NCBI GenBank assembly: GCA_040752895.1
Contig: JBFMHN010000002.1
Coordinates: forward strand, 62,001-126,000
Reading direction: 5' to 3'
DNA from: Pseudomonadota bacterium
GTDB taxonomy: Bacteria; Pseudomonadota; Alphaproteobacteria; GCA-2746255
DNA length: 64,000 nt
The position numbers and the translations under genes are program-made. This document shows, piece after piece, positions 1 through 64,000 of this stretch. Within the stretch, counting starts at the first letter, position 1. Every line of letters starts with the position of its first letter. Below the pieces are notes generated by a model, which was not told where the DNA came from, did not search any database, and saw nothing but the letters and a program-made list of their open reading frames with translations.

Positions 1-572
1 ACGCTGTCTGTAACGGTGAAAAGATACGCGTCGTCCAGCGCGACGCGGCGGGTGAACTCAAGCCCCTGGTCGTTCCGCCAGGTAAGGGTGATCGGCTTGT
101 CCGGGGTAAGCGTCGTGGCCGTCGTTTGCCATACGGCATCGGCGCCCGGCGTTTCGACGGCGCTATCCCCGCTCATCCAGCCGAACTCGGCGTAATAGGG
201 CGCCGCCGACGCGGCCGGGTGCAGAAGAACGATTTCCGGGCTCTTGGGGTCGGTCGTCTCGCGGTAGGCCTTGAGCGCCAGGTCGTCGATCCGGCCGCCC
301 TGGAGGCGGATCGAGCCGCGCACGCGGCCCGAAACGATCGGAATGCGCGCATCTTCCACCGCCGCGGCGGTCGAACCGTTCGCCGCCGCGCCGTTGGAAG
401 GCGGCCGCGGCGTGTCACGGATCGGTGCGGGCACTTCCGGAACGGCGGCGCCAGATTTCGTTTCCTCGGTCGGGGTTACCGGCGGGGGGTAGTAATAATC
501 GTAGAACGCCTGAAAGCTGAGCAGGATTCCAAGCGATAGGACGACGGCGAGAATAAGGTTGCGTTGTTCCAT
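1..572 (-). CDS. yidC: Membrane protein insertase YidC, N-terminal part (runs off left edge)
   Basis: Inner-membrane insertase of the YidC/Oxa1/Alb3 family, which inserts and folds membrane proteins alone or with SecYEG. Only about the first 190 residues are here. They begin MEQRN, followed by one hydrophobic segment (about residues 6-22), a Pro/Thr/Ala-rich linker and the start of the large periplasmic domain found in Gram-negative YidC. The conserved transmembrane core lies outside the window. Two ATG codons stand side by side (575 and 572); the second sits better from an upstream GGAAG. The gene is last in rpmH-rnpA-yidD-yidC, the standard arrangement, which supports the call despite truncation. 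Confidence 0.93.
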   Translation of the reverse strand, partial: MEQRNLILAVVLSLGILLSFQAFYDYYYPPPVTPTEETKSGAAVPEVPAPIRDTPRPPSNGAAANGSTAAAVEDARIPIVSGRVRGSIRLQGGRIDDLALKAYRETTDPKSPEIVLLHPAASAAPYYAEFGWMSGDSAVETPGADAVWQTTATTLTPDKPITLTWRNDQGLEFTRRVALDDAYLFTVTDS

Positions 573-584
573 CATTCTTCCGTC

Positions 585-842
585 TCAGGAATTCGGCATT
601 TCGCTTTGCCGAGGCGACGACGGGCCGGGCACGGGATCGAAGCCATGGCCGCCGAAAGGATGGCAGCGTAGAATCCGGCGAAGCGCGAGCCAGCTTCCCC
701 GGCCCGGCCCGAAACGCGCGATCGCCTCGCCCGCATAGTCCGAGCAGGTCGGAAGGTACCGGCAACAGGGCGGCAGCAACGGCGAAAGCGTCCACCGGTA
801 AAGCCGGATGAGCGCTTGCAAGAGTAAGGTGAGTCCCCTCAT
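585..842 (-). CDS. yidD: Membrane protein insertion efficiency factor YidD
   Basis: Small (85 aa) membrane-associated protein of the YidD/DUF37 family, which helps YidC-dependent insertion. The family signature is clear: an N-terminal amphipathic stretch with [14 protein letters not shown], then the Cys-rich core [16 protein letters not shown] and the [17 protein letters not shown] motif. Length is normal. The ATG overlaps the rnpA stop codon (ATGA at 839-842), and yidC begins about a dozen bases after its stop, so it is translationally linked to both neighbours. Confidence 0.95.
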
Positions 843-1237
843 GCCTTCCCCCTCGGGCCGGCGCCACCCGCCGGCCGCGGCCCGGCAAAAGAATCCAACC
901 GTTCGAGAGCCATTCCCAGATCCTGAACCAGCGCCCCATAGGGGCGGGTAAGCGAGGAACGCCTTCCGATCACAACGTAGTCGCGGCCGGCCTTGCCATG
1001 GACCGCGAGCACCTCGCGGACGGCGGCCCGCAAACGGCGGCGAACCCGGTTCCGCGCAACTGCGTTGCCGACCCGGCGGCTCACCGTGAAGCCAATTCGT
1101 AAGCCCTTCTCCTCAGACCCGTCTGCCAAGGCGGGTCGGGGAGCAACCTGCAGAATTAATCCGGGAGTGACCCACTTGCGACCCCGGCCGGCGATCCGCA
1201 GGAAATCGGCCCGGTGCGTCAGGCGCCCGACCGACAT
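839..1237 (-). CDS. rnpA: Ribonuclease P protein component
   Basis: Protein subunit (132 aa) of ribonuclease P, which binds the M1 RNA and helps remove 5' leaders from precursor tRNAs. The basic RNR signature is present as [18 protein letters not shown], after the FTVSRRVG strand. I chose the ATG giving [12 protein letters not shown] because family members begin near this RL...F motif; a longer in-frame start at 1360 would run through rpmH. It lies ten bases after the rpmH stop, and its stop overlaps the yidD start. Co-transcription with rpmH is expected. Confidence 0.95.
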
Positions 1238-1247
1238 CCCAAGCCCC

Positions 1248-1382
1248 TTAAGCCGACAGTCGCTTGCGGCCCTTCGCGCGACGGTTCGCCAACACCCGCC
1301 GGCCGCCGACCGTTGCCATCCGGCTGCGAAAACCGTGGCGGCGCTTGCGAACCAGGACACTCGGTTGATAGGTGCGTTTCAC
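1248..1382 (-). CDS. rpmH: 50S ribosomal protein L34
   Basis: A 44-residue, very basic ribosomal protein of the large subunit. The translation begins [18 protein letters not shown], continues [20 protein letters not shown] and ends KRLSA, which is diagnostic of L34. The start codon is GTG (1380-1382), not ATG. It is the first gene of rpmH-rnpA-yidD-yidC, with a near-consensus promoter about 45 bases upstream. Confidence 0.97.
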
Positions 1383-1423
1383 GATCGACTCCGTCCGGCG
1401 GTATCATACCTCGTAGGGCCCGG

Positions 1424-1452
1424 TGTATAAGGGCTTGGGACGGGCAAGTCAA
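1424..1452 (-). promoter_or_regulatory. Sigma-70-type promoter for rpmH operon
   Basis: Reading the minus strand, TTGACT (1447-1452) is followed by a 17-base spacer and TATACA (1424-1429), close to the -35 and -10 consensus. The expected start is near 1417, giving a leader of about 35 bases before the GTG of rpmH. It lies in the 207-base divergent gap between rpmH and the TVP38 gene. On the plus strand there is only an isolated TTGACT at 1509-1514 without a convincing -10. Confidence 0.75.
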
Positions 1453-1589
1453 CGCCGGCGAGGGCGGTCCGGGCATCCTCGCGCGCTTCACGTTTTTTTG
1501 ATAACCTGTTGACTTGGCGAAGCTCTCGGCGCCCGTTACACCCCAATCCTGGTTCATACCGCGGGGGAAGGGAAACCGCAAAAACCGCC

Positions 1590-2351
1590 ATGACCGATCC
1601 GCACCGTCCCGAGGCCAGCCCGCCGGTCAAGCCGGAAAACCGGTGGCGGTACCTGCCGATCGCTTTCCTCGCCGTGGGGCTTTTCGCCTTCTTCGCCTTC
1701 GGCCTCCACCGCTATATCGCCTTCGAGACCCTCAAGGCCCACCGGGCCGAGATGCTCGACTTCGTCGGGCGCCATTACGTTCTGGCGATCCTGCTCTATG
1801 TCGCAGGCTACGCCCTCGCGATCGCCTTCTCGATTCCGGGGGGTGTCGTTCTGACGGTGACCGGCGGGTTCCTGTTCGGGCTCACGGTCGGCACCCTTGC
1901 CACCGTGGTCGGCGCCACCCTTGGCGCGGTCGGCCTCTTCCTCGCCGCCAGGCTTGCCTTCGGTAACGTACTCCGCCGCAAGGCCGGCCCAACCCTCCGC
2001 AAGATGGAAACCGGCTTCCGGGAAAACGCTTTCCATTACCTTCTCGTGCTCCGGCTCGTGCCGCTCTTTCCGTTCTGGCTCGTCAACCTGGCGGCCGCCC
2101 TTTTCGGCATGCCGCTTTCGGTTTACCTGCTCGCCACTTTCATCGGCATCGTTCCCGGCACTTTTGTGTATACAAGCATCGGAAACGGGCTGGGCGCCAT
2201 TTTCGACCGCGGGGGCGCGCCGGACCTCAGCCTCATCTTCGATCCGGCGATATTGATCCCTATTCTGGGGCTTGCCCTTCTGGCGTTGCTTCCCATCGCC
2301 TACAAGAAATTCCAAACCCGGCGCGCGGCCCACGACGGAGAATCGCGATGA
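1590..2351 (+). CDS. TVP38/TMEM64 (DedA-like) membrane protein
   Basis: Integral membrane protein of 253 aa in the TVP38/TMEM64 (VTT/SNARE-associated, DedA superfamily) group. It has a hydrophobic segment near residues 21-41, then the domain core: a glycine-rich re-entrant stretch with FSIPGGVVLTVTGGFLFG (about 84-101), a GATLGA turn, LLVLRLVPLFPFWLVN and IGIVPGTFVYTSIGNGLG. These motifs are typical of the family, whose members are linked to lipid scrambling or envelope homeostasis. I chose ATG 1590 over one at 1509 because the extra residues are charged, low-complexity and not family-like. Its stop overlaps the next start (ATGA, 2348-2351), so it is coupled to the flavoprotein below. Confidence 0.88.
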   Translation: MTDPHRPEASPPVKPENRWRYLPIAFLAVGLFAFFAFGLHRYIAFETLKAHRAEMLDFVGRHYVLAILLYVAGYALAIAFSIPGGVVLTVTGGFLFGLTVGTLATVVGATLGAVGLFLAARLAFGNVLRRKAGPTLRKMETGFRENAFHYLLVLRLVPLFPFWLVNLAAALFGMPLSVYLLATFIGIVPGTFVYTSIGNGLGAIFDRGGAPDLSLIFDPAILIPILGLALLALLPIAYKKFQTRRAAHDGESR

Positions 2352-3772
2352 CGGACCTGCTCACCCCGGACCTGTGCATCATCGGCGCCGGCTCCGGCGG
2401 CTTGTCTCTGGCGGCAGGCGCCTCGCAGATGGGCGCCGAAACCGTGCTGATCGAACGGGGCCGGATGGGGGGGGATTGCCTGAACACCGGCTGCGTGCCG
2501 TCGAAATCCCTGCTCGCCGCCGCCCATGTGGCGGAAACCATCCGGAAGGCTCACCTCTTCGGGGTGAAGGTGGCGGTGCCGGAGGTCGACTTTCCGGCCG
2601 TCCAGCGCCACGTGCGCGACGTCATCGCGGCGATCGCGCCAAACGATTCGGTCGAACGTTTCGAAGGCCTCGGCGTGCGCGTCATCCAGGCGGAAGGACG
2701 CTTCGCCGGCCCCCGCGAGGTGGCGGCCGGCGGGTTCCGCATCCGGGCGCGGCGTTTCGTCGTTGCCAGCGGCACGCGCGCGCGCGTGCCGGCGGTCCCG
2801 GGCTTGGAAAGCGTCCCCTATTTCACGAACGAGACGATCTTCGACAACACGGCGCTGCCCGAGCACCTGCTCGTGGTCGGCGGCGGGCCGATCGGGATCG
2901 AGATGGCCCACGCCCACCGCCTGCTCGGCGCCCACGTCACCGTGCTGGAAATGTCCAGCATTCTGCCGCGGGACGACCCCGAGCTCGTCGAACTTCTCCG
3001 CCAGCGGCTGCGCGGGGACGGTATCGATCTCCGCGAAGGCGTCGCCCTCGCCCGCTTCGAAAAAAGCGGCGAGCGGATCGTCGCCGTGCTGAAAGGAAAA
3101 ACGTCCGAGGAGCGGATCGAAGGCTCGCACCTTCTGATCGCGGCCGGGCGCCAGGCAAATATCGAGGGGCTTGGCCTTGAGGCCGCCGCCGTCGCCTACG
3201 ACCACAGGGGTATCCGGGTAAACGCTCGGCTTCGCACGACGAACCGTCGGGTCTATGCGATTGGAGACGTCGCTGGCGGCCCCCAATTCACCCACGTCGC
3301 CAACTACCACGCCGGAATCGCGATCCGGAACCTGCTTTTCCGCCTGCCGGCGAAGGCCGACACGGCGAACGTCCCCTGGGTCACCTACACGAACCCCGAG
3401 CTTGCCCATGTCGGGGCAAGCGAGGAAGCGGCGCGCAAGACCTGCGGAACGATCCGCGTTCTGCGCTGGCCGTTTGCGGAAAACGACCGCGCCCAGGCCG
3501 AGCGGATCACGGAAGGGCTGGTCAAGGTCGTAACGGACGGCAAGGGACGTATCCTCGGCGCCGATATCCTGGGCCCCCGGGCGGGCGAACTGATCCAGCC
3601 CTGGGCGCTGGCGATCGCGCAAAAGCTCAGGATCGGGGCGATGGCCAACGTGGTCGCCCCCTACCCAACCCTCGGTGAGACAAGCAAGCGGGCCGCCGGC
3701 AGCTACTACGCGCCGGCCCTGTTCGGGGAGCGCACCCGAAGGCTGGTTCGCTTCCTGGCCCGATTCGGCTAA
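2348..3772 (+). CDS. FAD-dependent pyridine nucleotide-disulfide oxidoreductase, MerA-like
   Basis: A 474-aa flavoprotein of the class I disulfide reductase family (lipoamide dehydrogenase, glutathione reductase, mercuric reductase). Visible parts are the FAD motif IIGAGSGG (11-18), the redox-active pair C44/C49 in GGDCLNTGCVPSK, the NAD(P) motif VVGGGPIGIE (about 178-187) and the second FAD motif AIGDVAGG. At the C-terminus the usual catalytic HPTxxE is PYPTLGE: Tyr439 replaces His while Glu444 is kept, as in mercuric reductase. However, the N-terminal metal-binding domain and the C-terminal vicinal cysteines of MerA are absent, so mercury reduction is doubtful. Natural fusions of TVP38 proteins to such flavoproteins are known, so the two adjacent genes likely act together. 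The substrate is unknown. Confidence 0.85.
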   Translation: MTDLLTPDLCIIGAGSGGLSLAAGASQMGAETVLIERGRMGGDCLNTGCVPSKSLLAAAHVAETIRKAHLFGVKVAVPEVDFPAVQRHVRDVIAAIAPNDSVERFEGLGVRVIQAEGRFAGPREVAAGGFRIRARRFVVASGTRARVPAVPGLESVPYFTNETIFDNTALPEHLLVVGGGPIGIEMAHAHRLLGAHVTVLEMSSILPRDDPELVELLRQRLRGDGIDLREGVALARFEKSGERIVAVLKGKTSEERIEGSHLLIAAGRQANIEGLGLEAAAVAYDHRGIRVNARLRTTNRRVYAIGDVAGGPQFTHVANYHAGIAIRNLLFRLPAKADTANVPWVTYTNPELAHVGASEEAARKTCGTIRVLRWPFAENDRAQAERITEGLVKVVTDGKGRILGADILGPRAGELIQPWALAIAQKLRIGAMANVVAPYPTLGETSKRAAGSYYAPALFGERTRRLVRFLARFG

Positions 3773-3841
3773 GAAAGCCGGCCTGTGGCGGCGGCCCGGG
3801 CCCTCTGTGCCGAGACGGCAAGCCGGGGTAAGATAGCCCCC

Positions 3842-5293
3842 ATGAAATGGCAAAAGTTTCCCTTGCCCGGGTTGGCGACCAGCCTTTCGGCCCGCCTGCT
3901 CGTTCTCACGATCGCTTTCGTGATGATGAGCGAGCTTCTGATCTTTTTTCCCTCCATCGGCAACTTCCGGATCGCCTACCTCCAGGAACACATCAACGCC
4001 GCCCACGTCGCAACGCTTGCGCTGGAGGCGACGCCTTTGCGCGAGGTCAGCCTGGCACTGGAAGAAAAACTTCTCGACAACGCCCGCGTCGACGAGGCGG
4101 CGACCTTCCGGGAACGCTCGACGACCTACATGCTCCGGCGCGCCATGCCGACACCGATCGAGGTGAGCTTCGATCTTCGGGAAGGCAACTTCTTCACCTT
4201 CATCCGGGATGCCGTCCAGACGATGACGCAGAAGATAAACCGCGTCATCCAGGTGACCGGCGTGCCAACGACGGCGACGGACTCCATCGTGCGCATCGTC
4301 ATGGACGAACAGCCGTTGCGCGAGGCGATGTACGACTTCGGCATCCGCGTTCTCGCGCTTTCCATACTCATTTCCGTGATCACCGCCACGCTCGTCTATA
4401 TCGCGCTGCACCGCCTCTTCGTTCAGCCGATGCGGCGGATCACCGCCAGCATGATGGCTTTTCGGGAATCGCCGGAAGACGCGACGCGGCACTTACCCGC
4501 CAGCCGACGTCGGGACGAAATCGGTATCGCCCAGCGCGAGCTTGCGCGCATGCAGGAAGAACTGCGGGCGGCGCTGGCCCAGAAGACGCGCCTTGCCGCC
4601 CTCGGCGAAGGGGTGACGAAAATTCATCACGACCTTCGCAATATTCTCTCGACGGCCTCGCTCGTCTCCGACCGTCTCGCCTTAAGCAGCGACCCCGAAG
4701 TGAAACGCCTGACGCCGAGACTTCTCGACGCGATCGACCGGGCCGTGAAGCTTTGCACGCAGACCCTGGCCTTTGCCCGCGAGGGCCCGCCGCCGCTCCA
4801 GGTTTCGCAGGTATCCCTTCGCAAGCTCATGGACGAGGTCGGCGCCAGCCTTTCGTTCGCCGAAAACGAGGGGCGCGTCTTCGCCATCGACAATCGCCTG
4901 CCGAACGATTTCGTCCTGGAAGTGGACCGCGACCAATTCTTCCGGGTGCTGACGAATCTCGCCCGCAACGCCGTCGAGGCGGGCGCCCACTGGCTGACGG
5001 TTTCGGCGACGATCACCAAGAACGACGTTACGATCGACGTCGCCGATGACGGCCCCGGCATCCCGGCCAATATCCAAAAGCGCCTCTTTCATCCCTTCGC
5101 CGCCTCGGCGCGCGCCGGCGGCACCGGCCTCGGGCTTGCCATCTGCCAGGATCTGCTGGAGGCGCACGGCGGCGGACTTGCGCTGGTGCAGACGTCCAGC
5201 CAGGGCACCCTGTTCCGCATCCGCCTGCCCGCCAAGCTGCACGTCCCCTCCCGCCGGCGACGCTTGTTCCAGACCGGCGGGTCCGCCGCATGA
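3842..5293 (+). CDS. Sensor histidine kinase with HAMP domain
   Basis: Membrane-bound sensor kinase of 483 aa. Transmembrane segments lie near residues 18-37 and 169-189, with a periplasmic sensor of about 130 residues between them that I do not recognise. HAMP follows (about 190-240), then the H-box IHHDLRN with the phosphorylated His263, the N-box around Asn376, G1 DDGPGIP (402-408) and G2 GGTGLGLA (426-433). ATG 3842 was chosen because it precedes the first membrane segment. No response regulator is adjacent, so it is an orphan kinase in this window. The next gene, 65 bases on, is an MMPL exporter, possibly a target or partner. Confidence 0.9.
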   Translation: MKWQKFPLPGLATSLSARLLVLTIAFVMMSELLIFFPSIGNFRIAYLQEHINAAHVATLALEATPLREVSLALEEKLLDNARVDEAATFRERSTTYMLRRAMPTPIEVSFDLREGNFFTFIRDAVQTMTQKINRVIQVTGVPTTATDSIVRIVMDEQPLREAMYDFGIRVLALSILISVITATLVYIALHRLFVQPMRRITASMMAFRESPEDATRHLPASRRRDEIGIAQRELARMQEELRAALAQKTRLAALGEGVTKIHHDLRNILSTASLVSDRLALSSDPEVKRLTPRLLDAIDRAVKLCTQTLAFAREGPPPLQVSQVSLRKLMDEVGASLSFAENEGRVFAIDNRLPNDFVLEVDRDQFFRVLTNLARNAVEAGAHWLTVSATITKNDVTIDVADDGPGIPANIQKRLFHPFAASARAGGTGLGLAICQDLLEAHGGGLALVQTSSQGTLFRIRLPAKLHVPSRRRRLFQTGGSAA

Positions 5294-5358
5294 TCCACCG
5301 CCCATCCTGCGGGCACGGCGCGAAATCCCCGGCCGCGAAACCCCTGGAAGTTTGAGCG

Positions 5359-7683
5359 ATGACCATGGACGAGCGCATCGTTCGCTATACCCGGTGGGTG
5401 ATCCGCTGGCGGTTTGCCATCTTGTTCTTCTCGCTCGCCGCGGTGGCGCTGGCGGGTATCGGCATGGGCCGGCTGCAATTCGAGAAGGACTACCGCGTCT
5501 ATTTCGGCGAGAACAACCCGCAACTCAAGGCCTTCGAAGCGCTGCAGAACATTTACGCCCGCAATGACAATGTTCTCTTCGTGCTGGCGCCAAAGGATGG
5601 CGACGTCTTCACGAAAGAAACCCTTGACGCCGTCTGGGCGCTGACGGAGGCGGCCTGGCGAACCCCCCATTCGACCCGCGTCGATTCGCTCACGAACTAC
5701 CAGCACACGCGGGCGGCGGGCGACGAGTTGCTCGTCGGCGATCTGGTGCCGGCCCCCAATGCCCTGACACCGGAAACGCTCGAAGAAATCCGGCGCATCG
5801 CCCTCTCCGAACCGCTTCTTGTCCGCCGCCTGGTTTCCGAGAAGGGACATGTCACCGGCGTCAACGTGACGGTGCAACTAAAGCGCGGCGACCCGAGGGC
5901 GGAAGAAGAGACCGTTGCCGCCGCCCGGGCGCTGGCCGACGCGATTCACGAATCCCATCCGGACATCGACATCTACCTTACCGGCCTCGTGATGCTGAAC
6001 GCCGCCTTCGCGGAAGCCAGCATCGCGGATATCGAAACGCTTACGCCTTTGATGTACGGCTTGTTGCTGCTTGCGATCGCCTTCACGCTGCGTTCGGTTA
6101 CGGGCACGGTCGGTACGATCTTCATCATCGCTTTTTCCGCCGTCACCGCCATGGGGATCGCGGGCTGGATCGGCATCCAGCTGACGCCGTCTTCCGTCGG
6201 CGCGCCGATCGTGATCATGACGCTGGCCGTCGCCGACAGCGTTCACCTGCTGCTCACGATGCTTGCCCTGATGCGGAAAGGCAAACCGCGCGAGGAGGCT
6301 CTTTCCGAAAGCCTCCGCGTCAACGCGCAGCCGGTCTTTCTGACCAGCCTCACGACCGTCATCGGTTTCCTGAGCATGAATTTCAGCGACGCCCCGCCCT
6401 TCCGCGACCTCGGCAATATCACGGCCATCGGCGTTGTGGCGGCCTATTTCTATTCCATGCTGTTTCTGCCGGCGCTGGTCACGACGTTTCCGGTGCGCGT
6501 CGGGAAGAAGAAAGCCGGCCCGTTCGAATTGCCGATGGAAGGAATCGCCAATTTCGTCATCCGCCACAGAAAATCGCTGCTTTACGGGATGACGGCCCTT
6601 CTTCTCCTGGTCGGCTCCGTGATCCCGCGCATTCAGTTCAACGACGAGTGGGTCGGCTACTTCGACGAGAAACTGCCCTTCCGGCAGCACACGGAATTCG
6701 TGATGAACAACTTGACCGGCATCTTGATCGTTGACTACTCCCTCAACGCCGAGGGAAGCGGCGGCATCGCGGAGCCGGAATACCTGCAAAACCTGGAGCG
6801 CTTTGCCGAATGGTGCCGGGCGCAGCCCGGCATCGTTCACGTGAATACGATCACGGACACGTTCAAGCGGCTGAACAGGAACATGCACGGGGACGACCCC
6901 GCCTGGTACCGCCTGCCCGAAACCCGCGAGATGGCGGCGCAGTACTTGCTTTTGTATGAATTTTCGCTTCCCTTCGGGCTCGACCTCAACAACCAGATCA
7001 ACGTGGATCGCTCGGCCACGCGCTTCGTCGTCACGACGAAGAACATGGACACCGAATCCCTCAAGACGCTAACCGCGAGATCGGAAAACTGGCTGCGGGA
7101 GAACGCGCCGCCCTATATGTGGGCGGAAGGCAGCGGGCCCTCGATCATGTTCGCCCATATTTCGGAACGCAACATCCGGAACATGCTGGGCGGCACGGCG
7201 GTGGCGGTGCTCCTCATCGGCCTGACGCTCGTCTTCTCGCTTCGCAGCCTTAAGATCGGGCTCTTCAGCCTGATTCCGAATCTGGTGCCGATGGTGCTTG
7301 CCTTTGGCTTCTGGGGCGCCATCGTCGGCCAGATCAACGTTTCCTCGGCCATCGTCGCCTCGATCTGCCTGGGAATTGTCGTGGACGACACCATCCACTT
7401 CCTGAGCAAGTACCTGCGCGCCATGCGGGAAATGAAGCTGAGCGCGACGGACGCCGTGCGCTACGCCTTCTCAACCGTGGGCATGGCGCTGGTGGCGAAC
7501 TCGTTCATCCTTGCCATAGGCTTTCTCGTGCTGACGTTTTCGACCTTCAAGGTGAACGAAACCTTCGGGCTGCTGTCGGCGATCACGATCGTGCTGGCGC
7601 TGGTCGCCGACTTTTTCCTCCTGCCGCCGCTTCTGATGTGGCTTGAAGAGCGAAAGGGAAAAAGCCCGGCCGGCACCGCCTAG
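5359..7683 (+). CDS. RND superfamily exporter, MMPL family
   Basis: A 774-aa transporter of the RND superfamily (MMPL, COG1033-like). The fold is duplicated: one segment near the N-terminus, a periplasmic domain of about 180 residues, a membrane bundle (about 225-375) with the polar motif [14 protein letters not shown], then a second repeat with its own periplasmic domain and a bundle containing [18 protein letters not shown] near residues 670-690. The acidic residues in these matching segments fit proton-driven export. Relatives move lipids, hopanoids or hydrophobic compounds; the substrate here is not evident. Its stop shares CTAG (7680-7683) with the convergent acnA stop. Confidence 0.88.
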
Positions 7684-10355
7684 GCGGCGTCCAGGCGGCG
7701 AAGGACGTAGTGCAGGATGCCGCCGCTCTTGAAGTATTCCGCCTCGTCCGCCGTATCGATCCGGCAAAGCAGCCGCACGGTTTCGGCTTTTCCGTTCGCC
7801 CGCGTGATCCGGCATTCCACTTCCATCCGGGGCCGTATGCCCGCCTGCAAGCCCAGAAGGTCGAAGGTCTCGCTGCCATCGAGGGCGAGCGTCTTCCGGC
7901 TGACGTCTTCCGGAAAACAAAGAGGGAGGACGCCCATGCCGATCAGGTTGGAACGGTGGATGCGCTCGAAACTTTCCGCGAGCACGGCAAGCACGCCCAA
8001 AAGCCGCGTCCCCTTCGCCGCCCAGTCGCGGGAGGAGCCGGTGCCGTACTCCTTGCCGGCCACGACGACGAGCGGCACGCCTTCGCGGGCATAGGCCATT
8101 GCCGCCGCATAGATCGACATGGCCTCGCCGTCCGGCAGGTGGCGGGTGACGCCGCCTTCGGTGCCCGGCGCCATTTCGTTGCGAAGGCGAATGTTCGCGA
8201 AGGTCCCCCGCATCATTACCTCGTGATTGCCGCGCCGCGCGCCGTAGGAGTTGAAGTCGGCCTGCGAAACGGCGTGTTCGAGCAGGTATTCGCCGGCCGG
8301 GCTTGCCTTCTTGATGGCGCCGGCCGGCGAGATGTGATCCGTCGTGACGCTGTCGCCCAGGATGGCGAGCGGACGGGCGGACCGAATATCGCCGATGGCC
8401 GCCGGCTTGCTTGCCATGTCGACGAAATAGGGCGGGTGCTTGACGTAGGTGCTGGCGGCGTCCCATCGGTAGGTCTCGCCGGAGGGCGCCTCGATTTCAC
8501 GCCACTCCTTAAGGCCTTCGAAGACGTTCGCGTAGCGCTTCCGAAACATGGCGGGGGTAAGCGACTTCTCGATCACGGCGGCGATTTCCTGGTTGGTCGG
8601 CCAGACGTCGCGCAGGTAGACGGGCTTGCCGTCCTTTCCTTCACCAATCGGGTCGTTCTTGAGATCGATGGCGACGGTGCCGGCCAGGGCGTAGGCGACA
8701 ACGAGCGGGGGCGAGGCAAGGTAATTCGCCTTCACGTGCGGGTTGATGCGGCCTTCGAAGTTGCGGTTGCCGGAAAGGACGCCGGCGACGACAAGCTCCT
8801 TCGCCTCGATGGCCTTGGCAATCTTGGGGTCGAGCGGCCCGGAGTTGCCGATGCAGGTCATACAGCCATAGCCGACGAGATTGAAACCAAGCGCATCGAG
8901 GCTGTCCTGCAGCCCGGCGGCGGCCAGATATTCGGTGACGACCTGCGAGCCCGGCGCCAACGAGGCCTTCACCCAGGGCTGGCGGCGAAGCCCTTTCGCG
9001 ATGGCCTTCTTGGCCAACAGCCCGGCGCCGATCATGACGGCGGGGTTCGAGGTGTTCGTGCAGCTCGTGATGGCGGCGATCACGACATCGCCGTCGGCCA
9101 GCGCGTGGTCCATGCCCGCGATCGGCTGGCGGCGAGGGGTGGCGCTGCCCGCTTCCTTCAACCCCTTTTCGAAGGACGGCTTCACCTGCGAAAGCAACAG
9201 GCGGTCCTGGGGCCGCTTCGGCCCGGCGAGGCTGGGTTCGACCGCGCCCAAGTCCAGTTCAAGGATCGCCGTGAAGACCGGGTCCGGCGTTTTCGCGTCG
9301 CGCCACAGGCCTTGCGCCTTTGCGTACGCCTCGACGAGGGCGATCTGGTCGTCCTCGCGGCCGGTCAGGCGAAGGTAGCGGAGCGTTTCCACGTCCACCG
9401 GGAAGAAACCGCAGGTCGCGCCGTATTCCGGCGCCATGTTGGCGACGGTGGCGCGGTCGGCGAGCGGCAGATGATCGAGACCGGGACCGAAGAACTCGAC
9501 GAACTTGCCGACGACGCCCTTCGCCCGCAGCATCTGGGTGACCGTGAGCACGAGGTCCGTCGCCGTGGCACCTTCGGCCAGTTTGCCCGTCAACTTGAAG
9601 CCCACGACCTCGGGGATCACCATCGAGATCGGCTGGCCCAGCATGGCGGCCTCCGCCTCGATGCCGCCCACCCCCCAACCGAGAACGGCGAGACCGTTGA
9701 CCATGACGGTGTGGCTGTCGGTGCCGACCAGGGTGTCGGGGTAGGCAAGGGCCGCGCCCTTTTCTTCCACGGTCCACACGACGCGGGCCAGGTATTCGAG
9801 ATTGACCTGATGGCAGATGCCGGTTCCCGGCGGCACGACGCGGAAATTATCGAACGCCTTCTGACCCCAGCGAAGGAAGGCGTAGCGTTCGTGGTTGCGC
9901 TCGAACTCCTTGGCGACGTTTTCCTGAAAAGCGGTCTTGGTGCCCGCAAAATCGGCGGTGACGGAATGGTCGATGACGAGATCGACCGGCGAGAGCGGGT
10001 TGATCGTCTTCGGGTCACCCCCCATCGCGACAACCGCGTCCCGCATCGCCGCGAGATCGACGACGGCGGGAACGCCGGTAAAATCCTGCATGAGCACGCG
10101 GGCCGGACGGAAGGCGATTTCGCGCTCCGAGGTCCGCTTCTCCGCCCACTTCGCCAGCGCCTCGATATCCTCGACCGTGACGGTCTTGCCGTCCTCGAAG
10201 CGCAGCAGGTTTTCCAAAAGCACTTTCAGCGAAAGCGGAAGCCGCGAGACGTCCCCAAACCTTCCGGCGGCGGCGAGGGCAAAATAGTCGTAGGTTTTAT
10301 TGCCTAGCTTTAAGGACGTTCTCGCCTGCAAGCGATCCGAGCCGGTTTGCGACAT
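7680..10355 (-). CDS. acnA: Aconitate hydratase A
   Basis: Cytosolic aconitase interconverting citrate and isocitrate in the TCA cycle. At 891 aa it matches the usual AcnA length. The [4Fe-4S] ligands are visible as C432 in SCTNTSNP and C498/C501 in [10 protein letters not shown]. The substrate-binding motifs GTDSHT (211-216), the C-terminal [13 protein letters not shown] and [13 protein letters not shown] are intact. A strong AAGGAGG ribosome site (CCTCCTT at 10364-10370 on the plus strand) lies eight bases before the ATG. The leader upstream is unusually A/T-rich for this genome (10371-10402). It is divergent from ccmA, a common alphaproteobacterial neighbourhood. Confidence 0.98.
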
Positions 10356-10538
10356 ACACCCTTCCTCCTTAGCTTTTCTTTAAGAAGAAAAAAACTTAGC
10401 ATGAATTCACTTCCCAGTCCTTAAGCGACCGGCGCCGGCTTGACCCTGTGTTTTTATCTGGGCTAGGAAGGCCAGCGCTTCGGGGCTTCTCTTGGCCACC
10501 CGCTCGAAGCCCCTGAAACGAACGAGACACGGCACGGC

Positions 10539-11177
10539 ATGGCGGAATTCACGGGCCACGAACTGACCTGCCTGCGCGGGGAACGCCGGGTTTTCGCAGG
10601 TGTCGCCTTCCGGGCGGCAAGCGGCGACGCCCTCGTGCTGCAAGGCCCGAACGGCGCCGGCAAGACGAGCCTTCTGCGCCTGATGGCGGGCCTTGGCGCG
10701 CCCGCCAGGGGCACCCTCCGCTGGGACGGCGCCGACATCGCGGAACATCCCGACGCCCACCACGCGCGGCTTTGCTTCGTGGGCCATCTCGACGGCGTCA
10801 AGCCGGCCTTCAGCGTGCGGGAAAACCTCGCCTTCTGGGCGGCGATCGGCGGCCATGGGGAAACGGCAAGGGTGGCGGCGGCGCTTGACGCCTTCCGGCT
10901 GCTGCCGCTCGCGGACTTTCCGGCGCGCTTTCTTTCGGCCGGCCAACGCCGGCGCCTCAACCTTGCCCGCCTGCTCGCGACGGAAGCGCCCCTTTGGCTG
11001 CTGGACGAACCGGAAGCCGCCCTCGACCGCGAGGCAAGGGAAACGCTGCGCGAGGCCATCGCCGGCCACCGGCGCGGCGGCGGCATCGTCGTTGTCGCGA
11101 CCCACGGCGAGGCAACGCCGCCGGCAGGCATTCCCCTCGAACTGCGCTTTGCAAGCTCGGGGGGGCGCGCCGCATGA
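10539..11177 (+). CDS. ccmA: Heme exporter ATP-binding protein CcmA
   Basis: ATPase subunit (212 aa) of the CcmABCD complex, which releases the heme-loaded chaperone CcmE in System I cytochrome c maturation. Walker A is GPNGAGKTS, the ABC signature is LSAGQRRRLNLARLL and Walker B is LWLLDEPEAALD, followed by the switch His in VVATHG. It opens a nine-gene cluster and overlaps ccmB by ATGA (11174-11177). The upstream gap to acnA is 183 bases; TTGACC at 10440-10445 is a weak -35 candidate without a clear -10. Confidence 0.96.
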   Translation: MAEFTGHELTCLRGERRVFAGVAFRAASGDALVLQGPNGAGKTSLLRLMAGLGAPARGTLRWDGADIAEHPDAHHARLCFVGHLDGVKPAFSVRENLAFWAAIGGHGETARVAAALDAFRLLPLADFPARFLSAGQRRRLNLARLLATEAPLWLLDEPEAALDREARETLREAIAGHRRGGGIVVVATHGEATPPAGIPLELRFASSGGRAA

Positions 11178-11839
11178 AGCGTTTTCTTCTTCTTCTCCGC
11201 CGCGAGCTCAAGCTTGGTCTCCGCCACGCGAACGACAGCCTGTCGGCGGTCTTCTTCTTTCTTTTGGCCGCACTTCTTTTCCCGTTCGGGGTAGGGCCGG
11301 AGGCGGCACTTCTGGCCCGCATCGCCGCCGGCGTCATCTGGGTAACGGCGCTGCTCGCCGCGATGCTTTCCTTCGAGCGCCTATTTCAGACGGATTACGA
11401 CGACGGCAGCCTCGATCTTCTGGCCGTAGCGCCGGTGCCGCTCGAAGCCGTCGTCCTTGCAAAAAGTATCGCGCACTGGCTGACGACCGGTTTTCCCCTG
11501 CTCGTCGCCAGCCCAGTCCTCGCCCTGCTCCTGCAGCTTCCCCCGCAAGCCATCGGCACGCTGATGCTTGCGATGCTGATCGGCACGCCGACGCTGAGTT
11601 GCCTGGGCGCCATCGGGGCGGCGCTGGTCTTGGGCGCCAGGCGCGGCGGCGTGTTGTTGTCGCTTTTGCTGCTGCCGCTTTTGGTGCCGGTCCTGATTTT
11701 CGGCGTCGCCGCGGTTGAGGCGGGGGCGGCGGGCCTTGACGCCACCCCGCGGCTTGCCGCGCTCGGCGGCTTCCTCGTGCTGGCAGGCGGCTTTTCGCCC
11801 TGGGTAAGCGCAGTGGCCTTGCGCCAAGCGCTGGAATAG
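11174..11839 (+). CDS. ccmB: Heme exporter permease CcmB
   Basis: Integral membrane partner of CcmA, 221 aa, in the CcmABCD heme-handling complex. About six hydrophobic segments are visible, beginning after the short basic N-terminus MKRFLLLLRRELKLGLRH; the family motif FERLFQTDYDDGSLD is present near residues 66-80. ATG 11174 is chosen because it overlaps the ccmA stop and gives the family's normal length (about 220 aa), whereas longer in-frame starts lie deep inside ccmA. Ends 16 bases before ccmC. Confidence 0.96.
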   Translation: MKRFLLLLRRELKLGLRHANDSLSAVFFFLLAALLFPFGVGPEAALLARIAAGVIWVTALLAAMLSFERLFQTDYDDGSLDLLAVAPVPLEAVVLAKSIAHWLTTGFPLLVASPVLALLLQLPPQAIGTLMLAMLIGTPTLSCLGAIGAALVLGARRGGVLLSLLLLPLLVPVLIFGVAAVEAGAAGLDATPRLAALGGFLVLAGGFSPWVSAVALRQALE

Positions 11840-11855
11840 ACTGCGGGCGACCCCG

Positions 11856-12611
11856 ATGTTCCATATCGCCAATCCCAACCGTTTCCGAAAGCAGGCCGAG
11901 CAGATTCAGCCGTGGGCGGCAGGCGTGGCGCTCGCCACCCTTGTCGGCGGCCTCTTTCTCGGCCTCTTCGCGTCGCCGCCCGACTACCAGCAGGGCGAAA
12001 GCGTGCGCATCATGTATGTGCACGTGCCTGCCGCCTGGATGGCGCTTGGGGTCTACACCCTGATCGCGGTGGCGAGCGGGCTTTTCCTGGTCTGGAAGTA
12101 CCCGCTGGCCGATGTCATCGCCCGCAGCGCCGCCCCGATCGGAGCGGCCTTTACGTTCGTCACGCTCGTCACCGGCGCGCTTTGGGGAAAACCGACCTGG
12201 GGAACCTGGTGGGTGTGGGACGCCAGGCTCACCTCCGTCCTGGTTCTTTTCTTCCTCTACCTCGGCTATCTCGCCCTGCAAAACGCCTTCGAGGACGGCC
12301 CGCGCGGCGCCAAGGCAGCCGCCGTGCTGGCGCTTATCGGCTTTGTCAACGTGCCGATCATCAAATGGTCGGTCGAATGGTGGCACACGCTGCACCAGCC
12401 GGCGAGCGTCCTGCGCCTCGGAGGCCCTTCGATCCACCCTTCCATGCTCCTCCCTCTCCTGCTGATGGCGACGGGCTTCGCCGCCTATTTCGTGGCCTTG
12501 CTCTTCATTCGCATCCGCAGCGCGCTTCTGTTGCGGAAAATCCGCGCCCTTCGCCTTGTCCGGGCCGGGGCGGGCACGCATAGTGAAGAACACCCGCATC
12601 CGAACCCATAG
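11856..12611 (+). CDS. ccmC: Heme transporter/handling protein CcmC
   Basis: Membrane protein of 251 aa that binds heme at the periplasmic face and loads it onto CcmE. The tryptophan-rich WWD domain is seen as WGTWWVWDARLTS in the middle of the protein, flanked by conserved histidines (YVHVPAAW upstream, WWHTLHQPAS downstream). Six transmembrane helices are expected and visible. The C-terminal tail after about residue 225 is charged and variable. ccmD follows after about ten bases. Confidence 0.97.
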   Translation: MFHIANPNRFRKQAEQIQPWAAGVALATLVGGLFLGLFASPPDYQQGESVRIMYVHVPAAWMALGVYTLIAVASGLFLVWKYPLADVIARSAAPIGAAFTFVTLVTGALWGKPTWGTWWVWDARLTSVLVLFFLYLGYLALQNAFEDGPRGAKAAAVLALIGFVNVPIIKWSVEWWHTLHQPASVLRLGGPSIHPSMLLPLLLMATGFAAYFVALLFIRIRSALLLRKIRALRLVRAGAGTHSEEHPHPNP

Positions 12612-12621
12612 AAGAGGCGAC

Positions 12622-12801
12622 ATGGACGCAATCGAGAATTTTCTGGCGATGAAAGGGGTTGGCGTGTTCGTCTGGCCCGCCTTCGCCGTGGCGCTGATCG
12701 TGCTGGGGGGGCTTCTGGTCGTGAGCCTTTGCGAGTTAAGGGCGCGCGAGCGGACCCTGCGGGCGCTTCAGCTAGACGACGCGGACGAACGCAAGCCATG
12801 A
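12622..12801 (+). CDS. ccmD: Heme exporter protein CcmD
   Basis: A 59-aa single-span membrane protein that stabilises the CcmC-CcmE complex. It begins MDAIENFLAMKGVGVFVWP, has one hydrophobic helix (about 16-36) and a charged, cytoplasmic C-terminus with RARERTLRALQ, as expected for CcmD. The ATG at 12622 follows a GAAGAGGCGA ribosome site; an upstream in-frame start lies inside ccmC and would add a non-family, basic extension. Its stop overlaps the ccmE start. Confidence 0.92.
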   Translation: MDAIENFLAMKGVGVFVWPAFAVALIVLGGLLVVSLCELRARERTLRALQLDDADERKP

Positions 12802-13244
12802 CCCGCAAGCGAAGGCGGCTTCTGTTCGTGCTGTCCGGTCTCCTTGCTTTGGGCGTCGCGGCGACGCTTCTTTTTTCCGCGCTTGAGGAAAGCCTCGTTT
12901 TCTTCTATTCGCCTTCGGACCTCGAAACCAAAATCCTGGCGCGCGATGAGCGCGTCCGGATCGGCGGGCTGGTCGAGGAAGGAAGCCTCAACCGAGACGG
13001 CGACGGGCAGATCGTGACCTTCCGGGTGACCGACTTCCACCGCGCGCTCACCGTTCGCTACCGAGGCTTGCTGCCGGACCTTTTCCGGGAAGGCCAAGGC
13101 ATCGTCGCGGAAGGAAGGCTTGGCGCGGACGGCGTGTTCGAGGCGAGCAGCGTGCTCGCCAAGCACGACGAGAACTACATGCCGCCGGAAGTGGCGGACG
13201 CCTTGAAGCGGGCCGGAAACCGGCCGGAAGCGGCACCGGAATGA
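12798..13244 (+). CDS. ccmE: Cytochrome c-type biogenesis protein CcmE (heme chaperone)
   Basis: Periplasmic heme chaperone of 148 aa anchored by one N-terminal helix (about 9-28). It holds heme covalently through His123 in the motif AKHDENYMPPE, where Tyr127 is the conserved axial-ligand residue. The OB-fold core between carries the usual RIGGLV and VTFRVTD strands. The start overlaps ccmD (ATGA, 12798-12801) and the stop overlaps ccmF (ATGA, 13241-13244), so three genes are translationally linked. Confidence 0.97.
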   Translation: MTRKRRRLLFVLSGLLALGVAATLLFSALEESLVFFYSPSDLETKILARDERVRIGGLVEEGSLNRDGDGQIVTFRVTDFHRALTVRYRGLLPDLFREGQGIVAEGRLGADGVFEASSVLAKHDENYMPPEVADALKRAGNRPEAAPE

Positions 13245-15208
13245 TCCCGGAAATCGGCCATTACGCGCTGGTCCTGGCGTTGTTCGCGGCGGGCACGCAG
13301 GCCATCCTCGGGCTTTTCGGCACGGCCCGGAAGGACGCCTACTGGGCCCTGGCGACGGGGCCGACCGCCTCGACGCTGTTCCTGTTTCTGGCGATCGCGT
13401 TTCTCGCCCTCACCCACGCCTTCGTCGTTTCCGATTTTTCGGTGTGGACGGTCGCCAACTATTCCCATTCCGCCAAACCCCTGCTCTACAAGCTGACCGG
13501 CGTTTGGGGAAACCACGAAGGCTCGATGCTGCTTTGGGTTTTCATCCTCGCCATCTACGGCCAGGCGATCGTCTCCTTCGGAAAAAAACTGCCGCCTGTG
13601 CTGCGCGCCGGCGCCTTGGGCGTGCTCGGCCTGCTGGCGGCGGGGTTTCTCCTCTTCATCCTTTTCACCTCGAACCCGTTCCTGCGCCTCGACCCGGCGC
13701 CGCAGGACGGGCGCGGCTTCAACCCCTTGCTGCAGGACCCCGGGCTCGCCTTCCATCCGCCCTTTCTCTATCTCGGCTATGTCGGCTTCGCCGCCGCCTT
13801 CGCCTTTGCGATTGCGGGTCTCCTCGAAGGGAAAATCGACGGCGCCTGGGCGCGGCGCGTCCGCCCGTGGGTGCTGGTGGCGTGGAGCTTCCTCACCATC
13901 GGCATCGGGCTTGGCAGCTGGTGGGCCTATTACGAACTGGGCTGGGGCGGCTTCTGGTTCTGGGACCCGGTCGAGAACGCGTCGCTTCTTCCCTGGCTTG
14001 CGGGGACGGCACTTCTGCATTCCATCGGCGTCGTCGAGAAACGCGGGGCCTTGAAAAGCTGGGTCGTGCTGCTGGCGATCCTGGCTTTTTCCTTAAGCCT
14101 GATCGGGACCTTTCTCGTGCGCTCCGGCGTGCTGGTTTCCGTCCACGCCTTCGCAACCGACCCGGCGCGCGGCGTCTTCATCCTGGGTCTTCTCGCCGTG
14201 GCGATCGGCGGGTCGCTTGCCTTGTTTGCGTGGCGCGCGCCGAAACTGAAGGCCGAGGGAAGCTTCGCGCCGATCTCGCGGGAGGGCGGGCTGCTGCTCA
14301 ACAATCTCCTTCTGGTGACGGCGGCGGCCAGCGTGTTCCTGGGCACGCTTTACCCCCTGCTTCTGGACACGCTAAGCGGCGAGAAGGTTTCCGTGGGCCC
14401 GCCCTTCTTCAACGCGACCGTGCTGCCGCTTTTGATGCCGCTTCTTTTGGCGATGGGGATCGGGCCGTTCCTGCCCTGGAAGAAGGCGGACGCGATGCCG
14501 GTCCTCCGCCGGCTTTGGATCGCGGGCATTGTCGCCCTCGCCGCCGCTGGCGCCGCGGCGGCGCTGGGGTCTGGGAAATCGCCGCTTGCCCTGCTCGGAC
14601 TTTGGCTCGCCGCCTGGCTTTTCGCCGGAACATTTTTTCTCGTCCTGGAACGGCTCCGGCTCTTCCGCCTGCCCTGGAAGGAAAGCTTCCGACGCCTGCG
14701 CGGACTTCCCGCCGACTTCCTCGGCATGGCCATCGCCCATGGCGGGATCGCCGTGCTGGCGGCCGGCGTTACCGCCGCGACCCTTTGGCAGACCGAAAAA
14801 ATCCTGGCGATGACGCCCGGCGAGAGCGTGACGATCGCAGGCTACGACCTGCGCTTCGAAGGCGTCGAACTGGTCGCCGGCCCCAACTACGAGGCCGAGC
14901 GCGCCACCTTCCACGCCGAGAAAAACGGTAAGCCGGTCGCCACCCTCACGCCGGAACGGCGTTACTACCCGATCGAGCGCCAGTGGACGACGGAAGCGGC
15001 GATTTACACCACCGGCTTCGCCGACCTTTACACCGTGATCGGCGAACAGGCGCGGGCGGACGGCCCGCGAACCGTGCGGCTCTATCACAACCCGCTGGCG
15101 CCCTGGATCTGGATCGGGGCCTTGCTTGCCGCCCTAGGCGGCGGGGTTTCCCTGGTTGGGCGCGGCCGCGGCCGGCGCCCGCCAAAAGCCGCGCGCGGAA
15201 AGGCATAG
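13241..15208 (+). CDS. ccmF: Cytochrome c heme lyase subunit CcmF
   Basis: Large (655 aa) membrane protein that, with CcmH and CcmI, transfers heme from CcmE to apocytochrome c. The WWD domain reads GWGGFWFWDPVENASLLPW (about residues 236-254), with conserved GVWGNHEGSMLLWV and LAFHPPFLYLGY stretches before it that carry heme-ligand histidines. More than ten transmembrane helices are visible, with a periplasmic domain near residues 520-620. Length matches the family. The start overlaps ccmE; ccmG begins two bases after the stop. Confidence 0.98.
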   Translation: MIPEIGHYALVLALFAAGTQAILGLFGTARKDAYWALATGPTASTLFLFLAIAFLALTHAFVVSDFSVWTVANYSHSAKPLLYKLTGVWGNHEGSMLLWVFILAIYGQAIVSFGKKLPPVLRAGALGVLGLLAAGFLLFILFTSNPFLRLDPAPQDGRGFNPLLQDPGLAFHPPFLYLGYVGFAAAFAFAIAGLLEGKIDGAWARRVRPWVLVAWSFLTIGIGLGSWWAYYELGWGGFWFWDPVENASLLPWLAGTALLHSIGVVEKRGALKSWVVLLAILAFSLSLIGTFLVRSGVLVSVHAFATDPARGVFILGLLAVAIGGSLALFAWRAPKLKAEGSFAPISREGGLLLNNLLLVTAAASVFLGTLYPLLLDTLSGEKVSVGPPFFNATVLPLLMPLLLAMGIGPFLPWKKADAMPVLRRLWIAGIVALAAAGAAAALGSGKSPLALLGLWLAAWLFAGTFFLVLERLRLFRLPWKESFRRLRGLPADFLGMAIAHGGIAVLAAGVTAATLWQTEKILAMTPGESVTIAGYDLRFEGVELVAGPNYEAERATFHAEKNGKPVATLTPERRYYPIERQWTTEAAIYTTGFADLYTVIGEQARADGPRTVRLYHNPLAPWIWIGALLAALGGGVSLVGRGRGRRPPKAARGKA

Positions 15209-15210
15209 CC

Positions 15211-15738
15211 ATGCGGGCCAAATTCTTCCTGCCGCTCGTGCTGTTTGCCGGCCTCGTCGCCGTTTTCCTGTTCGGACTCAGGCTCGACCCCTCGCGCGTG
15301 CCCTCGCCCTTGCTCGACCGGCCGGTGCCGGCGTTCGCGCTGCCCGACCTCGAGGGCGGCGAAGACGGCCTCAAGACGGCCGACTTCCTGGGCGGGCCGA
15401 CGCTCGTCAATTTCTTCGCCTCCTGGTGCCTGCCCTGCCTCGTCGAGCACCCGCTGCTTCTCCGGCTTGGCCACGAGGGGCGCGTCCGCATCTTCGGCGT
15501 CGCTTACAAGGACAAGCCCGAAGACACGGCGCGCTGGCTTGCCGAGCGGGGTAACCCTTACGACCGGATCGGGGTCGACCGCACGGGACGCGCCGCCATC
15601 GAGTGGGGCGTCTATGGCGTGCCCGAATCCTACCTCGTGGACGGGGAAGGCCGCATCCGCTGGAAACATGTCGGCGTATTGACGCCGGAGGTGTGGGAGG
15701 AAGACTTCCTCCCCCGCCTTGAAGGAGTTGGCAAATGA
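15211..15738 (+). CDS. ccmG: Thiol:disulfide interchange protein CcmG (DsbE)
   Basis: Membrane-tethered thioredoxin-like protein, 175 aa, that keeps apocytochrome CXXCH cysteines or CcmH reduced. One N-terminal helix (about 5-23) is followed by a thioredoxin fold with the active site WCLPC (C73, C76) in NFFASWCLPC and the family motif GVYGVPESYLVD carrying the cis-proline. Length is typical. It overlaps ccmH by four bases. Confidence 0.96.
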   Translation: MRAKFFLPLVLFAGLVAVFLFGLRLDPSRVPSPLLDRPVPAFALPDLEGGEDGLKTADFLGGPTLVNFFASWCLPCLVEHPLLLRLGHEGRVRIFGVAYKDKPEDTARWLAERGNPYDRIGVDRTGRAAIEWGVYGVPESYLVDGEGRIRWKHVGVLTPEVWEEDFLPRLEGVGK

Positions 15739-16193
15739 AGGGATTTATAGTCGCGCTTTTTCTCGTGCTGGTGTGGCCGGCCTTTGCCATCGGGCCGGAC
15801 GAGATGCTGGAAGACCCCGCCCTGGAGGCGCGCGCCCGCGAGATCGGAAAGGAGCTTCGCTGCCTGGTCTGCCAGAACCAGTCCATCGACGATTCGGACG
15901 CCGAGCTGGCGCGGGATTTGCGCGTCCTGATCCGCGAGCGGCTTAAACGCGGCGATACGAACGCCGAAGCCATCGCCTTCGTCGTCGCCCGTTACGGCGA
16001 CTACGTCCTCTTGCGGCCGCCCGTCAAGCCTTCGACCTACCTCTTGTGGCTGGGGCCGCTTCTTATCCTGTTGGCCGGCGGCTTCGGCCTTGGCCTCTAT
16101 CTGCGGCGGCGCAAGCAGGCCGCCCTGGAGGTGCAGGCGCTTTCGCCCGAGGAGGAGCGCCGCATCCAGAACATACTGGATCGGCACCGATGA
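15735..16193 (+). CDS. ccmH: Cytochrome c-type biogenesis protein CcmH (CycL)
   Basis: Short (152 aa) CcmH of the heme ligation complex. A signal peptide (about 1-18) precedes a helical domain with the redox motif LRCLVCQNQSIDDSDAELA (C43, C46), which interacts with apocytochrome c thiols; one transmembrane helix near 104-124 and a short charged tail follow. The TPR part that is fused in E. coli is encoded separately here as ccmI, the usual alphaproteobacterial arrangement. The stop overlaps the ccmI ATG. Confidence 0.96.
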   Translation: MKGFIVALFLVLVWPAFAIGPDEMLEDPALEARAREIGKELRCLVCQNQSIDDSDAELARDLRVLIRERLKRGDTNAEAIAFVVARYGDYVLLRPPVKPSTYLLWLGPLLILLAGGFGLGLYLRRRKQAALEVQALSPEEERRIQNILDRHR

Positions 16194-17041
16194 GTATTTT
16201 CTGGCTGATCGCCATCGCGATGACCGGGCTGGCGCTTGTTCTGCTGGTGCGCCCCTTCATCCGCCGGCGTGAAAAGATCGAAGCCCTCTATGCCGAGGGC
16301 GGCGACGGCGCGCTCTACCGCAACCAGCTGGAGGAACTTGCGCGCGAGGCGGAAGCGGGCACGGTGCCGCCGGAGGAAGCGGAAGCCCTGCGCGCCGAGA
16401 TCGCCCGCCGGCTGCTCGCGGCGGAAGCGGTTTCCGAAAAACCCCGCTTCCATTTCGACCCCTTGCGGACGGCCGGCGTCATCGTGCTCAGCGTCACGAT
16501 CGGCGCCGTTATTCTTTACGCGTTGCAAGGCTCGCCCTTGCTGCCGAGCCAGCCCTACCGGGCGGCAAGCGCCCAACGCGACCCGGGCGGCGAGATCGCG
16601 CATCTTGTGGCCAAGCTCAAGGCCGAGCTGAAAGAAAACCCGGACAATCTCGAAGGCTGGACCCGGCTCGGCCAAGCCCACCAGTTCCTCGCCCGTTACG
16701 ACGAGGCGGCGGACGCCTACGCCCAAGCCATCAGCCTTGCCGGCACCGAGCGGCCGGACCTTCTCTCCCTTTATGCCCAGAATTTGGTGCTGTCGGAAAA
16801 AGGCAAGGTAACGCCGGCGGCAAGGCGCGCCTTCGTTTCCGTCCTCGACTACGACCCGAAGGACGTTGCCGCCCGTTATTATATTGGCCTCGCCGACGCC
16901 CAGGACGGCGACACCGAAGCCGCGCTCGGGCGCTGGCGGGAACTGGCCAGGGACCTGCCGCAGGACCACCCGCTCGCCGCGCCGCTCGGCACCCAGATCC
17001 GGATGCTGGAAGAGAACCCCGCGCAACCTGCGCCCGAGTGA
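16190..17041 (+). CDS. ccmI: Cytochrome c-type biogenesis protein CcmI (CycH)
   Basis: Apocytochrome-binding chaperone of 283 aa. Two transmembrane helices (about 3-22 and 98-117) bracket a cytosolic segment beginning RREKIEALYAEGGD, and a periplasmic TPR domain follows (about 140-275) with repeats such as EGWTRLGQAHQFLARYDEAADAY and a second with VAARYYIGLADAQDGD. It presents apocytochrome C-termini to CcmFH. ATG 16190 overlaps the ccmH stop. It is the last gene of the cluster; the convergent phosphoesterase ends six bases further on. Confidence 0.95.
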   Translation: MSIFWLIAIAMTGLALVLLVRPFIRRREKIEALYAEGGDGALYRNQLEELAREAEAGTVPPEEAEALRAEIARRLLAAEAVSEKPRFHFDPLRTAGVIVLSVTIGAVILYALQGSPLLPSQPYRAASAQRDPGGEIAHLVAKLKAELKENPDNLEGWTRLGQAHQFLARYDEAADAYAQAISLAGTERPDLLSLYAQNLVLSEKGKVTPAARRAFVSVLDYDPKDVAARYYIGLADAQDGDTEAALGRWRELARDLPQDHPLAAPLGTQIRMLEENPAQPAPE

Positions 17042-17047
17042 CGCCGC

Positions 17048-17881
17048 CTAGCGCAACTCGCCCCGGTGATCGGCCCGCGCGGTGGTGTGGAAATCGAACG
17101 GCCCGGGGAAATCGCCGACATGGGCCATGTGGGTGATAATGCCCTCTTCCGCGTCCCAGAGATGGACGTGGAAGCCGGCCGGCTCCAGCGTGTAGCGCAC
17201 CAACTGCTCGGGGGTAAAGTCGAGGTGGAGCTGGTGGACAGCACTGGGTGCGACGTTGACGATCGCATGCTCCCAATGGACCTGGACCGGCCGGTGCACG
17301 TGGCCGCAGGTGACGCGCTGAACCTGGGGATGGCCGCGCAACAGCGCGCGCAGCTTGTCCCCGTTCACGCAACGCAGGCTGTCCATCTCCGGCATCCAGG
17401 TGCGGATCGGCGGGTGGTGCATGAAGACGACCGTCGGGCGATCCTTCGCCTCGTTGAGGCGGGCTTCGAGCCAGTCCAGCCGCGCCTCGCAAAGCATGCC
17501 GCCGTCCGAACCCGCAACCGTCGTGTCCAAGGCGACCAGACGAAGGGGGTGATCTTCGACGACGTATTGGAGGAAGCCTTCCTTCGGCAGGTAGGCGTGA
17601 TGGGGGCGCAGGACTTTGCGGAAAGTCTCGCGCTCGTCGTGGTTGCCGGGGATCAGGTAAACCGGAACCTGGATCGGCTTCAGGATTTCGAGGAGAAGTC
17701 CGTATTCGTCCTCCCGGCCGCAATCCACGAGATCGCCCGTTACGATGACGGCGTCGGGCTTCGGCTCGAAGGCGCCGAGCGTACCCACCGCCTTGCGAAG
17801 AAGCGCGTTGATGTCGAAGGGGTAAATCGCGGGCACCTTCGGCGAACGAACGTGGAGGTCGGTAATCTGGGCAAGGATCAT
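17048..17881 (-). CDS. Metallophosphoesterase, class III cyclic nucleotide phosphodiesterase-like
   Basis: Cytosolic calcineurin-like phosphoesterase, 277 aa, close to the CpdA class III cAMP phosphodiesterase group. The dinuclear metal motifs are complete: D8-x-H10 (ITDLH), GDLVD near residue 50, GNHDE near 79, HHPP in the middle and GHVH later. The exact substrate cannot be told from motifs; cAMP or another phosphodiester is likely. It stands alone between the ccm cluster and a transporter; the 216-base divergent gap upstream shows no clear promoter. Confidence 0.85.
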   Translation of the reverse strand: MILAQITDLHVRSPKVPAIYPFDINALLRKAVGTLGAFEPKPDAVIVTGDLVDCGREDEYGLLLEILKPIQVPVYLIPGNHDERETFRKVLRPHHAYLPKEGFLQYVVEDHPLRLVALDTTVAGSDGGMLCEARLDWLEARLNEAKDRPTVVFMHHPPIRTWMPEMDSLRCVNGDKLRALLRGHPQVQRVTCGHVHRPVQVHWEHAIVNVAPSAVHQLHLDFTPEQLVRYTLEPAGFHVHLWDAEEGIITHMAHVGDFPGPFDFHTTARADHRGELR

Positions 17882-18097
17882 CGCAAAATCCTGACTTTCG
17901 TTTGACGTCGGATAGGGGGATGGGAGGCGGACCTTACACCACCCCCATGGCGTTTGAAAGACGGCCGAAAACCGGCCGAAAACGAGAGGCCGGGAAGAAA
18001 ACGGGGCGGCTGTGCCGGTTGCCCGCAGGCCGGCGATGGTGCTCTATGTCTCCGATATCTCCCCATCCTTAAGACGGCGGGCACGGTTAATCCGACG

Positions 18098-19570
18098 ATG
18101 AATCTAAAACCGACATTCCCGTTGCCGCTTTCCTCCCTCGTCGGACTCCTGGCGGGTCTCGTGCTGTTCCTCGGGACAATGGCCCTGCCGCCGCCGGGTG
18201 ACCTGCCGTTGGCCGGTTGGCGCACGCTTGGCCTCGCGTTGATGATGGCGGTCTGGTGGAGCACCGAACCCGTCCCGATCGGCGTCACGGCGCTGCTGCC
18301 GCTGATCGTGCTGCCGCTTCTCGGTATTGCCGACATCGGCGCGGCGGCGGCGCCCTATGCCAATCCGCTCGTGTTCCTGTTCATGGGCGGCTTCTTGCTG
18401 GCGGCCGGCGTCAAGCGGTGGGGGCTGCACAAGCGGCTGGCCCTTGCGGCCGTGCGGGCCATAGGCACCGATCCACGCCGGCTCGTGTTTGGCTTCATGG
18501 TGGCCAGCGGCTTCCTGTCCATGTGGATCAGCAACACGGCCGCCGTGGTGCTCATGCTGCCGGTCGCGGTCTCGATCCTTTCCGTCGTGGAGGAAGCGCG
18601 CGGGACCGGCGAAAACGTGCGCCGCTTCGCGCTCACCCTGCTGCTCGGCCTCGCCTACGCCGCCAGCATCGGGGGGATGGGCACGCTGATCGGCACGCCA
18701 CCCAACGCGCTGCTCGCCGGCTATCTCTCGGAGAAGCACGGGATCGATTTGTCGTTCGCCGTCTGGTCGGCGGTGGCGGTACCGCTGGTCCTGATCTTCC
18801 TGCCGCTTGCCTGGCTCGTCCTGACACGGCTGGTGTACCCGATGACGCCCGATTTCGTGGCGGCGTTTCGGGGGGGCAAGCTGGTCGAGGGGCTGGCTTT
18901 AGATGGCGCCATGACGCCAGCCGAGCGGCGCGTCGGCCTGGTGTTTGTTGCAGCGGCCGCGTTGTGGATCACACGGCCGCTCCTCAACCGGGTGCCCGGC
19001 CTCGAGGGCCTCAGCGATCCCGGCATCGGGCTGCTTTGCGCCGCCGCGCTTTTTCTGATTCCAAGCGGCGTGGCCACGGATCGCCGCTTCCTGATGAGCT
19101 GGCGCGAGGCGCAAGAGATTCCCTGGCAGGTGCTGATTCTCTTCGGGGGCGGGCTCTCGCTCGCGGCGGCCATGGACGCAAGCGGGCTCGCCGCCTGGAT
19201 AGGCCGGGGACTCGCCGGCCTGGAGGGAGTGCCCATGCCGCTGTTCCTGCTGGCGCTGACCGCGACCGTCGTCCTGCTGACCGAGCTTGCCAGCAACACG
19301 GCGACGGTGGCGGCCCTGCTGCCGATCGTGGCGACGATCGCCGCCGGCACCGGCATGGACCTTGTGACCATATCCGCAGCCGTTGCGATGGCCGCCAGCT
19401 GCGCCTTCATGCTGCCGGTGGCGACGCCGCCCAACGCCTTAGTTTTCGCAACCGGGCACGTCACCGTCGCCGCCATGATGCGCGCCGGGATCGTCATGAA
19501 CCTGCTTGCCATCGGGCTCGTGTCGCTCGCGGCTTGGTTGCTTGGGCCGCTGTTGCCCGCCATAAATTGA
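18098..19570 (+). CDS. DASS/SLC13 family anion:sodium symporter
   Basis: Membrane transporter of 490 aa in the divalent anion:Na+ symporter family (SLC13, DASS), which imports dicarboxylates, citrate or sulfate. The two paired SNT signatures that form the sodium/substrate site are present as SNTAAVVLMLP and SNTATVAALLP, the first followed by IGTPPNALLAGYL and the second by VATPPNALVFATG. About eleven to twelve helices are visible. ATG 18098 is chosen; an in-frame start at 17954 would add 48 basic, Cys-rich residues unlike the family. The substrate is unknown; a TCA-cycle acid would suit an organism with scoAB and acnA nearby. Confidence 0.9.
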   Translation: MNLKPTFPLPLSSLVGLLAGLVLFLGTMALPPPGDLPLAGWRTLGLALMMAVWWSTEPVPIGVTALLPLIVLPLLGIADIGAAAAPYANPLVFLFMGGFLLAAGVKRWGLHKRLALAAVRAIGTDPRRLVFGFMVASGFLSMWISNTAAVVLMLPVAVSILSVVEEARGTGENVRRFALTLLLGLAYAASIGGMGTLIGTPPNALLAGYLSEKHGIDLSFAVWSAVAVPLVLIFLPLAWLVLTRLVYPMTPDFVAAFRGGKLVEGLALDGAMTPAERRVGLVFVAAAALWITRPLLNRVPGLEGLSDPGIGLLCAAALFLIPSGVATDRRFLMSWREAQEIPWQVLILFGGGLSLAAAMDASGLAAWIGRGLAGLEGVPMPLFLLALTATVVLLTELASNTATVAALLPIVATIAAGTGMDLVTISAAVAMAASCAFMLPVATPPNALVFATGHVTVAAMMRAGIVMNLLAIGLVSLAAWLLGPLLPAIN

Positions 19571-19663
19571 ACGGAGAACCGCCGCCGAAACGCCAGAACC
19601 CCAGGAAAACCGAGGGCTCTGGCAAGGCGTTGTCTCTTGGTCGGAGACTCCGGAAAATTTAAG

Positions 19664-19739
<76 letters not shown>

Positions 19740-19752
19740 GGAGGCGGCGGGG

Positions 19753-19782
19753 AGTGTGTTCCTGAGGCCCGCCCAATGTCAA
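19753..19782 (-). promoter_or_regulatory. Probable promoter of tRNA-Ala(CGC)
   Basis: On the minus strand a perfect TTGACA (19777-19782) stands 18 bases before CACACT (19753-19758), which is a modest -10. The position suits a short leader before the tRNA 5' end at 19739. The -35 is strong evidence, the -10 weak. Confidence 0.5.
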
Positions 19783-19916
19783 GACTCCCTGCCCGCGCGG
19801 CCCCTGTAAACGGGCAGGCCCTCGGACCGCACCCGGCGTTTGCCGGGTTGCGGAGGACGGGCCTTAAGGGTAGGGTTCCCCGTCTTCCTCCTGGCAGGGC
19901 CATCTTCGTTCACGCA

Positions 19917-20195
19917 ATGCATTCTTTCCTTCTTCTTCTCGACACCGTGATCGAGCTTTACATCTGGCTTGTGATCCTTTCCGTAGTCTTGAGCTGGCTC
20001 GTCACCTTCAACGTCGTGAACACCAGCAACCGCTTCGTCGCCATGGTCGGCGAGTCCCTCTACCGTGTCACGGAGCCGGTGCTGCGCCCCATCCGGCGCG
20101 TCCTGCCTTCCTTGGGCGGGATCGACATCTCGCCGGTGATCCTGATTCTCGCCCTGATCTTTCTTCGGAATTTGCTGTTCGAATACCTTGGTTAA
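19917..20195 (+). CDS. YggT family membrane protein
   Basis: Small (92 aa) membrane protein of the YggT family (CcmB-unrelated; found near cell division and pyrroline-reductase genes in many bacteria). Two hydrophobic segments are seen (about 4-30 and 70-90), joined by the family motif ESLYRVTEPVLRPIRRVLPSLGGIDISPV. ATG 19917 starts right before the first helix; earlier in-frame starts run into the tRNA leader. Function is linked to osmotic tolerance or membrane organisation in relatives but not settled. It overlaps the DUF167 gene. Confidence 0.9.
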   Translation: MHSFLLLLDTVIELYIWLVILSVVLSWLVTFNVVNTSNRFVAMVGESLYRVTEPVLRPIRRVLPSLGGIDISPVILILALIFLRNLLFEYLG

Positions 20196-20517
20196 AGGAT
20201 CCCCCTTTTCGGAGCGCGCGGGCGAGCTTTACGTTGCCGTACAGGTGACGCCGAAGGCGAGCCGCACCCGGATCGAGGGCCTGCGGACGGACGCGAAAGG
20301 CGAAACCGCGCTCAAGATCGCGGTGACGGCAGCACCGGAACAAGGGAAAGCGAACGCCATGGTGGTGCGCCTGCTGGCCAAGGCCTGGGACCTGCCGCAG
20401 GGGCGGATCGCCGTCGTGCGGGGCGAGAAGGACCGCCGAAAAGTGCTGCGGCTTGCCGAAGACCGCAAAACCCTTGCGCGGCGCCTCGATGCGTGGCTCA
20501 AGTCCCGCCATGACTGA
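20188..20517 (+). CDS. DUF167 (YggU) family protein
   Basis: A 109-aa soluble protein of the DUF167/YggU family, with the core pattern [38 protein letters not shown] and [14 protein letters not shown]. The best start is TTG at 20188, inside the last codons of yggT, because no ATG or GTG precedes the first conserved strand. The stop overlaps the folD ATG. Biochemical function is unknown; the association with YggT is conserved across proteobacteria. Confidence 0.88.
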
Positions 20518-21397
20518 CGCCAAGATCATCGACGGAAAGGCCTTTGCCGCGAACCTGCGGGCCGAGGTGGCGCGTAAGGTTGCCCGCCTGAAGGAAACCG
20601 GCGGGCCCACACCGGGCCTTGCCGTCGTCCTGGTCGGCGACAACCCGGCCAGCCAGATCTACACCAAGAACAAGGTGAAGCAGACGGCCGAGGCCGGCAT
20701 GCGCTCCTTCAAGCACGACCTTCCCGCCACGACAAGCGAGGAGGAACTGCTCGCCCTCGTCGGCCGGCTCAACCACGACCCCGCCGTGCACGGGATCCTC
20801 GTGCAGCTGCCCCTGCCGAAGCAGATCAACCCGAACGCCGTCATTGACGCGATCGACCCCTTGAAAGACGTGGACGGCTTTCACGTCGTGAACGTCGGCC
20901 GCCTGGTAACCGGCGGCGAAGGCATGATCCCCTGCACGCCGCTTGGCTGCATGCTGCTGCTCAAGCATACGCTCGGCGATCTCCGGGGAAAGAAGGCGCT
21001 GGTGCTCGGGCGGTCGAACATCGTCGGCAAGCCGATGGCGTTCCTGCTGCTGCGCGAGCACTGCACGGTGACGCTGGCCCATTCCCGAACCCGGGACCTC
21101 GCCGCCGAATGCCGCCAGGCGGACATCCTGATCGCCGCCACCGGCCAGCCCGAAATGGTGCGCGGAAACTGGATCCAGCCGGGCGCCACCATCATCGACG
21201 TTGGCATCAACCGGATCGCGGAAAAGGAAGGCGCGGCGCGGCTGGTCGGCGACGTCGCCTTCGCCGAAGCGCTGCCCATCGCCGGCGCCATTACGCCGGT
21301 ACCGGGGGGCGTCGGCCCGATGACCATCGCCTGCCTTCTGCAGAACACGCTGACGGCGGCCTGCCGCCAGCGGGGCCTCAACCCGGAAAATCTCTAA
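20510..21397 (+). CDS. folD: Bifunctional methylenetetrahydrofolate dehydrogenase/cyclohydrolase FolD
   Basis: Cytosolic one-carbon enzyme, 295 aa, converting 5,10-methylene-THF to 10-formyl-THF with NADP. The family motifs are intact: [16 protein letters not shown] with the catalytic Lys of the YxxxK motif, the QLPLPKQ segment, [12 protein letters not shown], the Rossmann motif [13 protein letters not shown] and the C-terminal [14 protein letters not shown] 20510 overlaps the DUF167 gene by eight bases; the alternative start at 20453 lies well inside it. The stop is one base from that of the convergent argG. Confidence 0.97.
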
Positions 21398-21398
21398 A

Positions 21399-22607
21399 TC
21401 AGCGACGCTTGCGGGCGGCAAGCCTAAGTCTAAGCGCGTTGAGTTTGATAAAGCCCTCCGCGTCGCGCTGGTCGTAGCCGGCGCCCGCCTCGAAGGTGGC
21501 AAGCCCTGCGTCGTAGAGACCGACCGGCGATTTCCGGCCGATCACGCTCGCCGTTCCCTTATAGAGTTTGAGCCGCACGGTGCCGGTCACGTTCTTCTGG
21601 CTGGCGTCGATTGCGGCTTGCAGCATCTCGCGTTCCGGCGAGAACCAGAAGCCGTTGTAGACGAGCTCGGCGTAGCGCGGCGCAAGTTCGTCCTTGAGGT
21701 GCATGGCGCCACGGTCGAGCGTCAGGCTCTCCACCGCCCGGTGCGCGATATAAAGAAGCGTGCCGCCGGGCGTTTCATAGACGCCCCGCGACTTCATGCC
21801 GACGAAGCGGTTCTCGACGAGATCGACCCGGCCGATGCCGTGGGCGCCGGCCAGTTCGTTCAGCCTTTGCAGAAGGGCGGCCGGGCTCAAGCGTTCGTCG
21901 TCCACGGCGACCGGATCGCCGGCCTGGAAGGTGATCTCGACACGGCCGGGCGTGTCGGGAGCCACCTCCGGGGCGACCGTGCGGAGGAACATGGTCTCCT
22001 CCGGCTCGACCCAGGGGTCCTCGAGCGCCTTGCCCTCGTAGGAAACGTGCAGGAGATTCGCGTCCATGGAATAGGGCGGCTCGCCTTTCTTGTCCTTCGT
22101 GACCTTGATCCCGCGCCGGTCCGCGTACTCGACAAGCTTCGTCCGCGAGTCCAGGTCCCATTCCCGCCACGGCGCCACCACGCGGATGTCCGGGTTGAGC
22201 GCGTAGTAGGCAAGCTCGAAGCGTACCTGGTCGTTCCCCTTCCCCGTCGCCCCGTGGGCGACGGCGTCGGCGCCGGTTGCGGCGGCGATTTCGACCTGGC
22301 GTTTCGCGATCAGGGGCCGCGCGATCGAGGTGCCGAGCAGGTAAACCCCTTCGTAGAGCGCGTTCGCCCGGAACATCGGGAAGACGTAGTCGCGGACGAA
22401 GGTTTCCCGTAAGTCCTCGACGAAAATCTCCTTCACGCCGGCCGCCTGCGCCTTCGTTTTCGCCTCATCGAGTTCCTCCCCCTGGCCGAGGTCGGCCGTG
22501 AAGGTGACGACCTCGCAGCCATAGGTTTCCTCAAGCCATTTCAGGATGACGGAGGTATCGAGCCCCCCGGAATAGGCAAGCACCACTTTTTTCACGTTAC
22601 CGACCAT
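21399..22607 (-). CDS. argG: Argininosuccinate synthase
   Basis: Cytosolic enzyme of 402 aa joining citrulline and aspartate with ATP in arginine synthesis. The N-terminal PP-loop [17 protein letters not shown] (12-28) binds ATP and [15 protein letters not shown] is the citrulline/AMP region; [15 protein letters not shown] is also conserved. Length is normal. Its start overlaps the end of rlmN by about ten bases. argD and argF lie about 15 kb away in this window, so the pathway genes are scattered. Confidence 0.98.
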
Positions 22608-23757
22608 CGCCGATGCTCCCTTCCACGATTAAAGTCCGCCTTGATTTCCGTTCGCTCGCGGATTTCAACTGGCCGCAGGCGGCCAGGATATCCTGGCCGC
22701 GCGGCGTACGCACCGGCGAGGCATAGCCGGCGGCGTTGACGACATCGACGAAGGCGGCGATGGCGGAAGCCTCCGAACAGGCGTAAGGGGCGCCGGGCCA
22801 GGCGTTGAAGGGAATGAGGTTCACCTTCGCCGGGATACCCGCAATCAACCGCACGAGGCGTTTCGCATCCGCGGGCGTATCGTTCACGCCCTTCAGCATG
22901 ACGTACTCGAACGTGATGCGCCGCGAGTTCGCCGCCCGCGGGTAGTTCCGGCAGGCCTCCAGCAAGGCGTCCAGCGGGTATTTCCGGTTGAGCGGCACGA
23001 GTTCGTCCCTAAGCGCATCCGTCGTCGCGTGCAGCGAGATGGCAAGATTCACCCCAAGTTCCTCTCCGGCGCGCCGGATCATCGGCACGACGCCGGCCGT
23101 CGAAAGCGTAATGCGCCGTTTCGAAAGCGCGATCCCCTCCCCATCCGAGAGGATGTGGATCGCCTTCGCCACGTTCTCGTAATTGTAGAGCGGCTCGCCC
23201 ATGCCCATGAAGACGACGTTCGAGACGCGCCGCGCTTCCTTCGGGCTCGGCCATTCGCCGAGATGATCGCGCGCGACCATCATCTGGCCGACGATTTCGC
23301 CGGCCGAAAGATTCCGCACCAGGCGCTGGGTGCCGGTGTGGCAGAACCGGCAGTTGAGCGTGCAGCCGACCTGGGAAGATATGCAAAGCGTACCGCGGTC
23401 TTCTTCCGGAATGTGGACGGTCTCCGCTTCCTCCCCGTCCGCGAAAGCCAACAGCCATTTCCGGGTACCGTCCGCCGATTCCTGAAGCCGGCGAACCACT
23501 GGCCGGTCCAGGGCATGGCCTTCCGCAAGGCGGGCGCGCAGCCGCTTGGCCAGCGTCGTCATCTCGGGAAAGCGCGCGGCGCCCCGGTAGTAGATCCAAT
23601 GCCAAAGCTGCTTCGCCCGGTAGGGCGATTCGCCAAGTTCGACAAGGGCGGCGGCGAGTTCCTCGCGGCTTAAACCGATGAGGCCGCGCGCCACCTTTAC
23701 CGCCGGCAAGGGCGGCGGCATGAGAGGCGATTTCCGCGTTTCGATCCGGCCATCCAT
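22597..23757 (-). CDS. rlmN: Dual-specificity RNA methyltransferase RlmN
   Basis: Radical SAM enzyme, 386 aa, that methylates C2 of A2503 in 23S rRNA and A37 in some tRNAs. The [4Fe-4S] motif is C132-x3-C136-x2-C139 (GCTLNCRFC), followed by GMGEPL and LSTAG motifs. A conserved cysteine near the C-terminus (in ILAACGQL, about 368) is the second methylation cysteine. It lies upstream of argG and overlaps it. Confidence 0.97.
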
Positions 23758-23825
23758 GAGGGCCTCGTGTGTAGCGGGGGAGGCGCGCGACGCGCAACGG
23801 GTTTCTTGGGGCCCCAGTCTAGCGC

Positions 23826-24389
23826 CTATTTCAGGCCGCAGGCGAGGGAGCTTGCCCGGTGAGAGGCCGTAAAGCCGGCCAGCGAATAGGTGTCCGTCGT
23901 CTTCGTCCCCCGGCTGGAAACGCCGACAACGACCATCCGCCCCCCCTTCTTCATGGCGACGACCAGCGCCTGGTCCGTTTTCTTGTCCTTCGTCCAGGCC
24001 ATGTCCCCCTCGGTGAACAGATGGAAAGCCTTGCCGCCGTCAACCGTGAGCGTGGCCTCGCTGCCTTCCTGGAACGGGTAGCCCGCCTGAATGCTCACGA
24101 CGTCGCGGGTGGACGCGGCGGGCCGGTGGGTTACCAGGATGAAGGCCTCGCCGCGACGGGTATAATCCCCCTCCTGCTGGATCGGCCGGGAGGCGTTGTA
24201 GCAAACCTTGGCGGCCTGCTCGATATAGAAATAGGCCCCCCACTGCCCGAATTCGCCGAGCGTCTTGATTTCGTCGGCACGGGTATTTGCCACCCAGGCG
24301 GGCGCAAAAAAAAGCAGGGCCGCCGCCAGCGGAAGCAAACCGCGCAGTTTTAAGGGTCGAATTCGCCTTGTCGCGCCGTGCCTTCCCAT
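23826..24389 (-). CDS. Invasion-associated locus B (IalB) family secreted protein
   Basis: Predicted periplasmic protein of 187 aa resembling the IalB family, common in alphaproteobacteria and of unclear general role. A basic N-terminus and hydrophobic core (about 15-31) ending near TRADE make a signal peptide. The mature part opens with [25 protein letters not shown], the family's W..Y.....CY pattern, and ends with [20 protein letters not shown]. Two cysteines may pair. I chose ATG 24389 because it leads straight into the signal peptide. It is divergent from the quinone reductase. Confidence 0.78.
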
Positions 24390-24484
24390 CGCCTTTCCTT
24401 GTCTTTCCGGTTCAGGTAAGAAAATTCCCCAGCAGGGGCTGGGCAAGACTGCCAGTCATACGAGATGGAGCCGAGAAAACCAAG

Positions 24485-25468
24485 ATGCAAGCCGTTCTTT
24501 GCCGGGAATGGGGACCGCCGGAAAAACTTTCCTTCGAATCGGCACCGCCGCCCGCCCTTTTCCCGACCGGGGTCCGGATCCGGGTGCACGCGGCCGGCGT
24601 CAATTTCGCCGATCTCTTGATGATCACCGGCCAGTACCAGGAAAAGCACCCATTTCCGTTCACGCCCGGCCTCGAGATCGCGGGCACGGTCATGGAATGC
24701 GGGGCCGAGGTCGAAGGCCTTGTTCCCGGCATGCGCGTCATGGCCATCCCCCGGCACGGGGGCTTCGCGGAAGAAGTCGTCGCGGAAAGCGCCGCCACCT
24801 TCCCGATCCCGGACGGGCTGGATTTCGTCCACGCGGCCGGCTTCGCGGTCGCCTACGGCACCGCCCACGGGGCGCTCGCCTGGCGAGCCGATTTGCAGGC
24901 CGGCGAGACGCTGCTCGTCCATGGCGCCGGCGGCGGCGTCGGCCTGACGGCGGTCGAGGTCGGCAAGGCGATGGGGGCGCGCGTCATCGCCACCGCAAGC
25001 AGCGCGGAGAAGCTTGCCCTTGCCCGCGCGCACGGCGCCGATGTCGGGATCGATTCGCAGGCGGAGGATATCCGGGCACGAGTCAAGGAACTGACCGGCG
25101 GCCGGGGTGCCGATGTCGTCTACGACCCGGTCGGCGGGCCCGTCTTCGATGCCTCGCTGCGGGCGATTGCCTGGGGCGGACGCATCGTCCTCATCGGGTT
25201 TGCAAGCGGGACGGTGCCCCAGATCCCGGCCAACGTGCTCCTGGTTAAAAATGTCGCCGCCTTCGGTTTCGCGTGGGGGGCCTATATCGAGCGAAAGCCC
25301 GCCCTGGTGCGCGAAAGCTTCGCGACGCTATTCCGCTGGTGGGAGGAAGGCAGGCTTAAGCCCCACGTTTCGGAAACTTTTCCTCTCGCCGACGCGGGGG
25401 AAGCCTTAAACCGATTGAAGACGCGGCGGGCAACCGGCAAGATCGTGCTGGTGTCGAAAAGGCCTTAA
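24485..25468 (+). CDS. NADPH:quinone oxidoreductase family protein
   Basis: Zinc-independent medium-chain dehydrogenase/reductase of 327 aa, quinone-oxidoreductase type. It begins MQAVLCREWGPPEKL, has the GroES-like domain with GVNFADLLMITGQYQ and FTPGLEIAG, then the Rossmann motif HGAGGGVGLTAVEVGKAMG and VVYDPVGG. Structural-zinc cysteines are absent. ATG 24485 is chosen; the longer frame to 24287 is antisense to the IalB gene. Physiological substrate is uncertain: quinones or enoyl thioesters. scoA follows after 78 bases with a tandem repeat between. Confidence 0.88.
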   Translation: MQAVLCREWGPPEKLSFESAPPPALFPTGVRIRVHAAGVNFADLLMITGQYQEKHPFPFTPGLEIAGTVMECGAEVEGLVPGMRVMAIPRHGGFAEEVVAESAATFPIPDGLDFVHAAGFAVAYGTAHGALAWRADLQAGETLLVHGAGGGVGLTAVEVGKAMGARVIATASSAEKLALARAHGADVGIDSQAEDIRARVKELTGGRGADVVYDPVGGPVFDASLRAIAWGGRIVLIGFASGTVPQIPANVLLVKNVAAFGFAWGAYIERKPALVRESFATLFRWWEEGRLKPHVSETFPLADAGEALNRLKTRRATGKIVLVSKRP

Positions 25469-25490
25469 CGGGCCGGCGGCCCCATCGAAC

Positions 25491-25518
25491 AAACGCCAAA
25501 CGCCAAACGCCAAACGAC
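25491..25518. repeat. Four tandem copies of a 7-base unit
   Basis: The unit AAACGCC occurs three times and AAACGAC once, head to tail, in the 78-base gap between the quinone reductase and scoA. The copies are exact apart from the last. It ends about 30 bases before the scoA ATG. It could be slippage-prone; no function can be assigned. Confidence 0.85.
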
Positions 25519-25546
25519 ACTGGCGGAGACGGGGAGAGGAAAAACA

Positions 25547-26263
25547 ATGTCTTCAAAGGTCTACCCGGACGCGATATCCGCCCTCGACGGGATTCTCTTC
25601 GACGACATGACGATCCTGGCCGGAGGCTTCGGGCTCTGCGGCATTCCCGAACACCTTATCGCGGCGATTCACGCGGCCGGCGTCAAGGGCTTGACCGTCG
25701 TCAGCAACAATTGCGGGGTTGACGGCTTCGGTCTCGGCATCCTTCTTGAAACCCGCCAGATCCGCAAGATGGTCTCCTCCTATGTCGGAGAGAACAAGCT
25801 TTTCGAGAAGCTCTACCTGAACGGCGAACTCGAACTCGAATTCAACCCGCAAGGCACGCTGGCCGAACGGATCCGCGCCGGTGGCGCCGGTATCCCCGCC
25901 TTCTTCACGAAGACCGGCTTCGGCACGGTCATCGCCGAGGGTAAGGAAACCCGCGAATTCGACGGCGAGCGCTACGTGATGGAGCGGGGCATCACCGGCG
26001 ATCTGGCGATCGTGAAGGCCTGGAAGGGGGATACGGCCGGCAACCTCGTCTACCGGAAGACGGCGCGGAACTTCAACCCGATGATGGCGACCGCCGCAAA
26101 GGTCACCGTCGCCGAGGTCGAGCACCTCGTCGAACCCGGCGAGATTGACCCCGAGCTTGTCCACACGCCCGGCATCTTCGTGCAGCGCATCCTGCACGGG
26201 GGCCGTTACGAAAAACGGATCGAGCGGCGGACGACACGGCCGCACCCCGGAAAAGCGGCTTAA
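25547..26263 (+). CDS. scoA: Succinyl-CoA:3-ketoacid CoA transferase subunit A
   Basis: Alpha subunit (238 aa) of the CoA transferase that moves CoA from succinyl-CoA to acetoacetate, for ketone-body or polyhydroxybutyrate-derived acetoacetate use. Conserved motifs are the CoA-binding [16 protein letters not shown] near residues 26-41, [12 protein letters not shown] and [21 protein letters not shown] ribosome site precedes ATG 25547. scoB follows 12 bases after the stop. Confidence 0.96.
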
Positions 26264-26275
26264 GGAGGGCGCGCG

Positions 26276-26920
26276 ATGTCCTGGACACACGAAGAGATGG
26301 CGCGACGCGCCGCGAAGGAGTTGCGGGACGGTTTCTATGTCAACCTAGGCATCGGCATGCCGACGCACGTCGCGAACTATATCCCGGAAGGCATGACGGT
26401 CACGCTGCAGAGCGAGAACGGCATGCTCGGCATGGGCCCCTTCCCATACGAGGGCGAGGAGGACCCCGATCTCATCAACGCCGGCAAGCAGACGATCACG
26501 GAACTCGACAGCAGCAGCTATTTCGACAGCGCCGCCTCCTTCGCCATGATCCGCGGCGGGCATATCGACCTTTCGATCCTGGGCGCCATGCAGGTGGCCG
26601 AGAACGGCGACCTGGCGAACTGGATGATCCCCGGCAAGATGGTGAAAGGGATGGGGGGCGCCATGGACCTCGTCGCCGGCGTCCGGAAGGTCGTCGTCCT
26701 GATGGAGCACAACGCGAAGGACGGCTCGCCGAAACTCCTGAAAAGCTGCATCCTGCCGCTGACCGGCAAGGGGGTCGTCGACATGGTGATCACCGAGCGT
26801 GGCGTCTTCACGATCGGGAAGTCCGGGATGAAGCTCGTCGAACTGGCGCCGGGGGTGACCGTTGAAGACGTCAAGACGCGCACGGAGGCGCATTTCACGG
26901 TCGCCGATGGGCTTGCCTGA
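26276..26920 (+). CDS. scoB: Succinyl-CoA:3-ketoacid CoA transferase subunit B
   Basis: Beta subunit (214 aa) of the same transferase. The catalytic glutamate lies in the motif SENGMLGMGPFP, where the enzyme-CoA thioester forms; VNLGIGMPTHVANYIP and MGGAMDLVAGVRKV are other family signatures. AAGGAGG lies just before the ATG. Subunits A and B together give acetoacetyl-CoA and succinate, feeding the TCA cycle. Confidence 0.97.
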   Translation: MSWTHEEMARRAAKELRDGFYVNLGIGMPTHVANYIPEGMTVTLQSENGMLGMGPFPYEGEEDPDLINAGKQTITELDSSSYFDSAASFAMIRGGHIDLSILGAMQVAENGDLANWMIPGKMVKGMGGAMDLVAGVRKVVVLMEHNAKDGSPKLLKSCILPLTGKGVVDMVITERGVFTIGKSGMKLVELAPGVTVEDVKTRTEAHFTVADGLA

Positions 26921-26930
26921 AGGAAACGCG

Positions 26931-27230
26931 CTAGCCCTTGCGGCCTAGGGCGGCGACCCGAAAAGGCCGCACCTCGATTTCCCGCCACACCCCGCCGGTC
27001 GTGTAAGGGTCCTTTGCGAGCCAGGCGTCCAGCTCCTTACGGGACGGGAATTCGACGATGCAGCAGGAACCCACCATCCGGCCTTCCGCGTCGAGTATGG
27101 CCCCGCCTTCAATCATCTCGCCCTTCGCGTGCATCTGGCACGCCCCTTCGAGATGCGCCTCCCGCGCCTGCATCCGGCGCGCAAGCGCGCCTTCGTCCGT
27201 GCCGTCCTTGGCAATCACCAGAAATTGCAT
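26931..27230 (-). CDS. YciI family protein
   Basis: Small (99 aa) ferredoxin-like-fold protein of the YciI family. It begins MQFLVIAKDGTDEGALARR, the typical first strand and helix, followed by HAKGEMIEGGAILDAEGRMVGS, which holds the conserved His and Gly positions, and ends with DPYTTGGVWREIEVRPFRV. ATG 27230 is chosen over an in-frame start at 27299 because family proteins start with this strand. Catalytic activity in the family is largely unproven. It is convergent with scoB with a ten-base gap. Confidence 0.88.
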   Translation of the reverse strand: MQFLVIAKDGTDEGALARRMQAREAHLEGACQMHAKGEMIEGGAILDAEGRMVGSCCIVEFPSRKELDAWLAKDPYTTGGVWREIEVRPFRVAALGRKG

Positions 27231-27333
27231 GGGCTTTCCTCTGTCCTGCCTGCGGAGAAGTATGGCAGCGCGGAGCCGCCTTGGCGAGGCCTTGGCCATT
27301 GCCGCCGCGCATCGCCGCTCCTAAGTTGAGGCG

Positions 27334-28371
27334 ATGACGCGACGATCTTCTTCCCGAAAAAGCCGGGTACCCCTTTCCATCCCCCTGCAAGGCGCGCTTT
27401 GGATGACGCTGGCGGCCGTCGCTTTTGCCGTCCTTATCGCCCTCATCCGTTACATCGCCGAAAAATACGCGTTCCACCCTTTCGAGATCGCATTCTTCCG
27501 TAGCTTCTTCGGACTTGTCTTCATGCTGCCGTGGCTTTTTCGCGCCGGCGTCGGCGCGCTGCACACGGCGCGGCTTGGCGTGCACGTGACGCGCAGTGTC
27601 ATCGGCCTCTTCGCGATGCTGACCTGGTTCACGGCCCTCACGCTCATGCCGCTGGCCGAAGCCGTCGCGCTCAGTTTCACGGTGCCGCTCTTCGCCACCG
27701 CCGCCGCCCCCTTCCTTCTCAACGAAAAGGTCGGCTGGCGGAGGGGCAGCGCCACCTTCGTCGGATTTCTGGGTACGCTCATCCTGCTGCGGCCGGGGAC
27801 GGCGGCGATCGAGCCGGCGGCGATTCTCGTTCTTCTTTCAGCGGTCGCCATGGCGAGTTCCGTCATCACGGTCAAGAAGCTGTCCCGCACCGAATCGACG
27901 AACGCGATGGTGACTTACATGGTCCTCATCCTGACGCCGCTCTCCCTGGTGCCGGCGCTTTTCGTCTGGAAGACGCCGGGTTTCGAGGAGCTTTTGTTCC
28001 TGATTGCGCTCGGCGGGGCAGGCACGGCGGGCCATATCGCGATGACGCGCGCCTTCGCCGTCACCGACATAAGCGCCATCCTGCCCTTCGACTATCTGCG
28101 GCTTCCCTTCGTCGCCATCCTCGGCTTTCTTCTCTTTCAGGAAGTGCCGGACATCTGGACCTGGGTGGGGAGCGGCGTCATCGCGGTCGCCGCCATCTAT
28201 ATCGCCCAGCGCGAGGCGCGGCTTCATCACACGCCGATAACCCCGGCCTCGGCCGGCGCTGTCGAGGGCACCGATCCGGTGGCGATAGCGAAAGGATTAC
28301 CCCGCCCAAAGCCCGCGTGGAAGAAATGGCGGGGGCGGAAACGCAAGGAAGAACGACCGGAATCGGGGTAA
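27334..28371 (+). CDS. EamA/DMT superfamily transporter
   Basis: Ten-helix membrane transporter, 345 aa, with two EamA repeats (about 20-155 and 165-295). The first has FHPFEIAFFRSFFGLVFMLPWLF and ALTLMPLAEAVALSFTVPLF, the second AFAVTDISAILPFDYLRLPFVAILG, both typical of drug/metabolite transporters of the RhaT/S-adenosylmethionine-uptake-like group. A charged cytosolic tail of about 45 residues follows. Substrate unknown. Confidence 0.87.
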   Translation: MTRRSSSRKSRVPLSIPLQGALWMTLAAVAFAVLIALIRYIAEKYAFHPFEIAFFRSFFGLVFMLPWLFRAGVGALHTARLGVHVTRSVIGLFAMLTWFTALTLMPLAEAVALSFTVPLFATAAAPFLLNEKVGWRRGSATFVGFLGTLILLRPGTAAIEPAAILVLLSAVAMASSVITVKKLSRTESTNAMVTYMVLILTPLSLVPALFVWKTPGFEELLFLIALGGAGTAGHIAMTRAFAVTDISAILPFDYLRLPFVAILGFLLFQEVPDIWTWVGSGVIAVAAIYIAQREARLHHTPITPASAGAVEGTDPVAIAKGLPRPKPAWKKWRGRKRKEERPESG

Positions 28372-28374
28372 GGG

Positions 28375-28683
28375 CTATTTCTCGCGGAGCGAGGCAACCT
28401 CGTCGATGAGGCGGGCAAGGTCGATGTCCTTCTGGGTAAGCCCGCCGGCGTCGTGGGTGCTCAAGATGACCTCGACCCGGTTATAGACGTTGAACCATTC
28501 CGGGTGGTGGTCGCGTTTTTCAGCCAGGATCGCGACCCGCGTCATGAAGGCGAAAGCCTCGGCGAAGTCGGCGAAATGGAAGGTCTTGCGGATGGCGTCG
28601 CGCTCTTCATGCTCGGCCCAGCCGTGGATTTCGTGAAGGGCCGTTGCGCGATGGGCGCCGACGAGCTTTTCGGACATAGGCAT
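28375..28683 (-). CDS. phhB: Pterin-4-alpha-carbinolamine dehydratase
   Basis: Cytosolic enzyme of about 100 aa that dehydrates 4a-hydroxytetrahydropterin to recycle the cofactor of aromatic hydroxylases. The active-site pattern is complete: [15 protein letters not shown], then the DHHPEW motif with two adjacent histidines and [16 protein letters not shown]. Two in-frame ATGs (28683 and 28677) are possible; both give the normal length. No phenylalanine hydroxylase gene lies in this window. It ends three bases from the EamA stop. Confidence 0.95.
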
Positions 28684-28729
28684 TCTCCCTGAAAATTCCC
28701 TCCCAAGATGACGCGAGCGGCAGGCAAGA

Positions 28730-29323
28730 TCAAGGAAGGCCTCGAAGCTCAGCCCGGACGGCGGCGCGGATGGCGGGCACAACGTCCCGCTCGAACCACG
28801 GATTTTTTCTGAGCCATAATTGATTTCTGGGGCTTGGGTGCGGCAGGGGATAGAAATTCGGCGCGAACTCCCGCCAGGCGCGGACGGTCTCGGAGAGCGT
28901 GGGGCGGACGCGCTCGCCCAGATAGCGGGCCTGCGCATAGCGCCCGAACAGCAAAGTCACCCGAATTTCCGGCATGTGCCCAAGCAGCGAAGCGTGCCAT
29001 TTTGGCGCGCATTCGGGGCGTGGCGGGAGATCGCCGCCGCGGCCCTTCCCCGGGTAGCAAAACCCCATCGGCACGATCGCGATTCGCGTTTCGTCGTAAA
29101 ACGTCTCGCGGTCGAGATCGAGCCAGGCGCGAAGCCGGTCGCCCGAGGCGTCGTTCCAGGGGATGCCGGTCGCGTGCACGCGGGTGCCGGGCGCCTGGCC
29201 TACGATCAGGACGCGGGCGGCGGAGTTTGCGCGCACGACCGGCTTCGGCGCGAAGGGAAGCGCCGCCTCGCAGAACCGGCAGGCCCGAACCTCGCGCAGC
29301 AGTTTTTCGAGGGCGGCCGTCAT
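28730..29323 (-). CDS. Uracil-DNA glycosylase superfamily protein
   Basis: Protein of 197 aa with the uracil-DNA glycosylase fold. Visible are the N-terminal [16 protein letters not shown], the water-activating-loop region [20 protein letters not shown] and the C-terminal HPSPRN motif. It belongs to a bacterial subgroup near UdgX/family 4, but not all Fe-S cysteines of family 4 are evident, so the activity (base excision or other) is inferred. Its ATG overlaps the sirtuin stop (29320-29323), so it is coupled to that gene. Confidence 0.82.
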
Positions 29324-30048
29324 GCCGATACCTTTGCCAACAGCGCGCCCACGAAAGCGGGCACGACGACCGTCGCCGGGCCGGTGCGCTCTTCGTCGAA
29401 GAAGGAGCGGCCCTCCGAGGGTTCCAGGTTGAGTTCGACCGTCCGCGCCCGGCCGTGCGCGCGCACCTCCCGCACGAAACCCGCCGCCGGGTAGACGCTG
29501 CCGGAGGTGCCGATCGAAAGAAAGAGGCCGCACGCCGCCAGGGCCTCGTAGATCCGCTCCATCTCGAAGGGCATCTCGCCGAACCAGACGACGTGCGGGC
29601 GCAAGCCGCCGGCGCGCCGACATTCCGGACAGGGCATTGCGACCGAAAGATCGAACCCGCAGGCGAACACGGCGCGGCACGCCGCGCAGCGCGCCTTCAG
29701 AAGCTCGCCGTGCATATGCAGGACGTTTTGCGCGCCGGCGCGCTCGTGCAGATCGTCGATGTTCTGGGTAACGATCCTCACCTCGCCCGGCCATTCGGCC
29801 TCAAGCCTGGCGAGCGCCAGGTGGGCGGCGTTCGGGCGAACGGTGTCCGCCAGCAGGCCGCGACGGCGTTCGTTATAGAAAGCGTGGACGCGCGCCGGGT
29901 CGCGCCGGAACGCCGCCGGTGTCGCGACATCCTCGATAGCGACCCGCGCCCAGATGCCGTCTCTGTCCCGGAAGGTGGAAAGACCGGATTCTTTCGATAT
30001 TCCGGCCCCCGTCAAGACGACGATGGATGGGCTTCCCGCGTCTCGCAT
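29320..30048 (-). CDS. cobB: NAD-dependent protein deacylase, sirtuin class III (CobB/SIRT5-like)
   Basis: Sirtuin of 242 aa removing acyl groups from lysines with NAD. The NAD motif GAGISKESGLSTFRD, TQNIDDLHERAG and the catalytic His113 in HMHGE are intact, and zinc is held by C121, C124, C140 and C143. The Y58-x-x-R61 pair matches the tyrosine/arginine pair that binds succinyl or malonyl groups in CobB and SIRT5, so desuccinylase activity is expected. It heads a two-gene operon with the UDG-like gene and faces the phosphatase gene across only 42 bases. Confidence 0.93.
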   Translation of the reverse strand: MRDAGSPSIVVLTGAGISKESGLSTFRDRDGIWARVAIEDVATPAAFRRDPARVHAFYNERRRGLLADTVRPNAAHLALARLEAEWPGEVRIVTQNIDDLHERAGAQNVLHMHGELLKARCAACRAVFACGFDLSVAMPCPECRRAGGLRPHVVWFGEMPFEMERIYEALAACGLFLSIGTSGSVYPAAGFVREVRAHGRARTVELNLEPSEGRSFFDEERTGPATVVVPAFVGALLAKVSA

Positions 30049-30090
30049 GGCGGCGTAATACTAGCCCCGGTCGACGAAAAAGAGGTAAGG

Positions 30091-30576
30091 GTGATTCGCG
30101 TTCTCTTCGTCTGCATGGGGAACATCTGCCGCTCGCCGACGGCGGAGGGCGTTTTTCGCGCGATGGTCGAGGCGGCAGGCTTCGCCCGGTTGGTCGCCAT
30201 CGATTCGGCGGGCACCCACGGTTACCACATCGGCGACCCGCCGGACCCGAGGGCCGAAGCCGCCGCCCGCCGGAGGGGAATCGAGATCGGCCATCTGCGC
30301 GCCCGCCAGGTCCGAAAACGCGACTTCGCGGATTTCGATTACGTGCTGGCGATGGACCGCCAGAACCACACAATCCTGCAACGCCTCTGCCCGCCGGACC
30401 ACGCGGACCGGCTTCACCTTTTCCTGAACTTCGCGGCGGCAACCGAGGTCCGCGACGTGCCCGACCCCTATTATGGCGGCGCTGACCACTTCGACCGTGC
30501 GCTCGCGCTGATCGAGGAAGGAGCGGCGGGGCTTCTGGCCGAAATCCGGGCCCGGCTGGCGGACGCCAAGGCGTGA
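30091..30576 (+). CDS. Low molecular weight phosphatase (LMW-PTP family)
   Basis: Cytosolic phosphatase of 161 aa. The P-loop CMGNICRS, matching the C(X)5R(S/T) signature, lies near the N-terminus, and the general acid is in DVPDPYYGG near the end. Start is GTG 30091, preceded by AGAGGTAAGG; no ATG gives a complete N-terminal strand. The stop overlaps the next gene (GTGA). Members placed immediately before fructosamine-kinase genes are reported to act on ribulosamine 5-phosphates as well as phosphotyrosine, so a deglycation role is plausible. Confidence 0.93.
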   Translation: MIRVLFVCMGNICRSPTAEGVFRAMVEAAGFARLVAIDSAGTHGYHIGDPPDPRAEAAARRRGIEIGHLRARQVRKRDFADFDYVLAMDRQNHTILQRLCPPDHADRLHLFLNFAAATEVRDVPDPYYGGADHFDRALALIEEGAAGLLAEIRARLADAKA

Positions 30577-31424
30577 AGACGCTCGAAGCCGCGATCGAAC
30601 AACACATGGGCAAGCGCCCGAAACGCCTGACGCCGCTTGGCGGCGGCGCCAGCGCGGCGGTCTACCGCGTCGATTTCGAGGACGGCGCGAGGGTGGCCGC
30701 CAAAGTCGGCAAGCAAGGAGGCGATCTCGCGCTGGAGGGGCGCATGCTTCGCACCCTTCGCCAAAGAAGCCGCCTGCCGGTGCCGGAGGTCGTCTTCGCC
30801 GGGGATACCCTTCTCCTGATGAGCTATGTCGAAAGCGCCGGCCCCATCACGCCCGCCGTCGAAGAGGACGCGGCCGAGCTTCTGGCCAACCTCCACGACA
30901 TCACGGCGCAGACCTTCGGCTTCGAGGAGGCGACGCGGATCGGCGGCTTGCCGCAGCCGAACCCGTCCACCGCCGGTTGGCGGGATTTCTTCCGCGACCA
31001 GCGCCTTCGCTACATGGCGGGCGAGGCGGTAGCGGCGGGCAAGCTGCCGGTCGCCTTTCTCGGCCGCATCGAGAGGCTTGGCGCCCGCCTCGACGAATGG
31101 ATCGCGGAGGATGCGAGGCCCTCCCTCATCCACGGCGATCTATGGGGCGGCAACGTGCTGGCCAAGAACGGCCGCATCGCCGCCTTCGTGGACCCCGCCA
31201 TCTATTTCGCGGATGCCGAGATCGAGCTTGCCTTCGCAACGCTTTTCTCGACTTTCGGAGAAACCTTCTTCCGTCGCTATGGCGAGCTTCGGCCCTTGCG
31301 GCAAGGCTTCTGGGAGGCGCGGCGTGACCTTTACAACCTCTATCCCCTGCTCGTGCACGTCCACCTTTTCGGCGGCGGCTACGTGAACGCCGTCGAGCGG
31401 ACCTTGCGGCGCTTCGGCGTCTAG
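30573..31424 (+). CDS. Fructosamine/ribulosamine kinase family protein
   Basis: Kinase of 283 aa in the FN3K family, which phosphorylates C3 of ketoamines on glycated lysines so that they fall apart. Seen are the Gly-rich loop LGGGASAAVYRVD, the ATP-binding lysine in VAAKVGKQ, the catalytic LIHGDLWGGNVL and the metal motif FVDPAIYFADAEIELAF, followed by the family's YNLYPLLVHVHLFGGGYV ending. The start is GTG 30573, overlapping the phosphatase stop. Bacterial members mostly prefer ribulosamines and erythrulosamines. The stop shares CTAG with convergent thpR. Confidence 0.93.
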   Translation: MKTLEAAIEQHMGKRPKRLTPLGGGASAAVYRVDFEDGARVAAKVGKQGGDLALEGRMLRTLRQRSRLPVPEVVFAGDTLLLMSYVESAGPITPAVEEDAAELLANLHDITAQTFGFEEATRIGGLPQPNPSTAGWRDFFRDQRLRYMAGEAVAAGKLPVAFLGRIERLGARLDEWIAEDARPSLIHGDLWGGNVLAKNGRIAAFVDPAIYFADAEIELAFATLFSTFGETFFRRYGELRPLRQGFWEARRDLYNLYPLLVHVHLFGGGYVNAVERTLRRFGV

Positions 31425-31963
31425 CCGCCGGTGAGAGGGTATTCGGCCTCCGCCACGTAGATCGACCCCTGGTCCGAAAGCGTGCTCGAAAAAAGCGTGA
31501 AGTTCCGCACCGCGATGGCATCTTCGCGCAGCGGCTCGTGCTGCAGGAGAAACGCCTGCAGGCGCGGGGCCCGCTGGCCGCGAAGCCTGGCCAGGGTGAC
31601 GTGGGGAATGAATTTTCTCCCTTCCGGCGGAAGGCCCGCCCGCACGATCGCCGATTCGACCTTTTCCTGCAGGTGAAGAAGGGCCGGGTTTCGCGTAACC
31701 CCCACCCAGATCTGGCGCGGGGCCGATCCGTTGCCGAAAAAGCCGAGCCCGCAAAGTTCCATCGCGAAGGCGGGCGGGCGGACGGCGCTTAAGGAATCGT
31801 CGATATCCTCCGCCACGTCCTCGGTCACCTCGCCGATGAAGCGAAGCGTAAGATGCAGGTTTTCCGGCCGCACCCAGCGGGCGTTCGGCAACCCGGCGCA
31901 AAGCGCGCGCAGACGGGCGCGGACCGCTTCCGGCAACGGGATCCCTACAAAAAGACGCAGCAT
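31421..31963 (-). CDS. thpR: RNA 2',3'-cyclic phosphodiesterase (LigT family)
   Basis: 2H phosphoesterase of 180 aa. The two catalytic HxTx motifs are HLTL (near residue 37) and HVTL (near 120), with the expected spacing; the first strand is MLRLFVGIPLP. Family members hydrolyse 2',3'-cyclic phosphate ends of RNA; the in vivo role is unclear. It is 14 bases downstream of arsC, probably co-transcribed with it. Confidence 0.94.
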   Translation of the reverse strand: MLRLFVGIPLPEAVRARLRALCAGLPNARWVRPENLHLTLRFIGEVTEDVAEDIDDSLSAVRPPAFAMELCGLGFFGNGSAPRQIWVGVTRNPALLHLQEKVESAIVRAGLPPEGRKFIPHVTLARLRGQRAPRLQAFLLQHEPLREDAIAVRNFTLFSSTLSDQGSIYVAEAEYPLTGG

Positions 31964-31978
31964 CGCATGCCTGCCCGC

Positions 31979-32320
31979 TCAGAGGATGGCGAGGACGTTT
32001 TCCGGCGGGCGGCCGAGGGCGGCGCGGTTATTGGCGACGACGATCGGCCGCTGGATGAGTTTCGGATGCTTCGCCATGACGGCGATGAGCCCTTCCGCGT
32101 CGAGGTCGAGGTGCTGGATGGCCTTGTATTCGTCTTCGTTCATACGAATAAGGTCCTTGGCGCCAAGCCCGAGCAGGCGCAAAAGCCAACGCAGCTCCGC
32201 CGCCGTCGGCGGCGTTTTCAGATAGTCGATCACCGCAGGCTGCACGCCGCGGGACCGCAAAAGCTCGAGCGTCGCTCGTGATTTACTACAGCGTGGATTG
32301 TGGTAAATTGTTACGGACAT
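31979..32320 (-). CDS. arsC: Arsenate reductase (ArsC, glutaredoxin-dependent type)
   Basis: Small enzyme, 113 aa, of the ArsC/Spx/YffB fold. It begins MSVTIYHNPRCSKSRATLELL, with the catalytic Cys11; the downstream RPIVVANNRAALGRP matches the family's arginine-bearing arsenate site. No other ars genes are nearby, so it may detoxify arsenate alone or do another thiol reaction. Its ATG overlaps the mscS ATG in the palindrome CATG (32318-32321). A TATAAA (minus strand, 32344-32349) inside the mscS gene could be its -10. Confidence 0.9.
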   Translation of the reverse strand: MSVTIYHNPRCSKSRATLELLRSRGVQPAVIDYLKTPPTAAELRWLLRLLGLGAKDLIRMNEDEYKAIQHLDLDAEGLIAVMAKHPKLIQRPIVVANNRAALGRPPENVLAIL

Positions 32321-34661
32321 GCTTTTTTTCTCGATTTCCCGCCTTTATAGCGCGATCTGGAAAGCGGGGCGACGGTTTCTGACGCGCCGTCACGCGGCCC
32401 GCGGATGGGCACCGGCGTGGGCCGTCGGCGGCCTTTTCCTCCTTTTCTGCAGCGTCCCGGCACCCGCCGGGTGGGCAGCGGAAGCGGCCGGAAACGCCCA
32501 AGGCGTAACGCCGGCGGCGGCGGAAACGCTGCTCAAGACCCTGGAGAACGAGGAGGAGCGCGAACGCTTCCTCGAACGCCTGCGCACCCTCGCGACGGTG
32601 GCGAAGGAAGGCGAGGCGAAGCCGGAAGAAACTTTCGGCGCGCGGACGGAAGCCCTGCTTATTGGGCGGGTCCGGACCGTGAGCATCGAGCTGCAAGACA
32701 CCATCGCCGTGCTGGCGGACGCGCCCAAGGCATGGGCGTGGCTTCTCGCCCAGGCAACGGATGAAGCGGCGCGCCAGTATTGGCTCGACGTGCTGCTCTG
32801 GCTCGGGCTGGTGTTGACGGCCGGTTTCGCCGGCGAATGGATCGCACGCGCGCTGCTGCGGCCCGCCCGCCGCACCGTCGAGGACCAGGCGGCGGAAAAC
32901 CCGTTCTTGCGCGCCGGGTTGCTGGTGGCGCGGACGCTGCTCGACCTTTTGCCGATCGCCGCTTTCGCCGCCTTCGCTTACGGCACGCTGTCGCTGACGA
33001 CGGCCGCCGGCGATGAGCGGCTTGCCGTCATATTCCTGATCAACGCCAACCTGCTTGCCCGCGCCATCCTCGCCGCCGCGCGGATGCTACTCATGCCCCA
33101 CGCGGGGTCGCTTCGCCTGCTCCCCATCGGCAACGCGACGGCGCGCTATGGCTACATCTGGGCGCGGCGGTTCACCCACGTCGCGGTTTACGGCTTCTTC
33201 ATCCTGGAGGCCGCCTTGCGGCTGGGCCTCTCCCGCGGGGCCTCCTTGGGCTTCGTCAAGGCGGTCGGCCTGGTGCTGGCGGCGCTCGCCGTCGTCTTCG
33301 TCCTGCAGAACCGGAAAGGCGTCGGCGACTGGCTACGGACGATCGGAGGAGCGTTCAAAAAGAAGCCTTTTCCCCTTCGTGGCCTCCGCAACCGCTTCGC
33401 CGCCGTCTGGCATATCCTTGCCATTCTTTACATCGTCGTTCTCTTCGGCATCTGGGCCTTGGGAATAGAGGAAGGCTTCGCTTTCGTGCTCCGGGCGAGT
33501 CTCCTTTCTCTCAGCGTTTTGATCGCCGCCTGGGTTTTGCTCGCCGGACTTCATCGCCTGATCGACCGCGTCTTCGAAATCAGCGACGCGCTTAAGCGCG
33601 ACATGCCGGGCCTTGAAGAGCGGGCGAATCGCTACCTCGTCGTTCTGCACTACGCGGTGCGCTATCTGGTTCTTCTCGCCGCCGCGCTTTGGCTGCTGGA
33701 AGCCTGGGGGGTCGACGCCTTCGGCTGGCTCACCACCGATTTCGGCCGGCGGGTCTTCGGAACGCTGCTCACGATCGGTCTCGTTGTCTTCCTGGCCGCC
33801 TTTTTGGCCGAGCTTGCGACGGCCTTCATCGAGCGGCAGCTCAAGAAATCCGAACGCAAGGACGGGGCCGTCAAGGCCCGCGCGATGACCCTGCTGCCCC
33901 TTTTTCGGATGGCGGTTCTCGTTCTCATCACGGTCGTGGCGACCATGATCGTGCTGTCGGAGCTTGGCCTCGACATCGCGCCCTTGATCGCCGGCGCCGG
34001 TGTTGTCGGCCTGGCCATCGGTTTCGGCGCACAAACGCTCGTCAAGGACATCATCACCGGCCTTTTCATCCTGATGGAAGATCAGATCGCCGTAGGCGAC
34101 GTCGTGCGAATCGGCACCCACGCCGGTCTTGTCGAGGGGCTGACGATCCGAACCATCCGCCTGCGGGACCTGGAGGGCAAGGTGCACATGATCCCGTTCA
34201 GTTCCGTCGATACCGTCCTCAACATGACGAAGGATTTCTCCTACGCCGTGGTCGAAATCGGCATCGCCTACCGGGAAGATGTTGACGCCGTCATTCCGGT
34301 GCTGGAGGAGATCGGCGCCGAGATGCAGGCGGACGCGGCCTTCGCCGATCGCATCCTGGAGCCGATCGAGGTGCTGGGGCTCGACCGTTTCGACGATTCA
34401 GCGGTTATCATCAAGGCCCGGATAAAGACGCGCCCCTTGCAGCAATGGGCCACCAACCGCGAATTCAACCGCCGGATGAAGCAGCGTTTCGACGCGCTTG
34501 GGATCGAGATCCCCTTTCCGCACCGCACCGTCTACCAAGGCGAGGCCAACCGCGTCTTCCAAGGGCTGGGCCGGTCGCCGAAGGCCCCGCCGACCAACCG
34601 CGCGACCCGGACGGGCGGCGGCCGCGGCGGAACGGCGGACGAGGCGGGCGATTCTTACTAG
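32319..34661 (+). CDS. Mechanosensitive ion channel of the MscS family, large form
   Basis: A 780-aa inner-membrane channel. A signal-peptide-like N-terminus (hydrophobic about 30-55) precedes a periplasmic helical region, then about ten transmembrane segments. The MscS core is at about 540-740: pore helix LGLDIAPLIAGAGVVGLAIGFGAQ, followed by DIITGLFILMEDQIAVGDVV and the beta domain with GLTIRTIRLRDLEGKVHMIPFS. The tail after about 740 is Gly/Arg-rich. Such large MscS relatives resemble YbdG/MscK-like proteins and protect against osmotic downshock. The start overlaps divergent arsC, so translation from ATG 32319 would need a very short leader. Confidence 0.9.
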   Translation: MLFFSISRLYSAIWKAGRRFLTRRHAARGWAPAWAVGGLFLLFCSVPAPAGWAAEAAGNAQGVTPAAAETLLKTLENEEERERFLERLRTLATVAKEGEAKPEETFGARTEALLIGRVRTVSIELQDTIAVLADAPKAWAWLLAQATDEAARQYWLDVLLWLGLVLTAGFAGEWIARALLRPARRTVEDQAAENPFLRAGLLVARTLLDLLPIAAFAAFAYGTLSLTTAAGDERLAVIFLINANLLARAILAAARMLLMPHAGSLRLLPIGNATARYGYIWARRFTHVAVYGFFILEAALRLGLSRGASLGFVKAVGLVLAALAVVFVLQNRKGVGDWLRTIGGAFKKKPFPLRGLRNRFAAVWHILAILYIVVLFGIWALGIEEGFAFVLRASLLSLSVLIAAWVLLAGLHRLIDRVFEISDALKRDMPGLEERANRYLVVLHYAVRYLVLLAAALWLLEAWGVDAFGWLTTDFGRRVFGTLLTIGLVVFLAAFLAELATAFIERQLKKSERKDGAVKARAMTLLPLFRMAVLVLITVVATMIVLSELGLDIAPLIAGAGVVGLAIGFGAQTLVKDIITGLFILMEDQIAVGDVVRIGTHAGLVEGLTIRTIRLRDLEGKVHMIPFSSVDTVLNMTKDFSYAVVEIGIAYREDVDAVIPVLEEIGAEMQADAAFADRILEPIEVLGLDRFDDSAVIIKARIKTRPLQQWATNREFNRRMKQRFDALGIEIPFPHRTVYQGEANRVFQGLGRSPKAPPTNRATRTGGGRGGTADEAGDSY

Positions 34662-34663
34662 CC

Positions 34664-35272
34664 TTAGGCGTCTTCCTCCTCGCGCAGCGCCTCAAGGGCC
34701 TCAACGTCTTTCGCAGCCAGAACCTTTTGTGCAACTTCGTAGGAAAACCCCGCCCGCGCCAGCGCCGCCAAGTCGCGCGCATGGCGGCCCGGCCTTTCCG
34801 CCGACGGCCGGCAGGGACCCAAGCGCCGGCGGCGCACATAGGCGATGGCGGCGGCCAGGTCCGGCGCCGCGGTCCCTTCGCGGAGCTTGGCAACCGCCCC
34901 GCCGATTGCCTCGGCCTCGACCCCTTTCGTCCGCAAGTCCGCGTGGATGCGGCGAAGCGCCAGGCCCTTGCGATGCAACTGGGTGACCTTGGCTTCCGCG
35001 TAAGCTGCGTCGTTGAGCAGGCCCGAGCGCACATAGCGCTTGATCAAATCCTCGACGATCGCAGCGCCTTCCTCGACGTCCGTGCCGTGAAAGCTGGCCG
35101 AGCGGCGGACCTTGTTCATCAGCACGCGCCGGAAATGGGCGACGGACGCGGCGGTGCGTCCAAGATAGAAAAGGGCGGCGTTTTCGAGATAGGTAGGCGT
35201 GACGCGCTTCGGCCCACGCGGGGGCTTGCGCCCTTTTCCCGCCGGCTTTTCTTTTTGCGAAGACCCCGCCAT
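34664..35272 (-). CDS. recX: Regulatory protein RecX
   Basis: Protein of about 202 aa that binds and restrains RecA filaments. The helical repeats are recognisable: TYLENAALFYLGRTAASVAHFRRVL, then VEDLIKRYVRSGLLNDAAYAEA with the RecX motif around LNDAAYAE and LRRIHADLRTKGV. The N-terminal 25 residues are basic and low complexity; ATG 35272 or 35284 could be used. recA is not adjacent. The stop is two bases from the mscS stop. Confidence 0.85.
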   Translation of the reverse strand: MAGSSQKEKPAGKGRKPPRGPKRVTPTYLENAALFYLGRTAASVAHFRRVLMNKVRRSASFHGTDVEEGAAIVEDLIKRYVRSGLLNDAAYAEAKVTQLHRKGLALRRIHADLRTKGVEAEAIGGAVAKLREGTAAPDLAAAIAYVRRRRLGPCRPSAERPGRHARDLAALARAGFSYEVAQKVLAAKDVEALEALREEEDA

Positions 35273-35381
35273 CGAACGAAGCATGCCACGGCCACGCCTT
35301 TCCCGCCAGCGCTTGCGAGGCGTTTCGGTAAACCCTATCGTGGGCGCGGAGCTTCCGAAGGCTGAAGGGATATTCCGCCCC

Positions 35382-36173
35382 ATGACACCCGAGACCCATC
35401 TTTCCGGCCCGGTGAACTGGCTTGGCCTTTGGACGCTTTGCGCCCGGGAGATTCAGCGTTTCCTGAAGGTCTATGCGCAGACGATCCTGACGCCCGTGGT
35501 GACGGCGCTGATTTTTTTCGCGATCTTCACGCTGGCGCTGGGCCGGGTGGAAGAAACGGCGAGCGGCCTTCCCTTCGCCCGCTTCCTGGTCCCCGGCCTG
35601 ATCATGATGGCAATCATCCAGAACGCGTTTGCGAACACGTCTTCCTCGCTGATGATCGCAAAGGTCCAGGGCAACATCGTGGATACCCTCATGCCGCCCT
35701 TAAGCGCGGGCGAACTCACGGTGGGCTATGCGGTGGGCGGCGTGATTCGAGGGCTCCTCGTCGGCGGCGCGACGGCGGCGGCGCTTGGCCCCTTCGTGGG
35801 GCTGTCGATACATAATTTTTTCTTCCCCGTTTTTCACGCCATCGCCGCCTCGCTCATGCTTTCCCTGCTCGGCACGGTGTTCGGCATCTGGGCGGACAAA
35901 TTCGACCACATCGCGGCGGTGACGAATTTCGTCGTTATGCCGCTCGCCTTCCTTTCCGGCACCTTCTATTCGATCGAACGGCTGCCCGCCGCCTGGCGCT
36001 GGCTGGCCGAGATCAACCCCTTCTTCTATGCGATCGACGGCTTCCGCTATGGGCTAACCGGCCACGCCGACGGCTCGCTGCCCGTCGGGGTCGCGGTGTT
36101 GGCGTTGACCAATCTCGCGCTGCTTTTCCTCTGCTACCAGATGTTTCGGACGGGGTACAAACTGAAGCCCTGA
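35382..36173 (+). CDS. ABC-2 type transporter permease
   Basis: Membrane permease of 263 aa in the ABC-2 family (NodJ/DrrB-like). Six hydrophobic segments are seen; it opens with a cytosolic helix containing LCAREIQRFLKVYAQTILTPV, and carries FLVPGLIMMAIIQNAFANTSSSL and the late motif LAFLSGTFYSIERLP followed by INPFFYAIDGFRYG, all typical. No ATP-binding partner lies beside it; recX is upstream and argD downstream, so the ATPase must be elsewhere. Substrate unknown. Confidence 0.88.
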   Translation: MTPETHLSGPVNWLGLWTLCAREIQRFLKVYAQTILTPVVTALIFFAIFTLALGRVEETASGLPFARFLVPGLIMMAIIQNAFANTSSSLMIAKVQGNIVDTLMPPLSAGELTVGYAVGGVIRGLLVGGATAAALGPFVGLSIHNFFFPVFHAIAASLMLSLLGTVFGIWADKFDHIAAVTNFVVMPLAFLSGTFYSIERLPAAWRWLAEINPFFYAIDGFRYGLTGHADGSLPVGVAVLALTNLALLFLCYQMFRTGYKLKP

Positions 36174-36191
36174 ACCGGCCAAAGCCTTGCG

Positions 36192-36220
36192 TTGACAGGG
36201 GGCGTTGCAGGCAAGATACT
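36192..36220 (+). promoter_or_regulatory. Sigma-70-type promoter for argD-argF
   Basis: A perfect TTGACA (36192-36197) is followed by a 17-base spacer and GATACT (36215-36220), a good -10 (four of six). A start near 36227 would give a leader of about 60 bases before the GTG of argD. It lies in the 112-base gap after the ABC permease. Confidence 0.7.
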
Positions 36221-36285
36221 CGCCAGCTTTTCGTGAGCCCGCCCGAGTTTGTGATCCCAGGCAACGCGCTTTTGGGGAGTAAAAC

Positions 36286-37455
36286 GTGATTCCGGCAATC
36301 CTGCCCACCTACGCATCGGCCGATATCGCCTTCGAGCGGGGCGAGGGGGTCTATCTCTTTGCGACGGACGGCAAGCGTTACCTGGACTTCGCTTCCGGCA
36401 TCGGGGTGGACGCGCTGGGCCACGCTCACCCGAAGCTCGTCCGAGCGCTTTGCGAGCAGGCGGCGAAGCTTTGGCATTGCGGGAACCTCTATCGGATTCC
36501 GGGCCAGGAACGGCTGGCGGAAAAGCTCGTCGCGGCGAGCTTTGCCGACACCGTCTTCTTCTGCAATTCCGGCGCGGAAGCCGTCGAATGCGGAATCAAG
36601 ATGGTGCGGCGCCACCATTTCGCGAACGGCCATCCGGAACGCTACCGCATCCTGGTTTTCGACGACGCCTTCCACGGCCGGACGCTGGCGACGCTGGCCG
36701 CCGGCGGCCAGCCGAAACATGTCGAAGGCTTTGGCCCTCTCGTCGAGGGCTTCGATCGCGTGCCGTTCGCCAACCTGAACACGCTGCGGGCGGCGATCGG
36801 TCCGCAGACGGCCGCCATCCTCGCCGAACCCATCCAAGGCGAAGGCGGCGTACGACCCTGGCCGGTGGAGGATTTGCGGGAACTGCGCGCCATCGCCGAC
36901 GAGTTCGGGCTCCTGCTTTTCCTCGACGAGGTACAGTCCGGCATGGGCCGGACGGGCAAGCTTTTCGCCCACGAATGGGCGGGGATTTCGCCCGATATCC
37001 TGGCCACCGCGAAAGGCCTGGGCGGCGGTTTTCCGGTCGGTGCCTGCCTGGCGACGGAACGCGCCGGCGCCGGCATGACGGTCGGAAGCCACGGCAGCAC
37101 CTTCGGCGGCAACCCGCTGGCGATGGCAGCCGCCAATGTCGTCCTCGACGAATTGCTGGCGAGCGGCTTCCTTCCCCATGTCCAGCGGATCGGCAAGACG
37201 CTTCTTGCGCGCCTGGCTGAACTGGTCCGGCGGAATCCGAAGATGTTCTCAGACGTGCGCGGCAAGGGGCTGATGATCGGCCTCAAGGTAGTGCCGCCCT
37301 GCCGCGACGTCGTAGCGGCACTTCGGCGGGAGGGGCTGCTTACGGTCGCCGCCGGAGACAACGTCGTCCGACTGCTGCCGCCGCTGATCATCGAGGAGGC
37401 CCACATGGAGGAAGCGCTCGCCATCCTGGAGCGCATCGGCCGGGTGGCCGCATGA
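36286..37455 (+). CDS. argD: Acetylornithine aminotransferase
   Basis: PLP enzyme of 389 aa converting N-acetylglutamate semialdehyde to N-acetylornithine (also able to act in the lysine pathway). Visible motifs are [16 protein letters not shown], the FHGRTLATL segment, [14 protein letters not shown] and the PLP lysine in [14 protein letters not shown]. Start is GTG 36286 after GGGGAGT. It overlaps argF by ATGA (37452-37455), so both are one transcription unit from the promoter upstream. Confidence 0.96.
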
Positions 37456-38354
37456 GCACGCCCAGGCACTTTCTCGATCTTGCCCGGCTCGATTCGGATA
37501 CGCTGCGCGGCATCCTCGACCGCGCCAGCGCCTACAAGAACGGCAAGCAAAAACCGCCTTCCCTCGCCGGGAAAACGCTGGCGCTCGTCTTCGAGAAGCC
37601 TTCAACCCGGACGCGCATCTCCTTCGAGGTCGGCATGTACGAGCTCGGCGGCGCAAGCGTCGTGCTAAACCAGGTCGATTCGCAACTTGGCCGGGGCGAG
37701 ACGATTGCCGACACGGCGCGCGTTCTGTCGCGCTACGTCGATGCGGTCATGCTGCGGACGTCGCAGGAGAAAAAACTGCTTGAAATGGCGGAGCACGCCG
37801 ACGTCCCCGTCATCAACGGCCTGACGGATTCAAGCCATCCCTGCCAACTGATGGCGGACATCATGACCTTCGAGGAACGCCGCGGGCCGATCAAGGGCCG
37901 GACGGTCGCCTGGTGCGGGGACGGCAACAACGTCGCCCGCACCTGGGTCCAGGCGGCCGTGCGGTTCGGCTTCGAACTTCGGCTGGCCTGCCCGGCGCCG
38001 AGGCGGCCGGCCAAGGCGCTTCTGGAATGGGCGGCCGCCGAGGGGGGGCGCGTTGCGCTTTTCGATGAAGCGGCGGCGGCGGCGGCCGGCGCCGATGCCA
38101 TCGTCACGGACACCTGGTTCTCGATGGGCCAGCCGGACGACGCGAAAGCGCACCAACTGCTTGCGCCCTACCAGGTGAATGCCCATCTGATGAAGAGGGC
38201 GAAAGCCGATGCGCTTTTTCTTCATTGCCTGCCCGCCCATCGCGGCGAAGAAGTAACGGCGGACGTGCTCGACGGCTCGCAATCGGTCGTCTGGGACGAG
38301 GCGGAAAACCGCCTTCACGCACAGAAGGGGATTTTGGTCTGGTGCCTAACATAG
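37452..38354 (+). CDS. argF: Ornithine carbamoyltransferase
   Basis: Cytosolic enzyme of 300 aa making citrulline from ornithine and carbamoyl phosphate. The carbamoyl-phosphate site [11 protein letters not shown] (near residues 49-59), [14 protein letters not shown] and the ornithine-site motif [11 protein letters not shown] are complete. With ArgD and the more distant ArgG it covers three arginine steps within the window. Its last 13 bases overlap the next gene. Confidence 0.97.
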
Positions 38355-38941
38355 AAAAGTTTTTTCTGGGAGCGTTTCTTTTGCTCCTTGCCGTGACGAT
38401 CCCGGCCGCTTGCACGACGGCGCCGCCGGCAATAAGCCAGCCGAGCCTCACCTTCGGCCACCTGCCTCCCATCCGGCTGGGCGTCGACCGGATCGAGATC
38501 CTCGACGCTACCCAGCCCTCGATGCAGGCGCCGAACGTCGAACACCGCTTCCCCACCCCGCCGGCGAAGGCCGCGGAGCGCTGGGCGCGGGACCGGCTGC
38601 ACGCGGCGGTTGGGCCAGCCACCGCCCGCGTCGTCATCCGGAACGCCAAGGTCACGGAGGAGAAGCTGCCAAAGACCAGCGGCCTTACCGGCTTCTTCAC
38701 CGTCGATCAGGCGGTGCGTTACGACGCCACCCTCGACGTGCTCATCGAAATCGTGGATGCGAAAGGCAAACGCCTTGCCTTCGCCGAAACGCGCGTCGAG
38801 CAAAGCCAGACCGTGCCGGAGGATGTGAGCGTGAACGAGCGCGAAGCCTATTGGTTCCGGCTGGTGGAAGCGCTCCTCAGAACGTTCGACGCCGAGATGG
38901 AAGCAAATATCCGCACCCATCTTGCCGGCTATCTGCGCTAG
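38342..38941 (+). CDS. Putative lipoprotein of unknown function
   Basis: Predicted protein of 199 aa. With GTG 38342 as start it has a basic N-terminus, a hydrophobic stretch (about 6-22) and a possible lipobox ending in the cysteine of [10 protein letters not shown]. The mature part contains [15 protein letters not shown], a conserved-looking [22 protein letters not shown] and a strand-rich [17 protein letters not shown], suggesting a small mixed alpha/beta domain. I do not recognise a named family with certainty. It overlaps argF by 13 bases, so it is probably translated from the argDF message, though the link to arginine synthesis may be only positional. Confidence 0.7.
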
Positions 38942-38951
38942 AAAAAACGCC

Positions 38952-40400
38952 TCAATCGCGCCAGAAGTGCGGGGCGAACAGCACCAGCACCGTGAAGATT
39001 TCAAGCCGGCCGAGCAACATGCCCGCCGCCAGCAGCCATTTCGCCGCGTCCGGCAGATGGGCGAAATTGCCGTCCGGCCCGATCACGCTGCCGAGCCCGG
39101 GACCTACGTTCGCCATCGCCGTCGCCGCCCCCGACGTCGCCGTCAGGAAGTCGAGACCAAGCAGGCCAAGGCCCGCCGCCAGCACGACGAAGCACAGCAT
39201 GAAAAGAAAGATGAAGCTTAAGACCGAAAAGATGACGGATTCGGAAACCGGCCGGCGGTTGTAGTAAGGCACGAACACGCCGTGGGGATGCAGCAGGCGC
39301 TTCGTCTGCGCCTGCATGGCCGCGTACAGCACCTGGTAGCGGAAGATTTTAATGCTGCCGACCGATGAGCCGGCGCAGCCGCCCACGAACATGAGCAGGA
39401 AGAAAAGGATCAGGGCGAAGCTGCCCCAGAGATCATAGCTTGCCGTCACAAAGCCGGTCGTCGTCATGATGGAAACGACGTTGAAGGCCGCGTAGCGAAG
39501 GGCCTCTTCCACCGCATAGCCGTGCATTGCCCACAACCAGCCGGCCATCAGCAGGACATAGAAAAGAACGGCGCCCAGGAACCAGCGCGCCTGGCTGTCG
39601 CGCACAAGGGGAAGCAAGTCGCCGCGGACGGCCCGCAGGTAAAGAACAAAGGGTAGACCGCCGAGCAGCATGAAGACGGTGATCGTCCACTCGATCGCGG
39701 GGTTGTGAAAATAGCCGATGGAAGCATCCGCGGTGGAGAAGCCGCCCGTCGACAGCGTCGCCATCGCATGAACAACGGCTTCCAACCAACTCATCCCCAA
39801 CGCCCGAAGGGAAAAGGCGCAGAGCGCGACCAAACTACTGTAAATGATGACGATGCCGCTTAAAATCTGGGCGATACGCGGCAACGCTTTCTCGAACTTA
39901 TCCGAGCTTTCCAACTGGAAAAGGCGCATGCCGCCCACCTGCAGGAACGGCAGGACGGCCATCGCCATCACGATGATCCCGATGCCGCCCAGCCATTGCA
40001 GGATCCCCCGCCAAAGCAGAATCCCGGGCGGCGCGTAGTTAAGGCCGACGATGACGGTCGAGCCGGTCGTCGTCAGCCCCGACATCGCCTCGAAGAAGGC
40101 GTCCGTGTAGGAAAGGCCGAGATTCGCAAAGGCCAGCGGCAGGGCGGCGAAGACCGTGATCGCAAGCCAGCTCAGCGTCGTCAGCAAAAAAGCCTGGCGG
40201 ATCGTCAGGTGTAGCTTGGTCACACGGCAGGCGAGGACCAACGCGCCCCCGGTGAACAGGGTAAAGCCGGAGGAAACCGCGAAAACCAGCCAGTCCTCGT
40301 TCCCGGCCAGCGCATCGGTCGCCGCCGGCACCGCCATCGCCACCGCGAGCGTCGTCAGCAAAACACCGATAACGAAAAAAATGGGCCGGAAGTCGAGCAA
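38952..40400 (-). CDS. trkH: Trk-type potassium uptake transmembrane protein TrkH
   Basis: Potassium translocating subunit, 482 aa, of the Trk/Ktr system. The four pore-loop motifs are visible in order: TTTGSTVI, STGGFSTA, TTTGFVTA and a last NVGPGLGSV, each with the central glycine of the selectivity filter. About ten to twelve hydrophobic helices surround them. TrkA, the NAD-binding regulator, is not in the window. It is last in the long minus-strand block; its end lies ten bases from the convergent lipoprotein gene. Confidence 0.95.
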   Translation of the reverse strand: MLDFRPIFFVIGVLLTTLAVAMAVPAATDALAGNEDWLVFAVSSGFTLFTGGALVLACRVTKLHLTIRQAFLLTTLSWLAITVFAALPLAFANLGLSYTDAFFEAMSGLTTTGSTVIVGLNYAPPGILLWRGILQWLGGIGIIVMAMAVLPFLQVGGMRLFQLESSDKFEKALPRIAQILSGIVIIYSSLVALCAFSLRALGMSWLEAVVHAMATLSTGGFSTADASIGYFHNPAIEWTITVFMLLGGLPFVLYLRAVRGDLLPLVRDSQARWFLGAVLFYVLLMAGWLWAMHGYAVEEALRYAAFNVVSIMTTTGFVTASYDLWGSFALILFFLLMFVGGCAGSSVGSIKIFRYQVLYAAMQAQTKRLLHPHGVFVPYYNRRPVSESVIFSVLSFIFLFMLCFVVLAAGLGLLGLDFLTATSGAATAMANVGPGLGSVIGPDGNFAHLPDAAKWLLAAGMLLGRLEIFTVLVLFAPHFWRD

Positions 40401-40491
40401 GGCGGGTGCTACCTTACGTGTTCGGACCGAAGGAAGCGGATCATCGGAAAACCCGGGCCGCTTGTCCAGCCCGGGCCGCCACCCCCGCCGG

Positions 40492-41133
40492 TCACGAAGC
40501 GGTGGATTGCAATCCCCGCGGCTGGCTAATCATCGCCAGAAACTCGCGCCGGGTTGTCGGGTCGTCGCGAAACGCGCCAATCATATGGCTGGTGATCATT
40601 GCGACACCCGGCTTGTGAATGCCGCGCGTTGTCATGCATTCGTGTTCTGCCTCGATCACGACAGCCACGCCTTTCGGTTCCAGAACATCGTGAATGGCGG
40701 TTGCGACCTGGACGGTCATTTTTTCCTGAATCTGTAGCCGCTTGGCGTAGACCTCGACGACGCGGGCCAGTTTGCTTATCCCGACGACGCGATGATTCGG
40801 CAGGTAGGCAACATGCGCAACGCCAATGATCGGGGCAACGTGATGTTCGCAGTGCGATTCAAAACGAACGTTGCGCAGCACGACCATCTCGTCGTAGCCG
40901 TCCGTCTCCTCGAAGATGTTCTGAAGAAACTCGACCGGGTCTTCCTTATAGCCGGAGAAATATTCCTGATAGGCCCGCGTCACGCGATCCGGCGTGTCCC
41001 GAAGCCCCTCGCGGGCCGGGTCGTCACCGGCCCAGCGGAGCAAGATGCGGACGGCCTCCTCCGCCTCTTCTTTCGCCGGCCGCGGCGAGGCGACGGCAAG
41101 CGAGCGACGGGACGTGGTCGGCTTTGATCTCAT
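40492..41133 (-). CDS. folE: GTP cyclohydrolase I
   Basis: Cytosolic enzyme of 213 aa, first step of tetrahydrofolate/tetrahydropterin synthesis: GTP to dihydroneopterin triphosphate. Zinc ligands are in [11 protein letters not shown] and [13 protein letters not shown], with the [20 protein letters not shown] core between. ATG 41133 (MRSKPTTS) is taken; the ATG at 41172 would add 13 residues. The N-terminal 30 residues are variable. A pterin dehydratase gene (phhB) also lies in this window. Confidence 0.96.
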
Positions 41134-41187
41134 GCTACGTTTCCTTTGTCGTTCGTTCGGCAAGGCCGGCAAGAGCGGCCTTTTCCG

Positions 41188-41580
41188 CTAGTGCAGGGGC
41201 GCTTTTTCATGGGGCGAGTCCAGCGAGAAGGCCGGAATGGTGATGTCGAAGGCCTCGCCGTTTTCCGATTCCATTTCATAGGTCCCCATCATGAACCCGC
41301 TGGATGTGCGCAGCGGCGTCCCGCTCGTGTATTCGAAGGTCTCGCCTGGCCGTAAGACCGGCTGTTCGCCGACGACGCCCGCGCCCCGCACCTCCTGGAC
41401 ACGCCCCTGCGCGTCCGTGATCCGCCAGTAACGGTTAAGCAACTGGACGGTCTCGCTGCTGCGGTTTTTGATCCGCACGCGATAGGCCCAGACGAAATGC
41501 GCGGACTCCGGGTCCGACTGGTCTTCGAGGTAAATGGGCTCAACCGTTACCTCGATCGAGCGGGTGGTCTCCGTGTACAT
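41188..41580 (-). CDS. apaG: ApaG family protein (Co2+/Mg2+ efflux protein)
   Basis: Beta-sandwich protein of 130 aa of the ApaG/DUF525 family, related to the ApaG domain of F-box proteins. Core motifs are [43 protein letters not shown] and [12 protein letters not shown] 41580 (MYTETTRS) is chosen as the family start. Annotated roles in metal efflux are weakly supported; fold-level assignment is secure. Confidence 0.93.
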
Positions 41581-41674
41581 ACGCTTCCTAACATCCTGGC
41601 GTGCCAAAGGATGGCTTTCCCTATTCTACGACGCGCCAAAACGATGTCCAGCGCGCCAAGAAACCCGCCTTTTC

Positions 41675-42871
41675 CTAAAGGGTCTCGAACGCCTGGGCAA
41701 GGTCTTCCTGAAGGTCTTCCGGGTCCTCTAGGCCGATGGAAATCCGGATCAGATTTTCGCCTATTCCCATGCGAAGGCGCTCCTCCTTTTCGACGTTCTG
41801 GTGGGTTGTCGTCGCCGGGTGCGTGATCAGGCTTTTCGTATCCCCGAGGTTGTTCGAGATATCGATCAGTTTCAGCGAGTCGAGGAAACGGAAAGCCTCC
41901 TTTTTGCCGCCATTGATCTCGAAAGAGATGACGCTGCCGGCGTCCTTCATCTGGGCCTTGGCGAGGGCGTACTGAGGGTGGCTCGGAAAGCCCGGGTAGC
42001 AGAGCTTCGTCACCCGCCTTTCCTTTTCCAGGAAGGCGGCGATCTTGCGCGCGTTCTCGCAATGTTTTTCGACGCGGAGGACCAGCGTCTCGAGCCCCTT
42101 CAGCAACAGCCACGCGTTGAATGGGCTTAAAGCCGGCCCGGTGTTTCGCAGGAAACGCATATAGTTTTCCTCCGAGAATTCGGCGCTGCACAGGATGGCC
42201 CCACCCAGGCAGCGGCCTTGCCCGTCGATGTGTTTCGTCGCCGAGTAAACGACGATGTCGGCGCCCAGTTCGAAAGGCGACTGCAAAACCGGCGTGGCGA
42301 AGACGTTGTCGACGATGAGCTTCGCCCCCGCCTTGTGGGCGAGCTTGGCGACGGCGGGTATGTCGATGATCTCGAGTGTCGGGTTCGAGGGCGATTCGAT
42401 AAACACCAGCTTCGTCTTTTGGCTTAAGGCGCGCTTCCACTGGTCAAGGTCGGTGCCGTCAACGACGGCGACCTCAACCCCGTAACGCGGCATGACGTCG
42501 CAGGCGACGTAACGGCAGGCGCCGAACAGGGCGCGCGAAACGACCAGCCGGTCCCCGGCCCGCAAATAGCCGGCAAACGCGCCGAAGACGGCCGCCATCC
42601 CGGTCGCCGTCGCGTGGCAGACCTCGGCGCCTTCGAGCAGCGCCATCCGCTCCTCGAACATGGCGACGGTCGGATTCTTGAAGCGGGAATAGATGTAGCG
42701 ATCCAGCTCGCCCTTGAAGGCCATCTCCGCCTGCGCGGCCTCGTCATAGACGTAGCCGGAGGTCAGGAAAAGCGGCTCGCAGGTTTCCTGAAATTGGGTG
42801 CGGCGCTGCCCGCCACGGACAAGCTTCGTGCTGGGCCGCCAGTTTTCCTGATCGGGTTTCCGTTCCGCCAT
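41675..42871 (-). CDS. metZ: O-succinylhomoserine sulfhydrylase
   Basis: PLP enzyme of 398 aa making homocysteine directly from O-succinylhomoserine and sulfide in methionine synthesis. It shows the Cys/Met-metabolism PLP family motifs: YSRFKNPTVAMFEERMALLEGAE, DNVFATPVLQSP, the PLP lysine in YSATKHIDGQGR and the C-terminal RISIGLEDPEDLQEDL. A GAGGAG ribosome site precedes the ATG. The leader carries a SAM-II riboswitch and terminator, so expression should fall when S-adenosylmethionine is plentiful; this supports the methionine assignment. Confidence 0.96.
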   Translation of the reverse strand: MAERKPDQENWRPSTKLVRGGQRRTQFQETCEPLFLTSGYVYDEAAQAEMAFKGELDRYIYSRFKNPTVAMFEERMALLEGAEVCHATATGMAAVFGAFAGYLRAGDRLVVSRALFGACRYVACDVMPRYGVEVAVVDGTDLDQWKRALSQKTKLVFIESPSNPTLEIIDIPAVAKLAHKAGAKLIVDNVFATPVLQSPFELGADIVVYSATKHIDGQGRCLGGAILCSAEFSEENYMRFLRNTGPALSPFNAWLLLKGLETLVLRVEKHCENARKIAAFLEKERRVTKLCYPGFPSHPQYALAKAQMKDAGSVISFEINGGKKEAFRFLDSLKLIDISNNLGDTKSLITHPATTTHQNVEKEERLRMGIGENLIRISIGLEDPEDLQEDLAQAFETL

Positions 42872-42918
42872 CCTGCGCTCCTCAAACCTTGCGGCATAGG
42901 GAAACCTAAGAAACCGAG

Positions 42919-42945
42919 AAAAAACCCTGCCCGCCGGGTCAGGGT
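42919..42945 (-). terminator. Intrinsic terminator in the metZ leader
   Basis: On the minus strand ACCCTG (42945-42940) pairs with CAGGGT (42929-42924), and inner CCC/GGG bases pair as well, followed directly by a run of six T (42924-42919). It lies between the SAM-II aptamer and metZ, about 48 bases before the ATG, so it is an attenuator rather than an end-of-operon signal. It is the clearest intrinsic terminator I could find in the window. Confidence 0.8.
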
Positions 42946-42949
42946 CGTT

Positions 42950-43012
42950 ACCAGGGACCTTTTAGCGGTTTCTTTTCCGTGGCCGCAAGCCGGTCGAACA
43001 AATCACCACGGG
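42950..43012 (-). promoter_or_regulatory. SAM-II riboswitch upstream of metZ
   Basis: The minus-strand RNA matches the metA/SAM-II motif. P1 is a perfect six-pair stem CCGTGG (43011-43006) with CCACGG (42982-42977). The conserved loop TGATTTG (43005-42999) and CGGCTTGCGGCC follow, and the 3' tail has GCTAAA (42966-42961). The pseudoknot stem P2 pairs GACC (42995-42992) with GGTC (42959-42956). This class is known in alphaproteobacteria before metA, metX and metZ and binds S-adenosylmethionine. Confidence 0.9.
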
Positions 43013-43018
43013 GCCTAA

Positions 43019-43047
43019 ACCATAAAAATCGAAGGCCTCGCCGTCAA
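43019..43047 (-). promoter_or_regulatory. Promoter of the metZ riboswitch leader
   Basis: TTGACG (43047-43042) is followed by 17 bases and TATGGT (43024-43019) on the minus strand, five and four of six consensus positions. Transcription would begin near 43012, exactly at the 5' edge of the SAM-II aptamer, which supports both calls. Confidence 0.75.
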
Positions 43048-43071
43048 GCGGCCTTTCCGGCAAGGCGGCGC

Positions 43072-44040
43072 TTAGGCGACCCCCCGGCTGCAAGAGCTGC
43101 CGCCCAACACGCAAAAACGCGCGCAATGCGGATGGTTGAGTTGAACCTGGGCGGCCGCCTCTTCCAGCGTTTCGCCCATCTCGAAGGCGGGATCGTAGGC
43201 GATCAGCGTGCAGGCCAGCACGACCGGACGGGTGGCGCCCTTGCGCTTGGCGACCATGCGCGAGGACGCGCACATGACCGAGGTCGCCTCGATGCCCAAC
43301 GTCTCCCAGCAAGTTTCGGTGATTTCCGGCACGTCCAGCGCCGCGTCCATTTCGGGGAATAGAATCAGGGCTTGCGGATTCCGTGCCGCGACGGCAACGC
43401 CGCGCTCGCGGAAAAGCCGGCCATAGCCTTCCCGCATTTCGTCTTCGCTCTCGCCCCAGCAGGTGCGGCCGGCGACCCCGACGTTGAAGCCGGCCCGGCT
43501 AAGCCATACGAGGCCGTCGAGTGTTTTTTCCCATGTGTTTTCGCCGCGCTCCCTGTCGTGCGGCGCCTTCCCATAGTGATCCAGCGAAACCCGGACCGCG
43601 AGCTTTTCCCCGAAGATTTCTTTCAGTTCAAGCAAAGCCTCGCCGTGGCGCCGCATGGGCCGCATCGCATTCGTCAGAACAAGGACGCGGAAGCCGCGAC
43701 CAAGCGCGCCCCGAAGCATCTCAAGGAGGTCAGGGTTGAGGAAGGGCTCGCCGCCGGTGAAGGCGATCTCTTCCGTCGGCAGCCGCCCCGCCGCGATTTC
43801 ATCAAGATAGACCGCCACTTCCGAAGCGGTGATATAGGCCAGCCGGTCGTTCTTCGGTGACGATTCGATGTAGCAATGCGCGCAGGTGAGATTGCAAAGC
43901 GTGCCGGTGTTGATCCAAAGCGTCTTGAGGCCGGCGAACGGCACGGTGGCCCGCGACTTTCCGTCCGCGGTCACCATTGGGTCGCGGAACTTGCCTGGAT
44001 CGAGGGCGGGGGATGGACAAGCAAGGGCGGAATGGTGCAT
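43072..44040 (-). CDS. Radical SAM protein of unknown substrate
   Basis: Protein of 322 aa with the radical SAM motif C49-x3-C53-x2-C56 (CNLTCAHC) and the SAM-binding GGEP (96-99). The first half is a normal partial TIM barrel with FRVLVLTNAMRP and LAVRVSLDHYGK. The last third is Cys-rich: cysteines in ETCWE, MCASSRM, LACTLIAYD and finally HCARFCVLGGSSCS. This suggests an extra Fe-S cluster domain of the SPASM/twitch kind, used on peptides or proteins. ATG 44040 is chosen. It lies downstream of folC and just before the metZ promoter. No substrate peptide gene is evident nearby. Confidence 0.82.
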   Translation of the reverse strand: MHHSALACPSPALDPGKFRDPMVTADGKSRATVPFAGLKTLWINTGTLCNLTCAHCYIESSPKNDRLAYITASEVAVYLDEIAAGRLPTEEIAFTGGEPFLNPDLLEMLRGALGRGFRVLVLTNAMRPMRRHGEALLELKEIFGEKLAVRVSLDHYGKAPHDRERGENTWEKTLDGLVWLSRAGFNVGVAGRTCWGESEDEMREGYGRLFRERGVAVAARNPQALILFPEMDAALDVPEITETCWETLGIEATSVMCASSRMVAKRKGATRPVVLACTLIAYDPAFEMGETLEEAAAQVQLNHPHCARFCVLGGSSCSRGVA

Positions 44041-44098
44041 CGGCGCGAATTGTAGCCGGAAGCGCCCCGCAAGGCCATGCGTCACGGTACAAAAACTT

Positions 44099-45493
44099 TC
44101 AGCCGATCCCGCCGGAACCGGCGCTCGCCGTCCCTTCTTCCATCGCTTCTTCCATCGCTTCCAGCACCTCGCCCGCCAGGTAAAGCGAGCCGGCGATCAG
44201 AATCTTCGGTTGCGACTCGCTTTTCACGAATCCGCGAATGGCAGCAGCCGGGCTGTCCGCAACCCAAGCCTTGGCGATTCCGGCGCGGCGGGCCGCCGCC
44301 ACCAACTCCGCCGGCGGAAGGGCGGCGGCACTTTTCCGGATCGGCACCGCGGCCAGGGCGGCTGCCTGGGGCGCCAGCGCCTGCAAAAAGCGAACCGGGT
44401 CCTTCGTGTTCAGCATGCCGACGATAAGAAAAAGCGGGCGCCCCCCCGCCTTTGCCCAGGCCGCCAAGGCTTCCGCAGCGGCCGGGTTGTGGCCGCCGTC
44501 CAGCCAAAGCTCAGCGCCGGGCGGTAAAAGGTCGGCGAGCGGCCCTTCGCCGATCCGCTGCAGGCGTGCCGGCCATTTCGCCTGCCGCAGGCCTTCGGCC
44601 AAGGCGCGCGGGCCGATGGCAAAGCGTTCGAGCCGGCGGGCGGCGGCAAGGGCGGTGCCGGCGTTCGCGATCTGGTGATCGCCGGGAAGGGCGGGCGGCG
44701 GCAGGGCGATTTCCAGGCCCCCTTCCCGATAGATCATGCCGGACGCGGTTTTCTCGGCTCGCCATTCGCGGCCCTCCCGGAAAAGGAGCGATCCCGTCGC
44801 CGCGGCTTGCGCTTCGATCACCCGTGCCGCCGCCGCGGTTTGCGGGCCGACGACAGCGGGCACGCCGGGCTTTAAGATTGCCGCCTTCTCGGCGGCGATT
44901 TCCGAAAGGGTGGTGCCGAGATACTGCGTATGATCGATGGCGATCGGCGTCAGCACTACAAGGAGGGGGCGCGGCACGAGGTTCGTTGCGTCCAGCCGGC
45001 CGCCGAGACCGGTTTCGAGAAGCAGCGCGTCGGCCGCCGTCCTCGCTTCCGCGAAGGCGAGAAAGGCGGCGGCGGTCGTGATCTCGAAGAAGGTGATAGG
45101 TTTGCCTTCGTTCGCCCCCTCGCAACGCTTAAGCAGGCGGAGAAGATCCGCCTCCCCTATCGGGCGGCTCGCCAGGCAAATCCGTTCGTGAAAACGAACG
45201 AGATGGGGAGATGTATAGCGATGCACGCGAAGGCCGCCCGCCTCTAGGATCGCGCCTAAGAAAGCGACGACGGAACCTTTCCCATTGGTGCCCGCCACGT
45301 GCACGACGGGCGGCAGCATAGCCTCCGGGTGGCCAAGGGTGGCGAGCAGGCGCCTTATCCGATGCAGCGAAAGATCAATTGCTTTCGGGTGAAGCGCCGA
45401 TAACCGTTCGAGAATCGGGTCTACCGTCCGCGTCAAGTGTGCACCAAAGCTTGCGGCACGAATCAATCCGGAGAGGGCTGCACTTCCGTCCAC
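44099..45493 (-). CDS. folC: Bifunctional folylpolyglutamate synthase/dihydrofolate synthase
   Basis: Cytosolic Mur-ligase-like enzyme, 464 aa, adding glutamate to dihydropteroate and folates. The P-loop is HVAGTNGKGSVVAFLGAIL (about 64-82), followed by TSPHLVRFHERI, ETGLGGRLDATN and the C-terminal-domain start LDGGHNPAAAEALAAW. The ATG at 45493 overlaps accD by about 30 bases; a later start is possible but the residues before the P-loop are family-like. accD-folC adjacency is widespread in proteobacteria. Confidence 0.95.
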   Translation of the reverse strand: MDGSAALSGLIRAASFGAHLTRTVDPILERLSALHPKAIDLSLHRIRRLLATLGHPEAMLPPVVHVAGTNGKGSVVAFLGAILEAGGLRVHRYTSPHLVRFHERICLASRPIGEADLLRLLKRCEGANEGKPITFFEITTAAAFLAFAEARTAADALLLETGLGGRLDATNLVPRPLLVVLTPIAIDHTQYLGTTLSEIAAEKAAILKPGVPAVVGPQTAAAARVIEAQAAATGSLLFREGREWRAEKTASGMIYREGGLEIALPPPALPGDHQIANAGTALAAARRLERFAIGPRALAEGLRQAKWPARLQRIGEGPLADLLPPGAELWLDGGHNPAAAEALAAWAKAGGRPLFLIVGMLNTKDPVRFLQALAPQAAALAAVPIRKSAAALPPAELVAAARRAGIAKAWVADSPAAAIRGFVKSESQPKILIAGSLYLAGEVLEAMEEAMEEGTASAGSGGIG

Positions 45494-46368
45494 GCGATAG
45501 GAACGATATCCGCCGCCGGTCCACGGTTGGACAGAATGCCGAGAATGCGCGCCAGCGTGTCGCGAAGCTTGCTTCGCGGCACGACCATATCGATCATGCC
45601 GTGCTTGAGAAGGTATTCCGACCGCTGGAATTCCTCCGGAAGCGATTCGCGAATTGTCACCTCGATTACGCGCACCCCCGCAAAGCCGATGACCGCGCCC
45701 GGTTCGGCGAGCGTCACGTCGCCCAGCATGGCGAAGGAAGCCGTCACCCCACCCGTCGTCGGGTTGGTCAGAACGACGACGTAGGGCAGGCCCGCCTCCT
45801 TGACTTCCTTGACGGCAACCGTCGTCCGCGCCATCTGCATGAGCGAAATCGCACCTTCCTGCATCCGCGCCCCCCCGGAGGCGGGAACGATGACAAGCGG
45901 CGCTTCCTGCAGCACGGCAAGCCGGGCTGCCGTGAGGATCGCCTCGCCCACGGCCGCGCCCATGGAGCCGCCCAGGAAATCAAAATTGAAGGCGGCGACG
46001 ACGGTGTTGACCCCGCCGATCCGGCCATGGGCGACGACGACGGCATCCTTGGCGCCGGTCTTGCTCCGGGCGTCCTTCAGCCGATCCAAATAGCGCCGCC
46101 TGTCTCGGAATTTGAGGGGGTCCGCCGGCGCTTCCGGAAGTTCGATCTTTTTGTACGCCCCCTGATCGAACAGCATCTTGAGACGCATCTCCGGCCCCAG
46201 CCGCATATGGAAACCGCATTCCTGGCATACCCGCAGATTTGCCTCCAGTTCGCGGCGGAAAAGCATCTGCCCGCATTCCGGGCACGTCTCCCAAAGATTC
46301 TCCGGCATGTCTTTTTTGCGAACGAAGGCCTGTATCTTCGGGCGCACGAAATTACGAAGCCAGTTCAT
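45463..46368 (-). CDS. accD: Acetyl-CoA carboxylase carboxyltransferase subunit beta
   Basis: Beta subunit (301 aa) of the carboxyltransferase that makes malonyl-CoA for fatty acid synthesis. An N-terminal zinc ribbon with CPECGQ and CQECGF precedes the crotonase-like core, with [16 protein letters not shown], the oxyanion motif SGGARMQEG and [17 protein letters not shown]. The start overlaps the trpA stop (ATGA, 46365-46368). AccA, its partner, is not in the window. Confidence 0.97.
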
Positions 46369-47248
46369 GCCACAACGTCCTTTCTGGAAGTTCGCGTTTC
46401 TGGCCGGCGGATGGCGTGGCGGACGCCGGCCGCAAGCTCACCTACGAAGCGAAGAACGCCGGCCGCAAGCTCGCCTGACGATTGCCCGGCGGAGAGTCCT
46501 TCCTTGATTCTTTCGACGATGGCGGAACCGACGACCACCGCATCGGCATGGCCGGCGATCTCGGCGGCCACGTCGGGCGTGCGGATGCCGAACCCGACCG
46601 CGATCGGAAGATCCGTATGCCGGCGCAGGAACCGCAAGGCCTTTGCGACGGCGGCGCCGGGGGCCGCCTTGGTACCGGTAACGCCGGCAATCGCGATGTA
46701 GTAAAGGAAGCCGCTGGCGTTCGTGAGGACCTTCGGCAGGCGCGCCGCGTCCGTCGTCGGGCTGGCCAGCCGGATGAAGGGGAGACCGACCGCCGCGGCC
46801 GGCAGGCAAAGCTCGCGGTCCTCCTCCGGCGGCAGGTCGACGACGATCAACCCATCGACGCCGGCGGCGAGCGCATCCTTCAAAAACGCATCCACACCGT
46901 ACACGTAGATCGGGTTGTAGTAGCCCATCAAAATGAGCGGCGTCTTGGAATCTTCCTCGCGGAACGCGCGCACCAGACCGAGCGTGCGCTTCAGGCTGGC
47001 GCCGGCCTTAAGCGCGCGCGCCGAGCTGGCCTGGATGGCGGGGCCGTCCGCCATCGGGTCGGAGAACGGCATGCCGAGCTCGATCAGATCCGCACCCGCT
47101 CCGGGCAGGCCCCGAAGAATGGCGAGCGCGGTCTCCGGGTCCGGATCCCCCGCCGTGACGAATGGAATGAAAGCGGCGCGCCCTTCTTCGGCAAGGGCGG
47201 CGAAACGGCGGGCGACCCGGCCCGCCTTCGGGTGTTTCGGGGCGGCCT

Positions 47249-47252
<4 letters not shown>
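46365..47252 (-). CDS. trpA: Tryptophan synthase alpha chain
   Basis: Alpha subunit of 295 aa cleaving indole-3-glycerol phosphate to indole. Active-site parts are seen: the glutamate in [19 protein letters not shown], the aspartate in the ILMGYYNPI region, [10 protein letters not shown] and the phosphate-binding VGFGIRTP. It is some 20 residues longer than usual; the C-terminus holds a short duplication (GELAAGV twice, 11 residues apart). Its start overlaps the trpB stop (ATGA, 47249-47252). Confidence 0.96.
46423..46472. repeat. 17-base direct repeat inside the 3' end of trpA
   Basis: ACGCCGGCCGCAAGCTC occurs at 46423-46439 and again at 46456-46472, a period of 33 bases that keeps the reading frame. 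In the protein it gives two copies of the GELAAGV segment. It looks like a small in-frame duplication near the TrpA C-terminus. Confidence 0.85.
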
Positions 47253-48475
<1,223 letters not shown>

Positions 48476-48500
48476 GCGCGCCCTTATCCCCACTCCGACG

Positions 48501-49139
48501 TTAAAGGCTGGTAAGCACCGAGAGGAACTCGGCGATAAGCGCCGGGTCCTTGTGACCCGGCGTGTCCTCGACGCCGGAGGAAACATCGACCGACCGCGCC
48601 CCGCTCCGGCGGACGGCTTTCGCCACATTAGAGGCGTTGAGCCCCCCCGACAACACCCATGGAAGCCGCCCTTGATAGCCGGAAAGCCATTCCCATTCAA
48701 ACGCTTGCCCCGTACCGCCCGGAAGGCTGCCGGGCGTTCCCTTGGCGTCGAAGAGAAGCCGGTCGGCAACTTCCTCATAGGGCTTCGCTTCGCCGACGTC
48801 GGCGGCCGCGCCGAGCCGGATCGCCTTCATGACCGGCAGATGGAAGCGTTTGCGGATGGCGGCGACGCGGGCCGGGCTTTCCGACCCGTGAAGCTGCAAG
48901 AGATCGAGCGGCACCCGCGTCACCACCTTGGCGATCGCCTCGTCCGCCGCGTCCACGAAAAGCCCCACCTTCCCGACCGGCGGAAGGGCGGCCTCGGTCA
49001 AAGCCAGCGCCGCCTCCGGCGTCAGATGGCGAGGCGAAGGCGCATAAAAAACGAAGCCGACGAAGCGGGCGCCGCCCTTGGCCGCGGCACGGAGCGCCTC
49101 CGGCGTCGTAACGCCGCAGATTTTCGCCTCGACCGTCAT
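48501..49139 (-). CDS. trpF: Phosphoribosylanthranilate isomerase
   Basis: TIM-barrel enzyme of 212 aa in tryptophan synthesis. It starts [16 protein letters not shown] with the catalytic Cys, has [24 protein letters not shown], a catalytic aspartate region [17 protein letters not shown] and the phosphate site [11 protein letters not shown] followed by VDVSSGVE. It overlaps pyrF by ATGA. Only trpF, trpB and trpA are here; trpE, G, D and C must lie elsewhere, as in most alphaproteobacteria. Confidence 0.96.
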
Positions 49140-49873
49140 CGGACGCCGCCAATCTCGCCGTCAATCTCTAGGGCGATCTTGCGGACGGCCTCCCATGGGT
49201 CGGCGGCTTCGGTGATCGGCCGCCCGATGACGAGGATGTCGGCACCGGCGGCGATCGCCTCGGCCGGGGTCGTGACGCGTTTCTGGTCGTCAGCACCGGC
49301 GAAGGCGGGCCGGATGCCTGGCACGACGAGCGTGAAATCCTTGCCAAGCGTTTCCCGGATCCGCCTCACCTCATGGGCCGAGGCGACAACGCCGTCGAGG
49401 CCGGCGCGTTTGGCAAGTTCGGCCAGGCGAAGCGCGCGTTCCTCCGGCGGTCCCTTGAGGCCGACCGCCTCAAGATCGCCGACGTCGAGACTGGTCAGCA
49501 CCGTCACCCCGAGAAGGCGGGGTGGCGCGACCTTCGCCGCCGCCGCCGCCTGCGCCGCCGCCGCGGCCGCCGCCCGCAGCATGGCCTCCCCGCCCGTCGT
49601 GTGCAGGGTCAGGAAAGCCGGTTGCAAGCCGACGGCGGCGCCGACCGCACCCGCCACCGTGTTCGGGATATCGTGGTATTTGAGGTCTAGGAAAAGCGGC
49701 GCGGACGAAACCAAGGCGCGCACACCTTCCGGCCCGAACTTGGTGAAGAATTCGAGGCCGAGCTTGATGCCGCCAACATGGCCGGCAAGCGCAAGGGCAA
49801 GCGCCTTCGCCTTGGCCAGATCGGCCGTGTCGATCGCACAGAAAATTCGCCGGGCGGGATCACCACCGTTCAT
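49136..49873 (-). CDS. pyrF: Orotidine 5'-phosphate decarboxylase
   Basis: Last enzyme of UMP synthesis, 245 aa. The catalytic Asp-Lys-Asp set is in LFLDLKYHDIPNT; the first strand is IFCAIDTADLAKA and the phosphate end is LVVPGIRPA...LVIGRPITEAADP. An alanine run of about a dozen residues (around 100-115) sits in a helix between these. Upstream is a 117-base gap to lapA with a lone TATAAC on the minus strand (near 49950) that might be a -10. pyrF-trpF coupling is common in this group. Confidence 0.96.
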   Translation of the reverse strand: MNGGDPARRIFCAIDTADLAKAKALALALAGHVGGIKLGLEFFTKFGPEGVRALVSSAPLFLDLKYHDIPNTVAGAVGAAVGLQPAFLTLHTTGGEAMLRAAAAAAAQAAAAAKVAPPRLLGVTVLTSLDVGDLEAVGLKGPPEERALRLAELAKRAGLDGVVASAHEVRRIRETLGKDFTLVVPGIRPAFAGADDQKRVTTPAEAIAAGADILVIGRPITEAADPWEAVRKIALEIDGEIGGVR

Positions 49874-49990
49874 GGGTCGAGGCCCTCGTGCAAAGCGGCT
49901 TCCGGAAAGGCGCCCTTGGCGGGCGGGCCGGAGTTTGTAGCAGCCAGGCGGTTATAGCAGATCGGCGCAAACCCCGCCCGGCGGAAGGTT

Positions 49991-50335
49991 CTAAGGATCG
50001 CCGTCCCCCGACAGAAACCGCCGGAAGCCCGAACGCGGCGGCGCATCCGCTTCCCCGAAACGGGTCCGCAGCCGCGCCGCCTCCTCTTCGAGGCCGGCCA
50101 GCGCCCGGGCCTCCCGCCGAAAATCCCGCCGGGCGCGGTGGAGAGCAGGCCAGATGGCGAGGAGACCGACAAGGAACCCGAGGGCGGCAGAACCCAGCAC
50201 CGCCGCGTAGACGGGCAGTGTCACGACATAAGGGAAAGGCCATAGCCGAAGCGTGAGTCCGCCGTGATTGGTAACCGCAAAGAGGACGGCAAAAAGGGCA
50301 AAGGCGAAGGCGAAAAACCGAGCCAAAAATCGCAT
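49991..50335 (-). CDS. LapA/DUF1049 domain membrane protein
   Basis: A 114-aa protein with two transmembrane helices (about 3-23 and 43-66) and a cytosolic helical tail rich in Arg, Glu and Leu (about 67-98) that may be a coiled coil. The pattern FAVTNHGGLTLRLWPFPYVVTLPVY followed by the second helix is that of LapA (lipopolysaccharide assembly protein A domain), whose E. coli member helps control LPS levels. It follows ihfB, its usual neighbour. Confidence 0.85.
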   Translation of the reverse strand: MRFLARFFAFAFALFAVLFAVTNHGGLTLRLWPFPYVVTLPVYAAVLGSAALGFLVGLLAIWPALHRARRDFRREARALAGLEEEAARLRTRFGEADAPPRSGFRRFLSGDGDP

Positions 50336-50388
50336 GCTTTGGTCCCGTTCCGGCGGAAAATGTGAGATTCGGACGAAGCTGCCGCCGA

Positions 50389-50673
50389 TCAGGCCTTGCC
50401 GTTCAGCCGTTCCCGAAGTTCTTTGCCGGTCTTGAAGAAGGGGATGTATTTTTCAGCCACTTTGACGGTCTCGCCGGTTCGCGGGTTCCGCCCTACCCGG
50501 GCGTCCCGGCGTTTCACGGAAAACGCCCCGAAGCCGCGCAACTCCACCCGCTCGCCGTTGGCGAGGGCGGACGTGATCTCGTCGAAGATGGTGGCCACCA
50601 CGCGTTCGATATCGCGCTGGTAGAGATGGGGGCTTTGCTCAGCGAGGTGCTGAATCAATTCCGATTTTGTCAT
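50389..50673 (-). CDS. ihfB: Integration host factor subunit beta
   Basis: DNA-bending protein of 94 aa, partner of IhfA, shaping nucleoid and sigma-54 promoters. It begins [13 protein letters not shown] and contains the DNA-binding arm [26 protein letters not shown] with the conserved Pro. ATG 50673 after GCGAGGAG is chosen. The sigma-54 factor (rpoN) is also in this window. Confidence 0.96.
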
Positions 50674-50734
50674 GGCTGATAGGCTCCTCGCTTCTTGAGT
50701 CCCTCTCCGCCTCCCGATCGGCACGGCCAGCGAG

Positions 50735-51643
50735 TTACGGCAATTGAGGGTGCCAGAGCGCAACTAGGCCGTCAAGGGTAAGCCGTTCAGAAAAAACCGT
50801 TTTTCCAAGGAATCCCTCAACCGCCCAGCGCCACAACGGCGACTCAGGGGGGGCGATGTCGCGGATGGGAAGGCCTGCATCGAGGCCGCGTTCCCGGCCG
50901 AGCCAGGCAAGACCCTCCTCTTCGCCGCCCAAGGCGTCAACCAGCCGGTTGGCAAGCGCCTGGCGGCCGGTGAACACCCGCCCATCGGCCAGCGCGCGGG
51001 CCTCCTCCCGGCCCATACCGCGGCGCTCGGCCACCATGTCGATGAAAAGCGCGAACATGTCATCGACCAGAACCTGGGTGGCTTCCCGCACCTCCGGAGT
51101 AAGTTTTTCAAGGGGCGAGGGGGCGGCTTTCAAGGGCGCGCTTTTGATCGCCGCCGTCTCGATGCCGAGCCTTTCCAGCAGCGTCGTGATCTCGGCGGTC
51201 TGGAAAATAACGCCGATCGAACCGGTAACCGTACCTTCGCGGGCAACGATATGGTCGGTGGCGATCGCCACCATGTAGCCGCCGGAAGCCGCGACCGTAT
51301 CTAGGACGGCGACGACGGGCTTGCGCACAGCGACCCGGCGCAGGGCCCGATAGAGCGCCTCGCCGCCAACCATCGTGCCGCCGGGGCTGTCGATATGGAC
51401 GAGGAGTGCGCGGATGCGATCGTCTTGCGCGATTTTCCGCAAGGTTTCCTCGCGGTCGCGGTCATTGACGATGACGCCGGAAATATCGAGTCTGGCGATG
51501 TAGGGGCCGCGCACCGGCGCCCACAGCCGGCCGGCCGCCCCAAGAAGGAGGAGGGCCAAGGCGAGCACGGCGAGAACCTGCCAGAAGGCAAGCCGCCGCT
51601 TCAGGCTTTGACGGTCAATCCGGGCATCCGAATCCAGGGACAT
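50735..51643 (-). CDS. sppA: Signal peptide peptidase SppA (S49 family)
   Basis: Membrane-anchored serine protease of 302 aa degrading cleaved signal peptides. One N-terminal helix (about 20-42) precedes the protease domain: [20 protein letters not shown], the nucleophile serine in [18 protein letters not shown] and TGSIGVIF; a lysine later in [18 protein letters not shown] serves as base. It is the short, single-domain form. ATG 51643 is chosen because an earlier start would run back into rpsA. It follows rpsA by about 50 bases. Confidence 0.93.
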
Positions 51644-51695
51644 GAGCCTCCCGCGAAACATGGGCCGCCCGGGCAGCGCGCCGCCGCGGCGGACG

Positions 51696-53537
51696 TCACC
51701 GAGTGGAGGTTTCTTCCTCCGTCTCCTCGGCGGAATCCAATTCTTCCAGGGCTTTCTTCGCGGCCTTTTTCTCGGTCTTCTCCGGCTTCTTTGCCGCCAC
51801 CTTCTTTTCGGCCCCTTCCTTCGCCTTCTCGGCGGACCTCTTGTTGAAGGCGGCCCCCAGAATGTCGCCAAGGCTGGCGCCGCTGTCGGAGGAACCGTAC
51901 TGGGCCATCGCGTGCTTTTCTTCCTGCACCTCGAGTGCCTTGATCGAGAGCGAGAGCTTGCGGCTATTCGCGTCGAAGGCCGTCACCAGCGCGTCCACCT
52001 TATCGCCAGCGGCAAAACGGTCCGGCCGTTGCTCGCTGCGATCCCGCGAAAGGTCGCCCTTGCGGATAAACGTCGTGATCTGGTCTCCGACCCGAACCTC
52101 GATTCCTTTGTCCTGAACGGCCGTCACCGTGCAGGTGACCCGGCTGCCCTTCTTCAGTTCCCCGGCATCGGCGCGGTAGGGGTCTTCGGTCAGCTGCTTG
52201 ATACCGAGACTGACACGTTCCTTTTCGGCATCCACTTCCAGGATCTTCACCTTGACGCGATCCCCCTTCTTGTATTCGGCAAGCACCTCCTCGCCCGGCC
52301 GCGCCCAATCCAAATCGGAAAGATGCGCCATGCCGTCGATATCCTCGGTCAAGCCGATGAACATGCCGAACTCGGTGATGTTCTTGATCTCACCCTCGAT
52401 GACCGAGCCTTGCGGACAGGCCTCGCGGAACGCCTCCCACGGATTCGGCATACACTGTTTGAGGCCGAGGCTGATGCGGCGGCGCTCGCGGTCAACGTCT
52501 AGCACCTTGACCTCGACTTCCTGGCTCGTGGAAACGATTTTGCCGGGGTGCACGTTTTTCTTCGTCCAGCTCATCTCCGAAACGTGGACGAGCCCTTCGA
52601 CGCCCGGCTCCAATTCGACGAAGGCGCCGTAGTCGGTGATGTTCGTCACACGGCCCTTGAGGACGCTGCCGATCTGGTATTTCGACTCGACGCCCCCCCA
52701 GGGGTCCGCCTCCAGCTGTTTCATGCCGAGGCTGATACGCTGGGTTTCCGCGTTGAAGCGGATGACCTTCACCTTGATGGTTTCGCCGATACCCAACACC
52801 TCGGAGGGGTGATTAACCCGCCGCCAGGCGATGTCCGTCACGTGGAGAAGCCCGTCCACGCCGCCCAGATCGACGAAGGCGCCGTAGTCGGTGATGTTTT
52901 TCACGACGCCCTCGCGAACTTGCCCTTCTTGCAGGCTCGAGATGAGGTCGGAGCGCGCCTCGGCGCGGGATTCTTCGAGCACGGCCCGGCGCGAAACGAC
53001 GATATTGCTGCGGCGGCGGTCCATCTTCAGAATCTGGAAGGTCTGCGAATTGCCCATCAGGTGGTTGACGTCGCGGATCGGACGTAGGTCCACCTGGCTG
53101 CCCGGCAGGAAGGCAACGGCCCCAGTCAGGTCCACCGTGAAGCCGCCTTTCACCCGACCGAAAATCGTGCCCGTCACGTGGCGGCCCTCCTTGAAGGCCT
53201 TCTCCAGGTGATTCCAGGCTTCCTCGCGGCGGGCTTTCTCGCGGCTTAAAATCGCCTCGCCGTTCTTGTTCTCCATACGAACAAGATAGACGTCGATGAT
53301 GTCGCCGATCTTGACCTCCGGCGGCTGACCCGGCTCGGCGAATTCCCGGAGCGACACATAGCCTTCCGCCTTAAGCCCGACGTCGATGAGAACGAGGTCG
53401 TTTTCAATGCCCAGAATGGTACCCTGGACGACGCTGCCTTCGAGGCGTTCGTGAACGCCCAGAGACTCGTCCAGCAGGGCGGCAAAGCTTTCCTTGGTGG
53501 CCGGAGAATGCTCTCCGGATAGCAAATGTTCCGACAC
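51696..53537 (-). CDS. rpsA: 30S ribosomal protein S1
   Basis: Large (613 aa) ribosomal protein that brings mRNA to the 30S subunit. Six S1 RNA-binding repeats follow one another; the third to fifth carry NITDYGAFVDLGGVDGLLHV, NITDYGAFVELEPGVEGLVH and NITEFGMFIGLTEDIDGMAH. The C-terminal 60 residues are Lys/Glu/Ala-rich. Start is GTG 53537, with AGAGGAAG about nine bases before; an ATG 57 bases upstream lacks this and adds non-family residues. It lies 53 bases after cmk, the standard cmk-rpsA-ihfB order. Confidence 0.96.
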   Translation of the reverse strand: MSEHLLSGEHSPATKESFAALLDESLGVHERLEGSVVQGTILGIENDLVLIDVGLKAEGYVSLREFAEPGQPPEVKIGDIIDVYLVRMENKNGEAILSREKARREEAWNHLEKAFKEGRHVTGTIFGRVKGGFTVDLTGAVAFLPGSQVDLRPIRDVNHLMGNSQTFQILKMDRRRSNIVVSRRAVLEESRAEARSDLISSLQEGQVREGVVKNITDYGAFVDLGGVDGLLHVTDIAWRRVNHPSEVLGIGETIKVKVIRFNAETQRISLGMKQLEADPWGGVESKYQIGSVLKGRVTNITDYGAFVELEPGVEGLVHVSEMSWTKKNVHPGKIVSTSQEVEVKVLDVDRERRRISLGLKQCMPNPWEAFREACPQGSVIEGEIKNITEFGMFIGLTEDIDGMAHLSDLDWARPGEEVLAEYKKGDRVKVKILEVDAEKERVSLGIKQLTEDPYRADAGELKKGSRVTCTVTAVQDKGIEVRVGDQITTFIRKGDLSRDRSEQRPDRFAAGDKVDALVTAFDANSRKLSLSIKALEVQEEKHAMAQYGSSDSGASLGDILGAAFNKRSAEKAKEGAEKKVAAKKPEKTEKKAAKKALEELDSAEETEEETSTR

Positions 53538-53590
53538 GTATTTTCTTCCTCTTCCCGTCGCAACGGCGGCTCCGATACTGTAGCCGCCCG

Positions 53591-54262
53591 TCAAGGCCTA
53601 TCCTTGTCGGCACGCTGCCGCTGCGATCGAATGATTTTCATCGCGGCTTCGAAGGCGGCATCCGCATCAAGTTCGGTCGTATCGAGCGTTACCGCGTCCT
53701 CGGCGGGACGAAGGGGGGCGATGGCACGGGTTGCATCCCGCTGGTCGCGCTCCCGCATCTCCCGCAAAATCCGGCTACGTATACCCTTCACACCCCGTTC
53801 CCGCAACTCCTTAAGACGCCGTTCCGCCCGGATTTCCAAGCTTGCCGTCAGAAAAAGCTTGGCGTTCGCGGCGGGCAGGACGACGGTTCCGATGTCCCGC
53901 CCCTCGACGACGACCCCCTTTTTACCCACCGGCGGGCAGGCGGCAAAGGCCCGCTGCAAGGGCAAAAGACAGGCCCGGACCGCCGGAAGCGCGGCCACCT
54001 TGGTCGCCGCCTCGGCAACGTGGTCCTGGCGAAGTTCGGGGTCCTCGAGGGCTTCCGGCGCAAGCCCTTGGGCGGCGGCAACCGCCGCCGCCTCGTCGGA
54101 GGGCGCCTGGCCGGCGCGGAGGATGGCCAGGCCGATCGCCCGGTAAAAGAGGCCGGTGTCGAGATGGGCAAGATCGAGGGCGGCGGCAAGGCGGCGGGCA
54201 AGCGTTCCCTTGCCCGAGGCCGCCGGCCCGTCAATGGCGACCACGAAGGGGCGTTCCGTCAC
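53591..54262 (-). CDS. cmk: Cytidylate kinase
   Basis: Nucleoside monophosphate kinase of 223 aa phosphorylating CMP and dCMP. The P-loop is AIDGPAASGKGTLARRLA at the N-terminus, followed by LDTGLFYRAIG, the CMP-binding VVVEGRDIGTVVLP and the lid region RDQRDATRAIAPLRPAEDAV. Length is normal. It directly follows aroA (zero intergenic bases) and precedes rpsA. Confidence 0.97.
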   Translation of the reverse strand: MTERPFVVAIDGPAASGKGTLARRLAAALDLAHLDTGLFYRAIGLAILRAGQAPSDEAAAVAAAQGLAPEALEDPELRQDHVAEAATKVAALPAVRACLLPLQRAFAACPPVGKKGVVVEGRDIGTVVLPAANAKLFLTASLEIRAERRLKELRERGVKGIRSRILREMRERDQRDATRAIAPLRPAEDAVTLDTTELDADAAFEAAMKIIRSQRQRADKDRP

Positions 54263-55603
54263 CTAAGCTTCCTTTCCGTCGTCCTCGGTGAGACGCCCAC
54301 CGATCCGATTGATGAGCGCGACGAAGCCTGGAAAGCTCGTCTCGATGGGGCTGGCGTCGTCCACCCGCACGGGGCGCTCGGAAACCATGCCGAGGACGAG
54401 AAACGCCATCGCGATCCGGTGATCGAGGCGGGTGGAGACGGTACCGCCGCCGCGCGGCCTTCCCCCGCACCCGTGAACGACAAGCCGGTCCCGGCCCACC
54501 TCGACATCAACCCCGCAAAGACGCAAACCTTCGGCGATGGTGGTGAGCCGGTCGCTTTCCTTCACGCGCAGTTCGGCCAAGCCGTTCAGGACCGTCACCC
54601 CCTTCGCGGCGGCGGCGGCCACGGCCAGGATCGGGTATTCGTCGATCATGGAAGGCGCGCGCGCGGCCGGCACCTCGACGCCGACCAGCAAGGACGCCCG
54701 GATGAGAAGATCGGCGACGGGCTCGCCGCACGCTTCGCGAAGGTTCCGCCACTCGAGCGCGGCGCCCATCTCCTGAAGTGTCGTATAGAGACCGGTGCGC
54801 AAGGGGTTGGCGCCAATTCCTTCGAGGGTGACGTGCGAACCCGGGACGAGCAGCGCCGCCACGGCGAGAAAGGCGGCCGAGGACGGGTCCGCCGGCACCG
54901 TGACGTCGCGCGCCACCAGTTCCGGCTGGCCGTCGAGCTCGATCACCCGTCGGCCGTCCGGCATGTCCGAGACGCGAAGGGTGGCGCCGAAATGGCGCAG
55001 CAGGCGCTCGGTATGATCGCGGGTCGGTTGTGGCTCGACGACCGTCGTGCGGCCCGGCGCGTTGAGGCCGGCCAACAAAATGGCCGATTTCACCTGGGCC
55101 GAGGCGACGGGCAGGGTGTAGGCGATTGGCAGCGCCGCCCTTGCCCCCACCACCGCCATCGGCAGCCGCTCGCCGGAACGGCAGACGAAATTGGCCCCCA
55201 TTTGCATGAGCGGCGCGACGACCCGGCCCATCGGCCGCCGGCAAAGCGACGCGTCCCCGGTGAGAAAACTCGCAAAAGGGTGGGTGGCGAGCACGCCCGC
55301 CAGCAACCGGACGCCGGTGCCGGAATTGCCGAGATCGAGAACGGCATCGGGTTCGGCGAGGCCGCCGATGCCAACCCCCTCCACGCGCCAAACGCCGGGA
55401 GCGCTTTCCACCACCCCGACGCCAAGCTGGCGGAGCGCCGCCGCCGTCCGCTGCACGTCTTCTCCGGCCAGCAAGCCCGCGATCGTGGTGTCGCCGACGG
55501 CGAGGGCGGCCAGCAGGAGCGCCCGGTGCGAAATGGATTTGTCTCCCGGCACGGGCACCACGCCCTGCAGCGGAGCGGCGGCCAGGGATTGAAGCGGACG
55601 CAT
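54263..55603 (-). CDS. aroA: 3-phosphoshikimate 1-carboxyvinyltransferase (EPSP synthase)
   Basis: Shikimate-pathway enzyme of 446 aa joining shikimate 3-phosphate and PEP. Motifs are GDKSISHRALLLAALAVG near the N-terminus, LGNSGTGVRLLAGVL for PEP, GDASLCRRPMGRV and, late, the catalytic EYPILAVAAAAAKG and LRVKESDRL. The sequence style resembles the class II branch, but the position that is alanine in glyphosate-tolerant class II enzymes appears to be the glycine of NSGTG. First of the aroA-cmk-rpsA block; its upstream 180-base gap to the divergent TIGR02300 gene shows no strong promoter on this strand. Confidence 0.96.
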   Translation of the reverse strand: MRPLQSLAAAPLQGVVPVPGDKSISHRALLLAALAVGDTTIAGLLAGEDVQRTAAALRQLGVGVVESAPGVWRVEGVGIGGLAEPDAVLDLGNSGTGVRLLAGVLATHPFASFLTGDASLCRRPMGRVVAPLMQMGANFVCRSGERLPMAVVGARAALPIAYTLPVASAQVKSAILLAGLNAPGRTTVVEPQPTRDHTERLLRHFGATLRVSDMPDGRRVIELDGQPELVARDVTVPADPSSAAFLAVAALLVPGSHVTLEGIGANPLRTGLYTTLQEMGAALEWRNLREACGEPVADLLIRASLLVGVEVPAARAPSMIDEYPILAVAAAAAKGVTVLNGLAELRVKESDRLTTIAEGLRLCGVDVEVGRDRLVVHGCGGRPRGGGTVSTRLDHRIAMAFLVLGMVSERPVRVDDASPIETSFPGFVALINRIGGRLTEDDGKEA

Positions 55604-55783
55604 GCAGAACTCCCGATCGAGAGAGGGCTCTCGCCCGTGTCTCTAACACAATCCCCGGCCACCGCGCCATGCGTCGCGAGATGTCGCAAGATAGAACGCC
55701 CAACCTTCAAATTCGTTTTGACAGACGCGGTTGATCATGGCAAAGGGCGTGGGCAATTGTACTTAATTTAGGATGAGCATCAC

Positions 55784-56122
55784 GTGGGAAAGCCGGAGTG
55801 GGGCGCCAAGCATCTCTGCTTGAGCTGCGGAATACGATATTACGACATGAGCGCCGCGCCGGTCGTCTGCCCGAAGTGCGGGACGGAAGCGCCAAGCGAG
55901 ACGGCCGCGAAGCCGCGTCGCAGCCGCAAGGCAAAGAAACCGGCGGCGGACCCGGTGCAGAAAGCCCCTCCCGCCAAGGCGGAGCTTGAAGAAGATGATC
56001 TCGAAAACGTCGAGACGGATGACGAAGAGGACGAGATCATCGAGGACGCTTCCGAGTTGGACGACGAATCGGAGGACGTGACAAAGGTCCTCGACACGGC
56101 CATCGAAATCGAAGAGGTCTGA
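55784..56122 (+). CDS. TIGR02300 family acidic protein
   Basis: Protein of 112 aa restricted mainly to alphaproteobacteria. A zinc-ribbon-like N-terminus, with WGAKHLCLSCGIRYYDM and VVCPKCGTEAP (two CxxC pairs), leads to a Lys/Arg/Ala-rich linker and a strongly acidic C-terminal half (residues about 65-112, mostly Asp and Glu). Start is GTG 55784 after TTTAGGATGAGC. A perfect TTGACA is at 55718-55723 but its -10 is poor. Function unknown; zinc-binding and acidic tail suggest a protein or nucleic-acid partner. Confidence 0.88.
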   Translation: MGKPEWGAKHLCLSCGIRYYDMSAAPVVCPKCGTEAPSETAAKPRRSRKAKKPAADPVQKAPPAKAELEEDDLENVETDDEEDEIIEDASELDDESEDVTKVLDTAIEIEEV

Positions 56123-56248
56123 AGGCCTTTTCCTTTTTCGCTTGCCCTGCCGCCTTGCGGCTCACTACTTTCCCTTAGTTCCGCCGCCACCCCCCCGGCC
56201 TTCGACCAAGGGTTCGAGGCTGGGACCGGAGAGGCGGCAACCGGACCT

Positions 56249-56324
<76 letters not shown>

Positions 56325-56490
56325 CCCCGCCGCCGAGGCGCCAAAGCACCGAAACTACGATCCCGTCCCTTGAATTTCGGCTCTTCTTCCCTAAATCCTT
56401 AAGCGTGGCGGCGCCCCAAGGGGGCCGCCCGGCCGGGCGCCGGAAGACCGGGCCCATCCTGCAACTTGCTCACCCGTGAGGAGACTGCAC

Positions 56491-56955
56491 ATGCCGCGCA
56501 TTTCCCTCTTCAACAGCCCTTTTCTGCTCGGCTTCGACGCCGTCGAGCGCACCCTCGACCGGGTGGCGAAGACGGCGCAGGACGGCTATCCGCCCTACAA
56601 CATAGAACAGCGCGACGCGGACACGCTTCGCATCACGGTTGCCGTTGCCGGCTTTCGCCCGGATGAGCTCGACGTCACGATCGAAAACAACGAGATGGTC
56701 CTCCGGGGCAAGCACAAGGACGAAAACGAAGACCGCGTCTTCCTGCACCGGGGCATTGCGACCCGGAAGTTCCAGCGCCGCTTCGTGCTGGCCGATGGAA
56801 TCGAGATACTCGATGCGGCTTACGACAACGGCCTTCTGCACATAGACCTGGCGCGACCGCAGGCCGAAAGCCGGGTCCGCAAGGTTGCCATTCGCGAGAA
56901 TCGCGCCACCCCGTCGCAGACAGTCAACGTGAAGGCCGAGAAGACAGATGCCTAG
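56491..56955 (+). CDS. Small heat shock protein, Hsp20/IbpA family
   Basis: Holdase chaperone of 154 aa. The N-terminal arm MPRISLFNSPFLLGFDAVERTLDR resembles IbpA-type proteins; the alpha-crystallin domain (about 35-135) has YNIEQRDADTLRITVAVAGF, ENNEMVLRGKHK and the signature GIATRKFQRRFVLADGIEILDAAYDNGLL. ATG 56491 follows GAGGAGA. It overlaps a DUF1150 gene, its frequent companion in alphaproteobacteria. No ROSE-like thermosensor could be confirmed in the short leader. Confidence 0.93.
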   Translation: MPRISLFNSPFLLGFDAVERTLDRVAKTAQDGYPPYNIEQRDADTLRITVAVAGFRPDELDVTIENNEMVLRGKHKDENEDRVFLHRGIATRKFQRRFVLADGIEILDAAYDNGLLHIDLARPQAESRVRKVAIRENRATPSQTVNVKAEKTDA

Positions 56956-57193
56956 CGAGAGCAACGCCATGACGAACACCAACGAAAGGTTGCGCCATCT
57001 TTCCGGCGAGGACTTCGCTTCGCTGGGGTTGCAGCATATCGCTTATGTGCGGCCGATCCCGATCGACGAGGTGGGGGCGCTGGGCTATGCGATCCACGCC
57101 GCCGACGGAACGCGGCTGGCCGTGCTGGAAGATCTCAAGGGCGCCTATGCCGCCATCCTTGAACACGACATGCGCCCGGTCGGCGTGCACTGA
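56948..57193 (+). CDS. DUF1150 family protein
   Basis: Small soluble protein of 81 aa (74 if started at ATG 56969). The family core is visible: FASLGLQHIAYVRPIPIDEVG, AIHAADGTRLAVLED and AYAAILEHDMRPVGVH at the end. It is found almost only in alphaproteobacteria beside hsp20 genes, as here (overlap of eight bases), suggesting co-expression under stress. Molecular role unknown. Confidence 0.9.
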   Translation: MPSESNAMTNTNERLRHLSGEDFASLGLQHIAYVRPIPIDEVGALGYAIHAADGTRLAVLEDLKGAYAAILEHDMRPVGVH

Positions 57194-57213
57194 TCGAAGA
57201 AAGCCTTGCCCGC

Positions 57214-57675
<462 letters not shown>

Positions 57676-57834
57676 GATCGGCACATAGTGTTTCGCGGCG
57701 TTTCGCGGCACCAGCCCCTGCGACGGTTTGATCGGATGACGAAGCCTGTGGTGCGATTGGACTTAAGGTGAGGCGATAAGGGGCCGGACGATAGGGCTAG
57801 CCGCCCCCTCAAGTCAACCGATCAATAGGCGCGG

Positions 57835-59289
57835 CTAGAGGACGGTGTTCTTCCACCGGCGGCGCTGGACGGAGGATGGAATCCCAAGGGCTTCGCGGTA
57901 TTTCGCGACGGTCCGCCGGGCGATGGCGACGTGTTCGGCCTTCAAAAGCTCGACCAGCTTGTCATCGGACAGGATATGGCCCGGGTTTTCCTCCTCCACC
58001 AGCGCCTTGATTCGCTGGCGGACGGCCTCCGCGGAATGGGAGTCCCCTTCCCCGGTGCCGGCGATCGCGGCGGTGAAGAAATACTTCAATTCGTGAATGC
58101 CCCGCGGGGTGAGGATGAATTTGTTCGTCGTCACGCGGCTGACCGTGCTTTCGTGCATGTCGATGGCACTTGCGATGTCGCGCAGGACAAGGGGTTTCAG
58201 GTGCTGCACGCCGTTGCGGAAGAACGCGTCCTGCTGGCGAACGATCTCGCTCGCCACGCGGAGGATGGTCGTCGCCCGCTGGTGCAGCGACTTCACCAGC
58301 CAGTTGGCGGATTGGAACTGCTCGGAGATGTAACGCTTCTCGTCCTTTTTTCTCGCCTCGCGGTTGACCTGCTCGTAGTAGCTGTTGTTGACGAGAACCC
58401 GCGGCAGCGATTCCGCGTTTAATTCGACGATCCAGCCGCCGTTCCGCTGGGAACGCATGAGAACGTCCGGAATAATCGGCTGGGCGACCGCCGAATCGAA
58501 GGCGAGCCCCGGCTTCGGATCGAGCGAGCGGATTTCCGCGATCATGTCGGCGAGATCCTCCTTGCCGATCCCGCAACGCTTCAGCAGCAGCCCGGTTTCG
58601 TGCCGTGCCAGCAGATCGAGGTTGTCCAGCAGGGCCTGCATGGCCGGATCCAGCCGATTCCGCTCACCGAGTTGAAGGGCCAAGCACTCCTTCAAATCGC
58701 GCGCAAACACGCCCGGGGGGTCGAAGCGCTGCAGAAGCTTGAGCGTTTCCTCGACGCGCGAACACGCGCAACCCAAAAGTTCGGCGGCGCTTTCGAGGTC
58801 CCCGGTCAGGTAGCCGGCCTCGTCCAAAAGATTGATCAGATGCCGCCCGATCACCCGGTCGACGGGGTCGTGCACGTCCACGTTCAACTGACCAAGAAGA
58901 TGCTCCCTTAAATTGATTTCTTTCGAGAGCGTCTGTTCCAGGTTCGGCGCTTCCCGGCTGGTGCCCGCGCCGGAGGCGGTGCCCCACGACCCGCCGAGAT
59001 CGGGGCCATCCTCGTATGTCGTATCGGAACCGCCTTCGCCTTCCCAATGGTCGGCAAGCTCGCCGTCCAACGCCGCCGTCTCCGTCGGCGCCGCTTCATC
59101 GGGCGCCTCCAGACTCGGCTCCGGGCTGGCCTCGGCAAGTTCCAGCAGCGGGTTCTGTTCGATTTCCTGTTCGAGAAACGCCGTAAGCTCGAAGTTCGAT
59201 AGCTGCAGCAGCTTGATCGCCTGCTGAAGCTGCGGCGTCATCACCAGGGACTGGGACTGTCGCAGGTCCAGACGTTGACCGAGTGCCAT
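57835..59289 (-). CDS. rpoN: RNA polymerase sigma-54 factor
   Basis: Alternative sigma factor of 484 aa for activator-dependent promoters (nitrogen, motility, others). Region I is the Gln/Leu-rich LRQSQSLVMTPQLQQAIKLL; region II is acidic (about 55-100); region III holds the core-binding and helix-turn-helix parts, with RDIASAIDMHESTVSRVTTNK, and the RpoN box ARRTVAKYRE lies near the C-terminus. Length and layout are normal. It lies 16 bases after lptB. Confidence 0.97.
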   Translation of the reverse strand: MALGQRLDLRQSQSLVMTPQLQQAIKLLQLSNFELTAFLEQEIEQNPLLELAEASPEPSLEAPDEAAPTETAALDGELADHWEGEGGSDTTYEDGPDLGGSWGTASGAGTSREAPNLEQTLSKEINLREHLLGQLNVDVHDPVDRVIGRHLINLLDEAGYLTGDLESAAELLGCACSRVEETLKLLQRFDPPGVFARDLKECLALQLGERNRLDPAMQALLDNLDLLARHETGLLLKRCGIGKEDLADMIAEIRSLDPKPGLAFDSAVAQPIIPDVLMRSQRNGGWIVELNAESLPRVLVNNSYYEQVNREARKKDEKRYISEQFQSANWLVKSLHQRATTILRVASEIVRQQDAFFRNGVQHLKPLVLRDIASAIDMHESTVSRVTTNKFILTPRGIHELKYFFTAAIAGTGEGDSHSAEAVRQRIKALVEEENPGHILSDDKLVELLKAEHVAIARRTVAKYREALGIPSSVQRRRWKNTVL

Positions 59290-59305
59290 TACGTTTGCCT
59301 ATGGG

Positions 59306-60094
59306 TTAAAGGCTGAATCGCTCTCCGAGATAGACGCGCCGGACATCCTCGTGGGCGACGATCTCGGAAGGCGAGCCTTCCATCAGAACCATCCCGTCGT
59401 GAAGAATGTAGGCTCGGTCGACGATTTCGAGCGTCTCGCGAACGTTGTGATCGGTGATAAAGACGCCGAGCCCGCGATCCTTCAAATGCGCAACCAGATT
59501 GCGAATGTCGCCGACCGCGATCGGGTCGATCCCGGCCAGCGGTTCATCGAGAAGAATGAAGTGCGGCTGGGAAGCGAGCGCGCGGGCGATCTCGACGCGG
59601 CGGCGTTCGCCCCCGGAAAGCGCCAGCGCCGGCGTGCGCCGCAAATGCGTAATCGAAAATTCCGCCAGCAGATCCTCGAGCAGGGTTTCGCGCGCCTCGT
59701 GGATCGGCTCCACGACCTCAAGGACGGCGCGGATGTTGTCCTCAACGGAAAGCCCCCGGAAGATCGACATCTCTTGCGGCAGGTAGCCGACCCCAAGCCG
59801 CGCCCGCCGGTACATCGGAAGTCCGCCGATGCTTTCGCCATCGAGCAGAATTTGCCCATAGTCCGGTGCGATGAGCCCGATGACCATGTGGAAACAGGTC
59901 GTCTTGCCGGCACCGTTCGGACCCAGAAGCCCAACCACCTCGCCGCGCTGAACGCCAAAACTGACCTCCCGCACGACCGGCCGCTTCTTGAAGCGCTTGC
60001 CAAGCTTGACCGCCTGCAGCCCGGCGTTGTCCGAAACCAGGCGCGGCGTGGAGGACGGTTCGATCGTCTGGCCCATAGGCTTGGTTTTCGTCAT
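59306..60094 (-). CDS. lptB: LPS export ABC transporter ATP-binding protein LptB
   Basis: Cytosolic ATPase of 262 aa driving LptBFGC extraction of LPS. Walker A is GPNGAGKTTCFHMVIG, the signature LALSGGERRRVEIARAL, Walker B ILLDEPLAGIDPIAV and the switch His in ITDHNVRETLEI; GLSVEDNIRAVLEVV is LptB-specific. The N-terminal 24 residues are extra and variable. It lies between lptA and rpoN. Confidence 0.97.
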   Translation of the reverse strand: MTKTKPMGQTIEPSSTPRLVSDNAGLQAVKLGKRFKKRPVVREVSFGVQRGEVVGLLGPNGAGKTTCFHMVIGLIAPDYGQILLDGESIGGLPMYRRARLGVGYLPQEMSIFRGLSVEDNIRAVLEVVEPIHEARETLLEDLLAEFSITHLRRTPALALSGGERRRVEIARALASQPHFILLDEPLAGIDPIAVGDIRNLVAHLKDRGLGVFITDHNVRETLEIVDRAYILHDGMVLMEGSPSEIVAHEDVRRVYLGERFSL

Positions 60095-60123
60095 TTTGCC
60101 TTAAGAACTTCCTAACGCTGGGT

Positions 60124-60945
60124 TCACTTCGGGCTTTTTTCCTTTTCCTTCGAGGGTGTTATGATCGCCTTCACCCGGCCACCGCCGGCCGGGGCGGTGA
60201 GCAGCCGGCTGACGCCGCTTTTCATGTCAACCTCGGCGCGCTCGCCGTTCATCTGGTCCTTGCCGCGGGTGATTTTAACCGACCCCGTGACCGTAGCAAT
60301 ACCGCTTTCCACCTCATAAACGCCACGGTCCCCGCGCACGATCTCGGTCGGCGTCGAGACGTGAACGTCGGTATAGGCCTCGAGGCGGCGAAGCTTGCGC
60401 TTGCCTGCCGCGTCCGGCGCGTGGAAATAGGCCACCAAAACGTCCGCGCTCAACCGGCGGTCCTCGCGGATCGCGATGGCCTCGCCGCGCGCGACGGCCA
60501 TGTTCTCGTTCGTCCAGTATTCGAGGCTGCGGTTTGCCGTGACACGCTCTTCGGGCGTGTCGAGCCGCACCTTCCCGGTCAGCACGAGAATGCCCCGGTC
60601 AACGTCGTAGGCGCCCACCTCGCCGGTCGCTTCTTCGCTGGGAGATTTGATGCGAACGTTGCCGACCGCGTCGAGCCGCCATATCTCCCGATCGCCGGCC
60701 TTGTCCGTCCGATAGTGCGCCGTCAGCTCATCTCCGAAAAGGTCAACCTCGCCGCGCGAAGCCTTCGCGTTGCCGCGGGCGATATAGAGCTGTTTCGGTT
60801 CCCACCATTCGATCCCGTTCTCGGCCGTGATCTCGATCGGGCCGTCTTCCGCGCCGCCACCTAGGTTCAAGCCCTGGGCGGCGACGGGCAATGCCAGCAA
60901 GAGGGCCGAAAGAAGCGCGGCCGAGAAGTGGAATGCGCGTGTCAT
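60124..60945 (-). CDS. lptA: LPS transport periplasmic protein LptA
   Basis: Periplasmic bridge protein of 273 aa forming part of the LPS transport filament. A signal peptide (about 1-23, ending AAQ) precedes a jellyroll of OstA repeats: PIEITAENGIEWWEPKQLYIARGNAK, then VTANRSLEYW and GIATVTGSVKITRGKDQMNGERAEVDM. It is longer than E. coli LptA (about 185 aa), as in other alphaproteobacteria. Its start overlaps the lptC stop (ATGA). Confidence 0.93.
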   Translation of the reverse strand: MTRAFHFSAALLSALLLALPVAAQGLNLGGGAEDGPIEITAENGIEWWEPKQLYIARGNAKASRGEVDLFGDELTAHYRTDKAGDREIWRLDAVGNVRIKSPSEEATGEVGAYDVDRGILVLTGKVRLDTPEERVTANRSLEYWTNENMAVARGEAIAIREDRRLSADVLVAYFHAPDAAGKRKLRRLEAYTDVHVSTPTEIVRGDRGVYEVESGIATVTGSVKITRGKDQMNGERAEVDMKSGVSRLLTAPAGGGRVKAIITPSKEKEKSPK

Positions 60946-61643
60946 CGGCTGGCCCTTCCCTTCCCGTCGTACAGAACGAGGCGGGCCTTGCCGGTGAAAA
61001 GAACCCGCTCGCCCCGATCGAACACGCGGAAGCCGTCCGATTGAATGTGGCCGATCGGCCCCTGCCCGGTGGTCGCCACGTCGCCGGCGGCGGTGCCTTT
61101 GCCGAGATCGATACTGGCCTGCTCGGTGGAAAATTCGTAACCGGCATCATGGTAGAGATTCACGTTGCCGGCCAGGTCGAGAATCCGGCGATCCCGGTAA
61201 TAGGCGCCGGTGTTGGCCGAAAGCACAACCCACGATCCGTTCTCCAGCGCCATGTCACCCTTCGGGTTTTCGAGATTGATCCGCCCCTCTTCGACCTGCG
61301 TCGCCCGGCCGGCCGTAATCGTATAGCGCCGGTCGGCCACGTCTACGCCCAGGAAACGCGGGTTGATCATCTGGACAACATCGGCTTCCTGCGAACCCAG
61401 CGTTTCGAAGCGCAGGCGGAATTCGCCCGTACGTTCCTGCAATTGCGGCCAGAAGGCGATGAGCCCGACCAACACCGCCGCCAGCACCGGCAGCAAGAAC
61501 TTAAGGACGCCCACGTAACGGCTCCGCCGCGCGTGGGGGTGGTCTGTCGGCGGCCTTCGGAAACGGCGAAAGACGCCTCGAAACCAGCCCAGGCTTGGGC
61601 GCAGCGCGGGCTTGCCCGAGGACGCCACGCCCTCACCCTCCAT
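60942..61643 (-). CDS. lptC: LPS export system protein LptC
   Basis: Single-span inner-membrane protein, about 233 aa, linking LptBFG to LptA. One helix (about 49-70) follows a basic N-terminus; the periplasmic part has DVVQMINPRFLGVDVADRRYTITA and paired LDLAGNVNLYHDAGYEFST strands typical of LptC. ATG 61643 is chosen; the frame opens to 61709, inside kdsD. Its stop overlaps lptA. Confidence 0.9.
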   Translation of the reverse strand: MEGEGVASSGKPALRPSLGWFRGVFRRFRRPPTDHPHARRSRYVGVLKFLLPVLAAVLVGLIAFWPQLQERTGEFRLRFETLGSQEADVVQMINPRFLGVDVADRRYTITAGRATQVEEGRINLENPKGDMALENGSWVVLSANTGAYYRDRRILDLAGNVNLYHDAGYEFSTEQASIDLGKGTAAGDVATTGQGPIGHIQSDGFRVFDRGERVLFTGKARLVLYDGKGRASR

Positions 61644-61662
61644 CGATGCCGGTGCCTCGCGT

Positions 61663-62640
61663 TTAGGCAATGCCTGCGCGAAGGCAGTCGTGAATGTGCA
61701 GGATGCCAACCGGCCGATTGTCCTCGACGACGAAAAGGCTCGTGATCTTGTTCGCGTTCATGCAACCGAGCGCTTCGGCGGCCAAGGCGTTCGGCCGGAT
61801 CGTCTTCGGGTTTTTTGTCATCACGTCTTTGACCTTCTTCTCGAGAAGACCCTTCATGTGCCGGCGCAAATCCCCGTCGGTGACGATGCCAACCAGCTTG
61901 GTCTTGCCGCGCAGAACGCCGACGCAGCCGAAACTTTTCGTCGTCATGGCAAGGAGGACGTCCGACATCGAAGCGCCTTCGTCAGTCAGCGGGATTGCCT
62001 CGCCGGCGTGCATGATGTCGGAGACCCGGAGCAGCTTGCGCCCAAGTTGTCCCCCGGGGTGCAGGACTTGAAATTCGTCGGCCGTAAACCCTTTCCGCTG
62101 TAGCAACGCCACCGCCAGGGCATCGCCCAGCGCCAGCATCACCGTCGTCGACGTGGTCGGCGCCAACCCCAGCGGACACGCCTCCGGCGCCGCCGGCAAC
62201 AGCAAGATCACGTCCGCCGCTTCGGCCAGGGCGCTTTTTAACCTGCCCGTCACCGCGATCAACGGAATCTTGTGCCGGCGCGTATAGGCGACGAGGGAAT
62301 CAAGCTCAGGCGTTTCGCCGGAATTCGACAGCGCGAGCACGGCATCCCCGCGCGTGATCATGCCAAGGTCGCCGTGGCTGGCTTCCGCCGGATGGACGAA
62401 GAAGGCGGGCGTGCCGGTCGAGGCGAAGGTGGCGGCGATCTTGCGGGCGACGTGGCCGCTTTTTCCCATCCCGGTGACGATGACGCGCCCGGTCACCGAC
62501 TCGAGATGGGTCAGCGCGGCCGTGAATTCCTCGCCGAGGGAGGCTGCGAACCGCGCAATGCCCTCGGCTTCCATCTCAAACACCCGGCGCGCGGCCTCAA
62601 GGTCGTCCGGGACACCGGCCGGTTTCGTCCTGGTTTTCAT
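61663..62640 (-). CDS. kdsD: Arabinose-5-phosphate isomerase KdsD/KpsF
   Basis: Enzyme of 325 aa making arabinose 5-phosphate for Kdo synthesis. An SIS domain (about 30-170) shows VTGMGKSGHVARKIAATFASTGTPAFFVHPAEASHGDLGMI (read in pieces: TGMGKSGH, EASHGDLGM), and ALSNSGETPELDSL; two CBS domains (about 200-325) follow with VGIVTDGDLRRH. ATG 62640 after the CCCCTCT-like stretch is chosen. It heads kdsD-lptC-lptA-lptB-rpoN-ptsN. Confidence 0.95.
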   Translation of the reverse strand: MKTRTKPAGVPDDLEAARRVFEMEAEGIARFAASLGEEFTAALTHLESVTGRVIVTGMGKSGHVARKIAATFASTGTPAFFVHPAEASHGDLGMITRGDAVLALSNSGETPELDSLVAYTRRHKIPLIAVTGRLKSALAEAADVILLLPAAPEACPLGLAPTTSTTVMLALGDALAVALLQRKGFTADEFQVLHPGGQLGRKLLRVSDIMHAGEAIPLTDEGASMSDVLLAMTTKSFGCVGVLRGKTKLVGIVTDGDLRRHMKGLLEKKVKDVMTKNPKTIRPNALAAEALGCMNANKITSLFVVEDNRPVGILHIHDCLRAGIA

Positions 62641-62712
62641 GGGCCCCTCTAGGCGCGAAGACCCCTTGAGTATGGGGCTCAGCCTACGAAAAATCAACGC
62701 CGCGCAGTCTTG

Positions 62713-63324
62713 CTAGTGGTGGAAGATGTCCTCGTCCGCCCAGCCGATGAGGTCGAGCGCCGCCTGGTGGGGCAGAAAACGGAAGCAGGCCTCGGCCAGA
62801 TCCAGCCGGCCTTCGCGGGTCAGCATGGCGAGCAGTTTTTCCCGAAGCCGATGCAGGTAGAGCACGTCGGCGGCCGCGTATTCGCGCTGCGCCTCGGTCA
62901 GTTCCGCCGCCCCCCAGTCGGAAGACTGTTGCTGTTTCGATATCTCCACGTTCAAAAGTTCGCGGCAGAGGTCCTTCAAGCCGTGACGATCCGTATAGGT
63001 GCGGGCAAGGCGGGAGGCGATCTTCGTGCAAAAAACCGGCTCTGCGAAAACATCGAGATAACGCAGCAGCATGGCCAGGTCGAATCGGCCGAAATGAAAA
63101 ATCTTCGTCACTTTCTTGTTCGTCAGAACGGCTTTCAGATTGGGCGCCTTGTACAAACCCTTCTCAAACTGGACGAGATGGGCGTTGCCGTCCCCGGCGG
63201 AAAGCTGGACCAGGCAAAGCCGATCCCGATGGGGGTTGAGGCCGAGCGTTTCCGTGTCCACGGCGAGGAAATCACCGAAGTCGAGTCCGGCCGGCAGGTC
63301 GCCCTTATGCAGTTCGACGCTCAT
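62713..63324 (-). CDS. Ribonuclease D-like 3'-5' exonuclease (DEDDy, short form)
   Basis: Exonuclease of 203 aa with the DEDDy catalytic motifs: DTETLGL near residue 23, the middle motif HFGRFDLAMLLRYL and the last YAAADVLYLH. It ends after the nuclease domain: the HRDC domains of full-length RNase D are missing. Such short forms are widespread in alphaproteobacteria and act on structured RNAs. It lies 72 bases before kdsD and 117 after tRNA-Leu. Confidence 0.9.
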   Translation of the reverse strand: MSVELHKGDLPAGLDFGDFLAVDTETLGLNPHRDRLCLVQLSAGDGNAHLVQFEKGLYKAPNLKAVLTNKKVTKIFHFGRFDLAMLLRYLDVFAEPVFCTKIASRLARTYTDRHGLKDLCRELLNVEISKQQQSSDWGAAELTEAQREYAAADVLYLHRLREKLLAMLTREGRLDLAEACFRFLPHQAALDLIGWADEDIFHH

Positions 63325-63440
63325 TTCATCATCTTTCAGGCCCCTGTCTTTCGGGTCTTGCGGCCGGTTGCCTTGCCGCTCGCGGCGCTACGCCGGGGCA
63401 CGCATAAAAACAGAGAACACAAGTCGGAAACGTTTAAGGC

Positions 63441-63527
63441 TGGTGCCCAGGAGAAGACTCGAACTTCCACGACCTTGCGGCCACTAGCACCTGAAGCTAG
63501 CGCGTCTACCAATTCCGCCACCTGGGC
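63441..63527 (-). tRNA. tRNA-Leu (anticodon CAG)
   Basis: An 87-base tRNA with long variable arm: acceptor GCCCAGG/CTGGGC, D-arm GCGG...CGCG, anticodon stem CTAGC/GCTAG around loop TTCAGGT (anticodon CAG), a variable stem-loop TGGCCGCAAGGTCG, T-arm with TTCGAGT and encoded CCA. It decodes CUG, the main leucine codon in GC-rich genomes. Confidence 0.97.
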
Positions 63528-63564
63528 AGCGCTTGGCGCTTGCTGCCGTTGCCTTGGGTGTTCC

Positions 63565-63593
63565 TATATACTAGGTACGTAGCCGAAAAGAAA
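63565..63593 (-). promoter_or_regulatory. Possible promoter for tRNA-Leu
   Basis: Minus strand TATATA (63570-63565) stands 17 bases after TTTCTT (63593-63588), a poor -35. The A/T-rich stretch is palindromic and could equally serve the plus strand (TATACT 63567-63572) for the NDUFA9-like gene 72 bases on. Confidence 0.3.
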
Positions 63594-63644
63594 CGCCGAG
63601 GCAAGAATCGCACCGCGGCCTTTCCCAAGCTAGAATGCGGACTT

Positions 63645-64000
63645 ATGACCAATCGTATCGTAACTATTTTTGGCGGATCGGGCTTTGTGGGGCGTCACCT
63701 CGTCCGGCGGCTGGCAAGCGAAGGCGCGCGCCTGCGCATCGCCGTTCGTGACCCGGAGGCGGCGGCGTTCTTGAGGCCACTCGGCGACGTCGGCCAAATC
63801 CTGCCGTGGCCGGCGAACGTCCGGGACGACGCCTCGGTCGCCGCGGCGGTGCGGGACACCGACGCCGTCATCAACCTCGCCGGCATCCTTTACGAGCGCG
63901 GCCGGCAAACGTTCCGCGCCGTTCACGTGGATGGGGCGCAGCGGATCGCCCGCGCGGCGAAGGAAGCCGGCGTCGGCACGCTCATCCACGTCTCGGCGAT
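63645..64000 (+). CDS. NDUFA9-like NAD(P)-binding protein, N-terminal part (runs off right edge)
   Basis: First 118 or so residues of a short-chain-dehydrogenase-like protein of the complex I NDUFA9 (atypical SDR) family. The dinucleotide motif is TIFGGSGFVGRHLVRRLASEGA, followed by RIAVRDPEAA, ASVAAAVRDTDAVINLAGILYE and the start of the next helix. In alphaproteobacteria this gene often stands before uppP; that cannot be seen here. Role: accessory complex I subunit or quinone-linked reductase. Confidence 0.85.
   Translation, partial: MTNRIVTIFGGSGFVGRHLVRRLASEGARLRIAVRDPEAAAFLRPLGDVGQILPWPANVRDDASVAAAVRDTDAVINLAGILYERGRQTFRAVHVDGAQRIARAAKEAGVGTLIHVSA

Follow-up and report, generated by a model that had tools for sequence, protein, structure and literature searches.

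A SAM-II riboswitch with a predicted transcription attenuator upstream of metZ, and a class-wide comparison of P2 and terminator arms in Alphaproteobacteria

Background

SAM-II riboswitches were discovered by Corbino et al. (2005; PMC1273637), who reported promoters just ahead of the P1 stem and terminators after the P2 pseudoknot. According to the survey of Barrick and Breaker (2007; PMC2258182), SAM-II is the riboswitch most often accompanied by terminators in alpha- and betaproteobacteria, and its P2 interfaces with the platform, by a mechanism that was then experimentally unestablished. Premature termination has been inferred for the metZ leaders of Sinorhizobium and Gluconobacter (PMC9373788, PMC5756330). 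For metZ of S. meliloti, Scheuer et al. (2022) described a prediction of termination upon SAM binding, and the corresponding riboswitch sRNA RZ, of about 100 nt by Northern, was found at a higher level under high SAM (PMC9373788). In Gluconobacter oxydans, RNA-seq coverage of the metZ leader exceeds that of the gene 20-fold, and predicted terminator and antiterminator conformations were cited (PMC5756330). In S. meliloti the metA terminator has no predicted SAM response, and SAM-II leaders of this species affect RNA stability as well (PMC9373788). In the best studied member, upstream of metX, P2 hides the ribosome-binding site (PDB 2QWY).

Here we analyze a SAM-II leader on the minus strand of an alphaproteobacterial contig; "the window" denotes the whole stretch of 64,000 nucleotides that was analyzed. 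The locus shares with the leaders of Corbino et al. (PMC1273637) the P1 and P2 elements, the core, a promoter near P1 and a terminator between P2 and the gene, and we see no difference of substance, P2 comprising four pairs here. It controls, by prediction, the same gene as the S. meliloti metZ leader (PMC9373788), in which the behavior was measured. Both this leader and that of Gluconobacter (PMC5756330) lie upstream of an O-succinylhomoserine sulfhydrylase gene, with RNA-seq support in Gluconobacter and evidence from sequence here. The aptamer class is also shared with the translational metX riboswitch (PDB 2QWY), but here P2 is far from the ribosome-binding site and close to the terminator. 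The arrangement, i.e. a SAM-II element before metZ with its own promoter and terminator, is already known, and our locus adds one clear member to the known class. What our analysis adds is a class-wide comparative test and a corrected antiterminator partner.

Results and discussion

Aptamer and downstream gene

A first-pass annotation of the window had proposed a complete SAM-II attenuator upstream of metZ, and all of its parts were found on the minus strand, in the proposed order. The Rfam covariance-model search, which the annotation had named as a check, identified family RF00521 (SAM_alpha, SAM-II) at 43019-42941 with 67.2 bits against a cut-off of 36 (cmscan, E 6.4e-13), over the full model (1-79); the only other Rfam matches within the window are three tRNAs. 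The downstream gene is indeed metZ, as its product scores above the cut-off of TIGR01325.

41675-42871, minus strand: metZ, O-succinylhomoserine sulfhydrylase, 398 aa (TIGR01325, 574.7 bits against a cut-off of 510; PF01053)
42878-42883, minus strand: metZ ribosome-binding site GAGGAG, outside the aptamer (sequence)
42941-43019, minus strand: SAM-II (SAM_alpha, RF00521) aptamer (cmscan)
43006-43011, minus strand: P1 5' arm CCGUGG (sequence and cmscan alignment)
42977-42982, minus strand: P1 3' arm CCACGG (sequence and cmscan alignment)
42992-42995, minus strand: P2 pseudoknot 5' arm GACC (sequence; same in all four congeners)
42956-42959, minus strand: P2 pseudoknot 3' arm GGUC, also the proposed antiterminator 5' arm (sequence, nascent folding, class-wide test)

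Along the minus strand the P1 5' arm is followed by GATTTG, the P2 5' arm, CTTGC, the P1 3' arm, CCGCTAAA, the P2 3' arm and the hairpin with its T6 run. All six P1 pairs are perfect and the conserved core (GAUUUG / CUUGC / GCUAAA) is present in the cmscan alignment, as had been claimed from the sequence, and the claimed P2 (GACC 42995-42992 with GGTC 42959-42956) does form four pairs, 5-6 being usual. The folding energy of the leader shows no signal relative to shuffles (z 0.04), which is expected of a pseudoknot in G+C-rich RNA. On the evidence of sequence comparison the locus is confirmed as a member of the SAM-II riboswitch family, and it is predicted to bind SAM.

Promoter and terminator

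43042-43047, minus strand: -35 box TTGACG (promoter scan; present in all four congeners)
43019-43024, minus strand: -10 box TATGGT, 17-nt spacer (promoter scan; identical in all four congeners)
42923-42946, minus strand: intrinsic terminator hairpin, core CCCUG-A-CCC / GGG-CAGGG, -14.6 kcal/mol (terminator scan and folding)
42919-42924, minus strand: terminator U6 tract (sequence)

The promoter TTGACG-17-TATGGT proposed in the first-pass annotation was recovered with both boxes in place and is conserved throughout the four genomes of the order; a promoter scan over 800 bases yielded this one site, against 0.1 expected in shuffles. Transcription would be expected to start near 43012, about one base ahead of P1, and TTGAC occurs 30-45 nt ahead of P1 in about 146 of 173 leaders. 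The annotated T-run terminator after P2 also stands (hairpin 42946-42923, T6 at 42924-42919) and sits between the aptamer and metZ. A simple terminator scan found one terminator where 0.9 are expected, i.e. not above chance; the case for the terminator is carried by its position and by the relatives.

The genome contains no other SAM-II element, and the order's four genomes carry one apiece; the closest named relative is an uncultured alphaproteobacterium (JAGWAR010000001). The four congeners differ hardly at all in the aptamer and the two promoter boxes, and not at all in the core, but an intact terminator is confined to the genome of the window and L022. The other two, L015 and L020, possess the aptamer, but the hairpins after it have diverged and lack a proper U tract. 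Termination is thus not a conserved feature of this genus, within which the mode of output may have shifted. In L015 and L020 the terminator after the aptamer has decayed, the leader is enlarged by repeats like TGTGCCGCAAGGTTC, and the region folds into a long hairpin instead. That two close relatives no longer have a good terminator shows that the output stage evolves more quickly than the sensor.

Predicted antiterminator pairing in the window

42937-42940, minus strand: GACC in the terminator 5' arm, best predicted antiterminator partner of GGUC (nascent folds, P 0.95-0.98)
42943-42946, minus strand: GACC named in the first-pass annotation, weaker transient partner of GGUC (-2.6 kcal/mol, nascent folds)
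42964-42968, minus strand: CCGCU, part of the conserved aptamer core and predicted to form the outer helix of the antiterminator with GGCGG (nascent fold to 42930)
42931-42935, minus strand: GGCGG, partner of CCGCU, in the terminator loop and the start of the 3' arm (nascent folding)

The first-pass annotation had suggested that without SAM the P2 3' arm GGUC (42959-42956) pairs with GACC 42946-42943, which overlaps the 5' arm of the terminator. We folded the growing transcript, with the pseudoknot and SAM both ignored. This complementarity does exist, and in an RNA ending at 42943 the helix has a pairing probability of 0.66 with four pairs and -2.6 kcal/mol; in the congener L022 it grows to seven pairs with a bulge (-5.1 kcal/mol). 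Nevertheless, its probability drops to 0.03 as soon as 42937 is transcribed, when GGUC shifts to a second GACC (42940-42937) that the annotation had overlooked (P 0.95). With the RNA ending at 42930 the latter pairing reaches 0.98, and the fold gains the helix CCGCU(42968-42964):GGCGG(42935-42931). Moreover, the arm that is common in other leaders is CCCUGACC, which corresponds by eye to the second GACC. We therefore regard it as unlikely that the same attenuator uses the short helix as its antiterminator. The principle of the annotated switch, a P2 3' arm that competes for the terminator 5' arm, is well supported by the enrichment and covariation across the class described below, and only the exact helix gives way to a better alternative.

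The longer antiterminator hairpin is predicted at -12.4 kcal/mol and the terminator at -14.6 kcal/mol, energies that appear close enough for competition. With the terminator 3' arm fully transcribed, the antiterminator probability falls to 0.09 and then 0.01, and in the full-length RNA at equilibrium the terminator is preferred about 100:1; the antiterminator must thus act kinetically, during transcription. Within the window alone, the P2 arm pairs with the RNA that follows it no better than expected by chance (140 of 1000 dinucleotide shuffles do as well), and the claim of an antiterminator therefore rests on the relatives.

Covariation of P2 and terminator across Alphaproteobacteria

At least one SAM-II element was found in 197 of 386 sampled genomes of the class. 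From 231 loci we obtained 174 distinct leaders, among which 101 distinct ones have a P2 of at least four pairs and a separate downstream terminator. Leaders were picked by a regular expression, runs of pairs include G-U, and kinship was controlled only crudely. As a background we used 659 unrelated terminators, 399 from 400 kb of the organism's own genome and 260 from 400 kb of 20 other genomes that had contributed leaders. A MetZ-like frame follows 158 of the 174 leaders, part of the set having been gathered by a MetZ search.

The P2 3' arm can form at least five consecutive pairs with the terminator 5' arm in 71% of the 101 leaders, compared to 17% with shuffled arms, 24% with unrelated terminators of the 20 other genomes and 19% with those of the own genome; for at least six pairs the values are 47% and 5% (background). 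The tetramer GACC is present in the 5' arm of 41% of the SAM-II leaders, versus 5% and 2% of unrelated terminators. Leaders with a different P2 (GCCGG, GGCCGG or GACCGG) mostly have a correspondingly different arm, e.g. GACCGG with CCCGGTC in L072 and GCCGG with CCCGGC in L026. When P2 arms were permuted among leaders, the observed score was reached in 0 of 500 permutations, and with only dissimilar leaders kept in 0 of 2000 (53 leaders) and 9 of 2000 (19 leaders). Nascent folding predicts pairing of the P2 arm with the terminator arm above 0.5 in 94% of leaders (31% when shuffled).

It is well supported by these comparisons, though not significant in the window alone, that the aptamer strand and the terminator strand are mutually exclusive and covary across the class. 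Probably the P2 3' arm has a second role as antiterminator strand in Alphaproteobacteria generally and has evolved together with the 5' arm of the terminator, which would make P2 formation the general coupling between SAM binding and termination. The test lends numerical support to the coupling of SAM binding to termination, which the 2007 survey (PMC2258182) listed as experimentally unestablished, and singles out specific bases as antiterminator partners. Our search of the open-access literature revealed no class-wide test of P2/terminator covariation. In L016 (one family of relatives), L110 and L118, the sequence that separates P2 from the terminator could apparently pair with the terminator arm in another hairpin (e.g. 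GAAGG..CCTTC), and these leaders may have another antiterminator design.

Proposed switch and alternatives

We consider it highly likely that the locus is a transcription-attenuating SAM-II OFF switch for metZ, in which GGUC and CCGCU act as antiterminator on GACC 42940-42937 and GGCGG. Transcription would begin about one base ahead of P1. With SAM bound, the P2 pseudoknot would hold GGUC 42959-42956, the terminator 42946-42919 would fold, a leader RNA of about 90 nt would be released, and metZ would be off. With SAM absent, the free GGUC and CCGCU would fold onto GACC 42940-42937 of the terminator 5' arm and onto GGCGG 42935-42931 of the loop, and this competing hairpin would delay the terminator, so that metZ would be transcribed.

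The aptamer could alternatively act on translation or RNA stability, next to a terminator that is constitutive or unrelated to SAM. Precedents are the metX riboswitch with its hidden ribosome-binding site and, in S. meliloti, both the metA terminator and the stability effects of the leaders (PMC9373788), and two of the congeners have no clear terminator. In metZ, however, the ribosome-binding site (42883-42878) lies about 75 nt past P2 and outside it, and we rejected its direct occlusion on this ground; the class-wide covariation, in turn, links P2 to the terminator arm. Altogether such a mode of action seems improbable to us. It is still less likely that the complementarity of P2 and terminator is a by-product of G+C-rich terminators sharing GACC/GGUC, without any switching: although chance pairing is frequent in G+C-rich RNA (14% of the window shuffles), GACC is found in only 2-5% of unrelated terminator 5' arms in the same genomes, against 41% of the SAM-II leaders, and other P2 sequences mostly go with a matching other arm.

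Neighboring genes

On the same strand metZ is followed by apaG (PF04379, 41607-41188) and the gene for GTP cyclohydrolase I (PF01227, 41172-40492, minus strand), and the three genes may form an operon that the riboswitch controls. The gene immediately ahead of the riboswitch (44085-43072, minus strand) encodes an uncharacterized radical SAM protein (PF04055, below every NCBIfam cut-off seen) and ends 25 bases ahead of the -35 box. A homolog of this protein is encoded upstream in 28 of the 174 leaders, which come from several families; judged by this gene order, the radical SAM gene is a conserved neighbor of a putatively SAM-regulated gene.
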